Assembly: GCF_000696185.1 (NCBI RefSeq)
Contig: NZ_KK853997.1
Coordinates: 3,425,901 to 3,489,900, forward strand
Reading direction: 5' to 3'
DNA from: Kitasatospora cheerisanensis KCTC 2395
Lineage (GTDB): Bacteria; Actinomycetota; Actinomycetes; Streptomycetales; Streptomycetaceae
DNA length: 64,000 nucleotides
Positions 1 through 64,000 of the stretch are shown here, in pieces. The position numbers and the translations under genes were made by a program. The first letter of the stretch is position 1, and every line of letters starts with the position of its first letter. Below the pieces are notes generated by a model, which saw only the letters and a program-made list of their open reading frames with translations, searched no databases and was not told the origin of the DNA.

Positions 1-1
1 G

Positions 2-304
2 GCGGTCGCCGACTACTTCGACTTCTCGATCTACGTCGACGCCCGCACCGACGACATCGAGGCCTGGTACCTGGACCGGTTCCGCAAGCTCCGCGAGACC
101 GCCTTCCAGGACCCGAACTCCTACTTCCGGCGCTTCACCGAGGTGCCCGAGGAGGAGGCGATGGACTACGGCCGACAGGTCTGGCGGACCATCAACAAGC
201 CGAACCTGCTGGAGAACGTCCTGCCCACCCGCGGCCGGGCCACCCTGATCCTGCAGAAGGGCGCGGACCACAAGGTCCGCCGCGCACTGCTGCGCAAGCT
301 CTGA
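2..304 (+). CDS. coaA: Pantothenate kinase type I, C-terminal part
   Basis: This is the last 100 residues of an open frame that enters from before base 1 and stops with TGA. The segments [46 protein letters not shown] and [13 protein letters not shown] are typical of the C-terminal half of prokaryotic type I pantothenate kinase, which phosphorylates pantothenate in the first step of coenzyme A synthesis. The P-loop lies outside the window. In Streptomyces, coaA lies near glmM; here a five-gene polysaccharide locus separates the two. The gene is convergent with the lipoprotein gene at 335-1396. Confidence 0.9.
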
Positions 305-319
305 CGGGGCGCCGGCAGA

Positions 320-353
320 CCGGCCGACGGCCCGTCAGGACGCCGTCGGCCGG
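320..353. terminator. Bidirectional hairpin between coaA and the convergent GH26 gene
   Basis: A perfect 12 bp inverted repeat (320-331 with 342-353) encloses a 10-base loop. It lies 15 bases after the coaA stop and overlaps the last codons of the opposing gene, so it could stop transcription from both sides. There is no T run, as is common in this genome. Confidence 0.6.
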
Positions 354-1396
354 GCCACCGGCCAGGAGCGCAGCGAGAGGGTCCCCAGGCCGTCCGCGAA
401 GGCCTTCCGGGTGGCCTGGTCGGTGGCGAACCGGTAGTCGTAGCGGCCGCCCTCCTCGACGCTGTGCTCGAACCAGACGAAGCCGGGCACCTTCGGGTGC
501 TCGGATATCCACTCGAACATGTCGGTGATCCAGGCGGCCTTCCGCGGGTCCGGCATCGCGCCGGTCTCCGAGACGAACACCGGCTTGTCGGCGACCTCGC
601 GCAGCCGGATGTAGGTCGGGTCGAGGACCTCGGAGGCGGTGGCCTCGCCGAAGCCGTAGGCGTCCATGCCCATCCAGTCGACGTACGCGTCGCCCGGGTA
701 GAGCTTCTGCAGGTCGCCGGAGGCGCCGCGGATCACGTTCGGGCTCCACAGCCAGATGACGTTGTCGACGTGCTCGGCGGCGAAGATGTCGTGCACGTGG
801 CGCCAGGCCGCCGCGTAGTCGCCCGGCTTGTTGCCGTTGGCGTTCGCCGACCACGGGTACCAGTCGCCGTTCATCTCGTGGGCGAACCGCAGCACCACCG
901 GCCAGCGCTGGTCACGGACCGCGCGGGCGAAGCGGGTTATGTACGGGTCGAACGCGCCGTCGGCGATCCGGCGGGTCGCGTACGAGGGCTGGTTCGCGGC
1001 GTACGGGGCGTCACCCGGCTCCCAGGTGAGCATCGGCACCGCGCCCTGCCGGTAGATCTCCTGGACGGTCGCCGGGTCGAACTCCTTGCGCCAGTCCAGG
1101 AAGTACTGCAGCATCGTCGGCCGCTTCCCGGCCGCCGCGGCGACCGCGTCGGTCTCGGCCGCGGAAGGGGTCTGATAGGTGCTCACCCCGAAGAACACGC
1201 CGGGGGCCGCCATGATCTGGGCCTTGGTCGGTGGGCCGGCCTCGGCCGGCGCGGAGGCGGACGGCGAACCGCCGTCCGGCTGCGCGCCGAACAGCGCACC
1301 GGCCGGGCCGGTGCCGTCGGACGCGCCCGAACACGACACGCCGGCCGCCATCAGTACCAACGCGGCGGCGCCGCGGCACCACGACCGGCGGTTCAT
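335..1396 (-). CDS. GH26-like glycoside hydrolase lipoprotein (beta-mannanase family)
   Basis: The 353-residue product starts with a lipoprotein signal peptide, a hydrophobic stretch ending in GVSC with Cys22 as the lipidated residue. A short Ala/Pro/Ser linker leads to a (beta/alpha)8-type domain from about residue 65. RFAHEMNGDWYPW carries the likely acid/base Glu174 and VFVSETGA the likely nucleophile Glu277, as in GH26 mannanase and endoglucanase relatives. A GAGGGGA site stands 8 bases before the ATG. It lies 24 bases after the gene at 1421-2332 and is probably co-transcribed with it. A paralogue with the same two motifs lies at 4169-5182. Substrate is not known; a surface hydrolase trimming a beta-linked glycan is the likely role. 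Confidence 0.8.
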   Translation of the reverse strand: MNRRSWCRGAAALVLMAAGVSCSGASDGTGPAGALFGAQPDGGSPSASAPAEAGPPTKAQIMAAPGVFFGVSTYQTPSAAETDAVAAAAGKRPTMLQYFLDWRKEFDPATVQEIYRQGAVPMLTWEPGDAPYAANQPSYATRRIADGAFDPYITRFARAVRDQRWPVVLRFAHEMNGDWYPWSANANGNKPGDYAAAWRHVHDIFAAEHVDNVIWLWSPNVIRGASGDLQKLYPGDAYVDWMGMDAYGFGEATASEVLDPTYIRLREVADKPVFVSETGAMPDPRKAAWITDMFEWISEHPKVPGFVWFEHSVEEGGRYDYRFATDQATRKAFADGLGTLSLRSWPVARPTAS

Positions 1397-1420
1397 CCGT
1401 TCATTCCCCTCGATTGATCG

Positions 1421-2332
1421 TCAGGCCCCCTTGGTCAGCAACTGGTCGAAGTAGCCGTCGAGTTCCTTGCCGGCGCTCTGCGCCAACGGGTCCTGGTCGC
1501 CGGCGCTGCCGCTGATCGGGCCCGCCACCGTGAACACCACGTAGCGGCCCTCGACCCGGTTGGTCAGCGAGCAGGCGACGTTGCGGCAGAACTCTCCCAC
1601 ATTGTCCTTGCCGAACAGTGGCTGGATCTGGCCCTTCATGCCGCTGCCGACCTTCTTCGCGTCGGCCTCGCTCTTGAACACCGCGACGCCCACCGTCACG
1701 GCCGTGTTGCCGCTGAAGTAGGTGCCGCGCATCAGCTGACTGCAGTTCGCGTTGGTGAGGACGTCACCGAGGCCGGCTCCGGTTGCCCTCCAGCACGGAT
1801 TGTCCGTGGTGGTGGACTTGCGGACGTAGTTGTGCCCGCCGATGTTGAGCGACTGGTCGGCGAACAGGGCCTCGGCGGTGATGGCCGGCGGCAACTGCTT
1901 GCCCGGCGAAGCGCTGCCCGACGGCTTGGCGCTGCCGGTGGGCGACGCCGGGGCGGACGCCGACTGCGAGGCGACCGGCTTGTTGTCGGGAGTGTCCTTC
2001 TGACTCAGCACGGCGACCGCGGCCGCGCCCGCGCCGAGCACCACCACGCCGACGCCGATGCCCAGACCCGTCATCAGGCGCTTGCGGCGCACCTGGGCCT
2101 CGCGCTGGTCGGCCAGCTGCTGCCAGTCCGGCTCGAACGACTGCTGGACCGGCGGAGGCCCCGGATAGGGGTACTGTGTCTGCTGCTGCTGCCACGGCTG
2201 AGGCTGTTGCGGGAACTGCGGAGCACCCTGGGCCGGCGGCTGACCAGGCATCTGCTGGGGCCCGCCGAAAGGCTGTTGCGGCTGCCCACCCGGAGTGTTC
2301 GGACTCTGCGGTACACCCATCCCATCGCTCAT
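1421..2332 (-). CDS. Single-pass membrane protein with Pro/Gln-rich cytoplasmic tail
   Basis: I do not recognise a named family. The 303-residue product has a Pro/Gln/Gly-rich N terminus (residues 1-65), a basic stretch VRRKR, one membrane segment at about 87-110, a Ser/Pro/Ala linker (about 118-150) and an extracellular domain with several cysteines. This build resembles the many Streptomyces proteins with a PQ-rich tail and a secreted sensor-like or scaffold domain. The open frame extends to 2548, but ATG 2332 is preferred because the PQ-rich protein begins there. TAGCAT stands 12 bases upstream of this ATG, so the mRNA may be nearly leaderless. It is divergent from the glycosyltransferase at 2559 and upstream of the GH26 gene. 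Confidence 0.65.
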   Translation of the reverse strand: MSDGMGVPQSPNTPGGQPQQPFGGPQQMPGQPPAQGAPQFPQQPQPWQQQQTQYPYPGPPPVQQSFEPDWQQLADQREAQVRRKRLMTGLGIGVGVVVLGAGAAAVAVLSQKDTPDNKPVASQSASAPASPTGSAKPSGSASPGKQLPPAITAEALFADQSLNIGGHNYVRKSTTTDNPCWRATGAGLGDVLTNANCSQLMRGTYFSGNTAVTVGVAVFKSEADAKKVGSGMKGQIQPLFGKDNVGEFCRNVACSLTNRVEGRYVVFTVAGPISGSAGDQDPLAQSAGKELDGYFDQLLTKGA

Positions 2333-2558
2333 GTGCGTGAATGCTAGGGCATCTGCGGCCATTCGGTGATGCCGCCTCCACAGCCATCCGGAATGTCCCG
2401 CTTTCCACCGGCCGCCGTCGCCGCACCGTGATGCAACCGTCATCCAGCGCCCCCGGGACGGCAAGACCCGTCCGATAAACTCCTCCGGCCGCCGGTCGCG
2501 CCTTACACCGCACAGGTAGGCCGAGTACGAATCCTGAAACACGGCCACGGGACCTCAC

Positions 2559-4172
2559 TTGTCCAGCAATACCGACTCGACTCGTCGCACCCAGCGGCGC
2601 AGCCCCGTTCCCGCGCAGCGCCGCCGGAAGCCCGCAGCGGCGCCGCCGGAGCTCGGGCTGCTTCCCAAGCCCCCGAACGACAGCGAGAAGTTCGCCTACG
2701 CGAAGCGCCACCTGTGGGTGCTGACGCTCAGTTCGCTGATCAGCTTCACCTGCCTGGCGTTCAGTCAGATCACCTTGGTCACCAAGGCTCCCTGGTTGTG
2801 GATCTACTCGCCGTTCCTGGCGTTCACGGTGATCTACTACCTGATCTCGCTCCGGGTCACCGGACTCAACGGCGACTTCGACGTCAAGGGCCACCGCCAG
2901 CTGGTGCGCACCTGGCGGCCGGAGGAGTACCCGACCGTCGACGTCTTCCTGCCGGTGTGCGGCGAGCCGATCGAGATCCTGCACAACACCTGGAAGCACG
3001 TCCGGGAGATGGCCGACGCCTACCCCGGCCTCTGCATGCCGTACGTGCTCGACGACTCCGCCAGCCCCGAACTCGAGGCCATGGCCGCCGACTTCGGCTT
3101 CCGCTACGGCACCCGGCCGAACCGCGGCTGGTACAAGAAGGCCGGCAACCTGCACTTCGGCTTCGGCAACTCCGACGGCGAGTTCATCCTCATCCTGGAC
3201 GCCGACTTCACGCCGCGGTCCGACCTGCTGTCCGAGCTCCTCCCGCACATGGACGCCGACCCGAAGCTCGGCATCGTCCAGTCCCCCCAGTACTTCCGGG
3301 TGCTGGACTCGCAGAGCTGGGTGGAGCGCGGCGCCGGCGCCGTGCAGGAGCTGTTCTACCGCTCGGTGCAGGTCTCCCGGCAGGCCCGCGACGGCGCGAT
3401 CTGCGTCGGCAGCTGCGCCATCTACCGGCGCGCCGCGCTGGAGGAGAACGGCGGCACCACGCTGATCGAGCACTCCGAGGACGTGCACACCGGCTTCGAC
3501 CTGCGCCGCCTCGGCTGGGGTCTGAAGTACGTGCCGCTGGCGCTGGCCACCGGAGTCTGCCCGGACACCGCGGGCGCGTTCTACAACCAGCAGTACCGCT
3601 GGTGCTCCGGCTCGATGAGCCTGCTCGGCAGCCGCAAGTTCTGGGACACCAAGCTGCGCTGGAGCAGCCGGCTCTGCTACATGTCCGGCTTCTTCTACTA
3701 CATCCACACGGCGATCTTCATCTTCCTGTCGCCGGTGATCCCGCTGGCGCTGCTGATCTGGCACCCGGAGATGTTCCTGGTCGAGCGGCTCTGGCTGGTG
3801 CTGCCCAGCCTGGTCTACACCACCATGATCTTCCCGCTCTGGCACCGCGTCCCGTACCGCCTGGAAGCCTGGTCCTGCCGCATGATGTACGGCTGGGCGC
3901 ACTTCTTCGCGATCTGGGACATCCTGCGCCGCAAGCGGATGGCGTGGCAGCCCACCGGTTCCAGCACCGCCAAGAAGAACCGCACCCGCCGACTGTGGAT
4001 CGGCCTGTCCGTGTGGGGCGGCGGCACCGCCCTCGCCTGGGTCGGCATCGCCGTGTGGCGCATCCTCACCGGGTACCCGCCGGACTACGCCCTGGTGCTC
4101 GCCTCCGGGCTGTTCTACGCCCTGGTGGTCGGCCGCACCCTCCTCCAGCCCCGAAGCGAGAAGGCCGCGTGA
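2559..4172 (+). CDS. Processive family 2 glycosyltransferase, cellulose synthase-like
   Basis: The 537-residue membrane enzyme should polymerise a beta-glycan from a nucleotide sugar and pass it through its own channel. A basic, disordered N terminus is followed by two membrane segments (about 51-70 and 79-98), the GT-A domain, and further membrane segments from about 365 on. The catalytic signature is complete: DDS (165-167), DAD (214-216), EDVHTG (307-312) and QQYRWCSGS (344-352, the Q-x-x-R-W motif). No PilZ domain is visible, so c-di-GMP control of the BcsA kind is not expected. The start is TTG. The gene overlaps the next by GTGA. Product polymer is unknown; cellulose- or mannan-like chains are possible. 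Confidence 0.85.
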   Translation: MSSNTDSTRRTQRRSPVPAQRRRKPAAAPPELGLLPKPPNDSEKFAYAKRHLWVLTLSSLISFTCLAFSQITLVTKAPWLWIYSPFLAFTVIYYLISLRVTGLNGDFDVKGHRQLVRTWRPEEYPTVDVFLPVCGEPIEILHNTWKHVREMADAYPGLCMPYVLDDSASPELEAMAADFGFRYGTRPNRGWYKKAGNLHFGFGNSDGEFILILDADFTPRSDLLSELLPHMDADPKLGIVQSPQYFRVLDSQSWVERGAGAVQELFYRSVQVSRQARDGAICVGSCAIYRRAALEENGGTTLIEHSEDVHTGFDLRRLGWGLKYVPLALATGVCPDTAGAFYNQQYRWCSGSMSLLGSRKFWDTKLRWSSRLCYMSGFFYYIHTAIFIFLSPVIPLALLIWHPEMFLVERLWLVLPSLVYTTMIFPLWHRVPYRLEAWSCRMMYGWAHFFAIWDILRRKRMAWQPTGSSTAKKNRTRRLWIGLSVWGGGTALAWVGIAVWRILTGYPPDYALVLASGLFYALVVGRTLLQPRSEKAA

Positions 4173-5182
4173 AACCGACCTACCGAGCCCGAACAGCCGC
4201 GTGCCTGCTGATGGCCGGCCTGCTCACCCTGCTGCCCGGCTGCACCCGCTCCGGGTCGACCGCCGGCGGCCACGACGCGTTCGGCCCCGGCGACACCCAG
4301 GTGGCCTCCGCCGACCCCACCCAGGCGCCGGCCGACACCACCCCGCTGCTGCAGCCCGCGAAGAAGTACATCGGCGTCGCCCTGGACGGCGCCCCGGCGT
4401 CCATGGACCCGGTGCAGAAGTACACCCAGCTGGTCGGCAAGCAGCCCAACATCATTGAGAACTACGCCGGTTGGGGCGACCAGTTCGACTCCACCGGCGT
4501 CCGGCTGACCTGGCAGAACGGCGCCCTGCCGTACATCGCCTGGGAGCCGCACAAGACCCCGCTGGCCGACATCGCCAAGGGCGCCTCGGACGACTACATC
4601 AAGACCTTCGCCTCCGCCGTCCAGAAGACCAACGTCCCGGTGGCGATCAGCTTCGCCCACGAGATGAACGGCCACTGGTACGACTGGGGCACCAAGACCA
4701 ACAGCCCCGAGGACTTCGTCGGGGCGTGGCGCCGGATCCACGACATCTTCCAGGACCGCGGTGCGTCCAACGTCATCTGGGTGTGGAGCCCGAACATCAT
4801 CAACCCGGTGAAGAACGTCGCCCTCCAGCCGTACTTCCCGGGCGACGGCTACATCGACTGGGTCGGCATGGTCGGCTACTGGACCGAGTGCTGCGACAAG
4901 AACTTCGAGCAGGTCTACGGCGGGACCATGGACCAGGTCCGCGCCTTCACCGGCAAGCCCTTCATCATCAGCGAGACCGCCGCCGAACCCGGCAAGAAGG
5001 CGTCCTCCTTCGTCGAAGAGCTCTTCAACGGCGTGGAGAAGCACCCGGACGTCCTGGGCTTCATCTGGTTCAACATCAGCAAGCGCGCCGACTGGCGGCT
5101 GGAGAAGACGCCCAGCTCGCTGGCCGCCTTCAAGCAGCACGCTGCCGACCCCCAGTACGGCTTCGATCCGAGAAAACCCTGA
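4169..5182 (+). CDS. GH26-like glycoside hydrolase lipoprotein, second copy
   Basis: The 337-residue product has a lipoprotein signal ending LLPGC (Cys25) and a GH26-type domain. SFAHEMNGHWYDW carries Glu165 (acid/base) and FIISETAAE carries Glu269 (nucleophile). It keeps the same layout as the protein at 335-1396 (WSPN, PYFPGDGYIDWVGM, GFIWF), so the two are paralogues. The GTG start overlaps the stop of the glycosyltransferase by 4 bases and its TGA overlaps the next ATG, which implies tight translational coupling. This pairing suggests a synthase-associated hydrolase that edits or releases the polymer, as BcsZ does for cellulose; that role is inferred. Confidence 0.8.
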   Translation: MKPTYRARTAACLLMAGLLTLLPGCTRSGSTAGGHDAFGPGDTQVASADPTQAPADTTPLLQPAKKYIGVALDGAPASMDPVQKYTQLVGKQPNIIENYAGWGDQFDSTGVRLTWQNGALPYIAWEPHKTPLADIAKGASDDYIKTFASAVQKTNVPVAISFAHEMNGHWYDWGTKTNSPEDFVGAWRRIHDIFQDRGASNVIWVWSPNIINPVKNVALQPYFPGDGYIDWVGMVGYWTECCDKNFEQVYGGTMDQVRAFTGKPFIISETAAEPGKKASSFVEELFNGVEKHPDVLGFIWFNISKRADWRLEKTPSSLAAFKQHAADPQYGFDPRKP

Positions 5183-6906
5183 TGACGCAGCAGCGCGACG
5201 ACGCATTCACCCCCCACGCCTCCGACGAGCACGAGGACCACTACCGCGAGGACCGCTACCGCGCGGAACGGAGCTTCAGCTGGTTCGTCGAAGAACCCCC
5301 GGCCGCGCCGCAGGAACAGCCGGCCCCCGAACCCGGCTACACCCTGCCCGACGTCCCCGACGTCGGCTGGGACCCGCTGCCCAGCAGCCGCCGCACCTGG
5401 GTCAGCCGTCTGGTGCTGTTCGGCATCCTGCTCGCGCAGGCCCTGCTGACGCTCCGGCTGAGCAACAGCGCCTTCGAGGACGAGGCGCTGTACCTGTACG
5501 CGGGCCACCTCCAGCTGCACCACCTGAACGGCGGCGCCCCGCTGCCGGACTCCTTCGCCTCGTACTTCTCCGGCTCGCCGCTGCTGTACCCGCCGCTGGC
5601 CGCCGCGTTCGACGCCTGGTTCGGCCTGGCCGGCGCCCGCGGCCTGTCGCTGGGCTTCATGCTGGGCACCACCGCCCTGCTGTACATGATGACCCGCCGG
5701 CTGTTCAACGAGCGGGTCGGCCTGGTCGCCGCGGCCTGCTTCGCCGTCACCCAGTCCACCCTGTTCATGGGCGCGCTGGCCACCTACGACGCGGCCGCGC
5801 TGTTCCTGATCGCGGTCGGCGCCTGGCTCGCGGTGCGCACCGCCCGCCGCGGCTGGTGGCTGAGCACCCTGACCATCCCCCCGGTCCTGGTGCTGGCCGT
5901 CGCCGTCAAGTACGCCTCGCTGATGTACGCCCCGATCGTGGTGGCGCTGGCCTGCCTGGCCGCCGTGCCGTACCACGCCTGGCGGGCGCTGCTGCGGGCG
6001 TTCCTGATCCCGGCCGTCGCGGTCGGCGGCGCGTACGCCGCGCTGCGTCTCACCGGCTCGGACATGCTCGAGGGCCTGCAGTCCACCACCACCGCCCGCG
6101 CCACCGGCCACGGCGTCCGGATGGACATGCTCCGCGACTGCGCCGAGTGGGGCGGCCTGCTGTTCGCCCTGGCGCTGCTCGGCACCGTGCTGTACGCCCT
6201 CAAGGGCCGCATGAGCGAGGCCCCGACCATGCACGCCGTCCGGGTGCCGCGCCGGCTGTGGCGCATCCTGATGGGCCTGCTGCTGACCGGCACCGCGGTG
6301 CTCGCGCCGGCGTACCAGATCTGGATCCACGAGAGCGTCTCGCTGCACAAGCACATCGGCTACGGCCTGTTCTTCGCCGCACCGATGGCCGCCCTCGGCA
6401 TCACCCGCGTGGTCGGCTCGCACTTCCGCCACCCGCAGCTCGGCATCCTCGCCTGGGTCACCCTGCTGGTGCTCGGCATGGTGCAGTCCAACAGCCTGTA
6501 CCACGCCTGGCCGAACTCCAGCCAGCTGATCGCCACCCTCGACCGGCAGCTGGTGCCCAACGGGCACTACCTGGTCGAGGCGAACTCGGTCCCGCGCTAC
6601 TACCTGCGGGAGAAGGTCGAGTTCGGCCAGTGGACGTCGACGTACACCATCACGTACCAGACCAAGGACAAGAAGCTGCTCAGCGGTGAGCAGGGCTTCA
6701 AGGCCGCCCTCACCGACGGCTACTTCGACGTCGTGGTGTTCGACCGGACGGTCACCGGCGCGCTCGACGAGAAGCTCACCAAGCAGCTCCGCACCGAGGG
6801 CAAGTACCGACTGCTCGTCAGCATCCCCTACCAGAACACCTACGGTAAGGGCTTCTACCAGGTGTGGATCCCGGTGAAGAAGAACCAACCCGCCCCGCAG
6901 CAGTAG
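5182..6906 (+). CDS. GT39-type (ArnT/PMT-like) membrane glycosyltransferase
   Basis: The 574-residue protein has an acidic cytoplasmic N terminus (about 70 residues) and then 10 or more membrane segments. The first loop contains FEDEALYLYAGH, the acidic catalytic motif of GT-C fold enzymes that use polyprenyl-phosphate sugars. The C-terminal 130 residues form a soluble extracytoplasmic domain with NGHYLVEANSVPRYYL. It is the last gene of a three-gene operon whose members overlap at every junction. It may add side groups to the glycan made by the family 2 enzyme or glycosylate a surface protein; donor and acceptor cannot be read from sequence. Confidence 0.75.
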   Translation: MTQQRDDAFTPHASDEHEDHYREDRYRAERSFSWFVEEPPAAPQEQPAPEPGYTLPDVPDVGWDPLPSSRRTWVSRLVLFGILLAQALLTLRLSNSAFEDEALYLYAGHLQLHHLNGGAPLPDSFASYFSGSPLLYPPLAAAFDAWFGLAGARGLSLGFMLGTTALLYMMTRRLFNERVGLVAAACFAVTQSTLFMGALATYDAAALFLIAVGAWLAVRTARRGWWLSTLTIPPVLVLAVAVKYASLMYAPIVVALACLAAVPYHAWRALLRAFLIPAVAVGGAYAALRLTGSDMLEGLQSTTTARATGHGVRMDMLRDCAEWGGLLFALALLGTVLYALKGRMSEAPTMHAVRVPRRLWRILMGLLLTGTAVLAPAYQIWIHESVSLHKHIGYGLFFAAPMAALGITRVVGSHFRHPQLGILAWVTLLVLGMVQSNSLYHAWPNSSQLIATLDRQLVPNGHYLVEANSVPRYYLREKVEFGQWTSTYTITYQTKDKKLLSGEQGFKAALTDGYFDVVVFDRTVTGALDEKLTKQLRTEGKYRLLVSIPYQNTYGKGFYQVWIPVKKNQPAPQQ

Positions 6907-6921
6907 CAGCGGCAGGGAACG

Positions 6922-6957
6922 CGTCGGGGGCCGGTCCGAACGGACCGGCCCCCGACG
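6922..6957. terminator. Strong hairpin after the polysaccharide operon
   Basis: A 16 bp perfect GC-rich stem (6922-6937 with 6942-6957) has a 4-base loop and is followed by TTT on the plus strand. It lies 15 bases after the stop of the GT39 gene and 55 bases from the convergent glmM stop, so it can serve both. Confidence 0.85.
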
Positions 6958-7012
6958 TTTCGTCAGCCCGACGTTCTTGGTGAGCCCGACGGCGCGTCAG
7001 CCCGAGTTGCCG

Positions 7013-8377
7013 TCAGCCCAGGTGCAGCCGAACCGATTCGGCAAGGCGCTCGCAGACCGACAGGGCCTGCTCGTGGCCGACCGCCTCGACCATCACGCGC
7101 ACCAGCGGCTCGGTGCCGGACTTGCGCAGCAGCACCCGCCCGGTGGAGCCCAGCTCGGTCTCCGCGGCGGAGACCGCGGCCTGCAGTTCGAGGCAGGTCT
7201 CGACCCGGTCCTTGTCGACGTCCTTGACGTTGATCAGCACCTGCGGCAGCCGCGTCATCACGGTGGCGAGGTCGGCCAGCGGCTGCTTGGTCGCGGCCAG
7301 CCGGGCGCCCAGCATCAGGCCGGTCAGGGTGCCGTCGCCGGTGGTGGCGTGGTCGAGCAGGATCACGTGGCCGGACTGCTCGCCGCCGAGCGCGAAGCCG
7401 TGCTGCTTCATCTCCTCCAGCACGTACCGGTCGCCGACCGCGGTCTGCACCAGCTCGATGCCCTCGCGTTCCATCGCCAGCTTGAAGCCCAGGTTGGACA
7501 TCACGGTGGCGACCGCGGTGTTGCGGCGCAGCGTGCCGGCCTCCTTCATGGCGACCGCGAGGATCGCCAGGATCTGGTCGCCGTCGACCTCCTCGCCCTC
7601 GGCGTCGGCGGCCAGGCAGCGGTCCGCGTCGCCGTCCAGGGCGATGCCGAGGTCGGCCTTGTGCTCCTTCATCGCGGCGCGCAGCTTGTCCAGGTGGGTG
7701 GAGCCGACGCCGTCGTTGATGTTCAGGCCGGTCGGCTCGGTGCCCAGGGTGTACACCACCTCGGCGCCGGCCCGGGCGAACGCCTCCGGGGCGACCCGGG
7801 CGGCCGCACCGTGCGCGCCGTCGATGACGACCTTCACGCCGTCCAGCCGGTTCGGCAGCACCGCGACCAGGTGCGCCACGTACCGGTCGAAGCCCTCGTT
7901 GTACTGGCGGACCCGGCCCACCGCGGCGCCGGTCGGGCGGTCCCAGGTCTCGTCGCCGACGCCGTAGCGCCGGTAGTGCGACTCGATCGCGTCCTCGATC
8001 GCGTCGTCCAGCTTGTGGCCGCCGCGGGCGAGGAACTTGATGCCGTTGTCGGGCATCGCGTTGTGGCTGGCGGACAGCATCACGCCGAAGTCCGCGCCGA
8101 GCGCGCCGGTCAGGTACGCGACGGCCGGGGTGGGCAGCACGCCGACCCGCAGCACGTCCACGCCGGCACTGGCCAGGCCGGCGATCACCGCGGCCTCCAG
8201 GAACTCTCCGGACGCCCGGGGGTCACGGCCGACCACGGCGACCGGCCGGTGCCCCTCGAACGCGTTCGCGTCCCCGAGCACATGGGCGGCGGCCACTGAC
8301 AGGCCGAGCGCCAGCTCCGCGGTCAGGCCGACATTGGCCACCCCGCGCACCCCGTCCGTACCGAAGAGTCGTGCCAT
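7013..8377 (-). CDS. glmM: Phosphoglucosamine mutase
   Basis: It interconverts glucosamine-6-phosphate and glucosamine-1-phosphate on the way to UDP-GlcNAc and peptidoglycan. The 454 residues match the usual length. [10 protein letters not shown] starts domain 1. SASHN (102-106) carries the phosphoserine loop, DGDADR binds the metal, GEQSGH recognises the sugar and [12 protein letters not shown] binds phosphate. The frame is open upstream to 8500, but ATG 8377 gives the standard MARLFGTDG start and the extra stretch would cross the rpsI terminator. It follows rplM-rpsI, the usual Streptomyces order. Confidence 0.96.
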
Positions 8378-8461
8378 GTTCGCGTTCGTCCCGTCCTGTC
8401 GCGCCTGTCGGCTCGGTTGGTACCAGCCCCCGCGGACCCCGCACGAGTCCGGGAGGCACAA

Positions 8462-8490
8462 CGCCCCGGAGCACGAAGTGCTCCGGGGCG
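8462..8490 (-). terminator. Hairpin between rpsI and glmM
   Basis: A 13 bp perfect stem (8462-8474 with 8478-8490) has a 3-base loop. It begins 22 bases after the rpsI stop, before the glmM start, so it ends or weakens the rplM-rpsI transcript. Confidence 0.8.
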
Positions 8491-8511
8491 AGGATCGCAT
8501 GCAGGGTGCGA

Positions 8512-9018
8512 TTAGCGCTTGCTGTACTGCGGCGCCTTGCGGGCCTTCTTCAGACCGGCCTTCTTACGCTCGACGGCGCGGGCGTCACGGGTCAGGAAGC
8601 CGGCCTTCTTCAGCGGGCCGCGGTTGTTGTCCACGTCCGCCTCGTTCAGCGCACGGGCCACGCCGAGGCGCAGCGCGTAGGCCTGACCGGAGACGCCGCC
8701 ACCCGAGATGCGGGCGATGACGTCGTAACGGCCGTCCAGCTCCAGGAGCTTGAAGGGCTCGTTCACGGTCTGCTGGTGCACCTTGTTGGGGAAGTAGTTC
8801 TCCAGGGTGCGACCGTTGATCTTCCACACGCCGGTGCCGGGGACGATGCGCACGCGGGCGATCGCCTCCTTGCGGCGGCCGAGGCCGGCGCCGGGGACGG
8901 CCTCGCCGAAGCGGCCGGCCAGCGACTCGGTGGTGTACTCGGACTCGGTGGTGTACTCGTCGACGTTCTCGTCGTCGAAGTCGACCTCGAGGGTGCTCTC
9001 GATGGCAGTCTCGGCCAC
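8512..9018 (-). CDS. rpsI: 30S ribosomal protein S9
   Basis: The 168-residue S9 has an acidic N-terminal extension of about 40 residues and then the conserved core [46 protein letters not shown] and [17 protein letters not shown] ending in QYSKR. The basic C-terminal tail reaches into the 30S P site in known ribosomes. The extension holds a tandem duplication of EYTTES encoded by an exact 18 bp repeat. It follows rplM after a 47-base gap, in the two-gene operon found in most bacteria. Confidence 0.97.
8924..8959 (-). repeat. Exact 18 bp tandem repeat inside rpsI
   Basis: Positions 8924-8941 and 8942-8959 are identical and in frame, duplicating six residues (EYTTES) in the acidic, probably disordered N terminus of S9. 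It looks like a slippage or unequal exchange event with little cost to the ribosome. Confidence 0.9.
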
Positions 9019-9065
9019 GGTGTTCCTCAGCTCTTCTACGTCAGTTGGGGTGTGGGTGGCCGGAA

Positions 9066-9509
9066 TTACTGCGCGACCTGGGAGATCTCGAACGGCACCG
9101 GCTGCTGCGCAGCGTGCGGGTGCTGGTCGCCCGAGTAGACCTTCAGCTTCGAGAGCATCTGACGGCCGAGGCTGTTCTTGGGAACCATGCCCTTGATGGC
9201 CTTCTCGACGGCCTTCTCCGGGTTGTTCGCCAGCAGGTCGTCGTAACGGACCGAGCGGAGACCGCCCGGGAAGCCGCTGTGGCGGTAGGCCAGCTTCTGG
9301 GTCTTCTTGTTGCCCGAGAGGTGCACCTTGTCGGCGTTGATGATGATGACGAAGTCACCAGTGTCAACGTGCGGCGCGTAGATCGCCTTGTGCTTGCCCC
9401 GCAGGAGGTTGGCGGCCTGGGAGGCCAGGCGGCCGAGCACGACGTCGGTCGCGTCGATGACGTGCCACTGACGCTGGACGTCGCCGGGCTTGGGGCTGTA
9501 CGTACGCAC
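9066..9509 (-). CDS. rplM: 50S ribosomal protein L13
   Basis: This 147-residue early-assembly protein of the large subunit shows the usual motifs [52 protein letters not shown] and [20 protein letters not shown]. The start is GTG with a GAAGG site 8 bases upstream. It is first in the operon with rpsI, and a good promoter lies about 180 bases upstream, leaving a leader of about 170 nt. Confidence 0.97.
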
Positions 9510-9644
9510 GGTCGTAGCCTTCGCTTTTCAGTGAGTGGGTCCTGACAGGAGCACACAGACCCGGGGCCTCCAGCCAACCGTCCCGGACGCAATTCGGGCG
9601 TTGGCCGCTGGAGTTCGGCCTGTGGTGTCTCCGGCGTACCGACC

Positions 9645-9656
9645 TCTCACGTGAGA
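9645..9656 (-). promoter_or_regulatory. Perfect 12 bp palindrome in the rplM leader
   Basis: TCTCACGTGAGA is self-complementary and lies roughly 25-36 bases downstream of the start site predicted from the promoter at 9688-9717. It could be a protein site within the leader or one half of an RNA structure. No bound factor is known to me. Confidence 0.35.
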
Positions 9657-9687
9657 TAGAGCGAGCCAATACGCACAACAGCAGCCA

Positions 9688-9717
9688 ACAATACCGGTCC
9701 GGGGGCGCCGAATCCAA
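9688..9717 (-). promoter_or_regulatory. Candidate rplM-rpsI promoter
   Basis: On the minus strand TTGGAT (9712-9717) and TATTGT (9688-9693) are spaced by 18 bp, a good fit to the main vegetative sigma factor. The predicted start near 9681 leaves a leader of about 170 nt before the rplM GTG. Confidence 0.6.
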
Positions 9718-9732
9718 ACCGGCCCGGCGCCC
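9703..9732 (-). terminator. Possible terminator of the ABC-F gene
   Basis: A 7 bp perfect GC stem (9703-9709 with 9726-9732) closes a 16-base loop, 11 bases after the stop of the gene at 9744. It overlaps the -35 element of the rplM promoter, so it would act only on RNA arriving from upstream. Confidence 0.35.
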
Positions 9733-9743
9733 TCGCCGCGGAA

Positions 9744-11402
9744 TCAGCGGTCCCGGACCACCCGGGCCTCGTCCCAGACCGGCTCCGGCGACTCGTACAC
9801 CCGGCCGTCCGAGCCGAACACCAGGAAGCGGTCGAAGGTCCGCGCGAACCAGCGGTCGTGGGTGACGCACAGCACCGTGCCGTCGAACGCCTCCAGGCCC
9901 TGCTGCAGCGCCTCCGCGCTCTCCAGGTCCAGGTTGTCGGTCGGCTCGTCCAGCAGCAGGGCCGTCACACCGGACAGCTCCAGCTTCAGGATCATCAGCC
10001 GGGCCTGCTGCCCGCCGGACAGCGACTCGAACTTCTGCTCCTCCTGCCGGTCCAGCTCGTACCGGCGCAGCGCCGACATCGCGGCCCCGCGGGACAGCGC
10101 GTGCTCCTCCTCGACGATCGAGCGCACCGTGCGGCCCAGCAGCTCCGGATGGGCGTGGGTCTGCCGGAAGTGCCCCGGCACCACCCGGGCGCCGAGCTTC
10201 CAGGTGCCGCCGTGCTGCACCGTCTCGTCGCCGGCCAGCAGCCGCAGGAAGTGCGACTTGCCGGAGCCGTTGGAGCCCAGCACGCCCACCCGCTCGCCGT
10301 AGAAGACCTCCAGGTCGAACGGCTTCATCAGGCCGGTCAGCTCCAGGCCCTCCATGGTGAACGCCCGGACGCCGGTGCGGCCGCCCTTCAGCCGCATGCT
10401 GATGCTCTGCTCGCGCGGCGGCGCCTCGGGCGGGCCGGCGTCCTCGAACTTCTTCAGCCTGGTCTGCGCGGCCGCGTACCGGGACGCCATCTCGTGGCTG
10501 ACCGCGGCCGCCTGCCGCAGCGTCACCACCAGCTTCTTCAGCTTGGCGTGCTCCTCGTCCCAGCGGCGGCGCAGCTCCTCGAAGCGCTCGAAGCGGGCCT
10601 TGCGCGCCTCGTGGAAGGTGTCGAAGCCGCCGCCGTGCACCCACACGCTGGAGCCGGCCGCGCCGGACTCCACCGCGATGATCTTCTCGGCGGTGCGGGA
10701 GAGCAGCTCCCGGTCGTGCGAGATGTACAGCACCGTCTTGCCGGTGGCCCGGATGGCCTCCTCCAGCCAGCGCTTGCCCGGCACGTCCAGGTAGTTGTCC
10801 GGCTCGTCGAGCAGCAGCACCTCGTCCGGGCCGCGCAGCAGCGCCTCCAGCACCAGCCGCTTCTGCTCGCCGCCGGACAGCGTGTTCAGGCCGCGCCACT
10901 GCGCGCGCTCGAACGGCATGCCGAGCGCGGCCATGGTGCAGACGTCCCAGTCGGCCTCGTACTCGTAGCCGCCGGCGTCCGCCCAGTCGGAGAGCGCCTG
11001 GGCGTAGGCCATCTGCGACTTCTCGTCGTCCTGCGCGATCATCGCCAGCTCCGCGGCGTCCACCGTGCGGGCGGCGTCCGCGATCCGCTTCGGCGCGACC
11101 GAGACCAGCAGGTCCCGCACCGAGGCGTCGGGGGCCAGCGCGCCCGGGGTGTCCTTCGCGTCCTCCCGGCCGGTGGTGCCGACGAACTGGCGCATCACGC
11201 CCAGCCCGCCGCTCACCGTGACCGAGCCGCCGTGCGGCTGCACGTCGCCCGCGATCATGCGCAGCAGCGTGGTCTTGCCCGCGCCGTTCGCGCCGACCAG
11301 CGCGACGGCCGCGCCTTCGCCGACGCGGAAGGACGCGTCGTCGAACAGCACCCGCCCGTCCGGCAGGTAGTACTCCAGGTGCGAGATCTCGACGTGTCCC
11401 AT
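9744..11402 (-). CDS. ABC-F family ATPase (ribosome-associated, Uup/EttA-like)
   Basis: The 552-residue protein has two ATP-binding cassettes and no membrane segment, which defines ABC-F. Cassette 1 has GANGAGKTT, LSGGEQKR and LLLDEPDNYLD. Cassette 2 has GSNGSGKS, LSGGQQAR and LLLDEPTDNLD. Between them is a charged linker (RKARFERFEELRRRWDEEH) of the kind that reaches into the ribosomal E site or P site. Members free stalled ribosomes or protect them from antibiotics, and which applies here cannot be told. TTG 11438 is an alternative start, but it lies inside the -35 box, so ATG 11402 is chosen. Confidence 0.88.
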   Translation of the reverse strand: MGHVEISHLEYYLPDGRVLFDDASFRVGEGAAVALVGANGAGKTTLLRMIAGDVQPHGGSVTVSGGLGVMRQFVGTTGREDAKDTPGALAPDASVRDLLVSVAPKRIADAARTVDAAELAMIAQDDEKSQMAYAQALSDWADAGGYEYEADWDVCTMAALGMPFERAQWRGLNTLSGGEQKRLVLEALLRGPDEVLLLDEPDNYLDVPGKRWLEEAIRATGKTVLYISHDRELLSRTAEKIIAVESGAAGSSVWVHGGGFDTFHEARKARFERFEELRRRWDEEHAKLKKLVVTLRQAAAVSHEMASRYAAAQTRLKKFEDAGPPEAPPREQSISMRLKGGRTGVRAFTMEGLELTGLMKPFDLEVFYGERVGVLGSNGSGKSHFLRLLAGDETVQHGGTWKLGARVVPGHFRQTHAHPELLGRTVRSIVEEEHALSRGAAMSALRRYELDRQEEQKFESLSGGQQARLMILKLELSGVTALLLDEPTDNLDLESAEALQQGLEAFDGTVLCVTHDRWFARTFDRFLVFGSDGRVYESPEPVWDEARVVRDR

Positions 11403-11410
11403 GCCACGGA

Positions 11411-11438
11411 ATTGTGCCAAGCGCACGCCGGGCGACAA
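11411..11438 (-). promoter_or_regulatory. Promoter placing a nearly leaderless start at the ABC-F gene
   Basis: TTGTCG (11433-11438) and CACAAT (11411-11416) are 16 bp apart on the minus strand. Transcription would begin within a few bases of the ATG at 11402. No Shine-Dalgarno site precedes that ATG, which fits leaderless translation. Confidence 0.5.
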
Positions 11439-11520
11439 AACGGATTACCCGCCGCCCCCAACCCGCCCCGAGCAGCCCGGCCGACCGGCACCCCGCGCCG
11501 GCCTGCGGCGCCTCCGGCCG

Positions 11521-11540
11521 GACGGCGGCGGGCCGCCGTC
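11521..11540 (-). terminator. Hairpin after truA
   Basis: An 8 bp perfect GC stem (11521-11528 with 11533-11540) has a 4-base loop, beginning 9 bases past the truA stop codon. Confidence 0.6.
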
Positions 11541-11548
11541 TCCCGCCC

Positions 11549-12472
11549 TCAGTCGGATCCGCCCCCAGCAGCGCCGGAGGCGTCCCCGCCCAGCGTCCGC
11601 AGCCGCCGCGAAACCCGGTTCCGCTCCGCCAGCAGCGAGTCCTCCGGGTAGCCGACCTCCTCCAGCGTCAGCCCGTGCGGCCGGATCACGTTGACCGCGG
11701 AGTTGCGGACGCCGCCCGCCAGCACCTCGCCGGGGAACTCCACCGGCCGGTGCCCGTCGCCGACCAGCAGCATCGCGCCGACCAGCGAGCGCACCATGTT
11801 GTGGCAGAACGCGTCCGCCCGCACCGTCGCCACCGCCAGCGAGCCCTCCTGCGCGGCGTACGGGTCGATCGGGACGCGCTCCCAGTGCACTTCCAGCAGG
11901 GTGCGGATGGTCGTCGCGCCCTCGCGCTTCTTGCAGTACGCGGCGAAGTCGTGCTCGCCCACCAGCAGCGCGGCGGCGGCGTTCATCTTGTCCAGGTCGA
12001 GCGGCCGGTCGTGCCACAGCACGTGCCCGCGCAGCATCGGGTCGACGCCGCCGGGGTGGTCGGCGACCCGGTACGCGTAGCGCCGCCAGATCGCCGCGAA
12101 CCGGGCGTCGAAGCCGTGCGGGGCCTCCCCCAGCCGGTACACCCGGACGTCGGCGGGCAGCCGCCCGGCCAGCCGGCGCAGCAGCTTCTCGCCGTGCTGC
12201 GCCCACAGCTCGTCCGGCAGGTCGACGTGCGCGACCTGGCCGCGGGCGTGGACGCCGGCGTCGGTGCGGCCGGCCACGGTCAGCGGGAAGTTGTCCTCGC
12301 TGCGCAGCACGATCCGCAGCGCGTCCTCCAGCTCGCCCTGCACGGTGCGCCGGCCGCGCTGCCGTGCCCAGCCGGAGAACTCCGCCCCGTGGTACGCCAG
12401 GTCCAGCCTGATCCGGACGTGCCCGTCGGCGGGGCCGTCCTTCACCGGCGGCTGCTCGGCACAGTCGTTCAC
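11549..12472 (-). CDS. truA: tRNA pseudouridine synthase A
   Basis: It makes pseudouridine at positions 38-40 of tRNA anticodon arms. [13 protein letters not shown] carries the catalytic aspartate (residue 71 from the chosen start). [23 protein letters not shown] and the C-terminal KKREG and [22 protein letters not shown] segments are typical. The frame opens at 12550, but AGGGGAG lies 8 bases before GTG 12472 and 5 before GTG 12475, so one of these is the start, giving about 307 residues. It follows rplQ after a terminator-like hairpin, as in many bacteria. Confidence 0.93.
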
Positions 12473-12509
12473 CACTCCAACTCCCCTGTCTCGCTGCTGG
12501 GATGCGAAC

Positions 12510-12544
12510 GGGCCCGCTCCCCCGGCGAACGGGAGAGCGGGCCC
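12510..12544 (-). terminator. Hairpin after rplQ
   Basis: A 10 bp stem (12510-12519 with 12535-12544) continues by 3 more pairs past one bulged A, with an 8-base loop. It shares the core GGGCCCGCTCCCCCGG with the tuf terminator at 30982-31017. It lies 19 bases after the rplQ stop and before truA. Confidence 0.75.
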
Positions 12545-12563
12545 GGTCACGGACCTATGAGGC

Positions 12564-13034
12564 TCAGGCCTCGGTGGTCTCGGCCTCGTCGGCCTTGGCC
12601 TCGGCGGCCTGCTCGGCCTCCTTGACGGCGCGCTTGGCAGCGGCCTCGGCCTCGGCGACGGTCGCCTTGGTGGCGATCTCGCCCTCGACCAGCTCGATCA
12701 CGGCCATCGGGGCGTTGTCGCCACGACGGGAGCCGATCTTGGTGATGCGGGTGTAACCGCCGGGGCGGTTCTCGAACCGCGGGGCGATCTCGGTGAAGAG
12801 GGTGTGCAGCACCGACACGTCGGTGATGGTCTTGCGCACCAGGCGACGGTTGTGGATGTCGCCCTTCTTCGCCTTGGTGATCAGCTTCTCCGCCAGCGGG
12901 CGCAGGCGACGGGCCTTGGCCTCGGTGGTGGTGATGCGGCCGTACTGGAACAGCTCGCGGGCCAGGCCGGCCAGCAGCAGCGGCTCGTGGGACGGGCCGC
13001 CGCCGAGACGGGCACCCTTGGTGGGACGGGGCAT
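12564..13034 (-). CDS. rplQ: 50S ribosomal protein L17
   Basis: The 156-residue L17 has the conserved N-terminal part [20 protein letters not shown] and then [23 protein letters not shown], with [30 protein letters not shown] closing the core at about residue 115. An Ala/Glu-rich acidic tail of about 40 residues follows, common in actinomycete L17. GGAG stands 7 bases before the ATG. It is the last gene of the infA-alpha operon and is separated from rpoA by 126 bases that include a hairpin. Confidence 0.97.
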
Positions 13035-13116
13035 GTTTCGCTCCTCGAATCTCCGACTACGGCCGTACCAGGTACCGCAGCGGGCGTACGGACACCGTGT
13101 CCGCACGACTTTTCAT

Positions 13117-13155
13117 GGTGCCGGGGGCGGTCCGGCGAGGACCGCCCCCGGTGCC
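13117..13155. terminator. Hairpin between rpoA and rplQ, possible attenuator
   Basis: Arms 13117-13133 and 13139-13155 form a 17-base stem with a 5-base loop. The inner 13 pairs are perfect, and two near the base are G-U only in plus-strand RNA. It starts 6 bases after the rpoA stop and could lower rplQ expression relative to rpoA. There is no T run. Confidence 0.5.
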
Positions 13156-13160
13156 AAAAC

Positions 13161-14183
13161 TCAGTACTGCTCGGTCTCCGCGTAGCCCTGGTCGTCCAGG
13201 TCGTCGGCGCCGAAGGCGTCGGCGGCGGCGGTCGGGTCGAATCCGGGCGGGCTGTCCTTGAGGGCCAGGCCCATGCCGGCCAGCTTCGCCTTGACCTCGT
13301 CGATCGACTTCGCACCGAAGTTGCGGATGTCGAGCAGGTCGGCCTCCGAGCGGGCGACGAGCTCACCCACGGTGTGGATGCCCTCGCGCTTGAGGCAGTT
13401 GTAGGAGCGGACGGTGAGCTCCAGCTCCTCGATCGGCAGCGCCAGGTCCGCGGCCAGGGCGGCGTCCGTCGGGGACGGACCCATGTCGATGCCCTCGGCG
13501 TCGACGTTCAGCTCGCGGGCCAGGCCGAACAGCTCGACCAGGGTCTTGCCGGCCGACGCCATCGCGTCGCGCGGACGCATGGCGGGCTTGGTCTCGACGT
13601 CGACGATCAGCTTGTCGAAGTCGGTGCGCTGCTCGACACGGGTGGCCTCGACCTTGTAGGTGACCTTCAGCACGGGGCTGTAGATCGAGTCGACCGGGAT
13701 GCGGCCGATCTCCTGGCCGGAAGCCTTGTTCTGCACGGCGGAGACGTAGCCGCGACCGCGCTCGACGGTCAGCTCCATCTCCAGCTTGCCCTTGCCGTTC
13801 AGGGTGGCGAGGACCAGCTCGGGGTTGTGCACCTCGACACCGGCCGGCGGCGCGATGTCGGCGGCGGTGACCACACCCGGGCCCTGCTTGCGCAGGTACA
13901 TCACGACCGGCTCGTCGTGCTCCGAGGAGACGACCAGCTGCTTGATGTTCAGGATGAGGTCGGTGACGTCCTCCTTGACGCCCGGCACGGTGGTGAACTC
14001 GTGCAGGACACCGTCGATGCGGATGCTGGTGACAGCGGCACCCGGGATCGAGGAGAGGAGCGTGCGGCGGAGCGAGTTGCCGAGGGTGTAGCCGAAGCCC
14101 GGCTCCAGCGGCTCGATCACGAACCGCGAGCGGAACTCGTCGACGACCTCTTCGGTCAGCGAAGGACGCTGAGCGATAAGCAT
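13161..14183 (-). CDS. rpoA: DNA-directed RNA polymerase subunit alpha
   Basis: The 340-residue subunit starts polymerase assembly by dimerising and binding beta and beta-prime. The N-terminal domain shows [29 protein letters not shown], followed by a linker and a C-terminal domain (about 245-340) with [21 protein letters not shown] and [19 protein letters not shown]. That C-terminal domain binds UP elements and activators. GGAGG lies 8 bases before ATG 14183. The longer frame to 14216 lacks a site and adds residues not seen in relatives. Confidence 0.98.
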
Positions 14184-14240
14184 GGGGAGGTTCCTCCAGT
14201 TGTCTTCGGCACCCACTATTTGATGCCGACAGGACCAAGC

Positions 14241-14273
14241 GTACGGGCTCCCGCGAGAAACGAGAGCCCGTAC
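14241..14273 (-). terminator. Hairpin between rpsK and rpoA
   Basis: A 10 bp perfect stem (14241-14250 with 14264-14273) closes a 13-base loop. It lies between the rpsK stop at 14329 and the rpoA start at 14183 and may be an attenuator or an RNA processing site within the operon. Confidence 0.45.
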
Positions 14274-14328
14274 GAGGTTTAAAACAGGTGCTGCGGTGAC
14301 CCGATCGCCCCCGGAGGGGCGTCACGGA

Positions 14329-14736
14329 TCAAACGCGGCGGCGCTTCGGCGGACGGCAGCCGTTGTGCGGGGTGGGGGTGACGTCCTGGATCGAGCCGAC
14401 CTCCAGGCCGGTGGCCTGGAGCGAGCGGATCGCGGTCTCGCGGCCGGAGCCCGGACCCTTCACGAAGACGTCGACCTTGCGCATGCCGTGCTCCTGCGCG
14501 CGACGGGCAGCGGCCTCGGCGGCCATCTGCGCGGCGAACGGGGTGGACTTGCGCGAGCCCTTGAAGCCGACGTGGCCGGCGGAGGCCCAGGAGATCACGT
14601 TGCCCGAGGGGTCGGTGATCGAAACGATGGTGTTGTTGAACGTGCTCTTGATGTGGGCGTGCCCGTGAGCGACGTTCTTCTTTTCCTTGCGGCGGATCTT
14701 CTTCGCGCCGGCAGCCTGACGACCCTTGGGGGGCAT
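14329..14736 (-). CDS. rpsK: 30S ribosomal protein S11
   Basis: The 135-residue platform protein has a basic N terminus, then [40 protein letters not shown] and the C-terminal [20 protein letters not shown], which is almost invariant in bacteria. It lies between rpsM (73-base gap) and rpoA. Confidence 0.98.
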
Positions 14737-14809
14737 AAGTCTGTTCTCCTACTGAGGTGGTCGGTCCGCTATCCCGCGGGCCGGAGGGATGTCCGGTTGA
14801 CGGGACGGA

Positions 14810-15190
14810 CTACTTCTTGCCCGGCTTCTTCTTACCGGCGATCGCGCGACGCGGGCCCTTGCGGGTACGCGCGTTGGTGTGGGTGCGCTGACCGCGGACC
14901 GGCAGGCCGCGGCGGTGGCGCAGGCCCTCGTAGCAGCCGATCTCGACCTTGCGGCGGATGTCGGCGGCGACGGCGCGGCGGAGGTCACCCTCGACCTCGA
15001 AGTTCGCGTCGATGAACTTCTGCAGCTTGACGAGGTCGTCCTCGGTGATGTCGCGGACGCGGACGTCCGGGCTCACACCGGTCTCGGCCAGCGTCTGCTG
15101 GGCGCGGGTACGGCCGATGCCGTAGACGTAGGTGAGGGCGATCTCGATCCGCTTTTCGCGGGGGAGATCAACGCCGGCGAGGCGTGCCAT
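14810..15190 (-). CDS. rpsM: 30S ribosomal protein S13
   Basis: The 126-residue head protein contacts the large subunit and the P-site tRNA. It shows [26 protein letters not shown], the helix-two-turn-helix region, and the motif [22 protein letters not shown] with a Lys-rich tail. Next upstream is rpmJ, 175 bases away, with a small hairpin (15281-15298) and no clear promoter in that gap. Confidence 0.98.
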
Positions 15191-15365
15191 TCATGGCTCC
15201 TGTGGTTCTTCAGAGGTCTGACGTGCCGCCTACTCGCTGTCTCTCGACAGGGAGCCCCGGCCTCTGACCGGGGGTGGCAGTCCGTCCTGCTGGACGGATC
15301 GGGCGGCCCGCGTATGACGTTGATGCGCGTCGCGCGAAGGTACTACGAGAAATGCGGGGGGTTGA

Positions 15366-15479
15366 TCAGCCCTGGCGCTGCTTGTGGCGCAGGTTGTCGC
15401 AGATCACCATGACCCGGCCGTGGCGGCGGATCACCTTGCACTTGTCGCAGATCTTCTTGACGCTCGGCTTGACCTTCAT
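15366..15479 (-). CDS. rpmJ: 50S ribosomal protein L36
   Basis: A 37-residue protein reading [20 protein letters not shown] at its start and ending in [11 protein letters not shown]. It carries the three-Cys, one-His zinc ribbon of the C+ form of L36 (Cys11, Cys14, Cys27, His32), so it needs zinc. Actinomycetes often keep a zinc-free second copy elsewhere under Zur control. It lies 35 bases after infA in the usual order infA-rpmJ-rpsM. Confidence 0.97.
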
Positions 15480-15514
15480 GACTCAGGTTCTCCGGGGTCT
15501 CGATCTGACGGGTG

Positions 15515-15736
15515 TTACTTGTAGCGGTAGACGATCCGGCCGCGGGTCAGGTCGTAGGGGCTGAGCTCCACCACGACCCGGTCATCCGGGAGGATGCGGA
15601 TGTAGTGCATGCGCATCTTGCCGCTGATGTGAGCGAGGACCTTGTGACCGTTCTGCAGCTCGACCTTGAACATCGCGTTCGGAAGAGACTCGATCACGGT
15701 GCCCTCGATCTCAATGGCGCCTTGCTTCTTAGCCAT
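15515..15736 (-). CDS. infA: Translation initiation factor IF-1
   Basis: The 73-residue OB-fold protein binds the 30S A site during initiation. [42 protein letters not shown] and [20 protein letters not shown] match the family from end to end. It heads the infA-alpha operon. The 167 bases upstream contain TAGCGT on the minus strand, a possible -10 element, but no convincing -35. Confidence 0.98.
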
Positions 15737-15903
15737 GAACTGCGAGATCCACCCTTCGGGTCCGGCTACCGTATGCGGAACGCTCGTGCGAACCAGGCTT
15801 CACCTCCACCCCGGGGGACTCCCCTGGGTTGAGGGCGTGCCGAAACACGCTACGAGTGAGCCGACGCACCATCGTAAACCAAGCACCGCGCCGGAGCGAA
15901 ATC

Positions 15904-16338
15904 TCAGCCCTTGGCCGTCACCTGGATGGGGAGCACGGGCTCCACCACCGCGGTGCACGCCGAGCAGCGGCGGGCCGCCTGCGGGATCTCGGTCAGGCAC
16001 TCGGGGCACGGCCGCTTGGGGGTGGCGGGCTTCTTCGGCAGGTAGCGGGCGGTCGCCTTGGAGACCGGCAGCACCACGCAGAAGTACAGCACCGCTGCGG
16101 TCAGCACGAACGCGATCAGCACGTTCAGGAACTGGCCGTACGGGAAGGTCACGCTCGCGAGGGTGAACTTGTACGAGCTGAAGTCGCCGGCCGCACCGAC
16201 CACCACGCCGAGCACCGGGGTGAGGAAGGCGGTCACGAAGCCGGTCACGACTCCGGTGAAGGCGGCACCGATGACCACACCGACGGCCATGTCGATGACG
16301 TTGCCGCGCATCATGAAGTCGCGGAAGCCCTTGAGCAC
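15904..16338 (-). CDS. mscL: Large-conductance mechanosensitive channel with C-terminal zinc ribbon
   Basis: The 144-residue protein begins LKGFRDFMMRGNVIDMAVGV, the amphipathic N helix and first membrane segment of MscL, which opens under membrane tension to release solutes in osmotic down-shock. The second membrane segment is at about 66-92. The usual cytoplasmic helix bundle is replaced by a basic linker and a zinc ribbon, CPEC (111-114) and CSAC (125-128). GTG 16338 is chosen because AGGAGA stands 6 bases upstream; the frame extends to 16446. It lies between map and infA, which are adjacent in S. coelicolor as I recall. Confidence 0.88.
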   Translation of the reverse strand: MLKGFRDFMMRGNVIDMAVGVVIGAAFTGVVTGFVTAFLTPVLGVVVGAAGDFSSYKFTLASVTFPYGQFLNVLIAFVLTAAVLYFCVVLPVSKATARYLPKKPATPKRPCPECLTEIPQAARRCSACTAVVEPVLPIQVTAKG

Positions 16339-16388
16339 TGTCTCTCCTGGGGTAGCTGCGGGTGTCAGCTGACGAAAATAGGACAAGA

Positions 16389-16414
16389 GGCCTGGAGGTC
16401 CAAACCCCCAGGCC
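16389..16414 (-). terminator. Hairpin between map and mscL
   Basis: A 7 bp GC stem (16389-16395 with 16408-16414) lies 64 bases after the map stop and before the mscL start. It is a moderate candidate. Confidence 0.4.
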
Positions 16415-16477
16415 CCGATCCCGCCGCTTTGAGAGAAGTCCCTCAACCGCCGGCCGTCCGCGCGTCCGCCCCGCGGC

Positions 16478-17314
16478 TCAGCCCAGCGGGTCCGGCGCCG
16501 CGGTGACGCCCAGCTTGGCCAACTCCGCCCTGCCGCCGTCGAACGCGGTCAGCACCAGCGGGCCCTGCTCGGTGACCGCCACCGAGTGCTCCCAGTGCGA
16601 GGCCCAGGTGCCGTCCGTGGTGACGACCGTCCAGTCGTCCTCCAGGATCGTGGTGTGCGGGGTGCCGAGCGAGACCATCGGCTCGATCGCCAGCACCGTG
16701 CCGGGCACCAGCTTCGGGCCCTTGCCGCGGCCGGCCACGTAGTTCAGCACGTGCGGCTCCATGTGCATCGCGGTGCCGATGCCGTGGCCGCCGTAGCCCT
16801 CGGTGATGCCCCACTTGCCCTTCGGCGGCAGCGGCTGCCGGCGGATGTAGCCCTCGATCGCCCGGGACACGTCGACCAGGCGGTTGCCCTTCTTCATCTG
16901 GGCGATGCCGGCCCACATCGAGCCCTCGGTGACCTTCGACAGCATCAGGTTCTCGTCGGCGGTCGCGCCGACCGCGACGGTGATCGCCGCGTCGCCGTGC
17001 CAACCGTCCAGGATCGCGCCGCAGTCGATCGAGATCAGGTCGCCGGCCTTCAGCACCTTGTCGCCCGGGATGCCGTGCACGACCTCCTCGTTCACCGAGG
17101 CGCAGATCACGCCCGGGAACCACAGGCCGCCGTGGTCGGCCCGGAAGTTGGAGGTGGCGCCGTGCTTGGCGATGACCTGGTCGGCGATGTCGTTCAGCTC
17201 GCCGGTGGTCACCCCCGGGGCGACCGCCTCGCGGCACGCCTTCAGGGCCTCGGCGACGACCAGCCCGGCCGCCCGCATCTTGGCGATCTGCTCGGGGGTC
17301 TTGATCTCCACCAT
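16478..17314 (-). CDS. map: Methionine aminopeptidase, type I
   Basis: The 278-residue enzyme removes the initiator methionine from nascent proteins. Metal ligands and nearby motifs are visible in SIDCGAILDGWHGDAA (two Asp), GYGGHGIGTAMHMEPH (His), LAIEPM (Glu) and the C-terminal HWEHSVAVTEQGPLVLT (Glu). GGAAGG lies 10 bases before ATG 17314; GTG 17332 is the longer option. It follows adk as in S. coelicolor, and a strong hairpin separates the two. Confidence 0.95.
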   Translation of the reverse strand: MVEIKTPEQIAKMRAAGLVVAEALKACREAVAPGVTTGELNDIADQVIAKHGATSNFRADHGGLWFPGVICASVNEEVVHGIPGDKVLKAGDLISIDCGAILDGWHGDAAITVAVGATADENLMLSKVTEGSMWAGIAQMKKGNRLVDVSRAIEGYIRRQPLPPKGKWGITEGYGGHGIGTAMHMEPHVLNYVAGRGKGPKLVPGTVLAIEPMVSLGTPHTTILEDDWTVVTTDGTWASHWEHSVAVTEQGPLVLTAFDGGRAELAKLGVTAAPDPLG

Positions 17315-17367
17315 CTGGTCAACGCCTTCCACGTTCTGATTTCGGACTGCCTTCCACCGTACGACGC

Positions 17368-17410
17368 CGAGACGGCCGGGCCGCCCGCTTCGGGCGACCC
17401 GGCCGTCTCG
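17368..17410 (-). terminator. Terminator of the secY-adk transcript
   Basis: Arms 17368-17387 and 17391-17410 form a 20-base stem. The single C-A mismatch on the plus strand is a G-U pair in minus-strand RNA, so the hairpin is fully paired only in the adk transcript. The loop is 3 bases. Confidence 0.85.
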
Positions 17411-17422
17411 ATGCCTCGTGGC

Positions 17423-18082
17423 TCAGGCGTTCTTCTTCTGCTCCAGGGCGGCGACCGCGCGCTCGGTCACCTCGTCCACCTTGCCGAGGGCGGGGATGGT
17501 GACCAGCAGGCCCTGCTCCTGGTAGTAGCCGATGATCGGCTCGGTCTTGGAGTGGTACTCCTCCAGCCGGACCCGCACGGCTTCCTCGGTGTCGTCCGAG
17601 CGCTGGTACAGCTCGCCGCCGCACTCGTCGCAGACGCCCTCGGTCTTCGGCGGGTTGTACACCACGTGGAACACGTGGGCGCCGTCGTTGCGGCACAGCC
17701 GGCGGCCGGCGATCCGCTTGACGACCTCGTCCTCGGAGACCTCAAGGTCCAGCACGCCGTCCAGCGCGATGCCCTGCTCGGCCAGGAAGGCGTCCAGCGC
17801 CTCCGCCTGGCCCAGGTTGCGCGGGAAGCCGTCCAGCAGGAAGCCCTTGGCGGCGTCCGGCTGGAGCATGCGGTCCTTGGCCATCCCGATGGTCACCTCG
17901 TCGGGCACCAGGCGCCCGGCGTCCATGTAGGACTTCGCCTCGACACCCAGCGGGGTGCCCTGGCTGATGTTGGCACGGAAGAGGTCACCGGTGGAGATGT
18001 GGGGAATGGACAGGGTCTTGGCCAGAACGTGCGCCTGAGTACCCTTCCCGGCCCCGGGGGGTCCGACGAGGACGATTCGCAT
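17423..18082 (-). CDS. adk: Adenylate kinase
   Basis: The 219-residue enzyme converts ATP plus AMP to two [14 protein letters not shown] is the P-loop, STGDLFR and [13 protein letters not shown] line the AMP site, and the long LID holds VCDEC plus a single LCRND, suggesting a zinc site with three Cys and one Asp, or a degenerate one. Its ATG shares one base with the secY stop (TGATG), so translation is coupled. The secY-adk pairing is standard at the end of the spc region. Confidence 0.97.
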
Positions 18083-19389
18083 CAGCGGAGGAACCCTTCG
18101 TAATTGCGCTGCTGGAGTTGGCTCTCGATCTGCTTCACAGTTTCGAGTCCGACGCCGACGACGATGAGCACGGAGGTGCCGCCGAACGGGAAGTTGGTCT
18201 GCTGCCCGAAGGCGACGAGGGCGACCATCGGGATCAACGCGATCAGGCCCAGGTACAGCGAACCCGGCCACGTGATGCGGGTGAGCACGTAGTTCAGGTA
18301 CTCGGCCGTCGGTCGGCCGGCCCGGATGCCCGGGATGAACCCACCATACTTCTTCATATTGTCGGCAACTTCTTCGGGGTTGAAGGAGATGGCGACGTAG
18401 AAGAAGGCGAAGAACACGATCAGCACGAAGTACGTGGCCATGTAGACCGGGTGGTCACCCTTGATGAAGTGGTTCTTGATCCAGATCGCCCAGCCCGCCT
18501 GCGAGTTGGTCAACTGCACCACCAGCGCCGGGATGTACAGCAGCGAGGAGGCGAAAATGACCGGGATCACACCGGCCTGGTTGACCTTCAGCGGGATGTA
18601 GGTCGAGGTGCCGCCGAACGCGCGGCGGCCGATCATCCGCTTCGCGTACTGCACCGGGATCCGGCGCTGCGCCTGCTCGACGAAGATGACCAGGCAGACC
18701 ACGATGATGCCGACCAGGATGACCGCGGCGAACTCGCCCCAGCCGTCCAGCAGCTTGCCGGAGCCCTTGATCGCCCACATCGAGCCGGGGAAGCCGGCCG
18801 CGATCGAGGTGAAGATCAGGATCGACATGCCGTTGCCGATGCCGCGGTCGGTGATGAGCTCACCCAGCCACATGATCACGGTGGTGCCGGCGGTCATGAT
18901 GATGACCATGGTGGCGATCCGGAAGATCGACGTGTCCGGCACGATGTTCCCGCCCTGCGGGCAGCCGGAGAAGAGCGCGCCGCTGGACGCGGTCGCGAGG
19001 ATGCCGGTGCCCTGCAGCACCGCCAGCGCGATGGTCAGGTAGCGGGTGTACTGGGTGATCTTCGCCTGGCCGGACTGCCCCTCCTTCTTCAGGGCCTCCA
19101 GCCGTGGAATGACCACGGTGAGCAGCTGCAGGATGATGCTGGCCGTGATGTACGGCATGATGCCGAGCGCGAAGATGGTCAGTTGCAGCAGCGCGTTGCC
19201 GCTGAACAGGTTGACCAGCCCGAACAGACCCTCGTTCTGACCCTTCACGCACGCGTGGACGGCCTCGAAGTTGATTCCGGGCATCGGAATGTGGGCGCCC
19301 AGCCGGAACAGCACCATGATGCCCAGCGTGAACAGCAGCTTCTTGCGCAGGTCGGGCGTCTGGAACGCCCGCGCGAACGCACTGAGCAC
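18082..19389 (-). CDS. secY: Protein translocase channel subunit SecY
   Basis: The 435-residue protein forms the inner-membrane pore that exports unfolded proteins together with SecE and SecA. Ten membrane segments are visible. Hallmarks are [12 protein letters not shown] near the N terminus, the second-half segment [19 protein letters not shown], the loop [20 protein letters not shown] used in SecA and ribosome contact, and the C-terminal [20 protein letters not shown]. It is 273 bases from rplO, with a terminator and a candidate promoter between them. Confidence 0.98.
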
Positions 19390-19461
19390 GGTGCCTCCTG
19401 CGCCTCCCGCGCGTCGTCGGCGGAAGGGTCGGTCCTGATGTGGGGAAAGGGAACTTCACGG

Positions 19462-19467
19462 ACTCTA
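19462..19467 (-). promoter_or_regulatory. Weak candidate -10 element for secY
   Basis: TAGAGT on the minus strand lies 73 bases upstream of the secY ATG. The only -35-like match at proper distance is TTCTGC. A separate secY promoter is plausible because a terminator lies just upstream. Confidence 0.3.
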
Positions 19468-19590
19468 ACAGTGCCCGGGTGCTCCGCAGAAGCGCGCGCT
19501 GCCGGTCCCCCACGCATGGGGTACGGCTTGCCCGGGTTTGACACACAAATCCAGCACAGGTGTTCAAGCCAGTCCCAGCCGGAAACGGAG

Positions 19591-19634
19591 CCGGGCCCCG
19601 CGCCCCTCTTTCTCAAGAGGAGTGCGGGGCCCGG
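19591..19634 (-). terminator. Strong hairpin after rplO
   Basis: Arms 19591-19610 and 19615-19634 form a 20-base stem with a TCTC loop and two imperfect pairs. It starts 29 bases past the rplO stop and separates the ribosomal part of the operon from secY-adk. Confidence 0.8.
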
Positions 19635-19662
19635 TTTCTGTCCGTGCGTCAGATCAGCGACG

Positions 19663-20115
19663 TCACAGCAGCTCGGTGACCGAGCCGCCCGCGGCGGTGA
19701 TCTTCTCGGCGGCGGAGCCGGAGACGGCGTCGACCGTCACCTGCAGCGCCACCGCGATGTCGCCCTGGCCGAGAACCTTGACGAGCTCGTTCTTGCGAAC
19801 GGCGCCCTTGGCGACCAGGTCGGCGACGGTGACCTCGCCACCGTTCGGGTAGAGCTCGGCCAGGCGGTCCAGGTTCACGACCTGGAACTGCTTGTGGGCC
19901 GGGTTCTTGAAGCCCTTCAGCTTCGGGAGGCGCATGTGGAGGGGCATCTGGCCACCCTCGAAGCGCTCCGGAACCTGGTAGCGGGCCTTGGTGCCCTTGG
20001 TACCACGACCGGCGGTCTTACCCTTGGAGCCCTCACCACGACCGACGCGGATCTTGTCGGTCTTGGCGCCCGGGGCGGGACGCAGGTTGTGGATCTTGAT
20101 CGGGTTGTCAGACAT
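19663..20115 (-). CDS. rplO: 50S ribosomal protein L15
   Basis: The 150-residue protein has the Gly/Lys-rich N terminus [20 protein letters not shown] and [17 protein letters not shown], then [20 protein letters not shown], and a small globular C-terminal domain. It follows rpmD with a 2-base gap. Confidence 0.98.
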
Positions 20116-20117
20116 GA

Positions 20118-20300
20118 TCAGTCCACCTCCTCGACCGTGACGAGGTGACGAACGGTGTGGACCATGCCGCGGATCTCCGGGCGGTCCTCCTTCACCACGG
20201 TGTCGTTCAGCCGCTTCAGGCCGAGCGAACGGAGGGTGTCACGGTGGTTCTGCTTGCTACCGATGTACGACTTGGTCTGGGTGACCTTCAGGCGAGCCAT
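20118..20300 (-). CDS. rpmD: 50S ribosomal protein L30
   Basis: The 60-residue protein reads [20 protein letters not shown] and then [20 protein letters not shown], with [12 protein letters not shown] at the end. ATG 20300 shares one base with the rpsE stop, which couples their translation. The same frame is open further upstream, but that part runs through rpsE. Confidence 0.97.
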
Positions 20301-20920
20301 CAGGCGCTCACCCCAGCCGCACGGGCCCGGAGCAGCGCGGCCGGGGCCACGTCCTCCAGGGGCAGGCCACGACGGGCGGCGATCTCCTCGGGGCGCACGA
20401 GGCCCTTCAGAGCGGCCACCGTGGCGTGCACGATGTTGATCGCGTTGTCCGAGCCGAGCGACTTCGACAGGATGTCGTGAACGCCGGCGCACTCCAGGAC
20501 GGCACGCACCGGGCCACCGGCGATAACACCGGTACCGGGGGACGCCGGCTTCAGCAGCACGACGCCGGCGGCCTTCTCGCCCTGGATGGGGTGCAGGATG
20601 GTGCCCTGGATACGGGGGACCTTGAAGAAGTTCTTCTTGGCCTCCTCAACGCCCTTGGCGATGGCGGCCGGAACCTCCTTCGCCTTGCCGTAACCGACAC
20701 CCACGGTGCCGTCACCGTCGCCCACCACGACCAGCGCGGTGAAGCTGAAACGACGACCACCCTTGACAACCTTGGCGACACGGTTGATCGCGACGACGCG
20801 CTCGACGTAAGCAGTCTTCTCGGCGACCGGGGCGCCGCCCCGCTCGTCGCGCTTACGGTCGCGCCGCTCGCCACCCGTGCCGCGACCGGCGCCGCCTTCG
20901 CGGCGCTGGGGTCCAGCCAT
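20300..20920 (-). CDS. rpsE: 30S ribosomal protein S5
   Basis: The 206-residue protein has an Arg/Gly-rich N-terminal extension of about 30 residues, a double-stranded RNA-binding domain with [19 protein letters not shown] and [18 protein letters not shown], and a C-terminal domain with [18 protein letters not shown]. It is part of the decoding site on the 30S solvent side, where changes in this protein can give spectinomycin resistance in other bacteria. Confidence 0.98.
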
Positions 20921-20968
20921 TGGAATTACCTCTCTCGTTTACGTCCGCCGACAGAGTCGACGAGCGGC

Positions 20969-21352
20969 TTAGAAGTCGAGCCCGGCCTCACGGGCCGCGT
21001 CCGCCAGGGCGGCGATGCGGCCGGCGTACCGGTTGCCCGCGCGGTCGAAGACGACCGACTCGACGCCGGCAGCCTTGGCGCGCTCGGCGACCAGGCTTCC
21101 GACCTTCTTGGCCAGCTCGGTCTTGTCGCCCTCGGTGCCCTTGATGGACACGTCGAGGGTGGACGCCGACGCCAGGGTGTGACCCTTGGCGTCGTCGATG
21201 ACCTGGGCGACCATGTGGCGGTTCGAACGCGTCACGACGAGGCGCGGACGCACCTCGGTGCCGACGACGCGCTTGCGAACGCGAATGGCGCGGCGCTTGC
21301 GGGCGGCGTTCTTGTAGGCGTTGCCCTTGCCGATCTTGACAGAGACGCTCAT
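20969..21352 (-). CDS. rplR: 50S ribosomal protein L18
   Basis: The 127-residue 5S rRNA-binding protein shows [35 protein letters not shown] and [20 protein letters not shown], closing with [11 protein letters not shown]. The start lies 3 bases past the rplF stop. Confidence 0.98.
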
Positions 21353-21355
21353 CGC

Positions 21356-21895
21356 TTACTTACCACTCTTTCCGACCTTGCGGCGGATGACCTCGCCCGC
21401 GTACTTGACGCCCTTGGCCTTGTACGGGTCGGGCTTGCGCAGCTTGCGGATCTTCGCGGCGACCTCGCCGACCTTCTGCTTGTCGGTGCCGTCCACGTGG
21501 AACTTGGTGGGCGACTCGACGACGAAGGTGATGCCCTCCGGCGCCTCGACCAGAATCGGGTGGCTGTAGCCCAGCGCGAACTCCATGTTGGAGCCCTTCG
21601 CCGTGACTCGGTAACCGACACCGCTGATCTCCAGCGACTTGCGGTAGCCCGCGGTCACGCCGGTGATCATGTTCGCCACCAGCGTGCGCGACAGGCCGTG
21701 CAGGGCCTTCGACTGACGCTCGTCGTTCGGGCGGGTGACGACCAGAGTGCCGTCCTCGCCCTTGCCGATCTCGATCGGCGCGGCGACGACGTGGGTGAGC
21801 GAACCCTTGGGGCCCTTCACCGAGACCGTCTGGCCGTCGATGGTGACGTCCACACCAGCGGGAACCTGGATGGGCAGCCGTCCAATGCGCGACAT
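21356..21895 (-). CDS. rplF: 50S ribosomal protein L6
   Basis: The 179-residue protein has two L6 repeats, [20 protein letters not shown] to [14 protein letters not shown], and then the second repeat with the C-terminal [20 protein letters not shown] signature. It binds near the sarcin-ricin loop. The gap to rpsH is 22 bases. Confidence 0.98.
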
Positions 21896-21917
21896 TGCTG
21901 TACCTCCGTTTCCCGAA

Positions 21918-22325
21918 TTACCAGACGTAGGCGAGAACTTCTCCGCCTACGCCCTTCTTGGCGGCCTGCTTGTCGGTCAGGAGGCCGGAGGACGTGGAGA
22001 TGATCGCCACGCCCAGGCCGCCGAGAACCTTCGGCAGGTTGGTGGACTTTGCGTAAACACGCAGACCCGGCTTGCTGATGCGCTTGATGCCGGCGATGGA
22101 GCGCTCACGGTTCGGACCGAACTTGAGCTCGATGGTCAGCTTCTTGCCAACCTCGTTCTCGGCGGGGTCCTCAACCTTGTAGGAGGAGATGTAACCCTCC
22201 TGCTGCAGGATCTCGGCGACGTGCGCCTTGATCTTGCTCGACGGCATCACGACGGAGTCGTGGTACGCCGAGTTGGCGTTACGCAGACGAGTGAGCATGT
22301 CTGCGATCGGGTCGGTCATGGTCAT
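21918..22325 (-). CDS. rpsH: 30S ribosomal protein S8
   Basis: The 135-residue protein starts [20 protein letters not shown] and ends with the family signature [12 protein letters not shown]8 binds the central domain of 16S rRNA, and in E. coli it also represses its own operon at rplE. A GAGG site is 7 bases from ATG 22325. Two large hairpins and a candidate promoter lie in the 266 bases upstream, unusual inside a spc operon. Confidence 0.98.
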
Positions 22326-22364
22326 GGTGGCCTCAGGCCTCTCTCGCCGTGGTTTCTCCGCACC

Positions 22365-22422
22365 AGGTCCCCCTCCGCGCACTCGCGAAAGAGTGCGAAA
22401 GGGGCACAAGCGCAGGGGACCT
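22365..22422 (-). other. Nested hairpin upstream of rpsH
   Basis: An outer 8 bp stem (22365-22372 with 22415-22422) encloses an inner 7 bp stem (22378-22384 with 22391-22397, loop GCGAAA). It lies 40-97 bases before the rpsH start on the minus strand and is followed on its upstream side by the 11-base palindrome CTACGACGTAG (22421-22431). It could be a leader regulatory structure. Confidence 0.45.
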
Positions 22423-22498
22423 ACGACGTAGTAAGACTGGGTTGCGGTGCCCTCATTCAGAGAGCCACGGAACGTCCGGAACAGACGCCGTGGCAGGG

Positions 22499-22556
22499 GC
22501 CCGACCCCACAACCTTACGGGATCCCTCGCGGGACTCCAAAAGCCGGGGGTCGGGC
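22499..22556 (-). other. Long inverted repeat after rpsN, enclosing a promoter
   Basis: A 10 bp perfect stem (22499-22508 with 22547-22556) closes a 38-base loop, beginning 36 bases past the rpsN stop. The candidate rpsH promoter lies within the loop. As RNA it could end or pause the upstream transcript. Confidence 0.45.
22512..22540 (-). promoter_or_regulatory. Candidate internal promoter for rpsH and downstream genes
   Basis: TTGGAG (22535-22540) and TAAGGT (22512-22517) stand 17 bp apart on the minus strand. Transcription would start near 22505, leaving a leader of about 180 nt that contains the nested hairpin. Confidence 0.45.
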
Positions 22557-22591
22557 ACACTGCTTCGCTGGTCAGAGCAGCCGGTAAGGGA

Positions 22592-22777
22592 TTACCAGGA
22601 GCTCTTGGTCACGCCCGGCAGCTCGCCGCGGTGCGCCATCTCACGGAGGCACACACGGCACAGGCCGAACTTGCGGTACACCGAGTGCGGACGGCCGCAG
22701 CGCTGGCACCGGGTGTACGCCCGGACGCCGAACTTCGGCTTGCGCTCGGACTTAGCGATCAGGGCCTTCTTCGCCAT
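22592..22777 (-). CDS. rpsN: 30S ribosomal protein S14, type Z (zinc)
   Basis: The 61-residue short form has CQRCG and CRVC, four cysteines that bind one zinc ion. It ends in [13 protein letters not shown]. Streptomycetes usually hold a longer zinc-free S14 elsewhere that Zur turns on under zinc limitation. It starts 3 bases past the rplE stop. Confidence 0.97.
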
Positions 22778-22780
22778 GGC

Positions 22781-23350
22781 TCACGCCTCCTTGAACGGGA
22801 AGCCCAGAGCGCGCAGGAGCGCCCGGCCCTCATCGTCGGTCTGAGCGGTGGTCACGACGGTGATGTCCATACCGCGCTGACGGTCGACCTTGTCCTGGTC
22901 GATCTCGTGGAACATGACCTGCTCGGTCAGACCGAAGGTGTAGTTGCCACGGCCGTCGAACTGCTTCGGCGAGAGGCCGCGGAAGTCACGGATACGCGGC
23001 AGAGCCAGCGACACCAGACGGTCCACGAACTCCCACATGCGGTCACCACGGAGGGTGACGTGGGCACCGATCGGCTGGCCCTCGCGCAGCTTGAACTGCG
23101 CGATGGACTTGCGGGCCTTGGTGACGGCCGGCTTCTGACCGGTGATCGCGGTCAGGTCCTTGATGGCACCCTCGATCAGCTTGCTGTCACGGGCGGCCTC
23201 GCCGACACCCATGTTGACCACGACCTTGACCAGGCCGGGGATCAGCATGACGTTCTCGTACGAGAACTGCTCGTTCAGCTGGCCCTTGACCTCGGAGAGG
23301 TACTTCTCCTTGAGGCGGGGGGCCACCTTCTCAACAGTCGTCTCAGACAT
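22781..23350 (-). CDS. rplE: 50S ribosomal protein L5
   Basis: The 189-residue protein binds 5S rRNA and contacts S13 and the P-site tRNA. Motifs include [60 protein letters not shown] and [20 protein letters not shown]. Its ATG overlaps the rplX stop by one base. Confidence 0.98.
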
Positions 23351-23673
23351 CAGATGTCCTCACCCGTCCGCTTGGCAACGCGGATCTTGTTGCCCTGGTC
23401 GTCGAAGCGGTAGCCGACGCGGGTAACGACCTTCTTGCCGTCCTTCTCCACGACCAGCTGGACGTTGGAGACGTGCACCGGGGCCTCGACGGTCACGATG
23501 CCACCCTGGGTGCCGGGGCCCGGCTTGGTGTGCTTCTTGACCCGGTTGACACCCTCGACCAGGACCTTGTTGTCAGCCGGCATGGCCTGAATGACCTTGC
23601 CCTGCTTGCCCTTGTCCTTGCCGGTGATGACCTGGACCAGGTCACCCTTCTTGATCTTCATGCTGTTCGCCAT
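23350..23673 (-). CDS. rplX: 50S ribosomal protein L24
   Basis: The 107-residue assembly-initiating protein begins with a KOW motif, [20 protein letters not shown], followed by [16 protein letters not shown] and [16 protein letters not shown]. It overlaps rplE by one base and begins 3 bases after the rplN stop. Confidence 0.98.
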
Positions 23674-23676
23674 GGG

Positions 23677-24048
23677 TCAGAGCACCTCCGGCGCCAGCGA
23701 GATGATCTTCATGAACTTCTTGTCGCGCAGCTCGCGGCCCACCGGGCCGAAGATGCGGGTACCGCGGGGGTCGCCATCGGTGTTCTTGAGAACGACAGCG
23801 GCGTTCTCGTCGAAACGGATGTACGAGCCGTCCGGACGGCGGCGCTCCTTGACGGTGCGAACGACGACGCACTTGACGACGTCGCCCTTCTTCACCGAAC
23901 CGCCGGGGATCGCGTCCTTGACGGTGGCGACGATGACGTCGCCGATACCGGCGTAGCGGCGACCGGAGCCACCGAGAACGCGGATGCAGAGAATCTCCTT
24001 GGCACCCGTGTTGTCGGCGACACGCAGTCGCGACTCCTGCTGGATCAC
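23677..24048 (-). CDS. rplN: 50S ribosomal protein L14
   Basis: The 123-residue protein starts [20 protein letters not shown] from a GTG codon with AGGAGA 5 bases upstream and ends [18 protein letters not shown]. The GTG start and the 102-base gap to rpsQ are the only break in the dense S10-spc gene array before rpsH. Confidence 0.98.
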
Positions 24049-24063
24049 AGCTTTCTCCTGATC

Positions 24064-24079
24064 GTCAACAAGTGTTGAC
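24064..24079. promoter_or_regulatory. Perfect 7-2-7 inverted repeat before rplN
   Basis: GTCAACA and TGTTGAC face each other across AG, 16-31 bases upstream of the rplN GTG. It has the shape of a dimeric repressor operator, and each strand carries a TTGAC that could be part of a -35 box. It could equally be a short RNA hairpin. Confidence 0.4.
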
Positions 24080-24150
24080 GGGCCGGCCGCTGCTCACACC
24101 CGCGCCCTTGCGGGCCTGGTGCACATACGGCCGTACCGCGAACAACCTTG

Positions 24151-24423
24151 TTACTTGGCCTTCTCGAGGATCTCGACGACGCGCCAGCGCTTCGTCGCGG
24201 ACAGCGGCCGGGTCTCCATCAGGAGGACACGGTCGCCGACACCGCACGCGTTCTGCTCGTCGTGCGCCTTCAGCTTGTTGGTACGGCGGATGACCTTGCC
24301 GTACAGCGCGTGCTTGACGCGGTCCTCGACGGCGACGACGACGGTCTTGTCCATCTTGTCGCTGACGACCAGACCCTCGCGGGTCTTGCGGAAACCGCGC
24401 GTCTCGTTGGTGTTCTCAGTCAT
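24151..24423 (-). CDS. rpsQ: 30S ribosomal protein S17
   Basis: The 90-residue OB-fold protein shows [40 protein letters not shown] and [20 protein letters not shown]. Its ATG shares one base with the rpmC stop codon. Confidence 0.98.
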
Positions 24424-24647
24424 CAGGCGTTCTCCACCGTCTCGATGCCCAGCTCGCGCTCGCGCATCAGGGTGTAGATCCGCGCGATGTCCTTACGGAC
24501 CAGCCGGAGCCGTCCGTGGTTGTCGAGCTGCCCGGTCGCCGCCTGGAAGCGGAGGTTGAACAGCTCCTCCTTGGCCTCACGGAGCTTGGCAACGAGAGCC
24601 TCGTTGTCCAGCTCGCGAAGCTCAGCAGCCTTGGTAGCGGCCGACAT
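24423..24647 (-). CDS. rpmC: 50S ribosomal protein L29
   Basis: The 74-residue two-helix protein near the exit tunnel shows [40 protein letters not shown] and [15 protein letters not shown]. It overlaps both neighbours by one base, so rplP-rpmC-rpsQ are translationally coupled. Confidence 0.97.
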
Positions 24648-25066
24648 CAGCTCTCACCGTCCTCGCGCCGAACGATCCGGCACTTCATCGGAAGCTTGTG
24701 CGCGGCACGCGTGAGCGCCTCGCGGGCAATCTTCTCGTTCGGGTACGACAGTTCGAACATGACCCGACCCGGGTGCACGTTCGCGATCCACCACTCCGGC
24801 GAACCCTTACCGGAACCCATGCGGGTCTCGGCCGGCTTCTTGGTCAGCGGGCGGTCCGGGTAGATGTTGATCCAGACCTTGCCGCCACGACGGATGTGAC
24901 GGGTGATCGCGATACGAGCGGACTCGATCTGACGGTTCGTCACGTAGGCCGGGGTCACGGCCTGGATGCCGAACTGGCCGAACGCCAGCTCGGTGCCACC
25001 CTTCGAGGCGCCGGAGCGCTTCGGGTGGTGCTGCTTGCGGTGCTTGACCCGACGGGGGATCAGCAT
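24647..25066 (-). CDS. rplP: 50S ribosomal protein L16
   Basis: The 139-residue protein near the A-site tRNA starts [19 protein letters not shown] and shows [40 protein letters not shown] and the [20 protein letters not shown] segment. It lies 5 bases after the rpsC stop. Confidence 0.98.
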
Positions 25067-25071
25067 GAGGG

Positions 25072-25908
25072 TCAGGCCTCCGTTCCGGTGTTCTCAGCAG
25101 CCGGAGCCTCGGTCGCAGCGGCAGCCGGGGCCTGGGCCTCGGCAGCAGCAGCGGCGGGACGACGGCCACGGCCACCGCGCTCGCCACCGCGACGCTCGCC
25201 ACCGCGGGCGGGACGACCACCCTCGGGACGGGCCGGGCGGTTGCCGGAGCGGGCAGCGGCGTTCTCAGCGCGGACCTCGGCGATGTTCTTGACGTCGCCC
25301 TTGTAGATCCAGACCTTCACGCCGATGCGGCCGAAGGTCGTCTTGGCCTCGAAGAAGCCGTAGTCGACGTTCGCGCGCAGGGTGTGCAGCGGCACACGGC
25401 CCTCGCGGTAGAACTCCGAACGGCTCATCTCGGCGCCGCCGAGACGACCGGAGCACTGGACCTTGATGCCCTTGGCGCCGGCCTTCATGGTCGACTGCAT
25501 GCTCTTGCGCATGGCGCGACGGAAGGAGACGCGGGAGGACAGCTGCTCCGCGACGCCCTGAGCCACGAGCTGGGCGTCCAGCTCGGGGTTCTTGACCTCG
25601 AGGATGTTCAGCTGGACCTGCTTGCCGGTCAGCTTCTCCAGGTTGCCCCGGATCTTGTCGGCCTCCGCGCCGCGGCGGCCGATCACGATGCCCGGACGGG
25701 CGGTGTGGATGTCCACGCGGACGCGGTCACGGGTGCGCTCGATCTCAACCTTCGAGATGCCGGCGCGCTCCATGCCCTTCGTCATGAGACGGCGGATCGC
25801 GACGTCTTCCTTGACGTAGTCCTTGTACAGCTTGTCGGCGTACCAGCGGGACTTGAAGTCCGTGCTGATGCCGAGGCGGAACCCGTGCGGGTTAACCTTC
25901 TGGCCCAT
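25072..25908 (-). CDS. rpsC: 30S ribosomal protein S3
   Basis: The 278-residue protein at the mRNA entry site starts [20 protein letters not shown]. The KH domain has [20 protein letters not shown] and the C-terminal domain ends [19 protein letters not shown]. An added tail of about 60 residues is first Arg/Gly-rich and then Ala/Glu/Pro-rich, the usual style of actinomycete S3. Its start overlaps the rplV stop by one base. Confidence 0.98.
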
Positions 25909-26255
25909 TACCGGGTCCCTTCCTTGCTGCTGACGACCACGGTGATGTGGCTGGTCCGCTTGCGGATCCGGTAGGCACGGCCCTGGGCGCGCGGACGGAA
26001 CCGCTTCAGGGTCGGACCCTCGTCAACGTACGCCTCGGAGATGTAGAGGTCGTCCACGTTGGAGTGGTTGTAGTTGTGCGCGGCGTTGGCGATGGCGCTG
26101 TTCAGCACCTTGCCGACCGGCACGGTGGCAGCCTGCGGAGCGAAACGCAGGACCGCCTGGGCCTCCGTGGCCGGCAGGCCACGGATGAGGTCCACCACGC
26201 GGCGGGCCTTCATGGGCGTGACGCGGATGTACCGCGCCTGGGCCCTGGCTTCCAT
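25908..26255 (-). CDS. rplV: 50S ribosomal protein L22
   Basis: The 115-residue exit-tunnel protein starts [20 protein letters not shown] and carries [16 protein letters not shown] and [20 protein letters not shown], the loop implicated in macrolide resistance when changed in other bacteria. AAGGGGA stands 5 bases before ATG 26255, so the longer frame to 26282 is not used. Confidence 0.97.
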
Positions 26256-26322
26256 GGTTGTCCCCTTAATGGAGTAAGTCACTTTGTCGTTCTGGCGCTA
26301 CAGCTCGCGGAGCAAATCGCGA

Positions 26323-26604
26323 TTAGCGACGCTTCGACTTGCGGTCTTCCTTCACGTGCCCCTTGAAGGTGCGCGTGGGAGCGAACTCGCCGAGCTTGTG
26401 GCCGACCATCGACTCGGTGACGAACACCGGGACGTGCTTGCGGCCATCGTGAACCGCGATCGTGTGGCCGAGCATGGCCGGGGAGATCACGGAACGACGG
26501 GACCAGGTCTTGATGACGTTCTGCGTGCCCGCCTCGTTCTGCACGTCCACCTTCTTCTGAAGGTGGTCGTCGATGAAGGGGCCCTTCTTGAGACTGCGCG
26601 GCAT
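26323..26604 (-). CDS. rpsS: 30S ribosomal protein S19
   Basis: The 93-residue head protein starts [19 protein letters not shown] and carries [20 protein letters not shown] and [16 protein letters not shown]. It lies 11 bases after rplB. The longer frame upstream is rplB in another phase. Confidence 0.98.
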
Positions 26605-26615
26605 CTGACCTGCTC

Positions 26616-27452
26616 CTAGCGCTTCTTGTTGGTCTTGCGGCGGCGCACGATGAGCTTGTCCGACGCCTTGTTCGGGCGACGGGTGCGGCCCTCGGGCTTG
26701 CCCCACGGCGAGACCGGGTGGCGACCACCGGAGGTCTTACCCTCACCACCACCGTGCGGGTGGTCGATCGGGTTCATGGCCACACCACGCACGGTCGGGC
26801 GGACGCCCTTCCAGCGCATACGGCCGGCCTTGCCCCAGTTGATGTTCGACTGCTCGGCGTTGCCGACCTCGCCGACGGTCGCGCGGCAGCGCGCGTCCAC
26901 CAGGCGGATCTCACCGGAGGGCATGCGCAGGTGCGCCATGCGACCCTCACGGGCGAGCAGCTGAATGCCGGAACCCGCGGAGCGGGCCAGCTTGGCGCCA
27001 CCGCCGGGACGGAGCTCCACCGCGTGGATGGTGGTACCGACCGGGATGTTGCGGAGCGGCAGGTTGTTGCCCGGCTTGATGTCGGCGCCAGCGCCGTTCT
27101 CGATCCGGTCGCCCTGCACAACGCCACGGGGGGCGATGATGTAGCGCTTCTCGCCGTCCGCGTAGTGCAGGAGCGCGATGCGCGCGGTGCGGTTGGGGTC
27201 GTACTCGATGTGAGCGACCTTGGCCGGCACGCCGTCCTTGTCGTGACGACGGAAGTCGATCAGACGGTAGGCGCGCTTGTGACCGCCACCCTGGTGGCGA
27301 GCAGTGACACGACCGGCGTTGTTACGGCCGCCCTTGCTGTGCAGCGGGCGAACCAGCGACTTCTCCGGCGTGGACCGCGTGATTTCGACGAAGTCGGCCA
27401 CGCTGGAGCCACGGCGGCCCGGCGTAGTCGGCTTGTACTTGCGGATACCCAT
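26616..27452 (-). CDS. rplB: 50S ribosomal protein L2
   Basis: The 278-residue core protein near the peptidyl transferase centre starts [17 protein letters not shown]. It shows [20 protein letters not shown] and [20 protein letters not shown] with the invariant [10 protein letters not shown] that follows, and a basic C terminus. Confidence 0.98.
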
Positions 27453-27497
27453 TTCTGTCCTCGTCCTTTACGACGATCGCAGTCCCTGACCCGAGGG

Positions 27498-27815
27498 TCA
27501 GGCGACCGGACCACCGAAGATGTCGATGCGGTTGCCCTCGGCCAGCGTCACGATCGCGCGCTTGGTGTCCTTGCGCTTGCCGAAACCGGTGCGGGAGCGC
27601 TTGCGCTTGCCCTGGCGGTTCAGCGTGTTCACGGCCTCGACCTTGACCGAGAAGACCGACTCGACGGCCTGCTTGATCTGGGTCTTGTTGGCACCGGGAG
27701 CCACGACGAACGTGTACTTGTTCTCGTCGAGGAGCGAGTAGCTCTTCTCCGAGATAACCGGCTTGATCAGGACGTCACGGGGGTCCGTGAACGTCTTGGA
27801 GGTGATCTCGCTCAT
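27498..27815 (-). CDS. rplW: 50S ribosomal protein L23
   Basis: The 105-residue protein at the exit tunnel, the docking site for trigger factor and SRP, shows [40 protein letters not shown] and [20 protein letters not shown]. Its ATG overlaps the rplD stop by one base. Confidence 0.98.
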
Positions 27816-28492
27816 CAGGCGGCAGTCCCTTCGAGCTCGCCCTCAGCAGCAACGGCCTTGGCGGACGCGGCCGGACCGGCCACGAAACGCTCGAAGGCGG
27901 CCTGGGTGAAGACCACATCGTCGGAGACGAGCACGTCGTAGGTGTTCAGCTGGCCGGCGTCCAGGATGTGCACGTTCGGCAGGTTGCGAGCGGACAGGAT
28001 GCCCAGCTCGTCCTCGCGCTCGACCACCAGGAGGAGGTTCTTGCGCTCGGAGATCTTGCCGAACAGGACCTTGGCGGCCTTGGTCGACGGGGCCTCGGTC
28101 GCGGTCACGCCGGTCACGACGTGGATGCGCTCGTGGCGAGCCCGGTCGGTGAGCGCGCTGCGCAGGGCGGCGGCGATCATCTTCTTCGGGGTCCGCTGCG
28201 AGTAGTCACGCGGCACGGGACCGTGCACGACGCCACCACCGGCGAACTGCGGCGCGCGGGTCGAGCCCTGGCGGGCGCGACCGGTGCCCTTCTGGCGGTA
28301 CGGCTTCTTGCCGCCACCACGGACCTCGCCACGACGCTTGACCTTGTGGGTGCCCTGGCGAGCCGCGGCGAGCTGCGCCACGACGACCTGGTGCATCAGC
28401 GGAACGCTGACCTTGGCGTCGAAGATCTCGGCGGGCAGCTCGATGCTGCCGGCCTTGTCGCCGGCCGGCGACAGAATGTCAATGGTGCTCAT
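27815..28492 (-). CDS. rplD: 50S ribosomal protein L4
   Basis: The 225-residue protein reads [20 protein letters not shown], has the long tunnel loop [20 protein letters not shown] and [16 protein letters not shown], and an Ala-rich C terminus. ATG 28492 fits relatives; GTG 28501 is three codons upstream. In E. coli L4 represses the S10 operon by binding its leader, and a leader hairpin is present here too. Confidence 0.96.
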
Positions 28493-28497
28493 ATCCT

Positions 28498-29145
28498 TCA
28501 CAGCCCCTTCGCCGCGGTGCGGACGAGGACGAGGCCGCCGTTCGGGCCCGGGATCGCGCCCTTGATGAGCAGCAGACCCTTCTCCGCGTCGACCGCGTGC
28601 ACGGTCAGGTTCTGGGTCGTCACACGCTCGTGGCCCATCCGACCCGCCATGCGCATGCCCTTGAACACTCGGCCCGGGGTGGCGCAGCCACCGATGGAAC
28701 CGGGCGAGCGGTGCTTGCGCTGGGTGCCGTGACCGGCGCCGAGGCCCTTGAAGTTGTGACGCTTCATGACACCGGCGAAGCCCTTGCCCTTGGAGGTGCC
28801 GGTCACGTCGACCTTGACACCCGCCTCGAACAGCTCGGCGGTGATCTCCTGGCCCAGGGTGTACTCGGACGCGTCCGAGGTACGGAGCTCGACCAGGTGG
28901 CGGCGCGGGGTGACACCGGCCTTGGCGAAGTGGCCCTGGAGGGGCTTGTTCACCTTGCGGGGGTCGATCTCGCCGAAGCCGATCTGGACGGCGTCGTAGC
29001 CGGCCGGGCTGTCGGCGGTGTGGACCTGGGTCACGACATTCGGCCCGGCCTTGACGACGGTCACCGGGACGACCCGGTTGTTCTCGTCCCAGACCTGGGT
29101 CATGCCGAGCTTCTCGCCCAGGATGCCCTTAATCTGCTTAGCCAT
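28498..29145 (-). CDS. rplC: 50S ribosomal protein L3
   Basis: The 215-residue protein starts [20 protein letters not shown] and shows [19 protein letters not shown], the segment near the peptidyl transferase centre, then [20 protein letters not shown] and [19 protein letters not shown]. It follows rpsJ by 14 bases. Confidence 0.98.
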
Positions 29146-29159
29146 CTTCGGTGCGCCTC

Positions 29160-29468
29160 TCAGAGCTTGATCTCGATGTCGACGCCCGCCGGCAGGTCGA
29201 GACGCATCAGCGAGTCAACCGTCTTCGGCGTGGGGTCGAGGATGTCGATCAGACGCTTGTGAGTGCGCATCTCGAAGTGCTCGCGCGAGTCCTTGTACTT
29301 GTGCGGCGAGCGGATGACGCAGTACACGTTCTTCTCAGTGGGCAGCGGCACCGGGCCCGCGACCTGCGCACCAGTGCGGATCACCGTCTCGACGATCTTC
29401 TTCGCCGAGGAGTCGATGACCTCGTGGTCGTAGGCCTTGAGCCGGATGCGGATCTTCTGTCCCGCCAT
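29160..29468 (-). CDS. rpsJ: 30S ribosomal protein S10
   Basis: The 102-residue protein, also NusE in antitermination complexes, starts [20 protein letters not shown] and shows [40 protein letters not shown] and [18 protein letters not shown]. It heads the S10-spc operon. A 396-base leader region precedes it. Confidence 0.98.
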
Positions 29469-29864
29469 GGCTACTTCGTAGTCCTTCGTTCAATGAGTTA
29501 CTGCACGACCCTCCTCCGACCCCCGCGCTCGGGCGTGTCGCACTTGCGCTTGCAAAAAACCGGCGAAGAATCTCGTCGGTTTCAAACTTCTGGGTGGAGG
29601 TGAGCCGGGTCGAGACCCCGCACACGCTTCCCGGAAGATTCCCGTACTTTCGCCCCGCAGCTGCCGCGGTGTCGCTTACACACCACTGCACCCACACACA
29701 GCACGTGGGCACATGGACGGCCATTCACGGGAACGACGAGTACATGGGACTCGCTTCCGGTCCTCCCGGCGGGAGGCGCGCAGCATCGGTACTCAACCGA
29801 GCAACTCAGACATCCTGCCACAACGCGGTCCCGCTACGCCAATCAGCCGGTGCTGCGAGCCTCC
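29469..29864 (-). other. Non-coding region before rpsJ (S10 leader)
   Basis: These 396 bases separate the anti-sigma-like gene from rpsJ. I see no gene. Content on the minus strand, 5' to 3': a 6 bp hairpin at 29762-29776 that may end the upstream transcript, a stretch with no TANNNT -10 element, a hairpin with six T at 29554-29582, and about 85 bases to the rpsJ start. Local base composition is less GC-rich than the genes. The promoter could not be identified. Confidence 0.6.
29554..29582 (-). terminator. Intrinsic terminator with T run in the S10 leader
   Basis: On the minus strand six AT/GC pairs (AAACCG with CGGTTT), one mismatch and three or four more pairs form a hairpin, followed at once by TTTTTT (29554-29559). 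This E. coli-like terminator is rare in this genome. It sits 86 bases before the rpsJ ATG, where L4-controlled attenuation acts in E. coli; it may instead end the anti-sigma transcript. Confidence 0.65.
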
Positions 29865-30554
29865 TCACACTCCGGCGACGAGCTCGGACCGCCGCACCAG
29901 CTCGCGCAGCCGGTCGGCGGTCAGCGGCGGCGCGTCCATCGCCGGGCCGGGCGCCCGCCGGCCCCGGTAGCCGCTGATCGCGTCCACGAACAGCGCCCGC
30001 CCGTCCGGCAGCGGCAGCACGGCGTCGACGCTGCTCCCCCAGGCCAGTTCCACCGCGCCGTCGGGCTCCGGTCGCTGATCGACCGTCAGCCCGGTGCGCG
30101 GCCGGATCGCCCGGTCCTCGCAGATCCGCCCGGTCGCGCCCGGCAGTTCGGGCGTGCAGCTCAGCGGGGCGGAGGTGGCCGGACCGGTCTCGATCCGGAT
30201 CACGCCGAGCCGACCGTCCTTGCGGATCCAGTAGACGCCGTCCAGCGGGCCGCCGGCCGGGCCGGGCAGCGGCACGGCGAGCTCGACGGCGCCGACCGCC
30301 GCCGGCAGCAACGCCTCCAGTCGCCGGGCCTGCTGCCGCTCCGGCCGATCCGGGGCGCTCGGCGGGCGCGGCGCACCCGGGCCCTGGACGAGCAGGGCGG
30401 CGGCCAGCAGCCCGGCCGCGGCGAGCCCGAGCCCGGCGCGGCGCCGGCGGCGGATCCGGGCGGCGCGGGCGAACGGCGAGCGGTGGTCCGCGACGGCGGG
30501 CGGCTCCACCAGGGCCTGCTCCAGCAGTCCCCGGATCCGGGCGTGGTCGGTCAT
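29865..30554 (-). CDS. Single-pass membrane protein, probable partner of the sigma-like gene
   Basis: The 229-residue product has a cytoplasmic N terminus of about 35 residues ending in RIRRRRR, one membrane segment (about 39-57) and an extracytoplasmic domain of about 170 residues with two cysteines. Its ATG overlaps the stop of the sigma-like gene by 4 bases (ATGA), the arrangement of sigma and anti-sigma pairs. It has no zinc-binding His-Cys-Cys anti-sigma motif, so its anti-sigma role rests on context only. Confidence 0.65.
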
Positions 30555-30880
30555 GGCCGGTCCCCCTGTACGTGGTCGACGTCCTGCGGGAGGAGGGTGC
30601 GCAGTGCCGCCAGGCCGCGGGCCGCGTGGCTCCGGACGGTGCTCTCCGGCATGCCGGGCAGTTCCGCGGTGGCGGCGACGCCGTGGTCCTCCCAGTAGCG
30701 GAGGACCACGACCGCGCGCTGCTTGGGCGGCAGCCCGGCCGGGGCGGCCCGCACCGCGACGCCGACTTCCGGCTCGGGCGGCGGCGCCGCGAGCTCGGGC
30801 AGTTCGCCGAAGGCCTGCTCGCACCGCCAGAACCGGCGGCGGGCGGCGACGAACTCGTGCAGCACCTGGTCGGCGTCCAC
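30551..30880 (-). CDS. Sigma region 4-only protein, remnant of a SigE-family ECF factor
   Basis: The 109-residue product covers only the end of region 2, the linker and region 4 of an ECF sigma factor of the Streptomyces SigE family: [14 protein letters not shown], then [18 protein letters not shown] and the helix-turn-helix [16 protein letters not shown]. The core-binding region 2 is missing, and there is no room for it before the tuf terminator in any frame. Translation still looks active: GGGGGAGG lies 6-7 bases before GTG 30880. It may be a decayed gene, or a region 4 protein that binds DNA or the anti-sigma partner. GGAAC at about 30918 is a possible ECF-type -35. Confidence 0.7.
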
Positions 30881-30981
30881 CGGCGCCCTCCCCCCTCCCA
30901 GTCCGCCACGGCGGGGCGGCTCCACCTGTTCCAGTGCGCCGGACGGCCGCCCGCGGCGCAGCCGGCCGGGGGGAGAACGCG

Positions 30982-31017
30982 AGCGGGCCCGCTCCCCCGG
31001 AAGGGAGCGGGCCCGCT
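30982..31017 (-). terminator. Terminator of tuf
   Basis: A 15 bp perfect stem (30982-30996 with 31003-31017) with a 6-base loop lies 41 bases past the tuf stop. It shares the core GGGCCCGCTCCCCCGG with the rplQ terminator. Confidence 0.9.
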
Positions 31018-31057
31018 GCTTGAGCCTGTCCTGCGACAGACCGGGTCGAGCGTGAAA

Positions 31058-32251
<1,194 letters not shown>

Positions 32252-32319
32252 TGCAGTCCTCCTGAGGACAGTTCTGTACGCCGTACGACGTCAGTTGGTC
32301 TGGATCGGGTTATTGGAAC

Positions 32320-32338
32320 GGGGCGCTGGTGGCGCCCC
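32320..32338 (-). terminator. Small hairpin in the fusA-tuf gap
   Basis: A 7 bp GC stem (32320-32326 with 32332-32338) with a 5-base loop. It lies 69 bases upstream of the tuf start, so it is within any tuf leader. Confidence 0.4.
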
Positions 32339-32364
32339 ATTGCCGTCCCGCGGGTGGGGGTGCC

Positions 32365-32413
32365 GGAGGGCTCCCGGGCGGAACCCGGACGGGTGAACGT
32401 CCGGGTGCCCTCC
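32365..32413 (-). terminator. Nested hairpin after fusA
   Basis: An outer 7 bp stem (32365-32371 with 32407-32413) encloses an inner 8 bp stem (32384-32391 with 32398-32405). It starts 42 bases past the fusA stop and probably attenuates fusA readthrough into tuf. Confidence 0.55.
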
Positions 32414-32454
32414 TTCTAGCCTAAAGGGTCTGATTCATCCCGATTACCGGGACG

Positions 32455-34560
<2,106 letters not shown>

Positions 34561-34599
34561 GGTGGCTCGTTCTCTCTCTGTCTAGTGACGGGGTTCGGA

Positions 34600-35070
34600 C
34601 TACCAGCGGTAGTGCGCGAAGGCCTTGTTGGACTCGGCCATCTTGTGGGTGTCCTCGCGACGCTTCACGGAAGCGCCCAGGCCGTTGCTGGCGTCGAGGA
34701 TCTCGTTGAGCAGACGCTCGGTCATGGTCTTCTCGCGACGGGCGCGGGAGTAGCCGACCAGCCAGCGCAGCGCCAGGGTGTTGGCGCGGCCCGGGCGGAC
34801 CTCGACCGGCACCTGGTAGGTGGCGCCACCGACGCGGCGGGACTTGACCTCGAGGGTCGGCTTGACGTTCTCCAGCGCGCGCTTCAGCGCGACGACCGGG
34901 TCGGCGCCGGTCTTCTCGCGGACACCCTCGAGGGCGCCGTAGACGATCCGCTCGGCGGTGGAGCGCTTGCCGTGCAGCAGGATCTTGTTGACCAGCGAGG
35001 TCACCAGCGGGGAGCCGTAGACCGGGTCGATGATGACCGGGCGCTTCGGGGCGGGGCCCTTACGAGGCAT
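34600..35070 (-). CDS. rpsG: 30S ribosomal protein S7
   Basis: The 156-residue head protein shows [40 protein letters not shown], and [20 protein letters not shown] with [19 protein letters not shown]. It starts 2 bases after the rpsL stop. S7 represses the str operon in E. coli. A longer open frame upstream is rpsL in another phase. Confidence 0.98.
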
Positions 35071-35072
35071 TC

Positions 35073-35444
35073 TTACTTCTCCTTCTTGGCGCCGTAGCGG
35101 CTGCGAGCCTGCTTGCGGTTCTTGACACCCTGGGTGTCGAGCGAACCGCGGATGATCTTGTAGCGGACACCAGGAAGGTCCTTCACACGACCACCGCGGA
35201 CCAGCACGATGGAGTGCTCCTGCAGGTTGTGGCCCTCGCCCGGAATGTAAGCGGTGACCTCGATCCCGCTGGTGAGGCGCACACGGGCGACCTTGCGGAG
35301 AGCCGAGTTCGGCTTCTTCGGGGTGGTCGTGTACACACGCGTGCAGACGCCGCGACGCTGGGGCGAACCCTTCAGTGCGGGCGTCTTGTTCTTCTCGACC
35401 TTGTCCTGCCGGCCCTTTCGGACCAGCTGCTGGATCGTAGGCAC
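35073..35444 (-). CDS. rpsL: 30S ribosomal protein S12
   Basis: The 123-residue decoding protein starts at GTG 35444 with GGAG 6 bases upstream and reads [14 protein letters not shown]. The loops that carry streptomycin resistance changes elsewhere are wild type here: Lys43 in [12 protein letters not shown] and Lys88 in [12 protein letters not shown]. It heads the str operon. Confidence 0.98.
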
Positions 35445-35826
35445 CGTTTCTCCGTTTTCTGTGTGCCAAGGCTTGGTGGAACTAACCTGCGGTATGGCCC
35501 CCACTCACCGACCCACGCGGTCGGGCGTGTTGGGCCTTCTTCGGGGGAAGAATCACGGAATCCCGAGCTGAGCTGCGGCTACGGCACACACCGAGCGGGT
35601 GGAGTCTCCGCTGCGGCGGCCGATCTGCTGGCACGCACAAGGACCCGGGCACACCCCAGGCACAAGGTCAGAGCGTACCTAGCGCACAGGCGGCGGTCAA
35701 AACAAATGCGGCGCGCCAGGGCGGGCGGCTCCCGGACCGGCTCCTCACCCGGACACCTGCGCGAGCGGGCCGGCCGCGGTACGCCGCGGGGACGGGTGAA
35801 CGATCCCGCAATGACCGGACTCCGCC
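35445..35826 (-). other. Non-coding region before rpsL (str leader and promoter)
   Basis: These 382 bases hold no supported gene. On the minus strand there is a clear promoter at 35672-35700, then a leader of about 220 nt that includes a TTCTTC / GAAGAA hairpin with a CCCC loop (about 35537-35552). The part above 35701 is the tail region of the DUF1707 gene and contains GC-rich repeats without a clear hairpin. Confidence 0.6.
35672..35700 (-). promoter_or_regulatory. Promoter of the str operon
   Basis: TTGACC (35695-35700) and TACGCT (35672-35677) are 17 bp apart on the minus strand, close to the consensus for the main sigma factor. The start would be near 35665. Confidence 0.75.
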
Positions 35827-36369
35827 TCAGGTGTGCTCGACCGACACCGCCGCCACGACGACCAGCACCGCCAGCAGCGCCCAGCAGGCCACCGAGAACC
35901 AGCCCAGCACCAGCCCCGTCACCGCCAGGCTGTCGCCGGCCTCCCGGGTGCGGCGGATCTGCGCCCGGGCCATGTGCCCGGTGATCACGGCGGGCAGGCC
36001 GGTGAGGCCGCCGGTGAACAGGCAGAGGCCGCCGAGGATCGCGGAGGCCGTCGCCAGGCCGTTGCGCGGCGGGGGCGGCGCGGGCATGAAGGTCGCCGGG
36101 ACGGGCGCGCCGAACGGGGCCGCCACCGGGCCGGCCGGCAGGTCGGCCACCAGGGCGGACAGCTGGCCGTAGGTGGCGGCCTGGTGGGCGGTGGCCATCC
36201 GGTGCTCGTACTCGGCGGCGGTGAGCCGGCCCTCGGCGTAGGCGGCCTTCAGCACGTCGACGGTGCGCTCGCGGTCGGCGTGCGCGGCACGCATCGCGGA
36301 CTGCGGCGTCGGCGCCGGCTGCCAGGGCTGCTGCCCGTACGGCACCGGCGATCCCCACTGACCTGCCAT
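35827..36369 (-). CDS. DUF1707 and DUF4190 domain membrane protein
   Basis: The 180-residue product has a Pro/Gln-rich start, then a DUF1707 domain (about 25-75) with AHADRERTVDVLKAAYAEGR and LTAAEYEHRMATAHQAAT, a Pro/Ala linker, and two or three membrane segments with GHMARAQIRRT between them, as in DUF4190. GGAAGG lies 8 bases before ATG 36369. Such small proteins are very common in Streptomyces; function is unknown. It is upstream of and in the same direction as rpsL, and divergent from the ABC genes. Confidence 0.75.
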   Translation of the reverse strand: MAGQWGSPVPYGQQPWQPAPTPQSAMRAAHADRERTVDVLKAAYAEGRLTAAEYEHRMATAHQAATYGQLSALVADLPAGPVAAPFGAPVPATFMPAPPPPRNGLATASAILGGLCLFTGGLTGLPAVITGHMARAQIRRTREAGDSLAVTGLVLGWFSVACWALLAVLVVVAAVSVEHT

Positions 36370-36633
36370 CGCGGCCACCTTCCGTTCCCCGCACGGCCCG
36401 TGCGCTTCTCAGGATGCAGGACGAATGGCGCGCCCGGGTAGTTGCCGGGCTGCGGTGGGTCGGCGCGCACCGGCGTCCCTTAGGGGCTCAATACCGCCAC
36501 ATGGGGGATGGAAGGAGCACGAAATGATCATAAGGTCGCACAGGGCGCACCCTCGGCACCGCTCCACCCGCCCGGACCGGCCGGCGCCCGTCGGGCCGGC
36601 CGCGGACCGACCTCGACAAGGAGACCATCCGCC

Positions 36634-37413
36634 ATGGAGGCGACCACCCCGCCGCCCGCCGTCTCGATCCGCGACCTGTGGAAGCGCTTCGGCGCGCAGA
36701 CCGCCGTCGCCGGACTCAGCCTCGACCTGCCCGCCGGCTCGTTCATCGGCCTGGTCGGCCCGAACGGCGCCGGCAAGACCACCACGCTGTCCATGGTCAC
36801 CGGCCTGCTGCGGCCGGACCACGGGACCGTGCTGGTGCACAGCGCCGACGTCTGGCAGGACCCGGTCGCGGTCAAGTCCCGGATCGGCATCCTGCCCGAG
36901 GGCCTGCGGATGTTCGAACGGCTCAGCGGGCGCGAACTGCTCCAGTACAACGGGCGGCTGCGCGGCCTGCCCGGGCCCGAGACCGACCGGCGCGCCGAGG
37001 AGCTGCTGGCGGTGCTCGACCTGACCGGCTCGGCCGACAAGCTGGTCGCCGACTACTCCACCGGCATGCGCAAGAAGATCGGCCTGGCCGCCGCGCTGCT
37101 GCACAACCCCGACGTGCTGTTCCTGGACGAGCCGTTCGAGGGCGTCGACCCGGTGTCCGCGCAGACCATCCGCGGGGTGCTCACCCGGTACGCCGCCTCC
37201 GGCTCGACCGTGGTGTTCTCCAGCCACGTGATGGAGCTCGTCGAGTCGCTCTGCGACTGGGTCGCGGTGGTCAACGCCGGGCAGGTGGTGGCCGCCGGGC
37301 CGATCGACGAGGTGCGCGGCGAGACCTCGCTGCACCAGGCGTTCCTCGGACTGGTCGGCGTCCGCGAGGACGACGGGCAGTCGCTCGACTGGCTCGGTGG
37401 GGGCCACCGGTGA
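36634..37413 (+). CDS. ABC transporter ATP-binding protein
   Basis: The 259-residue ATPase has Walker A GPNGAGKTT, a degenerate signature YSTGMRKKI, Walker B VLFLDEPFEGVD and a switch His in VVFSSHVMELVE. The cassette resembles the ABC-2 exporter type. AAGGAG lies 10 bases before ATG 36634. The GTGA overlap with the permease gene shows one transporter. Substrate is unknown. Confidence 0.85.
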   Translation: MEATTPPPAVSIRDLWKRFGAQTAVAGLSLDLPAGSFIGLVGPNGAGKTTTLSMVTGLLRPDHGTVLVHSADVWQDPVAVKSRIGILPEGLRMFERLSGRELLQYNGRLRGLPGPETDRRAEELLAVLDLTGSADKLVADYSTGMRKKIGLAAALLHNPDVLFLDEPFEGVDPVSAQTIRGVLTRYAASGSTVVFSSHVMELVESLCDWVAVVNAGQVVAAGPIDEVRGETSLHQAFLGLVGVREDDGQSLDWLGGGHR

Positions 37414-39062
37414 GCACCCCGAGCACCGCCGCCACCACCACCGCCACCAGCGGCGGCGCCGCGGAGGACCGCGCCGTCGTCCGCTCGCTGGTCTCGCTGA
37501 AGCTCCGGCTGCTGCGCAACGGGCTGCGGCGCAGCCCCGGGCGGGCCGCCGGCTACCTGATCGGCACCGGCTTCGGACTGCTGTTCGGCCTGTCCGCCGC
37601 CGCCGGCCTGGTGGTGCTGCACGGCAAGGAGGGCGCCGCCGACGTCGCCGCGGTGCTGACCGCCGGGCTGACCGTCTGCTGGGCCGCGATGCCGCTGTTC
37701 TTCTTCGCCGGCGACGAGAGCGCCGACCCGACCCGGCTCACCATGCTGCCGCTGCGCCCGCGCGCCCTGCTGCGCGGCACCCTGCTCGGCAGCCTGGTCG
37801 GGCCCGGCCCGCTGATCGGCCTGCTGATGCTGGCCGGCGCCGCCGTCGCGGCCGGGCGGGGCGCGGCCTCGGCGGTGGTCGCGGTGCTCGCGGTGCCGCT
37901 CACCCTGGTGCTGCTGATCGCGCTGACCCGCTCGGTGGCCGCCGCCAACGCCCGGCTGCTGTCCAGCCGGCGCGGCAAGGACTTCGCGATCTTCGGCGGC
38001 CTGCTGTTCGCGGTGCTGGTGCAGCTCGGCAACCTGGGCGTGCAGAGCTCGGTCCGCAGCCCCGGCGAGAGCCTCGACCTGTCGGTGCTGCACCCGTACG
38101 CCTCGGTGGTGCGGTGGATCCCGCCGGTGTCGGCGATCGACGCGGTGCGCTCCGCCGGCGAGGGCGCCTACCCGGTCGCCGCTCTGCAACTGGCGCTCGC
38201 GGCGGGCCTGCTGGTGGTCCTGCTGCGCTGGTGGCTGCGCAGCCTGCAGGACCTGATGGTCTCCGGCGACTCCTCGACGCTGGTGGAGACCTCCTCGGTG
38301 CACTCCGGCCGGGCCGCCCGCGGCTGGCGGCTGCTGCCCTCCGGCCGGGCCGGCACGGTCGCCCAGCGGCACCTGCGGTACGCCTGGCGGGAGCCGCGCG
38401 CCAAGGCCGCGATCTTCACCGGCATCGGCATGACCTGCGTGATCGCGGCGCTGTCGGTGGTGCAGGGCTGGGGCTCGGTGTACGTGATCGCGATGGGCGG
38501 GCTGATGCTCGGCCTGCAGGCCGGCAACCTGTTCGGCATGGACGGCTCCGGGTTCTGGATGGTCGCCGCCACCCTGAGCACCCGTCAGGACGGCCGCGAC
38601 GAGCTGCGCGGCCGGGTGTCCGCGATCCTCGCCTACGGCGGCGTCGTGCTGGTGCTGCTCGGCCCGGTGGTCGCGGCCGTCACCGGCGGCTGGGCGGACC
38701 TCGCGCCGGCGCTGGGCCTGGCGTTCGCGGCGTTCGGCACCAGCATCGGCCTGGGCTGCGTGATCAGTGTGTACGCCCCGTTCGCGCTGCCCGCCGACGG
38801 GAACCCGATGCGCAGCGCCGCGCCCGGGCAGAACGGCGTGGTGATGGCCAACGCCTTCGGCTCGATGATCGGCGTCCTGGTGGGCTGCCTGCCGGTCGGC
38901 GCGCTGCTCGGCTTCCTGCTGGTGGGCGACCACCCGGCGTGGCCGCTGCTGCCGGTCGGCGTGCTGTACGGCGCGGCGATGGTGCTGCTGGGCATCCGGG
39001 TGGCGGCGGGCGGGCTGCTCAAGCGGCTGCCGGAGATCCTCGCCACGGTGATCGAGCGCTGA
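37410..39062 (+). CDS. ABC-2-like transporter permease
   Basis: The 550-residue membrane protein has a Thr/Ala/Ser-rich N terminus and about 11-12 hydrophobic segments in two halves, split by a cytoplasmic part (about 285-330) with LVETSSVHSGRAARGWR. It starts at GTG 37410 inside the stop of the ATPase gene. The long frames in other phases across this stretch are products of the GC skew. Likely an exporter of an unknown compound. Confidence 0.75.
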   Translation: MSTPSTAATTTATSGGAAEDRAVVRSLVSLKLRLLRNGLRRSPGRAAGYLIGTGFGLLFGLSAAAGLVVLHGKEGAADVAAVLTAGLTVCWAAMPLFFFAGDESADPTRLTMLPLRPRALLRGTLLGSLVGPGPLIGLLMLAGAAVAAGRGAASAVVAVLAVPLTLVLLIALTRSVAAANARLLSSRRGKDFAIFGGLLFAVLVQLGNLGVQSSVRSPGESLDLSVLHPYASVVRWIPPVSAIDAVRSAGEGAYPVAALQLALAAGLLVVLLRWWLRSLQDLMVSGDSSTLVETSSVHSGRAARGWRLLPSGRAGTVAQRHLRYAWREPRAKAAIFTGIGMTCVIAALSVVQGWGSVYVIAMGGLMLGLQAGNLFGMDGSGFWMVAATLSTRQDGRDELRGRVSAILAYGGVVLVLLGPVVAAVTGGWADLAPALGLAFAAFGTSIGLGCVISVYAPFALPADGNPMRSAAPGQNGVVMANAFGSMIGVLVGCLPVGALLGFLLVGDHPAWPLLPVGVLYGAAMVLLGIRVAAGGLLKRLPEILATVIER

Positions 39063-39073
39063 CGCCCCCTCAA

Positions 39074-39120
39074 GTCGGCCCCGGGCCCGCCGCTATTCTG
39101 CGTGCGCGCCCGGGGCCGAC
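39074..39120 (+). promoter_or_regulatory. Inverted repeat flanking a -10 element before the kinase gene
   Basis: A perfect 13 bp inverted repeat (39074-39086 with 39108-39120) frames 21 bases that contain TATTCT (39093-39098), a good -10. It begins 12 bases after the permease stop. It may be the terminator of the ABC pair, an operator around the kinase promoter, or both. No clear -35 is present. Confidence 0.5.
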
Positions 39121-39143
39121 CTGCGGGCGGAGGAGGGAACGCC

Positions 39144-40876
39144 ATGGGGAGCCGCATCGCGGCGGCGGCCGGCCCGCAGTACGGCTGGGCCGACAGCCCG
39201 CTCTGGACGCAGTCGGTGCTGCCGACGCTGGTGCTGGTGCTGCTGCTGCGGCTGGTCACCGCCGCCGCCGTCCGGCGCAGCCAGCACGGCTGCCGGGCCC
39301 GGCTGCTGGGCCGCGACCGGCTGGCGCAGGTCCACTCCCTGTTCGCCGGGGACGCCGTCCGCCGCCGGCAGGAGGTGCGGGCGCTGCGCGCCGCGTACCC
39401 GCCGCGGTGGACGGCGTCGGCGGTGGAGCTGGTGCTGCCCGCGTTGCTGGGCGGCGCGCTGACGGTGCTGATGTGGGTCTCCATGCACCGCCACTTCGAC
39501 GGGCAGGACGCCCTCGACCAGCAGATGGTGCGGGTCACCCCGCCGTGGGTGGCCGCGCACGGGCTGCTCGCGCTGTTCGGCGGCGAGGGCGGACCGGGCG
39601 CGGCGCTGACCGGTTCCGTGCTGACGGCGCTGTGGCAGCTGCTGTGGGTCCGCACCCGGGTGCTGGTGCTGCGCACCGGGATGCCGGCCGGCAGCTGGGA
39701 GCGGTCCTGGCTGCGCCGCCGCCTGCTGCCGGTGCTCGCCGCCCAGTTCCTGGCGATGACGCTGGTGCTGCCGAACGCCGCGCTGATCGCGCTGGTGGTG
39801 TGGCAGCTCTGCTCGCTGCTCGCCGCCCGGGGGCTGCGCCGGCTGCCGGCGGTGGCGGCCGCCGCACCGGTGGCCCCGCCCGCTGCGGCCGCGCCCGGGT
39901 TCGCCGCCGGGCCCACCGTGGCGGCCGCGCCCGCGCCGGCCCCGTGCCGACGGCGCGCGGCACCGTGCTCGACGCCGGCCGGCCGCCGGAGGTGGAGGCC
40001 GGGCCGCTGCCGGCCGGGGCGCCCGCCGCGATCGGGGCGTACCGGCTGCTCGGGCTGATCGGCTCCGGCGGCTTCGGCACCGTCTACCTGGCGCGGCGTC
40101 AGGGCTCGGCGACGGTGGTCGCGTTGAAGACCCTGCACGCGGGGACGGCCCACGACGAGGAGCTGAACCGCCGGTTCGCGAACGAGGCGCGGGTGCTGGC
40201 GCAGGCGCCCGCCGCGCACACCGCCCGGGTGCTGGACACCGGCGTCGCCGACGGCGTCCCGTTCATCGCGATGGAACTGCTGGACGGCCGTCCGCTCCAG
40301 GCGCTGCTGCGCGAGCGCGGCACGCTCGGCGATCCGGCGGCGCTGCGGGCGCTCGCGGTGGCGCTGGCCCTCGCGCTGGACGCGCTGCACGCCCGGCGGC
40401 TGGTGCACCGGGACCTCAAGCCGTCCAACATCATGATGACCAGCGACGGCCCGAAGCTGCTGGACTTCGGCATCTCGCTGATGGTCGACCACACCCGGCT
40501 CACCCGGACCGGCGGCATGGTCGGCACGCCGGTCTTCATGGCGCCGGAGCAGCTGGCCGAGGGGCCGGTCGGCCCGGCCGCGGACGTCTGGGCGTGGGCC
40601 TGCTGCCTGGTGGGCGCGGCGCACGGCGACAGTCCGTTCGCCACCGCCAACCCGTACGCCGTCTACCACCGGATCGTCCACGAGGAGCCCGACCCGGCCG
40701 GGCTCGCCGCCGTCCGCGCGCTGGACCCGGCGCTGGCGGAGGTGGTGGAGCTCGCCCTCGCCAAGGACCTCGCCGTCCGGCCCGCCGACGGGGCGGCGCT
40801 GCTGGCGCTGCTCACCGCGGCCGGCGGCCCGGCGGACCACCAGGTCGCCCGCGGCTGGGACGCCCTGGTCGGCTGA
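39144..40876 (+). pseudogene. Membrane-anchored Ser/Thr protein kinase, frame broken once
   Basis: Two frames together make one protein. The first (from ATG 39144, GGAGGAGG upstream) encodes a membrane domain with about three segments and an Ala/Pro linker, then runs on out of phase to 40058. The second (up to 40876) encodes a full kinase domain: IGSGGFGTVYL (Gly loop), ALKTL (Lys), HRDLKPSN (catalytic loop), DFGIS and MAPEQ. Adding one C to the CCCC run at 39940-39943 joins them into a 577-residue protein. If two proteins were made, GTG 39944 would start the kinase, but no ribosome site precedes it. Membrane part first and kinase last is the reverse of the usual PknB order. Confidence 0.75.
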
Positions 40877-40951
40877 CCCGGCTCGCCGGACGGTGCGCTC
40901 CGGCATCATGGGGAGCGTCCCTCCCCCGCGCCCCAGGAAGCAGGAACCACC

Positions 40952-42242
40952 GTGACCAGCACCGATCAGCCCGTGGACGAGCTGCTGGCGGAGGCGGTGG
41001 GCCGGGTGGTCGGGGCGCCGCCCGGCGGGCTGGAGTACGCGGTGGACGGGGCGGCGTCGCTGCTGGCGGCGTCCGCGGACCGGTGGCCGCTGGTGAGCCG
41101 GGCGCTGCTGGGCTTCGCGGAGCGGTCGGTGGGCCGGTGCTGGGCGGCGGGCTGGCGGCCCGCCGACCTGGTGCGGGTCGCGCGGCGCGAGCTGGGCCCG
41201 GTGCAGGTCGCCCTGGCGGTGGACCTGATCGCCGCGGAGAGCCGCCGGCACCCGGCCGCGTCGCTGGACCGCCGCTGGCGGGACCAGCTGCGCGAGCTGG
41301 ACGCGGAGCCGTGGTGGCCGTCCGACGAGGCGTACCTGCAGGCGTTCGCGGAGCGGCACCGGCTGGACCGGTTCGCGCTGGCCACGGCGGCGCTGGAGCT
41401 GCTGCGGGTGTGGGCGCTGCTGCCGCCGGTCCAGCCGGTGGGCCCGGCGCCGGGGCAGTCCGCGCCGCGGGTGAGCGCGCCGCGCAGCGGGAGCCGCGGA
41501 TGCTGGGGCGGATCCGGGCGCTGCTGGCGAAGGCCGAGTCGACGGGCTTCCCGGAGGAGGCGGAGGCGCTGACCGCGAAGGCGCAGGAGCTGATGGCCCG
41601 TCACTCCATCGACGAGGCGCTGCTGTCGGCCGGCGGCCCTTCGGCGGACGAGCCGGCCGCGCTGCGGATCGGCGTGGACAACCCGTACGAGGGCCCGAAG
41701 ACGATGCTGCTGGACGCGGTGGCGGCGGCGAACCGGTGCCGGGTGGTGTGGGCGAAGGAGTTCGGGTTCTGCACCCTGATCGGCTTCGACGCCGACCTGG
41801 ACGCCGTCGAGCTGCTGTACACCTCGCTGCTGGTGCAGGCGACCTCGGCGATGCAGCGGGCCGGCAGCCGCAAGCACAAGGACGGGGCGGCGCGGACGAA
41901 GGCGTTCCGGCAGTCCTTCCTGGTGGCGTACGCGGCGCGGATCCGCGAGCGGCTGGCGGAGGCCACCGAGCGGGCCACCGAGGACGCGGCGGCCGGGCGG
42001 CCGGCCGAGCCCGCGGGCGACGGCGGGCCGAGGGCGGGGCGCTGCCGGTGCCGACCCCGGACGGCGGGCTGCTGCCGGTACTGGCGGCCCGGGCCGAGGC
42101 GGTGGACGACGCGGTTGGCAGGATGTTCCCGAAGCTCGTGTCGCAGCGGGTGCGGGTGAGTGACGGCGAGGGCTGGGTCGAGGGCCGGGCCGCCGCCGAC
42201 CGGGCCACGCTGCACCGGGGTTCGGGACGGATCGAGCGCTGA
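40952..42242 (+). pseudogene. DUF2786 domain protein, frame broken twice
   Basis: Three consecutive frames make up one gene. Part 1 (GTG 40952 to about 41455) is an Ala/Leu-rich helical domain. Part 2 holds DUF2786, MLGRIRALLAKAESTGFPEE with AKAQELMARHSIDEALL, and then a helical region with RRVVWAKEFG-like and KAFRQSFLVAYAARIRERL segments. Part 3 ends PVPTPDGGLLPVLAARAEAV and EGRAAADRATLHRG. One extra G in each GGGG run (41452-41455 and 42036-42039) restores a 430-residue protein. ATG 41500 has GGGAG 6 bases upstream and could start a shorter product. Function of DUF2786 is unknown. Confidence 0.7.
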
Positions 42243-42279
42243 CAGGTCGTCAGGGCGCACACGACGAGGGGGGACCACG

Positions 42280-43305
42280 GTGGAGTTCACCGAGCGGGCA
42301 CGCGGATCGCTGCTGGGCGGCGCACTGGGCGACGCGCTGGGCTGGCCGATCGAGTTCATGCACCTGGACGCCATCCGGCGGCAGCACGGCGGGGCGGGCC
42401 TGACCGACCTGGCGGACGCCGACCGCGGCGGCCAGGTCACCGACGACACCCAGATGACGCTGTTCACCGCGGAGGGCCTGCTGCGCGGCGGCCGCCGCGA
42501 GGACCTGCACGCCGCGTACCGCCGCTGGTTCCACACCCAGCGGATGCCCGGCCCGGTGAGCTCCCCGGACGGCTGGCTGGCCGGGCAGGACTTCCTGTAC
42601 GCCTCGCGGGCCCCGGGCAACGCCTGCATGACCGGCGTGGTGCTGGACTACCGGGACGCCGCGCCGTTCGGCCAGGAGGGCCCGGTCAACCCGCAGTCGA
42701 AGGGCTGCGGCACGGTGATGCGCTCCGCGCCGTTCGGCCTGGCCGGGCTGGGCCCCGACGAGGCGTTCCGGCGCGCGGCCGACGCGGCGCAGCTGACGCA
42801 CGGTCACCCGACGGGCTACCTGGCGGCGGGGGCGTTCGCCGCGCTGATCGAGCGGGTGGCGGCCGGGATGCCGCTGCCGGCCGCGGTGGACGCGACGCTG
42901 GCGCAGCTGGCGACGATGCCCTCGCACGCGGAGACCACGGAGGCGCTGCGCCGCGCGGTGCGGGTGGCCGCGGAGGGCCCGGGCTCGGCGGAGGGCGTGG
43001 AGCGGGTCGGCATGGGCTGGGTCGCCGAGGAGTGCCTGGCCGTCGCGGTGTACGCGGCGCTGGCCGCGCCGGACGCCCGTTCGGCGCTGGTGCTGTCGGT
43101 GAACCACTCCGGCGACAGCGACTCCACCGGAGCGGTCTGCGGCAACCTGGTCGGCGCGCTGTACGGCCTGTCCGGCCTGCCGGCCGACTGGTGCGCGCTG
43201 GTCGAGGGCCGCGAGGTCCTGCTGCAGGTGGCCGACGACCTGGCCGCGCTCGCCCGCGGCGACCGTGCGGCGCTGGGCGACCGCTACCCGCTGCCGGTCC
43301 GGTGA
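42280..43305 (+). CDS. ADP-ribosylglycohydrolase family protein (copy 1)
   Basis: The 341-residue protein fits the DraG/ARH fold that removes ADP-ribose from proteins or small molecules using two Mg ions. Metal-site motifs are GALGDALG, TDDTQM near residue 47 and SGDSDSTGAVCG near the C terminus; SKGCGTVMRSAPFG and THGHPTGYLAAGA line the pocket. A GGGGGG site is about 7 bases before GTG 42280. It is followed 4 bases later by the VWA gene. Its relative at 44025-45020 shares these motifs and faces it. Confidence 0.88.
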   Translation: MEFTERARGSLLGGALGDALGWPIEFMHLDAIRRQHGGAGLTDLADADRGGQVTDDTQMTLFTAEGLLRGGRREDLHAAYRRWFHTQRMPGPVSSPDGWLAGQDFLYASRAPGNACMTGVVLDYRDAAPFGQEGPVNPQSKGCGTVMRSAPFGLAGLGPDEAFRRAADAAQLTHGHPTGYLAAGAFAALIERVAAGMPLPAAVDATLAQLATMPSHAETTEALRRAVRVAAEGPGSAEGVERVGMGWVAEECLAVAVYAALAAPDARSALVLSVNHSGDSDSTGAVCGNLVGALYGLSGLPADWCALVEGREVLLQVADDLAALARGDRAALGDRYPLPVR

Positions 43306-43309
43306 CCGG

Positions 43310-44017
43310 GTGGCGCTGAGCCTGGAGAAGGTGTCGGCCGCCGCGCCGGGCCTCGTCGACCTGTACAAGTCCGCCCGGGTGAGCCTGGTGAAGAGCGGCC
43401 TCCAGCACGTCCGGGCGGCCGTCTACCTGGTGCTGGACCGGTCCGGTTCGATGCGGCCGTACTACCGGTCCGGGGCGGTGCAGCACTTCGCCGAGCAGGT
43501 GCTGGCGCTCTCCGCGCACCTGGACGACGACGGGCGGGTGCCGGTGGTGTTCTTCTCCACCGGCGTGGACGGCGTCGCCGAGATCTCGCTCGACGACCAC
43601 CGGGACCGGATCGGCCGCCTGCACGCCTCGTACGGGCACATGGGCCGGACCGACTACCACGCGGCGATGAAGGCGGTCGTCCGGCACTACCAGCTCTCCG
43701 GCGCCACCGACCCGGCCCTGGTCGTGTTCCAGACCGACGGCGGCCCGAGTTCGCGCGCGGCGGCCCGGGACATGCTCTGCCTGGCCGCCGAACTCCCGAT
43801 CTACTGGCAGTTCGTGGGGTTCGGCGACCCGGCCGACCAGGAGTTCGCGTTCCTCCGCCGGCTCGACGAGCTGCCCGTGCCCGCCCGGCGGCCGGTCGAC
43901 AACGCGGGCTTCTTCCCGGCCGGCCGGGACCCGCGGTCCCGGACCGACGCCGAGCTGTACGACCAGTTGCTGGCCGGGTTCCCGGAGTTCCTGGCCGCCG
44001 TCCGGCCCGCCGGCTGA
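43310..44017 (+). CDS. VWA-domain protein, TerY/TerF-like
   Basis: The 235-residue protein is nearly all one von Willebrand A domain. The metal site (MIDAS) is complete, with LVLDRSGSM, a Thr in HMGRTDYHAAM and FQTDGGPSS. The N-terminal AAPGLVDLYKSARVSLVKSG and the C-terminal IYWQFVGFG and LPVPARRPVDNAGFFP parts resemble the VWA proteins of tellurite-resistance-type gene sets in Streptomyces. It starts at GTG 43310, just after the ADP-ribosylglycohydrolase stop, so the two are coupled. It meets the second ADP-ribosylglycohydrolase gene tail to tail with 7 bases between. Confidence 0.8.
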   Translation: MALSLEKVSAAAPGLVDLYKSARVSLVKSGLQHVRAAVYLVLDRSGSMRPYYRSGAVQHFAEQVLALSAHLDDDGRVPVVFFSTGVDGVAEISLDDHRDRIGRLHASYGHMGRTDYHAAMKAVVRHYQLSGATDPALVVFQTDGGPSSRAAARDMLCLAAELPIYWQFVGFGDPADQEFAFLRRLDELPVPARRPVDNAGFFPAGRDPRSRTDAELYDQLLAGFPEFLAAVRPAG

Positions 44018-44024
44018 CCGGCCG

Positions 44025-45020
44025 TCAGTCCCAGAGGGCGCCGAAGGCCAGCAGTTCCTCGCGGTACTCGATCCGGTCGACCCAGTCGGCCGGCCAGGCG
44101 CCCTCGCCGTGCCGGGCGCCGGCGAACGCGCCGGCCAGGCAGGCCAGCGAGTCGGAGTCGCCGGAGGAGACGGCGGCCCGGCGGACGGCGGCGACCGGGT
44201 CGTCGGGGAGCAGCAGGAAGCACAGCAGCGCGGTGGCGAAGGCCTCCTCGGCGACCCACCCGGCGCCGGTGCGCTCGCACGGATCGGCGTCGAGTTCGCC
44301 GGCGGCGAGTGCGGCGTCCAGCCGGTCGAGGGTCCGCAGGCACTCGTCCCAGCCACGGGCGATGAATTCCTCGGGCGAGCCGAAGTGGTCGCGGGTGGAG
44401 AGGTCGCCGAGCCAGAACTCGTCGTAGCGGGTGCGCTGTTCGACGGCGTGGGCGCGCAGGCGGGCGGGCAGCTCGGTCGGTTCGACGCCCTGGGCCAGCC
44501 AGCGGACGGTGAACGCGGTGAGCTCGCTGGCGGCCAGCGCCGTGGGGTGGCCGTGGGTGAGGCCGGACTGCAACTGGGAGGCGCCGGACACCTGCTGGTC
44601 CGTCAATTCCCTTACCAGGCCGAGCGGGGCGACCCGCATGTTCGCGCCGCAGCCCTTGGAGCCGAGGTCGGACGCGTCCTGCCAGGGCCGGCCGGTGGAC
44701 AGCCGGAAGCAGGACCGCAGGCAGGTCATTCCGGGGGCCCGGTCGTTGTCCGGCGAGCGCCACCAGTCCACGAACTCCTCGCGCAGCGGCAGTTCGAGGC
44801 GCAGCGGGACGAGCGGGCCCTCGGCGAGGGCGGCGCGCAGGGCGCGGGCGAGCGCCAGGGTCATCTGGGTGTCGTCGGTGACCTTGGCCTTCTTCGGCAG
44901 CGGGAGCTGTCGCCAGTCGGCGCTGAGCAGCCCGATCTCCTGCATGGTCAGGAACTCGGTGCGCTTGCCGAGAGCGTCGCCGATCGCCAGCCCCAGCATC
45001 GCCCCGGTCGCCCGCCCCAT
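44025..45020 (-). CDS. ADP-ribosylglycohydrolase family protein (copy 2)
   Basis: The 331-residue protein has the same fold motifs as copy 1: MLGLAIGDALGKRTEF, KVTDDTQMTLALARAL, SKGCGANMRVAPLG, LTHGHPTALAASELTAF and SSGDSDSLACLAGAFAG. GAGGGG lies 6 bases before the ATG and overlaps the P450 stop region, so it is probably the last gene of the run 47625 to 44025. It may reverse an ADP-ribose mark or hydrolyse a free ADP-ribosyl product. Confidence 0.87.
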   Translation of the reverse strand: MGRATGAMLGLAIGDALGKRTEFLTMQEIGLLSADWRQLPLPKKAKVTDDTQMTLALARALRAALAEGPLVPLRLELPLREEFVDWWRSPDNDRAPGMTCLRSCFRLSTGRPWQDASDLGSKGCGANMRVAPLGLVRELTDQQVSGASQLQSGLTHGHPTALAASELTAFTVRWLAQGVEPTELPARLRAHAVEQRTRYDEFWLGDLSTRDHFGSPEEFIARGWDECLRTLDRLDAALAAGELDADPCERTGAGWVAEEAFATALLCFLLLPDDPVAAVRRAAVSSGDSDSLACLAGAFAGARHGEGAWPADWVDRIEYREELLAFGALWD

Positions 45021-45030
45021 GACACGCCCC

Positions 45031-46242
45031 TCAGATCTCGACCAGCAGTTCCTCCAGTCCGCGGATCACGTAGCCGGGGCGCCACTCGGGCTCGCGCACC
45101 AGCGACAGCCCGGGGGCCCTGCGAAGCAGTGCGCCGTAGGACTCGGTGAGTTCCAGTCTGGCAAGCGGCGCGCCGAGACAGAAGTGGATTCCCGCACCGA
45201 AGGTGATGTGCGGGTTGTCGGTGCGGCCCAGGTCGAGCCGGTCCGGGTCGGCGAAGCGCTCGGGGTCGCGGTTGGCGGAGCCGAACAGCAGCGCCACCTC
45301 GGCGCCGCGCGGGATGTGCACGCCGCCGACCTCGATGTCCTCCAGCACCCAGCGTTCGAACATCTGCAGCGGGGTGTCGTAGCGCATCAACTCCTCGACG
45401 GCGGTGGGCAGCAGTTCGTCCACCGCGCCGCGCAGCCGGGCGAGTTCGCCGGGGTTGCGGAGCAGCGCCCACCAGCCGTTGCCGGTGGTGTTGACGGTCG
45501 CCTCGTGGCCGGCGTTCAGCAGCAGCACGCAGGTGGAGATCATCTCCTGCTCGCTGAGCACCTGCCCGTCCTCGACGGCGCGGGCCAGCGCGCTGATCAG
45601 GTCGGTGCCGGGCTGCTCGCGCCGACGGCGGATCAGCTCCCGCAGGTAGGCGGAGAATTCGAGGCTGGCGGTGACCGCGCGGCGGGCGGTGTCCTCGTCC
45701 GGATTGAGTTCGAACATTCCGGTGATGTCGGCCGACCAGGGCCGCAGCAGGTGCCGGTCCGACTCCGGGACGCCGAGCATCTCGGCGATCACGGCGACCG
45801 GCAGCGGCTCGGCGACCTGCGCGATCAGGTCGCCGCCGCCGTCGGCGAGCAGGCCGTCGACCAGTTCCCCGGCGAGCCGGCGCACGGTCGGGCGCAGCTC
45901 CTCCACCATCCGCGGCGTGAACGCCTTGGAGACCAGCCGCCGGATCCGGGTGTGGTCCGGGCCCTCCAGGTCCAGCAGGCCGTGGTCGTTGAGGGTGTGG
46001 AACGCCTCGTGCGCCGGGTTCGGCTCGGGCTGCCCGAACTCCCGGTGGCTGAACCGGTGCGTGTAGGTCCGGCCCAGCCGCCGGTCCCGCAGCAGCGAAC
46101 TGACGTCCGCGTAGCGGGATATCAGCCACTGGTCGGTCGGCTCGTAGTGGACGACCGGCGACTGCTCGCGCAGCGCGGCGTACGCCGGGTACGGGTGGGC
46201 CACGAACGCGGCCGACCACGGGTCGAAGTCGTCGATCGCCAT
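45031..46242 (-). CDS. Cytochrome P450
   Basis: The 403-residue soluble bacterial P450 shows the I-helix LLLNAGHEATVN (A-G-x-E-x-T), the K-helix EELMRY (E-x-x-R) and the heme loop FGAGIHFCLGAPLARLE with the Cys thiolate. GGGAG lies 7 bases before ATG 46242. It resembles CYP107/CYP105-type Streptomyces enzymes, but no substrate can be named. It follows the sirtuin gene by 58 bases. No ferredoxin gene is beside it. Confidence 0.92.
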   Translation of the reverse strand: MAIDDFDPWSAAFVAHPYPAYAALREQSPVVHYEPTDQWLISRYADVSSLLRDRRLGRTYTHRFSHREFGQPEPNPAHEAFHTLNDHGLLDLEGPDHTRIRRLVSKAFTPRMVEELRPTVRRLAGELVDGLLADGGGDLIAQVAEPLPVAVIAEMLGVPESDRHLLRPWSADITGMFELNPDEDTARRAVTASLEFSAYLRELIRRRREQPGTDLISALARAVEDGQVLSEQEMISTCVLLLNAGHEATVNTTGNGWWALLRNPGELARLRGAVDELLPTAVEELMRYDTPLQMFERWVLEDIEVGGVHIPRGAEVALLFGSANRDPERFADPDRLDLGRTDNPHITFGAGIHFCLGAPLARLELTESYGALLRRAPGLSLVREPEWRPGYVIRGLEELLVEI

Positions 46243-46300
46243 TGATCTTCTCCCTGCTCGTCGGACCGCCATCGTAAGCAGCCCGACCTGCGGTTTTCGA

Positions 46301-47050
46301 TCAACCCCGGGCCAGGTCCCCGTTCACCAGCCGCTCCACCAGCTTCGGCAGCGCCTGCGAGATCGGCTCCCGGACCACCTCGTGCGCGGCCCAGTCCCAC
46401 GGCGTGGGCTCGCCGTTCACCACGATCAGCTTCGCGTCGTGCTCCAGCGCGATCCGCGGCAGCAGCGCCGCCGGGTGCACCTGCAGCGAACTGCCCACCG
46501 CCAGGAACACCTGGCACGCCTTGGCGATCGCGTCGGCCTGCTCCAGCACCCGCTCGTCCAGCGCCTCGCCGAACATCACGGTGCGCGGCCGCAGCACCCC
46601 GCCGCACTGCTCGCACGCCGGATCGGCCTCGCCCGCCTCGACCCGCTCCAGCGCCGCCGCCATCGGGCCGGTCACCCGGCACCGGACGCACTGCACCTCG
46701 GCGGCGGTGCCGTGCAGCTCGATCACCTTCCGGGCCGTCAGCCCGGCCGCCTGGTGAAGGCCGTCCACGTTCTGGGTCAGCACCCGCATCGGCACGCCCG
46801 AGCGTTCCAGCTCGACCAGCGCCAGGTGCCCGGCGTTCGGCTTCGCGCCCACCGCGCCGGCGTCCCGCCGCATCAGCCAGGACCGGCGGCGCACCTCCGT
46901 GCTGGCCAGGTACGGGCCGATCGTCACCAGTTCCTGCGCGCTCGGATCGCGCTGCCAAAGCCCTTGCGGGCCGCGGTAGTCGGGAATCCCCGAGTCCGTG
47001 GAGATCCCCGCCCCCGTCAACACCGCCACCAGCGGACGCTTCTCGCTCAT
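46301..47050 (-). CDS. Sir2-family NAD-dependent deacylase
   Basis: The 249-residue sirtuin shows the NAD site LTGAGISTDSGIPDYRG, TQNVDGLHQAAG, the catalytic His in VIELHGTAAEVQC, a zinc site CVRC and CEQC, and VGSSLQVHPAALLP. It transfers acyl groups from lysine to ADP-ribose, releasing nicotinamide. Its ATG overlaps the stop of the membrane protein gene by 4 bases. The downstream P450 and ADP-ribosylglycohydrolase may be co-transcribed, a setting that links it to ADP-ribose handling. Confidence 0.93.
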   Translation of the reverse strand: MSEKRPLVAVLTGAGISTDSGIPDYRGPQGLWQRDPSAQELVTIGPYLASTEVRRRSWLMRRDAGAVGAKPNAGHLALVELERSGVPMRVLTQNVDGLHQAAGLTARKVIELHGTAAEVQCVRCRVTGPMAAALERVEAGEADPACEQCGGVLRPRTVMFGEALDERVLEQADAIAKACQVFLAVGSSLQVHPAALLPRIALEHDAKLIVVNGEPTPWDWAAHEVVREPISQALPKLVERLVNGDLARG

Positions 47051-47625
47051 GCCCCGGACGGTACGGCCCGCAGCCCGTTCCGACCACCGGTTATCACCGG
47101 CAGGAACGCCACCAGGTACAGCACCGCGCCGACCGACAGGAAGTTCAGCGACGCCCCCATCAGCACCGTCCCCACCACCACCAGCACCGGACTCCACCAG
47201 CGCACCACCCGACGTGCCGTCAGCCTGACCAGCAGCGCAACCAGTCCGACGTACAGCAGCATCGGCACCGCCGTGTACACCAGCGGCATCACCCCCGGCA
47301 CCGACTGCACCCGGTCGAACAGCACCGACCGCGCCGCGACGTCCTCGGCGACGGCGTTCGCCCACAGGTCGATCCCGCTCTGCACCATCCCCGCCAGCAC
47401 CCCGGCGAGACCCGCCCCCAGCCAGACCCGGCCCACACCCCCGCCGGCCCCGAGCCGCCACAGCTCCACCAGGCCCGCGCCCATCAGCACCAGCCCTGCG
47501 AACAGCGCGAGATGCCCGATCGTCCAGCCCGGCCCCGTCCCCCGCGAGCCCGGCACCAGCCGGACCGCCCCGTACACCGCGAGCAGCCCCGTCGACCAGC
47601 CCAGCGCCCGACGCCCCGTCACCAT
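47047..47625 (-). CDS. Small multi-pass membrane protein
   Basis: I do not recognise a family. The 192-residue product has about six hydrophobic segments and few charged residues outside short loops. AAGGGGG lies 7 bases before ATG 47625; the frame is open to 47778 but lacks a site there. The ATGA overlap with the sirtuin gene couples their translation, which is the only hint to its role. Confidence 0.65.
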   Translation of the reverse strand: MVTGRRALGWSTGLLAVYGAVRLVPGSRGTGPGWTIGHLALFAGLVLMGAGLVELWRLGAGGGVGRVWLGAGLAGVLAGMVQSGIDLWANAVAEDVAARSVLFDRVQSVPGVMPLVYTAVPMLLYVGLVALLVRLTARRVVRWWSPVLVVVGTVLMGASLNFLSVGAVLYLVAFLPVITGGRNGLRAVPSGA

Positions 47626-47774
47626 CGCCCAACCCCCTTGTGAGAGTGCCTTCTCCGACACCCCCAACCCTGCCGCGACGGCCTGCGGCGCAACTCCCCC
47701 GCCACGGTGAACCGCGCCCCTCCCTCTCCGGAGGGAAGGGAGAACCCCGACAGGGTCGCCGAGGGCGCGCAGCC

Positions 47775-48449
47775 TCACTCGCCCGCCGTGACCGCCCCCG
47801 CCTCGTACGCGAAGACCACCGCGTGCACCCGGTCCCGGAGGCCGAGTTTCTGCAGGAGGTTGCTGACGTGCGTCTTGACGGTGTGTTCGCTGACCACCAG
47901 GTCCGCGGCGATCTCCGCGTTGGACATGCCCCGGGCGACGAGCCGCAGCGTCTCCAGCTCCCGGGCGGTGAGGGAGCCGAGGAGGAGGCTCAGCGGTCGG
48001 GACACCGCCAGCGCGCCGCCGGCCTTCCGCGCGGTGACCTCGCCGATGACGCGGCGGGTGACGGAGGGCGCGAGCAGGGCTTCGCCGGAGTTGACGACCC
48101 GGACGGCGTGGGCGAGGTCGTCACGGCGGACGTCCTTGAGCAGGAACCCGCTCGCCCCGGCGTACAGCGCGTCGAAGACGTAGTCGTCGACGTCGAAGGT
48201 GGTCAGCATGATGACCTTGCAGCGCGGGAACTCGGCGCAGACCCGCCGGGCGGCCTCCAGGCCGTCCATGACGGGCATCCGGACGTCGAGCAGCAGGACG
48301 TCGGGGTCGTGGGTGCGGACGGCGTCGATCGCCTGCTGTCCGTCGCCGGCCTCGGCGACGACCTCGATGTCGGGCTGGGCGTCGAGGATCATGCCGAAGC
48401 CGGCGCGGACCAGTTCCTGGTCGTCGGCGATCACCACTCGTACGGTCAT
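47775..48449 (-). CDS. NarL/LuxR-type response regulator
   Basis: The 224-residue protein has a receiver domain with acidic residues Asp9-Asp10, phosphoacceptor Asp55 in VLLLDVRMPVMDG and Lys105 in GFLLKDV. The C-terminal helix-turn-helix (about 158-215) has LTARELETLRLVARGMSNAE and LVVSEHTVKTHVSNLLQKL. It lies 14 bases after its kinase gene. Target genes are unknown. Confidence 0.93.
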   Translation of the reverse strand: MTVRVVIADDQELVRAGFGMILDAQPDIEVVAEAGDGQQAIDAVRTHDPDVLLLDVRMPVMDGLEAARRVCAEFPRCKVIMLTTFDVDDYVFDALYAGASGFLLKDVRRDDLAHAVRVVNSGEALLAPSVTRRVIGEVTARKAGGALAVSRPLSLLLGSLTARELETLRLVARGMSNAEIAADLVVSEHTVKTHVSNLLQKLGLRDRVHAVVFAYEAGAVTAGE

Positions 48450-48463
48450 CTCGGGTTCCTTCC

Positions 48464-49624
48464 TCAGGCGTTGAGCGGCAGGACGGCGGCCACCCGGTAG
48501 CCCCGGCCGTCCGGTCGGGGCCCGGTCTCGGCGCTGCCGCCGCAGGCGGCCGCGCGTTCCCGGATGGAGAGCAGGCCGCGTCCGCCGGAGCGTCCGTCGA
48601 CGCCGATGCCGGCCGGGACGCGGGGCCCGGTTCCGTCGTCGGCGACGTCGACGGTGAGGGTGGCGCCGTCGCGCACCTCGACCCGGACCACCACCCGGGA
48701 GGCCGCGGCGTGCTTGACCACGTTGGTCAGGGCTTCCTGGACGATCCGGTAGGCGGCGGCCTGGACCTCGGCGGGGCCGGTCTCCTCGATGCGGGCGTCG
48801 ACGGCGACGCCCGCCTCGCGGACCCGGTCGAGCACGCCGCCGAGTTCGGCGAGCCGGGGCTGCGGGGCGAGCGCGGGGGCCGCGCTGTCCTCCTTGAGGA
48901 CGCCGAGGACCCGCCGGAGCTGCACCATGGCGTCGCGCCCGGAGTCGGCGATGGCGTCGAAGGCGCGGATCGCCCGCTCGGGGCTGCTGTGCACGACCAG
49001 CGGGCCGGCCTCGGCCTGGACGACCATCAGCGAGACGGCGTGGGCGAGGATGTCGTGCATCTCGCGGGCGATCCGGGCGCGTTCCTCGCCGACCGCCCGC
49101 GCCGCGTCGCTGGCGGCGCGCAGTCCGGCCTGCCGGGCGCGTTCCGCCTCCACGCCGGCCAGCCGGCGCAACTCCCGTACCAGCGAGCCGAAGACGAAGC
49201 TGCCGACGGACACCACCATGCTGAACAGCATGCCGCTGAAGGAGCGGGTGCCGATCACGTTGCCGAGCACGGTGACGGTCAGCACCACGGCCCGCTGCCA
49301 GTCCCGGCCGCGGTCGGCGACGGTGTAGATGGCGACCGCCATGCCGACCTGGATCTGCGGCATGGCGAAGTGCGCGACCACCGACAGCGCCGAGGTGGGC
49401 ACCGCGCAGAGGCCGAGCACCGCCCAGGGCGCGCGGCTCCGCCACAGCAGCGGCAGCGACCCGGCCAGCGCCAGCGCGTACCCCCACCAGGTGCCGCCCT
49501 CGTGCTCCGGGTCGGTGTACACCCCCCACACCCCGACGCCGACGGCGAGCGCGACCAGGGGCCCGTCCACCACCCACGGCCGGGCCCGTCCCCAGGTGAG
49601 CAGGCCTTCCGTCCACTTCCCCAT
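48464..49624 (-). CDS. Two-component sensor histidine kinase (HisKA_3 type)
   Basis: The 386-residue kinase has four to five N-terminal membrane segments (about 20-147) with almost no extracellular domain. The dimerisation and phosphoacceptor site is ERARIAREMHDILAHAVS (His190), and the ATPase domain has QEALTNVVKHAAASRV and DDGTGPRVPAGIG with GGRGLLSIRERAAACGG. AGAGGA lies 7-8 bases before ATG 49624, which decides between this and two upstream starts. Such intramembrane-sensing kinases often respond to envelope stress; the signal is not known here. Confidence 0.92.
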   Translation of the reverse strand: MGKWTEGLLTWGRARPWVVDGPLVALAVGVGVWGVYTDPEHEGGTWWGYALALAGSLPLLWRSRAPWAVLGLCAVPTSALSVVAHFAMPQIQVGMAVAIYTVADRGRDWQRAVVLTVTVLGNVIGTRSFSGMLFSMVVSVGSFVFGSLVRELRRLAGVEAERARQAGLRAASDAARAVGEERARIAREMHDILAHAVSLMVVQAEAGPLVVHSSPERAIRAFDAIADSGRDAMVQLRRVLGVLKEDSAAPALAPQPRLAELGGVLDRVREAGVAVDARIEETGPAEVQAAAYRIVQEALTNVVKHAAASRVVVRVEVRDGATLTVDVADDGTGPRVPAGIGVDGRSGGRGLLSIRERAAACGGSAETGPRPDGRGYRVAAVLPLNA

Positions 49625-49733
49625 TCGCGCATCCTCTCGCATCGCCGTGCGGCCGCCCTCCCCCGCCCGGGCACGCCGAAGGGCGCCCCCGGCCGGGAGC
49701 GCCCTCCTTTGACGATGCGTCAATGCCCGGGCG

Positions 49734-51188
49734 TCACAGCAGCCGCTTGATCTCTCCGCGCGCCCGGTAGAACCCGCCGGACGCGGACTCCCGCACCTCC
49801 GCCACCAGGTAGCGCGCGCCGGCCACCCGGACGTCCTTGGGGAACTGCACCCGCCAGGACGGGTCGAAGCCGGGCGAGACCACCCGGACCCGCAGCCGGC
49901 TGCCGTCCGCGACGCACTCCACCTCGACGCCGCCGCCGGCCACCGCCGCGGTGACGCTGACGGTCTCCAGCTCCGCGGACGGCAGCACGCGCTCGATCCG
50001 GCCGGCGCTCACCTCGGCGGTCGCCGGCAGGCTGCCCTGCTCGGCGGCCTGCACCGCGCCGGGCGAGGCGTCCAGGCAGGCCAGCGAGCCGTCGGTGGTG
50101 ACCACGTACAGCCGCCCGTCGCGGTACTGCATGCTGTACGCCGAGCCGCAGCCGGTGCCGAGCTTCCACAGCCGGGTGCCGTCCGCGGCGAAGCAGTACA
50201 CCGAGGAGTGGTTGTCGCCGGCGAACACGTACTCGCCGTCCGGGGAGGCCGCGCAGGAGAACACCGAGGCGTCGCACTTGTACGCGGCGACCTCGGCGCC
50301 GTCGGTCTTGCGCAGCCGGTGCACCCAGCCCTGCGAGGTGCCGGCGAACACCTCGTCCCGCTCCTGCCAGCCGAACAGCACCTGGCCCTTGGTGCGGGTG
50401 TGCCACAGCTGGTCGCCGCCGCGCTTCGCGTACCGGGCCACGCCCGCCGAGTACCCGTGGTAGACGGATTCGGCGTCGCAGCGCACCATCCAGCCGGAGC
50501 GGCCGTCGGCCTGCCGCCGCCACTGGAACTCGTCCTCGTGGTCGACGGTGGTCAGCCCGCCGCGCTCGTCGGCGACGCCGAGCACGCCGTCGTGGATGTC
50601 GAGCCAGTAGATGTCGACGTCCTGGGCGATCTCGTACGCCACCCGCGGCACCTTGCCGCCCAGGTCGTACACCTTGCCGTCGTCGCAGCCGGCGTAGATC
50701 CACCAGTCGTCGGCGACGATGCACTTGACGCCGTCGGGCAGGCCGAACCGGCCGGTGACCTCGCCGTCCCGGGTCAGCGTGTAGACGTCGCCGCTCTCGT
50801 TGCCGACCCAGGCGTGCTCCTCGCCGACGTACACCCCGAATGCCGGCGAGCCGGAGCGGAAGCGCCACAGCATCGGCGCCTGGCGGGCGGTGGAGCGCGT
50901 CGAGGTGATCTGGCGGCGCGTCACCGAGCGGCGCTGGCGCACTCCCTGGACGGCCGGCGCGTAGCCCTTGCGGACCTTCTCGCCGATCTTCTTGGCGGCC
51001 TGCGCGGCGGCCTTCTCGGCGCTCGCGCACACCGTGGTCTTGGTGGTGCCCGGCTCGCCGATCCGGCCGTAGCGGATCGTCAGCTCCGCCTCCCTGACCG
51101 TGACTTCGTAGAACTTGTGGGCACTCCCCTGGTCCTCGGAGAGTTCCAGGTAGGTCACCTGCGGGTCCGCGGAAACGGTGGCAGACAT
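49734..51188 (-). CDS. WGR-domain protein with C-terminal beta-propeller
   Basis: The 484-residue protein starts with a WGR-like domain (about 10-80): YLELSEDQGSAHKFYEV, then IRYGRIGEPGTTKTTVCAS. A basic linker follows, then about six repeats of a propeller blade of the WD/PQQ style (for instance SPDGEYVFAGDNHSSVYCF and YRDGRLYVVTTDGSLACLD). No signal peptide. WGR domains occur in PARP enzymes and some bacterial DNA-linked proteins. AAGGGG lies 8 bases before ATG 51188. Confidence 0.8.
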   Translation of the reverse strand: MSATVSADPQVTYLELSEDQGSAHKFYEVTVREAELTIRYGRIGEPGTTKTTVCASAEKAAAQAAKKIGEKVRKGYAPAVQGVRQRRSVTRRQITSTRSTARQAPMLWRFRSGSPAFGVYVGEEHAWVGNESGDVYTLTRDGEVTGRFGLPDGVKCIVADDWWIYAGCDDGKVYDLGGKVPRVAYEIAQDVDIYWLDIHDGVLGVADERGGLTTVDHEDEFQWRRQADGRSGWMVRCDAESVYHGYSAGVARYAKRGGDQLWHTRTKGQVLFGWQERDEVFAGTSQGWVHRLRKTDGAEVAAYKCDASVFSCAASPDGEYVFAGDNHSSVYCFAADGTRLWKLGTGCGSAYSMQYRDGRLYVVTTDGSLACLDASPGAVQAAEQGSLPATAEVSAGRIERVLPSAELETVSVTAAVAGGGVEVECVADGSRLRVRVVSPGFDPSWRVQFPKDVRVAGARYLVAEVRESASGGFYRARGEIKRLL

Positions 51189-51292
51189 GGCCGACGCCCC
51201 TTTCGGGCACAGAGTTCGGGGGGTGCCGGCGGAGCCCTCGCCACCTGCCGACAACCCTCAATCTAGGCCCTGCCACCGACAGTTGGCCCCCG

Positions 51293-51961
51293 TCAGACGG
51301 CGGAGACCTGCACCCCGCCGCTCGCCGCCTTCGCGACCAGGACGTGCGGCGCCCCGCTGACCGACGGCAGCTTCACCTCGGTGCCGCCGCTGTCGGCGTG
51401 CGCGTCCACCTGGTACTGCTGCCCGGACGGCACCTTCAGCTGCACCCCGCCCGAGTCGGTGGACAGCTCCGCCCGGGCCGGCGCCTCGGCGAACCGCGCC
51501 TCCACCCCGCCGGAGGTCACCGCCAGCTTCACGTTCTTCGACTTCAGCCCGGTGGCGCTGATCCCGCCGGAGGTCACCTCGGCGTCGACGTCTCCCGCCA
51601 CGTCGTGCAGCTGGATGCCGCCGCTGGTCTGGGAGAGCTTCAGCCGGGTGCCGGCCGGGACGTGCACCTCGTAGCCGATCCCGCAGCCGGAGCACGAGTA
51701 GGTCAGCGTCAGCACCCCGTCCTTGAGCACGTGGCTGCCCTGCGGCTCCTCGTCGTCCCAGGCCCGCTTCTCCACCACCCGCACCGGGCCGTCCGCGACC
51801 CGCACGTCGATCCCGCCGCTGGTCCCCTCGACCACCAGCTCGCTCACCTGACCGGGCACCTCGTACGACACCGTCTTGTGCTGCTGGTCCCACGGCCCGC
51901 AGCCCACCGCACCGGCCACCAGCAGTCCCGCGACCGCCGCCGCCCCCATGATCCGCCGCAC
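51293..51961 (-). CDS. DUF4097-like repeat lipoprotein
   Basis: The 222-residue product has a lipoprotein signal ending AVGC and then a beta-rich domain in which the motif T/D/A-SGG-I/V recurs seven times at 20-25-residue spacing (SGGIDV, SGGIQL, SGGISA, SGGVEA, SGGVQL, SGGTEV, SGGVQV), as in the right-handed beta-roll of DUF4097 adhesin-like proteins. A CSGCG pair sits in the middle. It starts at GTG 51961 with GGAGG 5 bases upstream. Role unknown; a surface structural or sensor part is possible. Confidence 0.75.
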   Translation of the reverse strand: MRRIMGAAAVAGLLVAGAVGCGPWDQQHKTVSYEVPGQVSELVVEGTSGGIDVRVADGPVRVVEKRAWDDEEPQGSHVLKDGVLTLTYSCSGCGIGYEVHVPAGTRLKLSQTSGGIQLHDVAGDVDAEVTSGGISATGLKSKNVKLAVTSGGVEARFAEAPARAELSTDSGGVQLKVPSGQQYQVDAHADSGGTEVKLPSVSGAPHVLVAKAASGGVQVSAV

Positions 51962-52072
51962 CGCGGCCTCCTTTCGACGTGCCCCAGTCTGCCGCCCGCC
52001 GCGGCCGCCCCGCCTCCCTCCACGGAGTGGTTCGCGGGCCTCCGTCCCCAGGGGGATCCCCTAGGTGAAACG

Positions 52073-52112
52073 CCGCAGGGCGGCCACCCCGAGTGGGGTG
52101 ACCGCCCTGCGG
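52073..52112 (-). terminator. Terminator of rpoBC
   Basis: Arms 52073-52090 and 52095-52112 form an 18-base stem with a GAGT loop, 13 bases past the rpoC stop. The one C-A mismatch on the plus strand is a G-U pair in minus-strand RNA. Confidence 0.9.
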
Positions 52113-52125
52113 TTCAGCCTGCTGA

Positions 52126-56019
<3,894 letters not shown>

Positions 56020-56082
56020 TGGTCGTCAAGCCCTCTTTCGTGAATCGAGAGTCTGTCTGTTGGTCTGAGGGGGGCCTGGGGG

Positions 56083-56116
56083 CGGGCCGGCTGCCTTCTC
56101 AGGGGCAGCCGGCCCG
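56083..56116 (-). other. Hairpin between rpoB and rpoC
   Basis: A 13 bp perfect stem (56083-56095 with 56104-56116) with an 8-base loop begins 7 bases past the rpoB stop. It could be a processing site or partial terminator that sets the beta to beta-prime balance. Confidence 0.55.
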
Positions 56117-56123
56117 ACCTCCG

Positions 56124-59597
<3,474 letters not shown>

Positions 59598-59736
59598 GAG
59601 GGGGGTCCTTCCGAGGGCTCGGAGCTCACTACGCGCATACCGTCCGGGCCTTGGCCGAGGCGGAAAACCCCAGGTCAGGACAGGGGCCGCTCCGGGCGAC
59701 GAGTCACGGAGCAGCTAATAGGCAGCGCAAAGGGAC

Positions 59737-59765
59737 AGTGTAGCCAATGGCGACACTGCTAGCAA
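59737..59765 (-). promoter_or_regulatory. Promoter of rpoBC
   Basis: TTGCTA (59760-59765) and TACACT (59737-59742) are 17 bp apart on the minus strand. The start would be near 59730. A separate rpoB promoter downstream of rplL is also known in other streptomycetes. Confidence 0.75.
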
Positions 59766-60129
59766 GCCCTGATTCGGAGACCGAATCGGACGCTCCTCCC
59801 GTACAACCGACAACCCGCCCAGTGATCCCTCACCGGCCGGGCCGTCGCACCCACTCCTGCGTCACCGGGAACCTTCCCAGTGCCGCCGCCGAATATGCAT
59901 CGGAGGCGGTTCCGCTTGGGCACGCGCCTTGAGAATCGCGCGCCGCGTGCCGTTCGTCAAGGCCCCCACCAGGGTGCGGACCTCGTACTGCCTATCGTTC
60001 GCACCGCGCGGGGCGTTACACACGGCCTGTGACCGGGTGGCGACGACAGCGATCACCCTACCCCCGGGGACCGACAGGCTCCGAGTCCGCCTTGGGCCGA
60101 ACGAAGCACGGCGGGGCGGGAACGAAGCA

Positions 60130-60167
60130 GGCCGGGCCGGCCACCCCGAAGGGTGGCCGGCCCGGCC
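60130..60167 (-). terminator. Attenuator after rplL
   Basis: A 17 bp perfect stem (60130-60146 with 60151-60167) with a CGAA loop lies 31 bases past the rplL stop. It should stop much of the rplJL transcript before rpoB, so that L7/L12 is made in excess of polymerase. Confidence 0.85.
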
Positions 60168-60197
60168 GGAAGAGCACCTCTCAGAGAGAGGAGAAAG

Positions 60198-60581
60198 TCA
60201 CTTGACGGTGACCTTGGCGCCAGCGCCCTCGAGCTGAGCCTTCGCCTTCTCGGCGGTCTCCTTGTTGACCTTCTCGAGAACCTTGGCACCAGCGGTGTCA
60301 ACGAGGTCCTTGGCCTCCTTCAGGCCGAGGGAGGTCAGGGCGCGCACCTCCTTGATGACCTGGATCTTCTTGTCGCCGGCACCGTCGAGGATGACGTCGA
60401 ACTCGTCCTGCTCCTCGACGGCCTCAGCGGCAGCGCCGGGGGCGGCAACGCCGGCAACGGCAACCGGGGCGGCCGCGGTGACGTCGAACTTCTCCTCGAA
60501 GGCCTTCACGAAACCGGCCAGCTCGATGAGGGTCATGCCCTCGAACTCGGCGAGCAGTTCGTCGGCGGTGAGCTTCGCCAT
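60198..60581 (-). CDS. rplL: 50S ribosomal protein L7/L12
   Basis: The 127-residue stalk protein has the N-terminal dimer domain ([20 protein letters not shown]), an Ala/Gly/Pro hinge (about 35-60) and the C-terminal factor-binding domain [20 protein letters not shown] and [20 protein letters not shown]. It is present in four or more copies per ribosome and recruits translation GTPases. The gap to rplJ is 82 bases. Confidence 0.98.
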
Positions 60582-60663
60582 GATGGCGTCCTTCCACTAA
60601 TTCGGCAGGTGCCGGATGTACGGATTGGCGGGCGTACTTGCGGGCCCGCTGGGACGGGAGTGG

Positions 60664-61218
60664 TTACTCCGCGTCCTCGGCGGGAGCCGGAGTACCGGCA
60701 CCGCCCTGCTCGACCTTCTCGCGCAGCGCTTCCACGGTGCGAACGAGCTTGGACGGGAGCGCCTGGAAGACGGCGGCAGCCTGGGACTGCTTGGCCTTCA
60801 TCGCACCCGCCAGCTTGGCGAGCAGCACCTCGCGGGACTCGAGGTCCGCGAGCTTCTTGATCTCATCGGCGGACAGCGCCTTACCGTCAAGGACACCGCC
60901 CTTGATGATGAGAGCAGGGTTCTCCTTGGCGAAGTCACGCAGAGCCTTCGCCGACTCCACCGGGTCACCGGTGACGAAGGCGACAGCCGTCGGACCGGCG
61001 AACAGGTCGTCCAGCTCGGAGATCCCGGCCTCGTTGGCCGCGATCTTGGTCAGCGTGTTCTTCACCACGGCGTAATCGGCGTTGCCGGTGAGCGAGCGAC
61101 GCAGCGTCTTGAGCTGCTTCACCGTGAGACCGCGGTACTCGGTCAGAACGGCGGCGCTGGAAGCACGGAACTTGTCCGTGATCTCGGCGACGTCGGCAGC
61201 CTTGTCGGGCCTGGCCAT
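60664..61218 (-). CDS. rplJ: 50S ribosomal protein L10
   Basis: The 184-residue stalk base protein starts [20 protein letters not shown] and shows [34 protein letters not shown] and an acidic Ala/Pro tail. AAGGAGG lies 9 bases before ATG 61218. The frame is open to 61383, but that stretch is the leader. L10 with L12 binds its own leader to lower expression in other bacteria. Confidence 0.97.
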
Positions 61219-61469
61219 AGGCTTACGCCTCCTTCCGTGATGTCGAAGTCGGGCCGACCTTCGAGAAGTCGACCATTCAACGCCGCGGACCCCGGGAAGC
61301 GAAAAAGCCCCGGCGCGCAGGCGCACGGGGCTTGCCATGACCTCGACGGACCACGAATGGACCGGAGATCTTGTCTGCTCCACAACCTGCGCGGGCGACC
61401 CGCACGAGTGCGGATCCTTCGGCGCCGCCCACCCTTGCGGGAGTACGGCAACAACCAGCGGTCTTTGGC
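61219..61469 (-). ncRNA. L10 leader region of rplJ mRNA
   Basis: About 250 nt lie between the predicted start near 61469 and the rplJ ATG. The leader carries several GC hairpins and, in its last third, a terminator-like stem (61302-61333). The position, length and attenuator match the autoregulatory L10 leader family, in which the L10-L12 complex binds a kink-turn region upstream. I could not confirm the kink-turn by eye. Confidence 0.6.
61302..61333 (-). terminator. Attenuator with T run in the L10 leader
   Basis: On the minus strand AAGCCCCG and CGGGGCTT pair around an inner GCGC stem, and the right arm runs into TTTTT (61302-61306). It is one of the few terminators with a T run in this window. 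Confidence 0.75.
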
Positions 61470-61475
61470 TCGGCC

Positions 61476-61504
61476 AGCCTAACGGCCTACGCGGATTTGT
61501 CCAA
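61476..61504 (-). promoter_or_regulatory. Promoter of rplJL
   Basis: TTGGAC (61499-61504) and TAGGCT (61476-61481) are 17 bp apart on the minus strand. The -35 lies within the last codons of the upstream lipoprotein gene if its frame is read as given, and outside it if the suspected frameshift at 61584-61587 is corrected. Confidence 0.8.
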
Positions 61505-62326
61505 ATCGACTTGGTTTCCCGCCGCCCGGCTACGGGAACGGCGGCGGGCTCGCACCGGCCTCGGAAGCCGTGTCGGCCTCGGCGGGGCCTGCACCGACAG
61601 CGAGGAGCTGCCGTAGTCGGTGTAGCCGATGGTGTCCACCTCGGCGGCGGCCCGGCGCAGCTGGACCAGCTGGTCGCGGTCGTTCAGCCACAGGTCGAGC
61701 ACCACGTCGCCGGGGCCGAGCGCGGTCTCCAGGGCCTGCCGGCGGGTCTGGTCGAGCTGCGGCTGGGCGGCCGCGTACCGGGCGGCGGTCATGGTGACCC
61801 GGTAGTGCTGGACGTTGGTCTCCAGCAGCTTCTCCTCGCCGATCAGCACCGGGTCCTCGGCGGCGGCCGCGGCGGCGACCGCGACCGTCGGGTTGAGCCG
61901 GTCGAACAGCGCCGAGTAGGGGCTGCGGGTGCCGGTGTACTTCACCCAGTGCTGCCCGCCGAGCCGGGCGGCGGTCTGCGGGTCGCCGCCCACGTAGGCG
62001 GAGGTGTCCATCACCATCAGCTGGCGGGCGTCCCCCTCGGCCCGGTACTGGAGTACCGTCTTGGGCGCCCAGAACAGCGCGCCCTTGGCCCGGTCGTCCC
62101 CCAGGGTGGCCCGGAACTCGGCCCGCCGGGCGTCGTGCAGCGCCAGCTGGACGGAGAGCATCACCCCGTGCGGGGAGCGGTCAGTGGGCGTGGCCTGCGG
62201 GTCGGACGGCGACGGGGTGACGGGCTTCGCGGTGCCGTCGGCCGCACCGGAGCCGGTGCAGCCGGCCAGCGTCAGCAGCAGGGCGGCCCCGAACAGGGCC
62301 GCGGCCGTGCGCACGCGTGCCGCCAT
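61487..62326 (-). CDS. Lipoprotein, LppX/LprG-like, C-terminal frame doubtful
   Basis: The 279-residue product has a lipoprotein signal ending LTLAGC. The mature part ([65 protein letters not shown]) resembles the LppX/LprAFG lipid-carrier fold that is common beside rplJ and rplA in streptomycetes. After SLSVQAP the sequence turns Arg-rich ([18 protein letters not shown]). Adding one base to the GGGG run at 61584-61587 would give [19 protein letters not shown] and a stop at 61530. GGGAGGAGG precedes ATG 62326. The next gene, 62418-63296, is a relative. Confidence 0.75.
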
Positions 62327-62417
62327 CGGTCCCTCCTCCCGGCCGTCCGTTCCGTTCCCCCACCTTGCCATGCGGCCCGCACGGCCCGGCATCGCCCCGG
62401 GCCGCGCGGGCCCGGGA

Positions 62418-63296
62418 TCACTGCTTCAGCAGATCGGTCAGCGAGAAGACCTCGGAGTCGGCCGGGGCCTTGGTCGGCTGGACGGTGCCGAGCGCGCTGT
62501 AGAGGATCTTGGCGGAGCCGGTCGACATGCTGTTGCTGGACTGCTGGACGACCTCGCCCTTGGCGTTGATCCAGAACTCGGTGGTGGTGGTCGAGCCCTT
62601 CTTCTTCAGCTCGGCCAGCACCTGGGCCTTCAGCTCCGGCGACAGGTCCATCTTGGCGACCAGCGCGTCCACCGGGATGTCGCTGCGGTAGTGCGTGGTG
62701 TTCTGGCCCGCCACCGACTCGGTGCCGGCCTCGGTCGCGGTCGGCGCGGCGACGGCCAGCTGCACGGCCGGGTTCATCAGCTCCATGGTGGTGGCGAAGC
62801 CGCCCGCGTCGCTGCCGCCGGGGGCGCCCTGGGCGGCGGCCTTCGGGTCGATCTTCATCCAGGTCTTGCCGCCGGCCAGCGCCGCCATGTCGGCGCCGGC
62901 GCCGATGTACATGACCTCGCCGACGAACAGGACCTTGGCGTCCTTGCCGTCGCTCTTGGTGTCGATCAGGAAGGACTTCGGGCTCTTCCAGACGAACTCG
63001 CCGGTGCCCTCGGTGCCGCCGCTGATGGTCAGCTTGGCGCTGCCGGCCTTCTCCATCACGGCGGCCGAGGCGAGCAGGGCCTCCTTGGCGCCGAGCTTCA
63101 CGCCGCCCTGCCCCGCACCGGCGCCGCTGCCGCCGGAGGCGCCGGCGCCGCCCGCGCCCGCACTGGCCGAGCTGCCGCCGGGGGCGGTGGCGTTCGGCTT
63201 GGCGTCGGCGGCCCCGTTCGATCCGGAGCCGCTGCTGCAGGCGGTCAGCAGTCCTGCGGCCAGAGCGGCCGCGGCAAGGGTACGCAGTGCGCGCAC
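62418..63296 (-). CDS. Lipoprotein, LppX/LprG-like
   Basis: The 292-residue product has a lipoprotein signal ending LLTAC and a long Gly/Ala/Ser linker (about 22-65). The mature domain shows KAGSAKLTISGGTEGTGEF, KVLFVGEVMYIGAGADMAAL, WMKIDP, THYRSDIPVDALVAKMDLSP and FWINAKGEVVQQSSNSM, as in the LppX/LprAFG lipoprotein fold known from mycobacteria. GGGGGGA lies 5 bases before GTG 63296. It stands between rplKA and the second lipoprotein. Cargo is unknown; a lipid or envelope carrier role is inferred from the family. Confidence 0.8.
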   Translation of the reverse strand: MRALRTLAAAALAAGLLTACSSGSGSNGAADAKPNATAPGGSSASAGAGGAGASGGSGAGAGQGGVKLGAKEALLASAAVMEKAGSAKLTISGGTEGTGEFVWKSPKSFLIDTKSDGKDAKVLFVGEVMYIGAGADMAALAGGKTWMKIDPKAAAQGAPGGSDAGGFATTMELMNPAVQLAVAAPTATEAGTESVAGQNTTHYRSDIPVDALVAKMDLSPELKAQVLAELKKKGSTTTTEFWINAKGEVVQQSSNSMSTGSAKILYSALGTVQPTKAPADSEVFSLTDLLKQ

Positions 63297-63383
63297 GAGA
63301 GTCCCCCCTATTGTCCGATTCTCATGTGGAAAGGCTTTCGGACTCTATCCGATGCCCCCGGGGGCCGAGGCGGCAAATAAAAG

Positions 63384-63423
63384 GCACCGGGCCCGCACCC
63401 CCGGAGGGGTGCGGGCCCGGTGC
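63384..63423 (-). terminator. Terminator of rplKA
   Basis: An 18 bp perfect stem (63384-63401 with 63406-63423) has a 4-base loop and is followed on the minus strand by CTTTTATTT. It starts 28 bases past the rplA stop and is the best rho-independent terminator in the window. Confidence 0.95.
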
Positions 63424-63451
63424 GCAGACCGCGTGGGGAACTGACCTGGGG

Positions 63452-64000
63452 TCAGACCGCCGCCGGGTCCTCCTCGACGAGGAGGTTGCGGGTGCGGTTC
63501 GGGTCCACCTGGATGCCGGGGCCCATGGTGGTGGAGAAGGCGACCTTCTTCAGGTAGCGGCCCTTGGCGGCGGCCGGCTTGGCCCGCAGGACCTCGTCCA
63601 GCGCCGCGGCGTAGTTCTCGACCAGCTGCTCGTCCGAGAACGAGGTCTTGCCGATGATCAGGTGCAGGTTCGAGTGCTTGTCGACGCGGAACTCGATCTT
63701 GCCGCCCTTGATCTCGTTGACGGCCTTGGCGACGTCCGGGGTCACGGTGCCGGTCTTCGGGTTCGGCATCAGGCCACGGGGACCGAGCACGCGGCCCAGG
63801 CGGCCGACCTTGCCCATGAGGTCCGGGGTGGCGACGACGGCGTCGAAGTCCAGACGACCCTTGGCGACCTCGTCGATCAGCTCGTCGGAGCCGACGATGT
63901 CGGCGCCCGCAGCACGCGCGGCCTCGGCACGCTCACCGTTCGCGAAGACCAGGACCCGGGCGGTCTTACCGGTGCCGTGCGGGAGGATGACGGTGCTGCG
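63452..64000 (-). CDS. rplA: 50S ribosomal protein L1, C-terminal part
   Basis: The frame enters from beyond base 64000, and 182 residues are visible. It begins [20 protein letters not shown], then [14 protein letters not shown] and [20 protein letters not shown] and [19 protein letters not shown], ending in [15 protein letters not shown]1 binds the 23S stalk near the E site and in E. coli also represses its own operon. Upstream rplK should lie outside the window. Confidence 0.97.

Follow-up and report, generated by a model that had tools for sequence, protein, structure and literature searches.

Does the polysaccharide locus at the start of the analyzed stretch of Kitasatospora cheerisanensis DNA (64,000 nucleotides; henceforth the window) encode a dedicated system for a secreted polymer, and, if so, which polymer would that be? 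Its core is a same-strand trio on the forward strand, comprising a GT2 processive synthase of 537 aa (2559..4172, with a TTG start), a GH26 protein (GH26b; 4169..5182) and a GT39/PMT_2-type enzyme (5182..6906). These genes overlap first by 4 bp and then by 1 bp: the GTG start of GH26b at 4169 precedes the end of the GT2 gene at 4172 in a GTGA overlap, and the ATG of the third gene at 5182 coincides with the end of GH26b in a TGATG overlap. Facing away from them on the reverse strand are a second GH26 gene (GH26a; 335..1396) and a gene for a PQ-rich protein (1421..2332) with a Pro/Gln-rich N-terminus, a single predicted TM helix (residues 90-108) and a predicted extracellular domain. The gap at 2333..2558 separates the two divergent transcription units and presumably houses both promoters. 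On re-reading the sequence, the genes, overlaps and divergent arrangement given in a preliminary description of this DNA were all borne out. In a Pfam scan the PQ-rich protein gave a CwsA-like match under the cut-off (0.0018), and some of its relatives adjoining the trio elsewhere (L035 and L044) end in a LamG lectin-like domain. TTA codons are absent from the genes of the locus, which thereby offer no hint of bldA control.

The comparison of genomes indicates that the linkage of these genes is more than chance, since across 249 Streptomycetaceae genomes a GH26 gene lies directly downstream, and on the same strand, of every one of the 43 GT2 orthologues. The locus occurs in about 16% of this sample (40/249). 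The GT2-GH26b linkage likewise holds in all 17 orthologous loci of the Kitasatospora group, with the GT-C gene third in order in each of these and, with few exceptions, in the named loci of the wider set. The trio is found in Streptomyces, Streptacidiphilus, Sphaerisporangium, Planotetraspora and Actinospica. This recurrence of a conserved gene set lends support to the earlier proposal that the locus serves a dedicated secreted beta-glycan and brings along a hydrolase for it, in a pairing like that of BcsA and BcsZ. The further suggestion of a tie to UDP-GlcNAc synthesis via the adjacent glmM fares less well: neighboring glmM or coaA genes are missing in 15 of the 17 Kitasatospora-group loci, and in Streptomyces truA and rplM usually flank the trio, with rpsI-glmM further downstream, which makes glmM a positional neighbor. 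Genes for a ribonucleotide reductase, a GNAT protein and an AraC protein recur near some Kitasatospora loci and look like bystanders.

The GT2 protein matches Glyco_trans_2_3 and Cellulose_synt in the Pfam scan, which returned no PilZ match, in keeping with the preliminary description; nor was a BcsB-like gene seen among the neighbors of the GT2 gene. Its nearest solved relatives are bacterial BcsA (1e-33 with the single sequence and 1e-40 by profile) and then plant CesA, with no chitin or hyaluronan synthase among the solved relatives at E<0.01. The processive motifs DD, DxD, ED and QxxRW show no variation across 18 orthologues, and the TTG start corresponds to an ATG at the identical position in the nearest ones. 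Against the BcsA equivalog TIGR03030 (CelA) it scores 176 bits, far below the cut-off of 699.1, which places it outside that equivalog. A GT2 with about 40% identity, present in most Kitasatospora genomes, was considered as a possible CslA and rejected, because no GlxA-domain genes lie nearby and the GlxA-adjacent GT2 proteins of Streptomyces are only 25-27% identical to the GT2 of our locus (P0003). A GT2 from a Leptolyngbya cyanobacterial plasmid (36.5%) was also set aside, having neither GH26 nor PMT among its annotated neighbors.

The GH26 proteins are more informative as to the polymer. Both are well above the PF02156 cut-off of 20.2 bits (GH26a 69.7, GH26b 62.6), and all 57 GH26 sequences retain both catalytic glutamates, E165 and E269 (P0004 numbering). 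Lipobox-like signals in both proteins and most of their orthologues support their status as lipoproteins, although GH26b has a Pro at position -2 (LPGC) where its nearest orthologues have LTGC. The GH26 family is polyspecific; of its characterized members, however, the one nearest to both proteins is Lic26A, a lichenase of Clostridium thermocellum, and not any mannanase or xylanase. It is the best PDB match of GH26a (4.4e-29 versus 1.8e-13 for the best non-lichenase) and matches GH26b at 9.6e-35 by sequence, while the family profile scores it at 186 bits and every other GH26 at 59 bits or fewer. For both proteins the lichenase score is at least 10 orders of magnitude better than that of any mannanase. 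The structural model of GH26b agrees, superimposing on Lic26A with Z 34.7 and an rmsd of 1.6 Å, versus Z of about 25 and about 3 Å for mannanases. Identity to Lic26A is merely ~28%, and a lichenase-like sequence does not fix specificity; accordingly, we regard GH26b as a putative lichenase-like endo-glucanase. GH26a is seen at the equivalent site in the two nearest relatives examined (L019 and L020; 80% identity) and, judging by coordinates (match 3166828), probably also in G515. Among more distant GH26 relatives across Actinomycetota, the high scorers alone adjoin a trio-type GT2, and many of the others are GH26a-like and located elsewhere.

The third protein matches PMT_2 (PF13231) exactly at the cut-off of 26.1 bits. 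Its predicted structure (pTM 0.86), with some 9-13 TM helices and an extracellular C-terminal domain, has a GT-C fold close to OST, ALG12, ArnT and PMT (Z 25.8-21.6), on the strength of which we identify it as a GT-C transferase of the PMT/ArnT type. Of the acidic residues in its first outer loop, E101 is conserved in 46 of 46 sequences and D100 in 38 of 46. Clusters in Streptomyces add genes for GtrA, a DPMS-like GT2, a UDP-glucose dehydrogenase and a second PMT_2 protein. These are putative parts of a pathway for lipid-linked side-chain decoration that accompanies the Streptomyces GT-C. Across 71 named loci, GtrA was counted in 12 and the DPMS-like GT2 in 30. The K. cheerisanensis genome, too, has GtrA and DPMS-like genes, but these lie elsewhere, outside the window.

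Taken together, we consider it fairly probable that the trio constitutes a synthase-dependent system for a secreted beta-glucan, possibly of mixed linkage, which is trimmed outside the cell and decorated from polyprenyl-phosphate sugars. Here, the membrane GT2 would polymerize glucose from UDP-glucose in the cytoplasm and thread the chain outward through its own TM channel. The membrane-anchored GH26b would then cut or edit the chain outside, in the manner of BcsZ and CcsZ in cellulose systems, joined in the K. cheerisanensis clade by GH26a. The GT-C enzyme would decorate the chain with side sugars as it emerges, using a polyprenyl-phosphate sugar as donor; in many Streptomyces the pathway for this donor is probably encoded alongside by the DPMS-like GT2, the GtrA flippase and the UDP-glucose dehydrogenase. 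The lichenase-type fold modeled for GH26b suggests that the chain holds both beta-1,4 and beta-1,3 links. Points that count against this picture are the low score of the GT2 against the CelA equivalog, the threshold Pfam match of the GT-C protein and the location of the donor-pathway genes.

A rather unlikely alternative is a polymer with beta-1,4 links only, either plain or substituted cellulose, the GH26 proteins then being BcsZ-like endo-glucanases on the lichenase branch of the family. It would accord with BcsA being the closest relative of the GT2, and with the presence, at four named loci (L040, L044, L072 and L097) as well as at L028, of a GH12 lipoprotein adjoining the GT2 or the trio, an observation that also favors the beta-glucan reading above. 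Against it stands the closest characterized GH26 being a lichenase, an enzyme that needs 1,3 links. Moreover, while cellulose made by CslA-GlxA is already known in Streptomyces (PMC11022532), the GT2 is remote from the GlxA-linked, CslA-like synthases. Still less probable is the beta-mannan or glucomannan hinted at in the preliminary description, with the GH26 proteins as mannanases. Mannanases do make up the majority of characterized GH26 enzymes. Furthermore, plant CslA mannan synthases are also close to BcsA (PMC11022532), so that the synthase by itself does not exclude mannose. However, the scores and model fit that group both GH26 proteins with the lichenase disfavor this reading, as do the GH12 neighbors, and every characterized mannanase falls on two other GH26 branches (PMC6556568). 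Finally, it is scarcely credible that the GH26 lipoproteins are mere scavengers of plant beta-glucan with no part in synthesis, for, though Kitasatospora and Streptomyces inhabit plant litter and many of these genomes hold GH26 proteins not linked to a trio-type GT2, this is at odds with the 43/43 linkage, the frames overlapping with the synthase and the lack of any recurring sugar transporter or regulator beside the trio in the loci compared.

Returning to the secreted, possibly mixed-linkage beta-glucan, we found no published description of the trio gene set in the open-access literature, and its surface polymer appears not to have been described before. Among Streptomyces relatives, the surface polymers already known are CslA-GlxA cellulose and the PNAG-like glycan of MatAB. 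The locus points to a further one in about 16% of the sampled Streptomycetaceae and in other actinomycete families, coupling a processive synthase with lichenase-type editing and lipid-linked decoration. If its product is indeed a mixed-linkage glucan, the range of that polymer would extend to actinomycetes, for which the literature searched held no report of it. We only tentatively raise the full proposition, which we hold to be possible but doubtful: a widespread new type of actinomycete exopolysaccharide, in which a synthase free of BcsB and PilZ produces a mixed-linkage beta-glucan, a dedicated lichenase-type GH26 lipoprotein trims it, and a GT-C enzyme supplied via polyprenyl-phosphate and GtrA attaches side sugars outside the cell.

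Several known systems offer partial parallels. As in the trio, a BcsA-like GT2 is encoded with a secreted endo-glucanase in the Bcs (BcsA-BcsB-BcsZ) and clostridial CcsZABHI systems, in the latter of which CcsZ serves a Gram-positive cellulose synthase as its hydrolase (PMC7710045); the trio differs in being without PilZ and BcsB, in having a GH26 rather than a GH8 or GH5 hydrolase, and in including a GT-C transferase in its core. CslA-GlxA of Streptomyces likewise uses an actinomycete BcsA-like GT2 for a surface glucan, but its partner is a copper oxidase; the 25-27% identity sets the trio GT2 apart, and the GlxA C-terminal domain family (GO-like E-set) was not found in the K. cheerisanensis genome. 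RiGT2 of Romboutsia, a mixed-linkage glucan synthase without BcsB (PMC10374906) that we liken to the trio GT2 by its description, and BgsA of Sinorhizobium, for which a megaplasmid match to our GT2 at about 30% is a candidate, are BcsA-like enzymes whose lichenase-cleavable polymer is what we propose as the product of the trio, though the published descriptions found give them no GH26 or GT-C partner. CtLic26A has the modeled fold and the catalytic glutamates in common with GH26b, yet is a cellulosomal degradative enzyme as opposed to a synthase-linked lipoprotein. The wps-1 cluster of Actinoplanes missouriensis also places a GH26 gene (WpsE) within an actinomycete exopolysaccharide cluster, but its pathway is Wzx/Wzy-dependent, without a processive synthase (PMC13390465). 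Lastly, the GtrA-type three-component systems for extracellular glycosylation combine GtrA, a polyprenyl-P-sugar synthase and a GT-C enzyme, and genes of these three kinds also occur together in Streptomyces clusters; there, however, the combination would be tied to a processive beta-glycan synthase, and in the window itself no GtrA gene adjoins the trio.

The genes lie between coaA (1-304) and glmM (about 7013-8377, minus strand) in an 8.17 Mb genome of the genus Kitasatospora, and form two divergent units. The rightward unit is a trio coding for a BcsA-like synthase (GT2, P0003; 2559-4172), a predicted GH26 lipoprotein (GH26b; 4169-5182) and a GT39-like protein (GT-C; 5182-6906), with frame overlaps of GTGA (GT2/GH26b) and TGATG (GH26b/GT-C). 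The leftward unit codes for a PQ-rich one-TM protein (1421-2332) and a second predicted GH26 lipoprotein (GH26a; 335-1396). Coordinates and overlaps confirm in every particular the gene set and arrangement of the preliminary description. The trio is a conserved synthase-dependent exopolysaccharide module of actinomycetes, most probably one with lichenase-type trimming and lipid-linked decoration; from this machinery we infer a product that is most probably a beta-glucan, possibly of mixed linkage. No description of the gene set was found in the open-access papers searched.

A GT2 orthologue at ≥59% identity occurs in 18 of 61 genomes of the genus, this one included; the others hold at best a ~40% paralogue or weaker GT2 matches. 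Gene order and strand of the trio are kept in all 17 foreign loci of the genus. Across 249 Streptomycetaceae genomes we recovered 43 GT2 orthologues, spread over 40 genomes, each followed immediately by GH26b on its own strand, with 132-590 bp separating the aligned regions; the anticipated co-occurrence in other genomes is thus borne out. Among 44 GH26b matches (paired with GT2 or >440 bits), the single one without a GT2 starts 34 bp from a contig end. L085 (GT2 37%, opposite strand) is the clear exception among the 71 named loci whose GH26b is ≥45% identical, and two other loci begin at contig ends. Named examples include Streptomyces flaveolus, S. tauricus, S. canus, Streptacidiphilus jiangxiensis, Sphaerisporangium album, Planotetraspora and Actinospica. 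Streptomyces albiflavescens carries two complete trios in tandem (L046, 1435-5617 and 7439-11738), and in one genome the gene for a GT2-polysaccharide deacetylase fusion of the chitin/PNAG-synthase type (L031, 3178-5331) lies ~1.5 kb upstream of the trio.

The GH26 family includes mannanases, xylanases and lichenases. In sequence searches, both hydrolases are nearest to Lic26A, the Clostridium thermocellum lichenase (GH26a 4e-29, next best solved GH26 structure 2e-13; GH26b 1e-34 against 8e-11), and against a profile from 57 relatives Lic26A reaches 186 bits, where the second-best GH26 has 59. The AlphaFold model of GH26b (pLDDT 87 overall, >90 over most of the domain) superposes on Lic26A with Z 34.7 (1.6 A, 261 residues), as against 26.8 for mixed-linkage and 1,3-xylanases and about 25 for mannanases. 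E165 and E269, at the acid/base and nucleophile positions, are invariant across 57 sequences. In a published GH26 tree the characterised mannanases all fall on two branches and the lichenases on another (PMC6556568). The hydrolase family, earlier read as a hint of mannan, therefore argues against that polymer; at 28% identity, the likeness to Lic26A is a lead to specificity, not proof. GH26a-kind genes also occur in pairs or triples, often on opposite strands, in genomes without this GT2 (among others G044 C1:779643-783744, G483 C13:526893-533583 and G501 C68:26766-34685), possibly another type of GH26 cluster.

One neighbour hints at the substrate: beside GT2, four named loci (L040, L044, L072, L097) and L028 encode a GH12 lipoprotein that also bears a ricin-type lectin, and GH12 enzymes act on beta-1,4-glucans. 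Some one-TM PQ-rich proteins beside the trio have a LamG lectin-like domain at the C-terminus (confirmed by Pfam for L044 and L035; by clustering in L043, L052, L063, L072 and L097), and because of these relatives the window's version, which differs in lacking LamG, may bind the polymer.

The third protein scores at the PMT_2 threshold in Pfam, but structure prediction clearly gives it a GT-C fold, matching OST catalytic subunits, ALG12, ArnT and PMTs with Z 25.8-21.6; E101 is invariant, mostly as DE, in the first outer loop. Such enzymes use polyprenyl-phosphate-linked sugars as donors on the outer side of the membrane. Judged by their gene content, related Streptomyces clusters appear to hold the remaining parts of this route: of the 71 named loci, at least 30 have a DPMS-like GT2, 23 a second PMT_2, 18 a UDP-sugar dehydrogenase and 12 GtrA, neighbour counts being minima from a crude ORF caller. 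Away from the trio, the window's own genome encodes three GtrA proteins and two or more close DPMS-like proteins.

The adjacency of glmM, noted earlier as a position next to UDP-GlcNAc synthesis, is no sign that UDP-GlcNAc is the substrate. Neither glmM nor coaA adjoins the trio in 15 of 17 Kitasatospora-group relatives. In Streptomyces the trio usually lies between truA and rplM (present in at least 37 and 32 of the 71 loci), upstream of rpsI and glmM; in the window it is on the other side of glmM, adjoining coaA. Window 1-12550 compared with L042 and L153 shows one conserved block in which the cluster has two alternative positions, coaA|glmM in the window's clade and truA|rplM in Streptomyces.

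In L036 (G000 C1:1674000-1690000), a second BcsA-like GT2, ~41% identical to P0003, is found close to a protein with an SGNH domain and a C-terminal portion resembling a GH16 glucanase (7601-9277 and 10665-11939), Pfam confirming SGNH only. Most Kitasatospora genomes have this paralogue, which may mark a further glucan locus. The best non-actinobacterial match found to GT2 (36.5%) is an annotated cellulose synthase on Leptolyngbya boryana plasmid pLBA (L148, 7977-9488), with mostly unnamed neighbours.

Identification of GT2 as CslA, of the Streptomyces CslA-GlxA cellulose system, was rejected, GT2 proteins beside GlxA-type genes being only 25-27% identical; the GlxA C-terminal domain was not detectable in this genome by a search positive in 5 of 12 genomes tested. 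No PilZ was found in GT2, and no BcsB-like gene was seen. The synthase has all the processive motifs, and its closest solved relatives in a profile search are bacterial BcsA (1e-40) and then plant CesA (1e-7).
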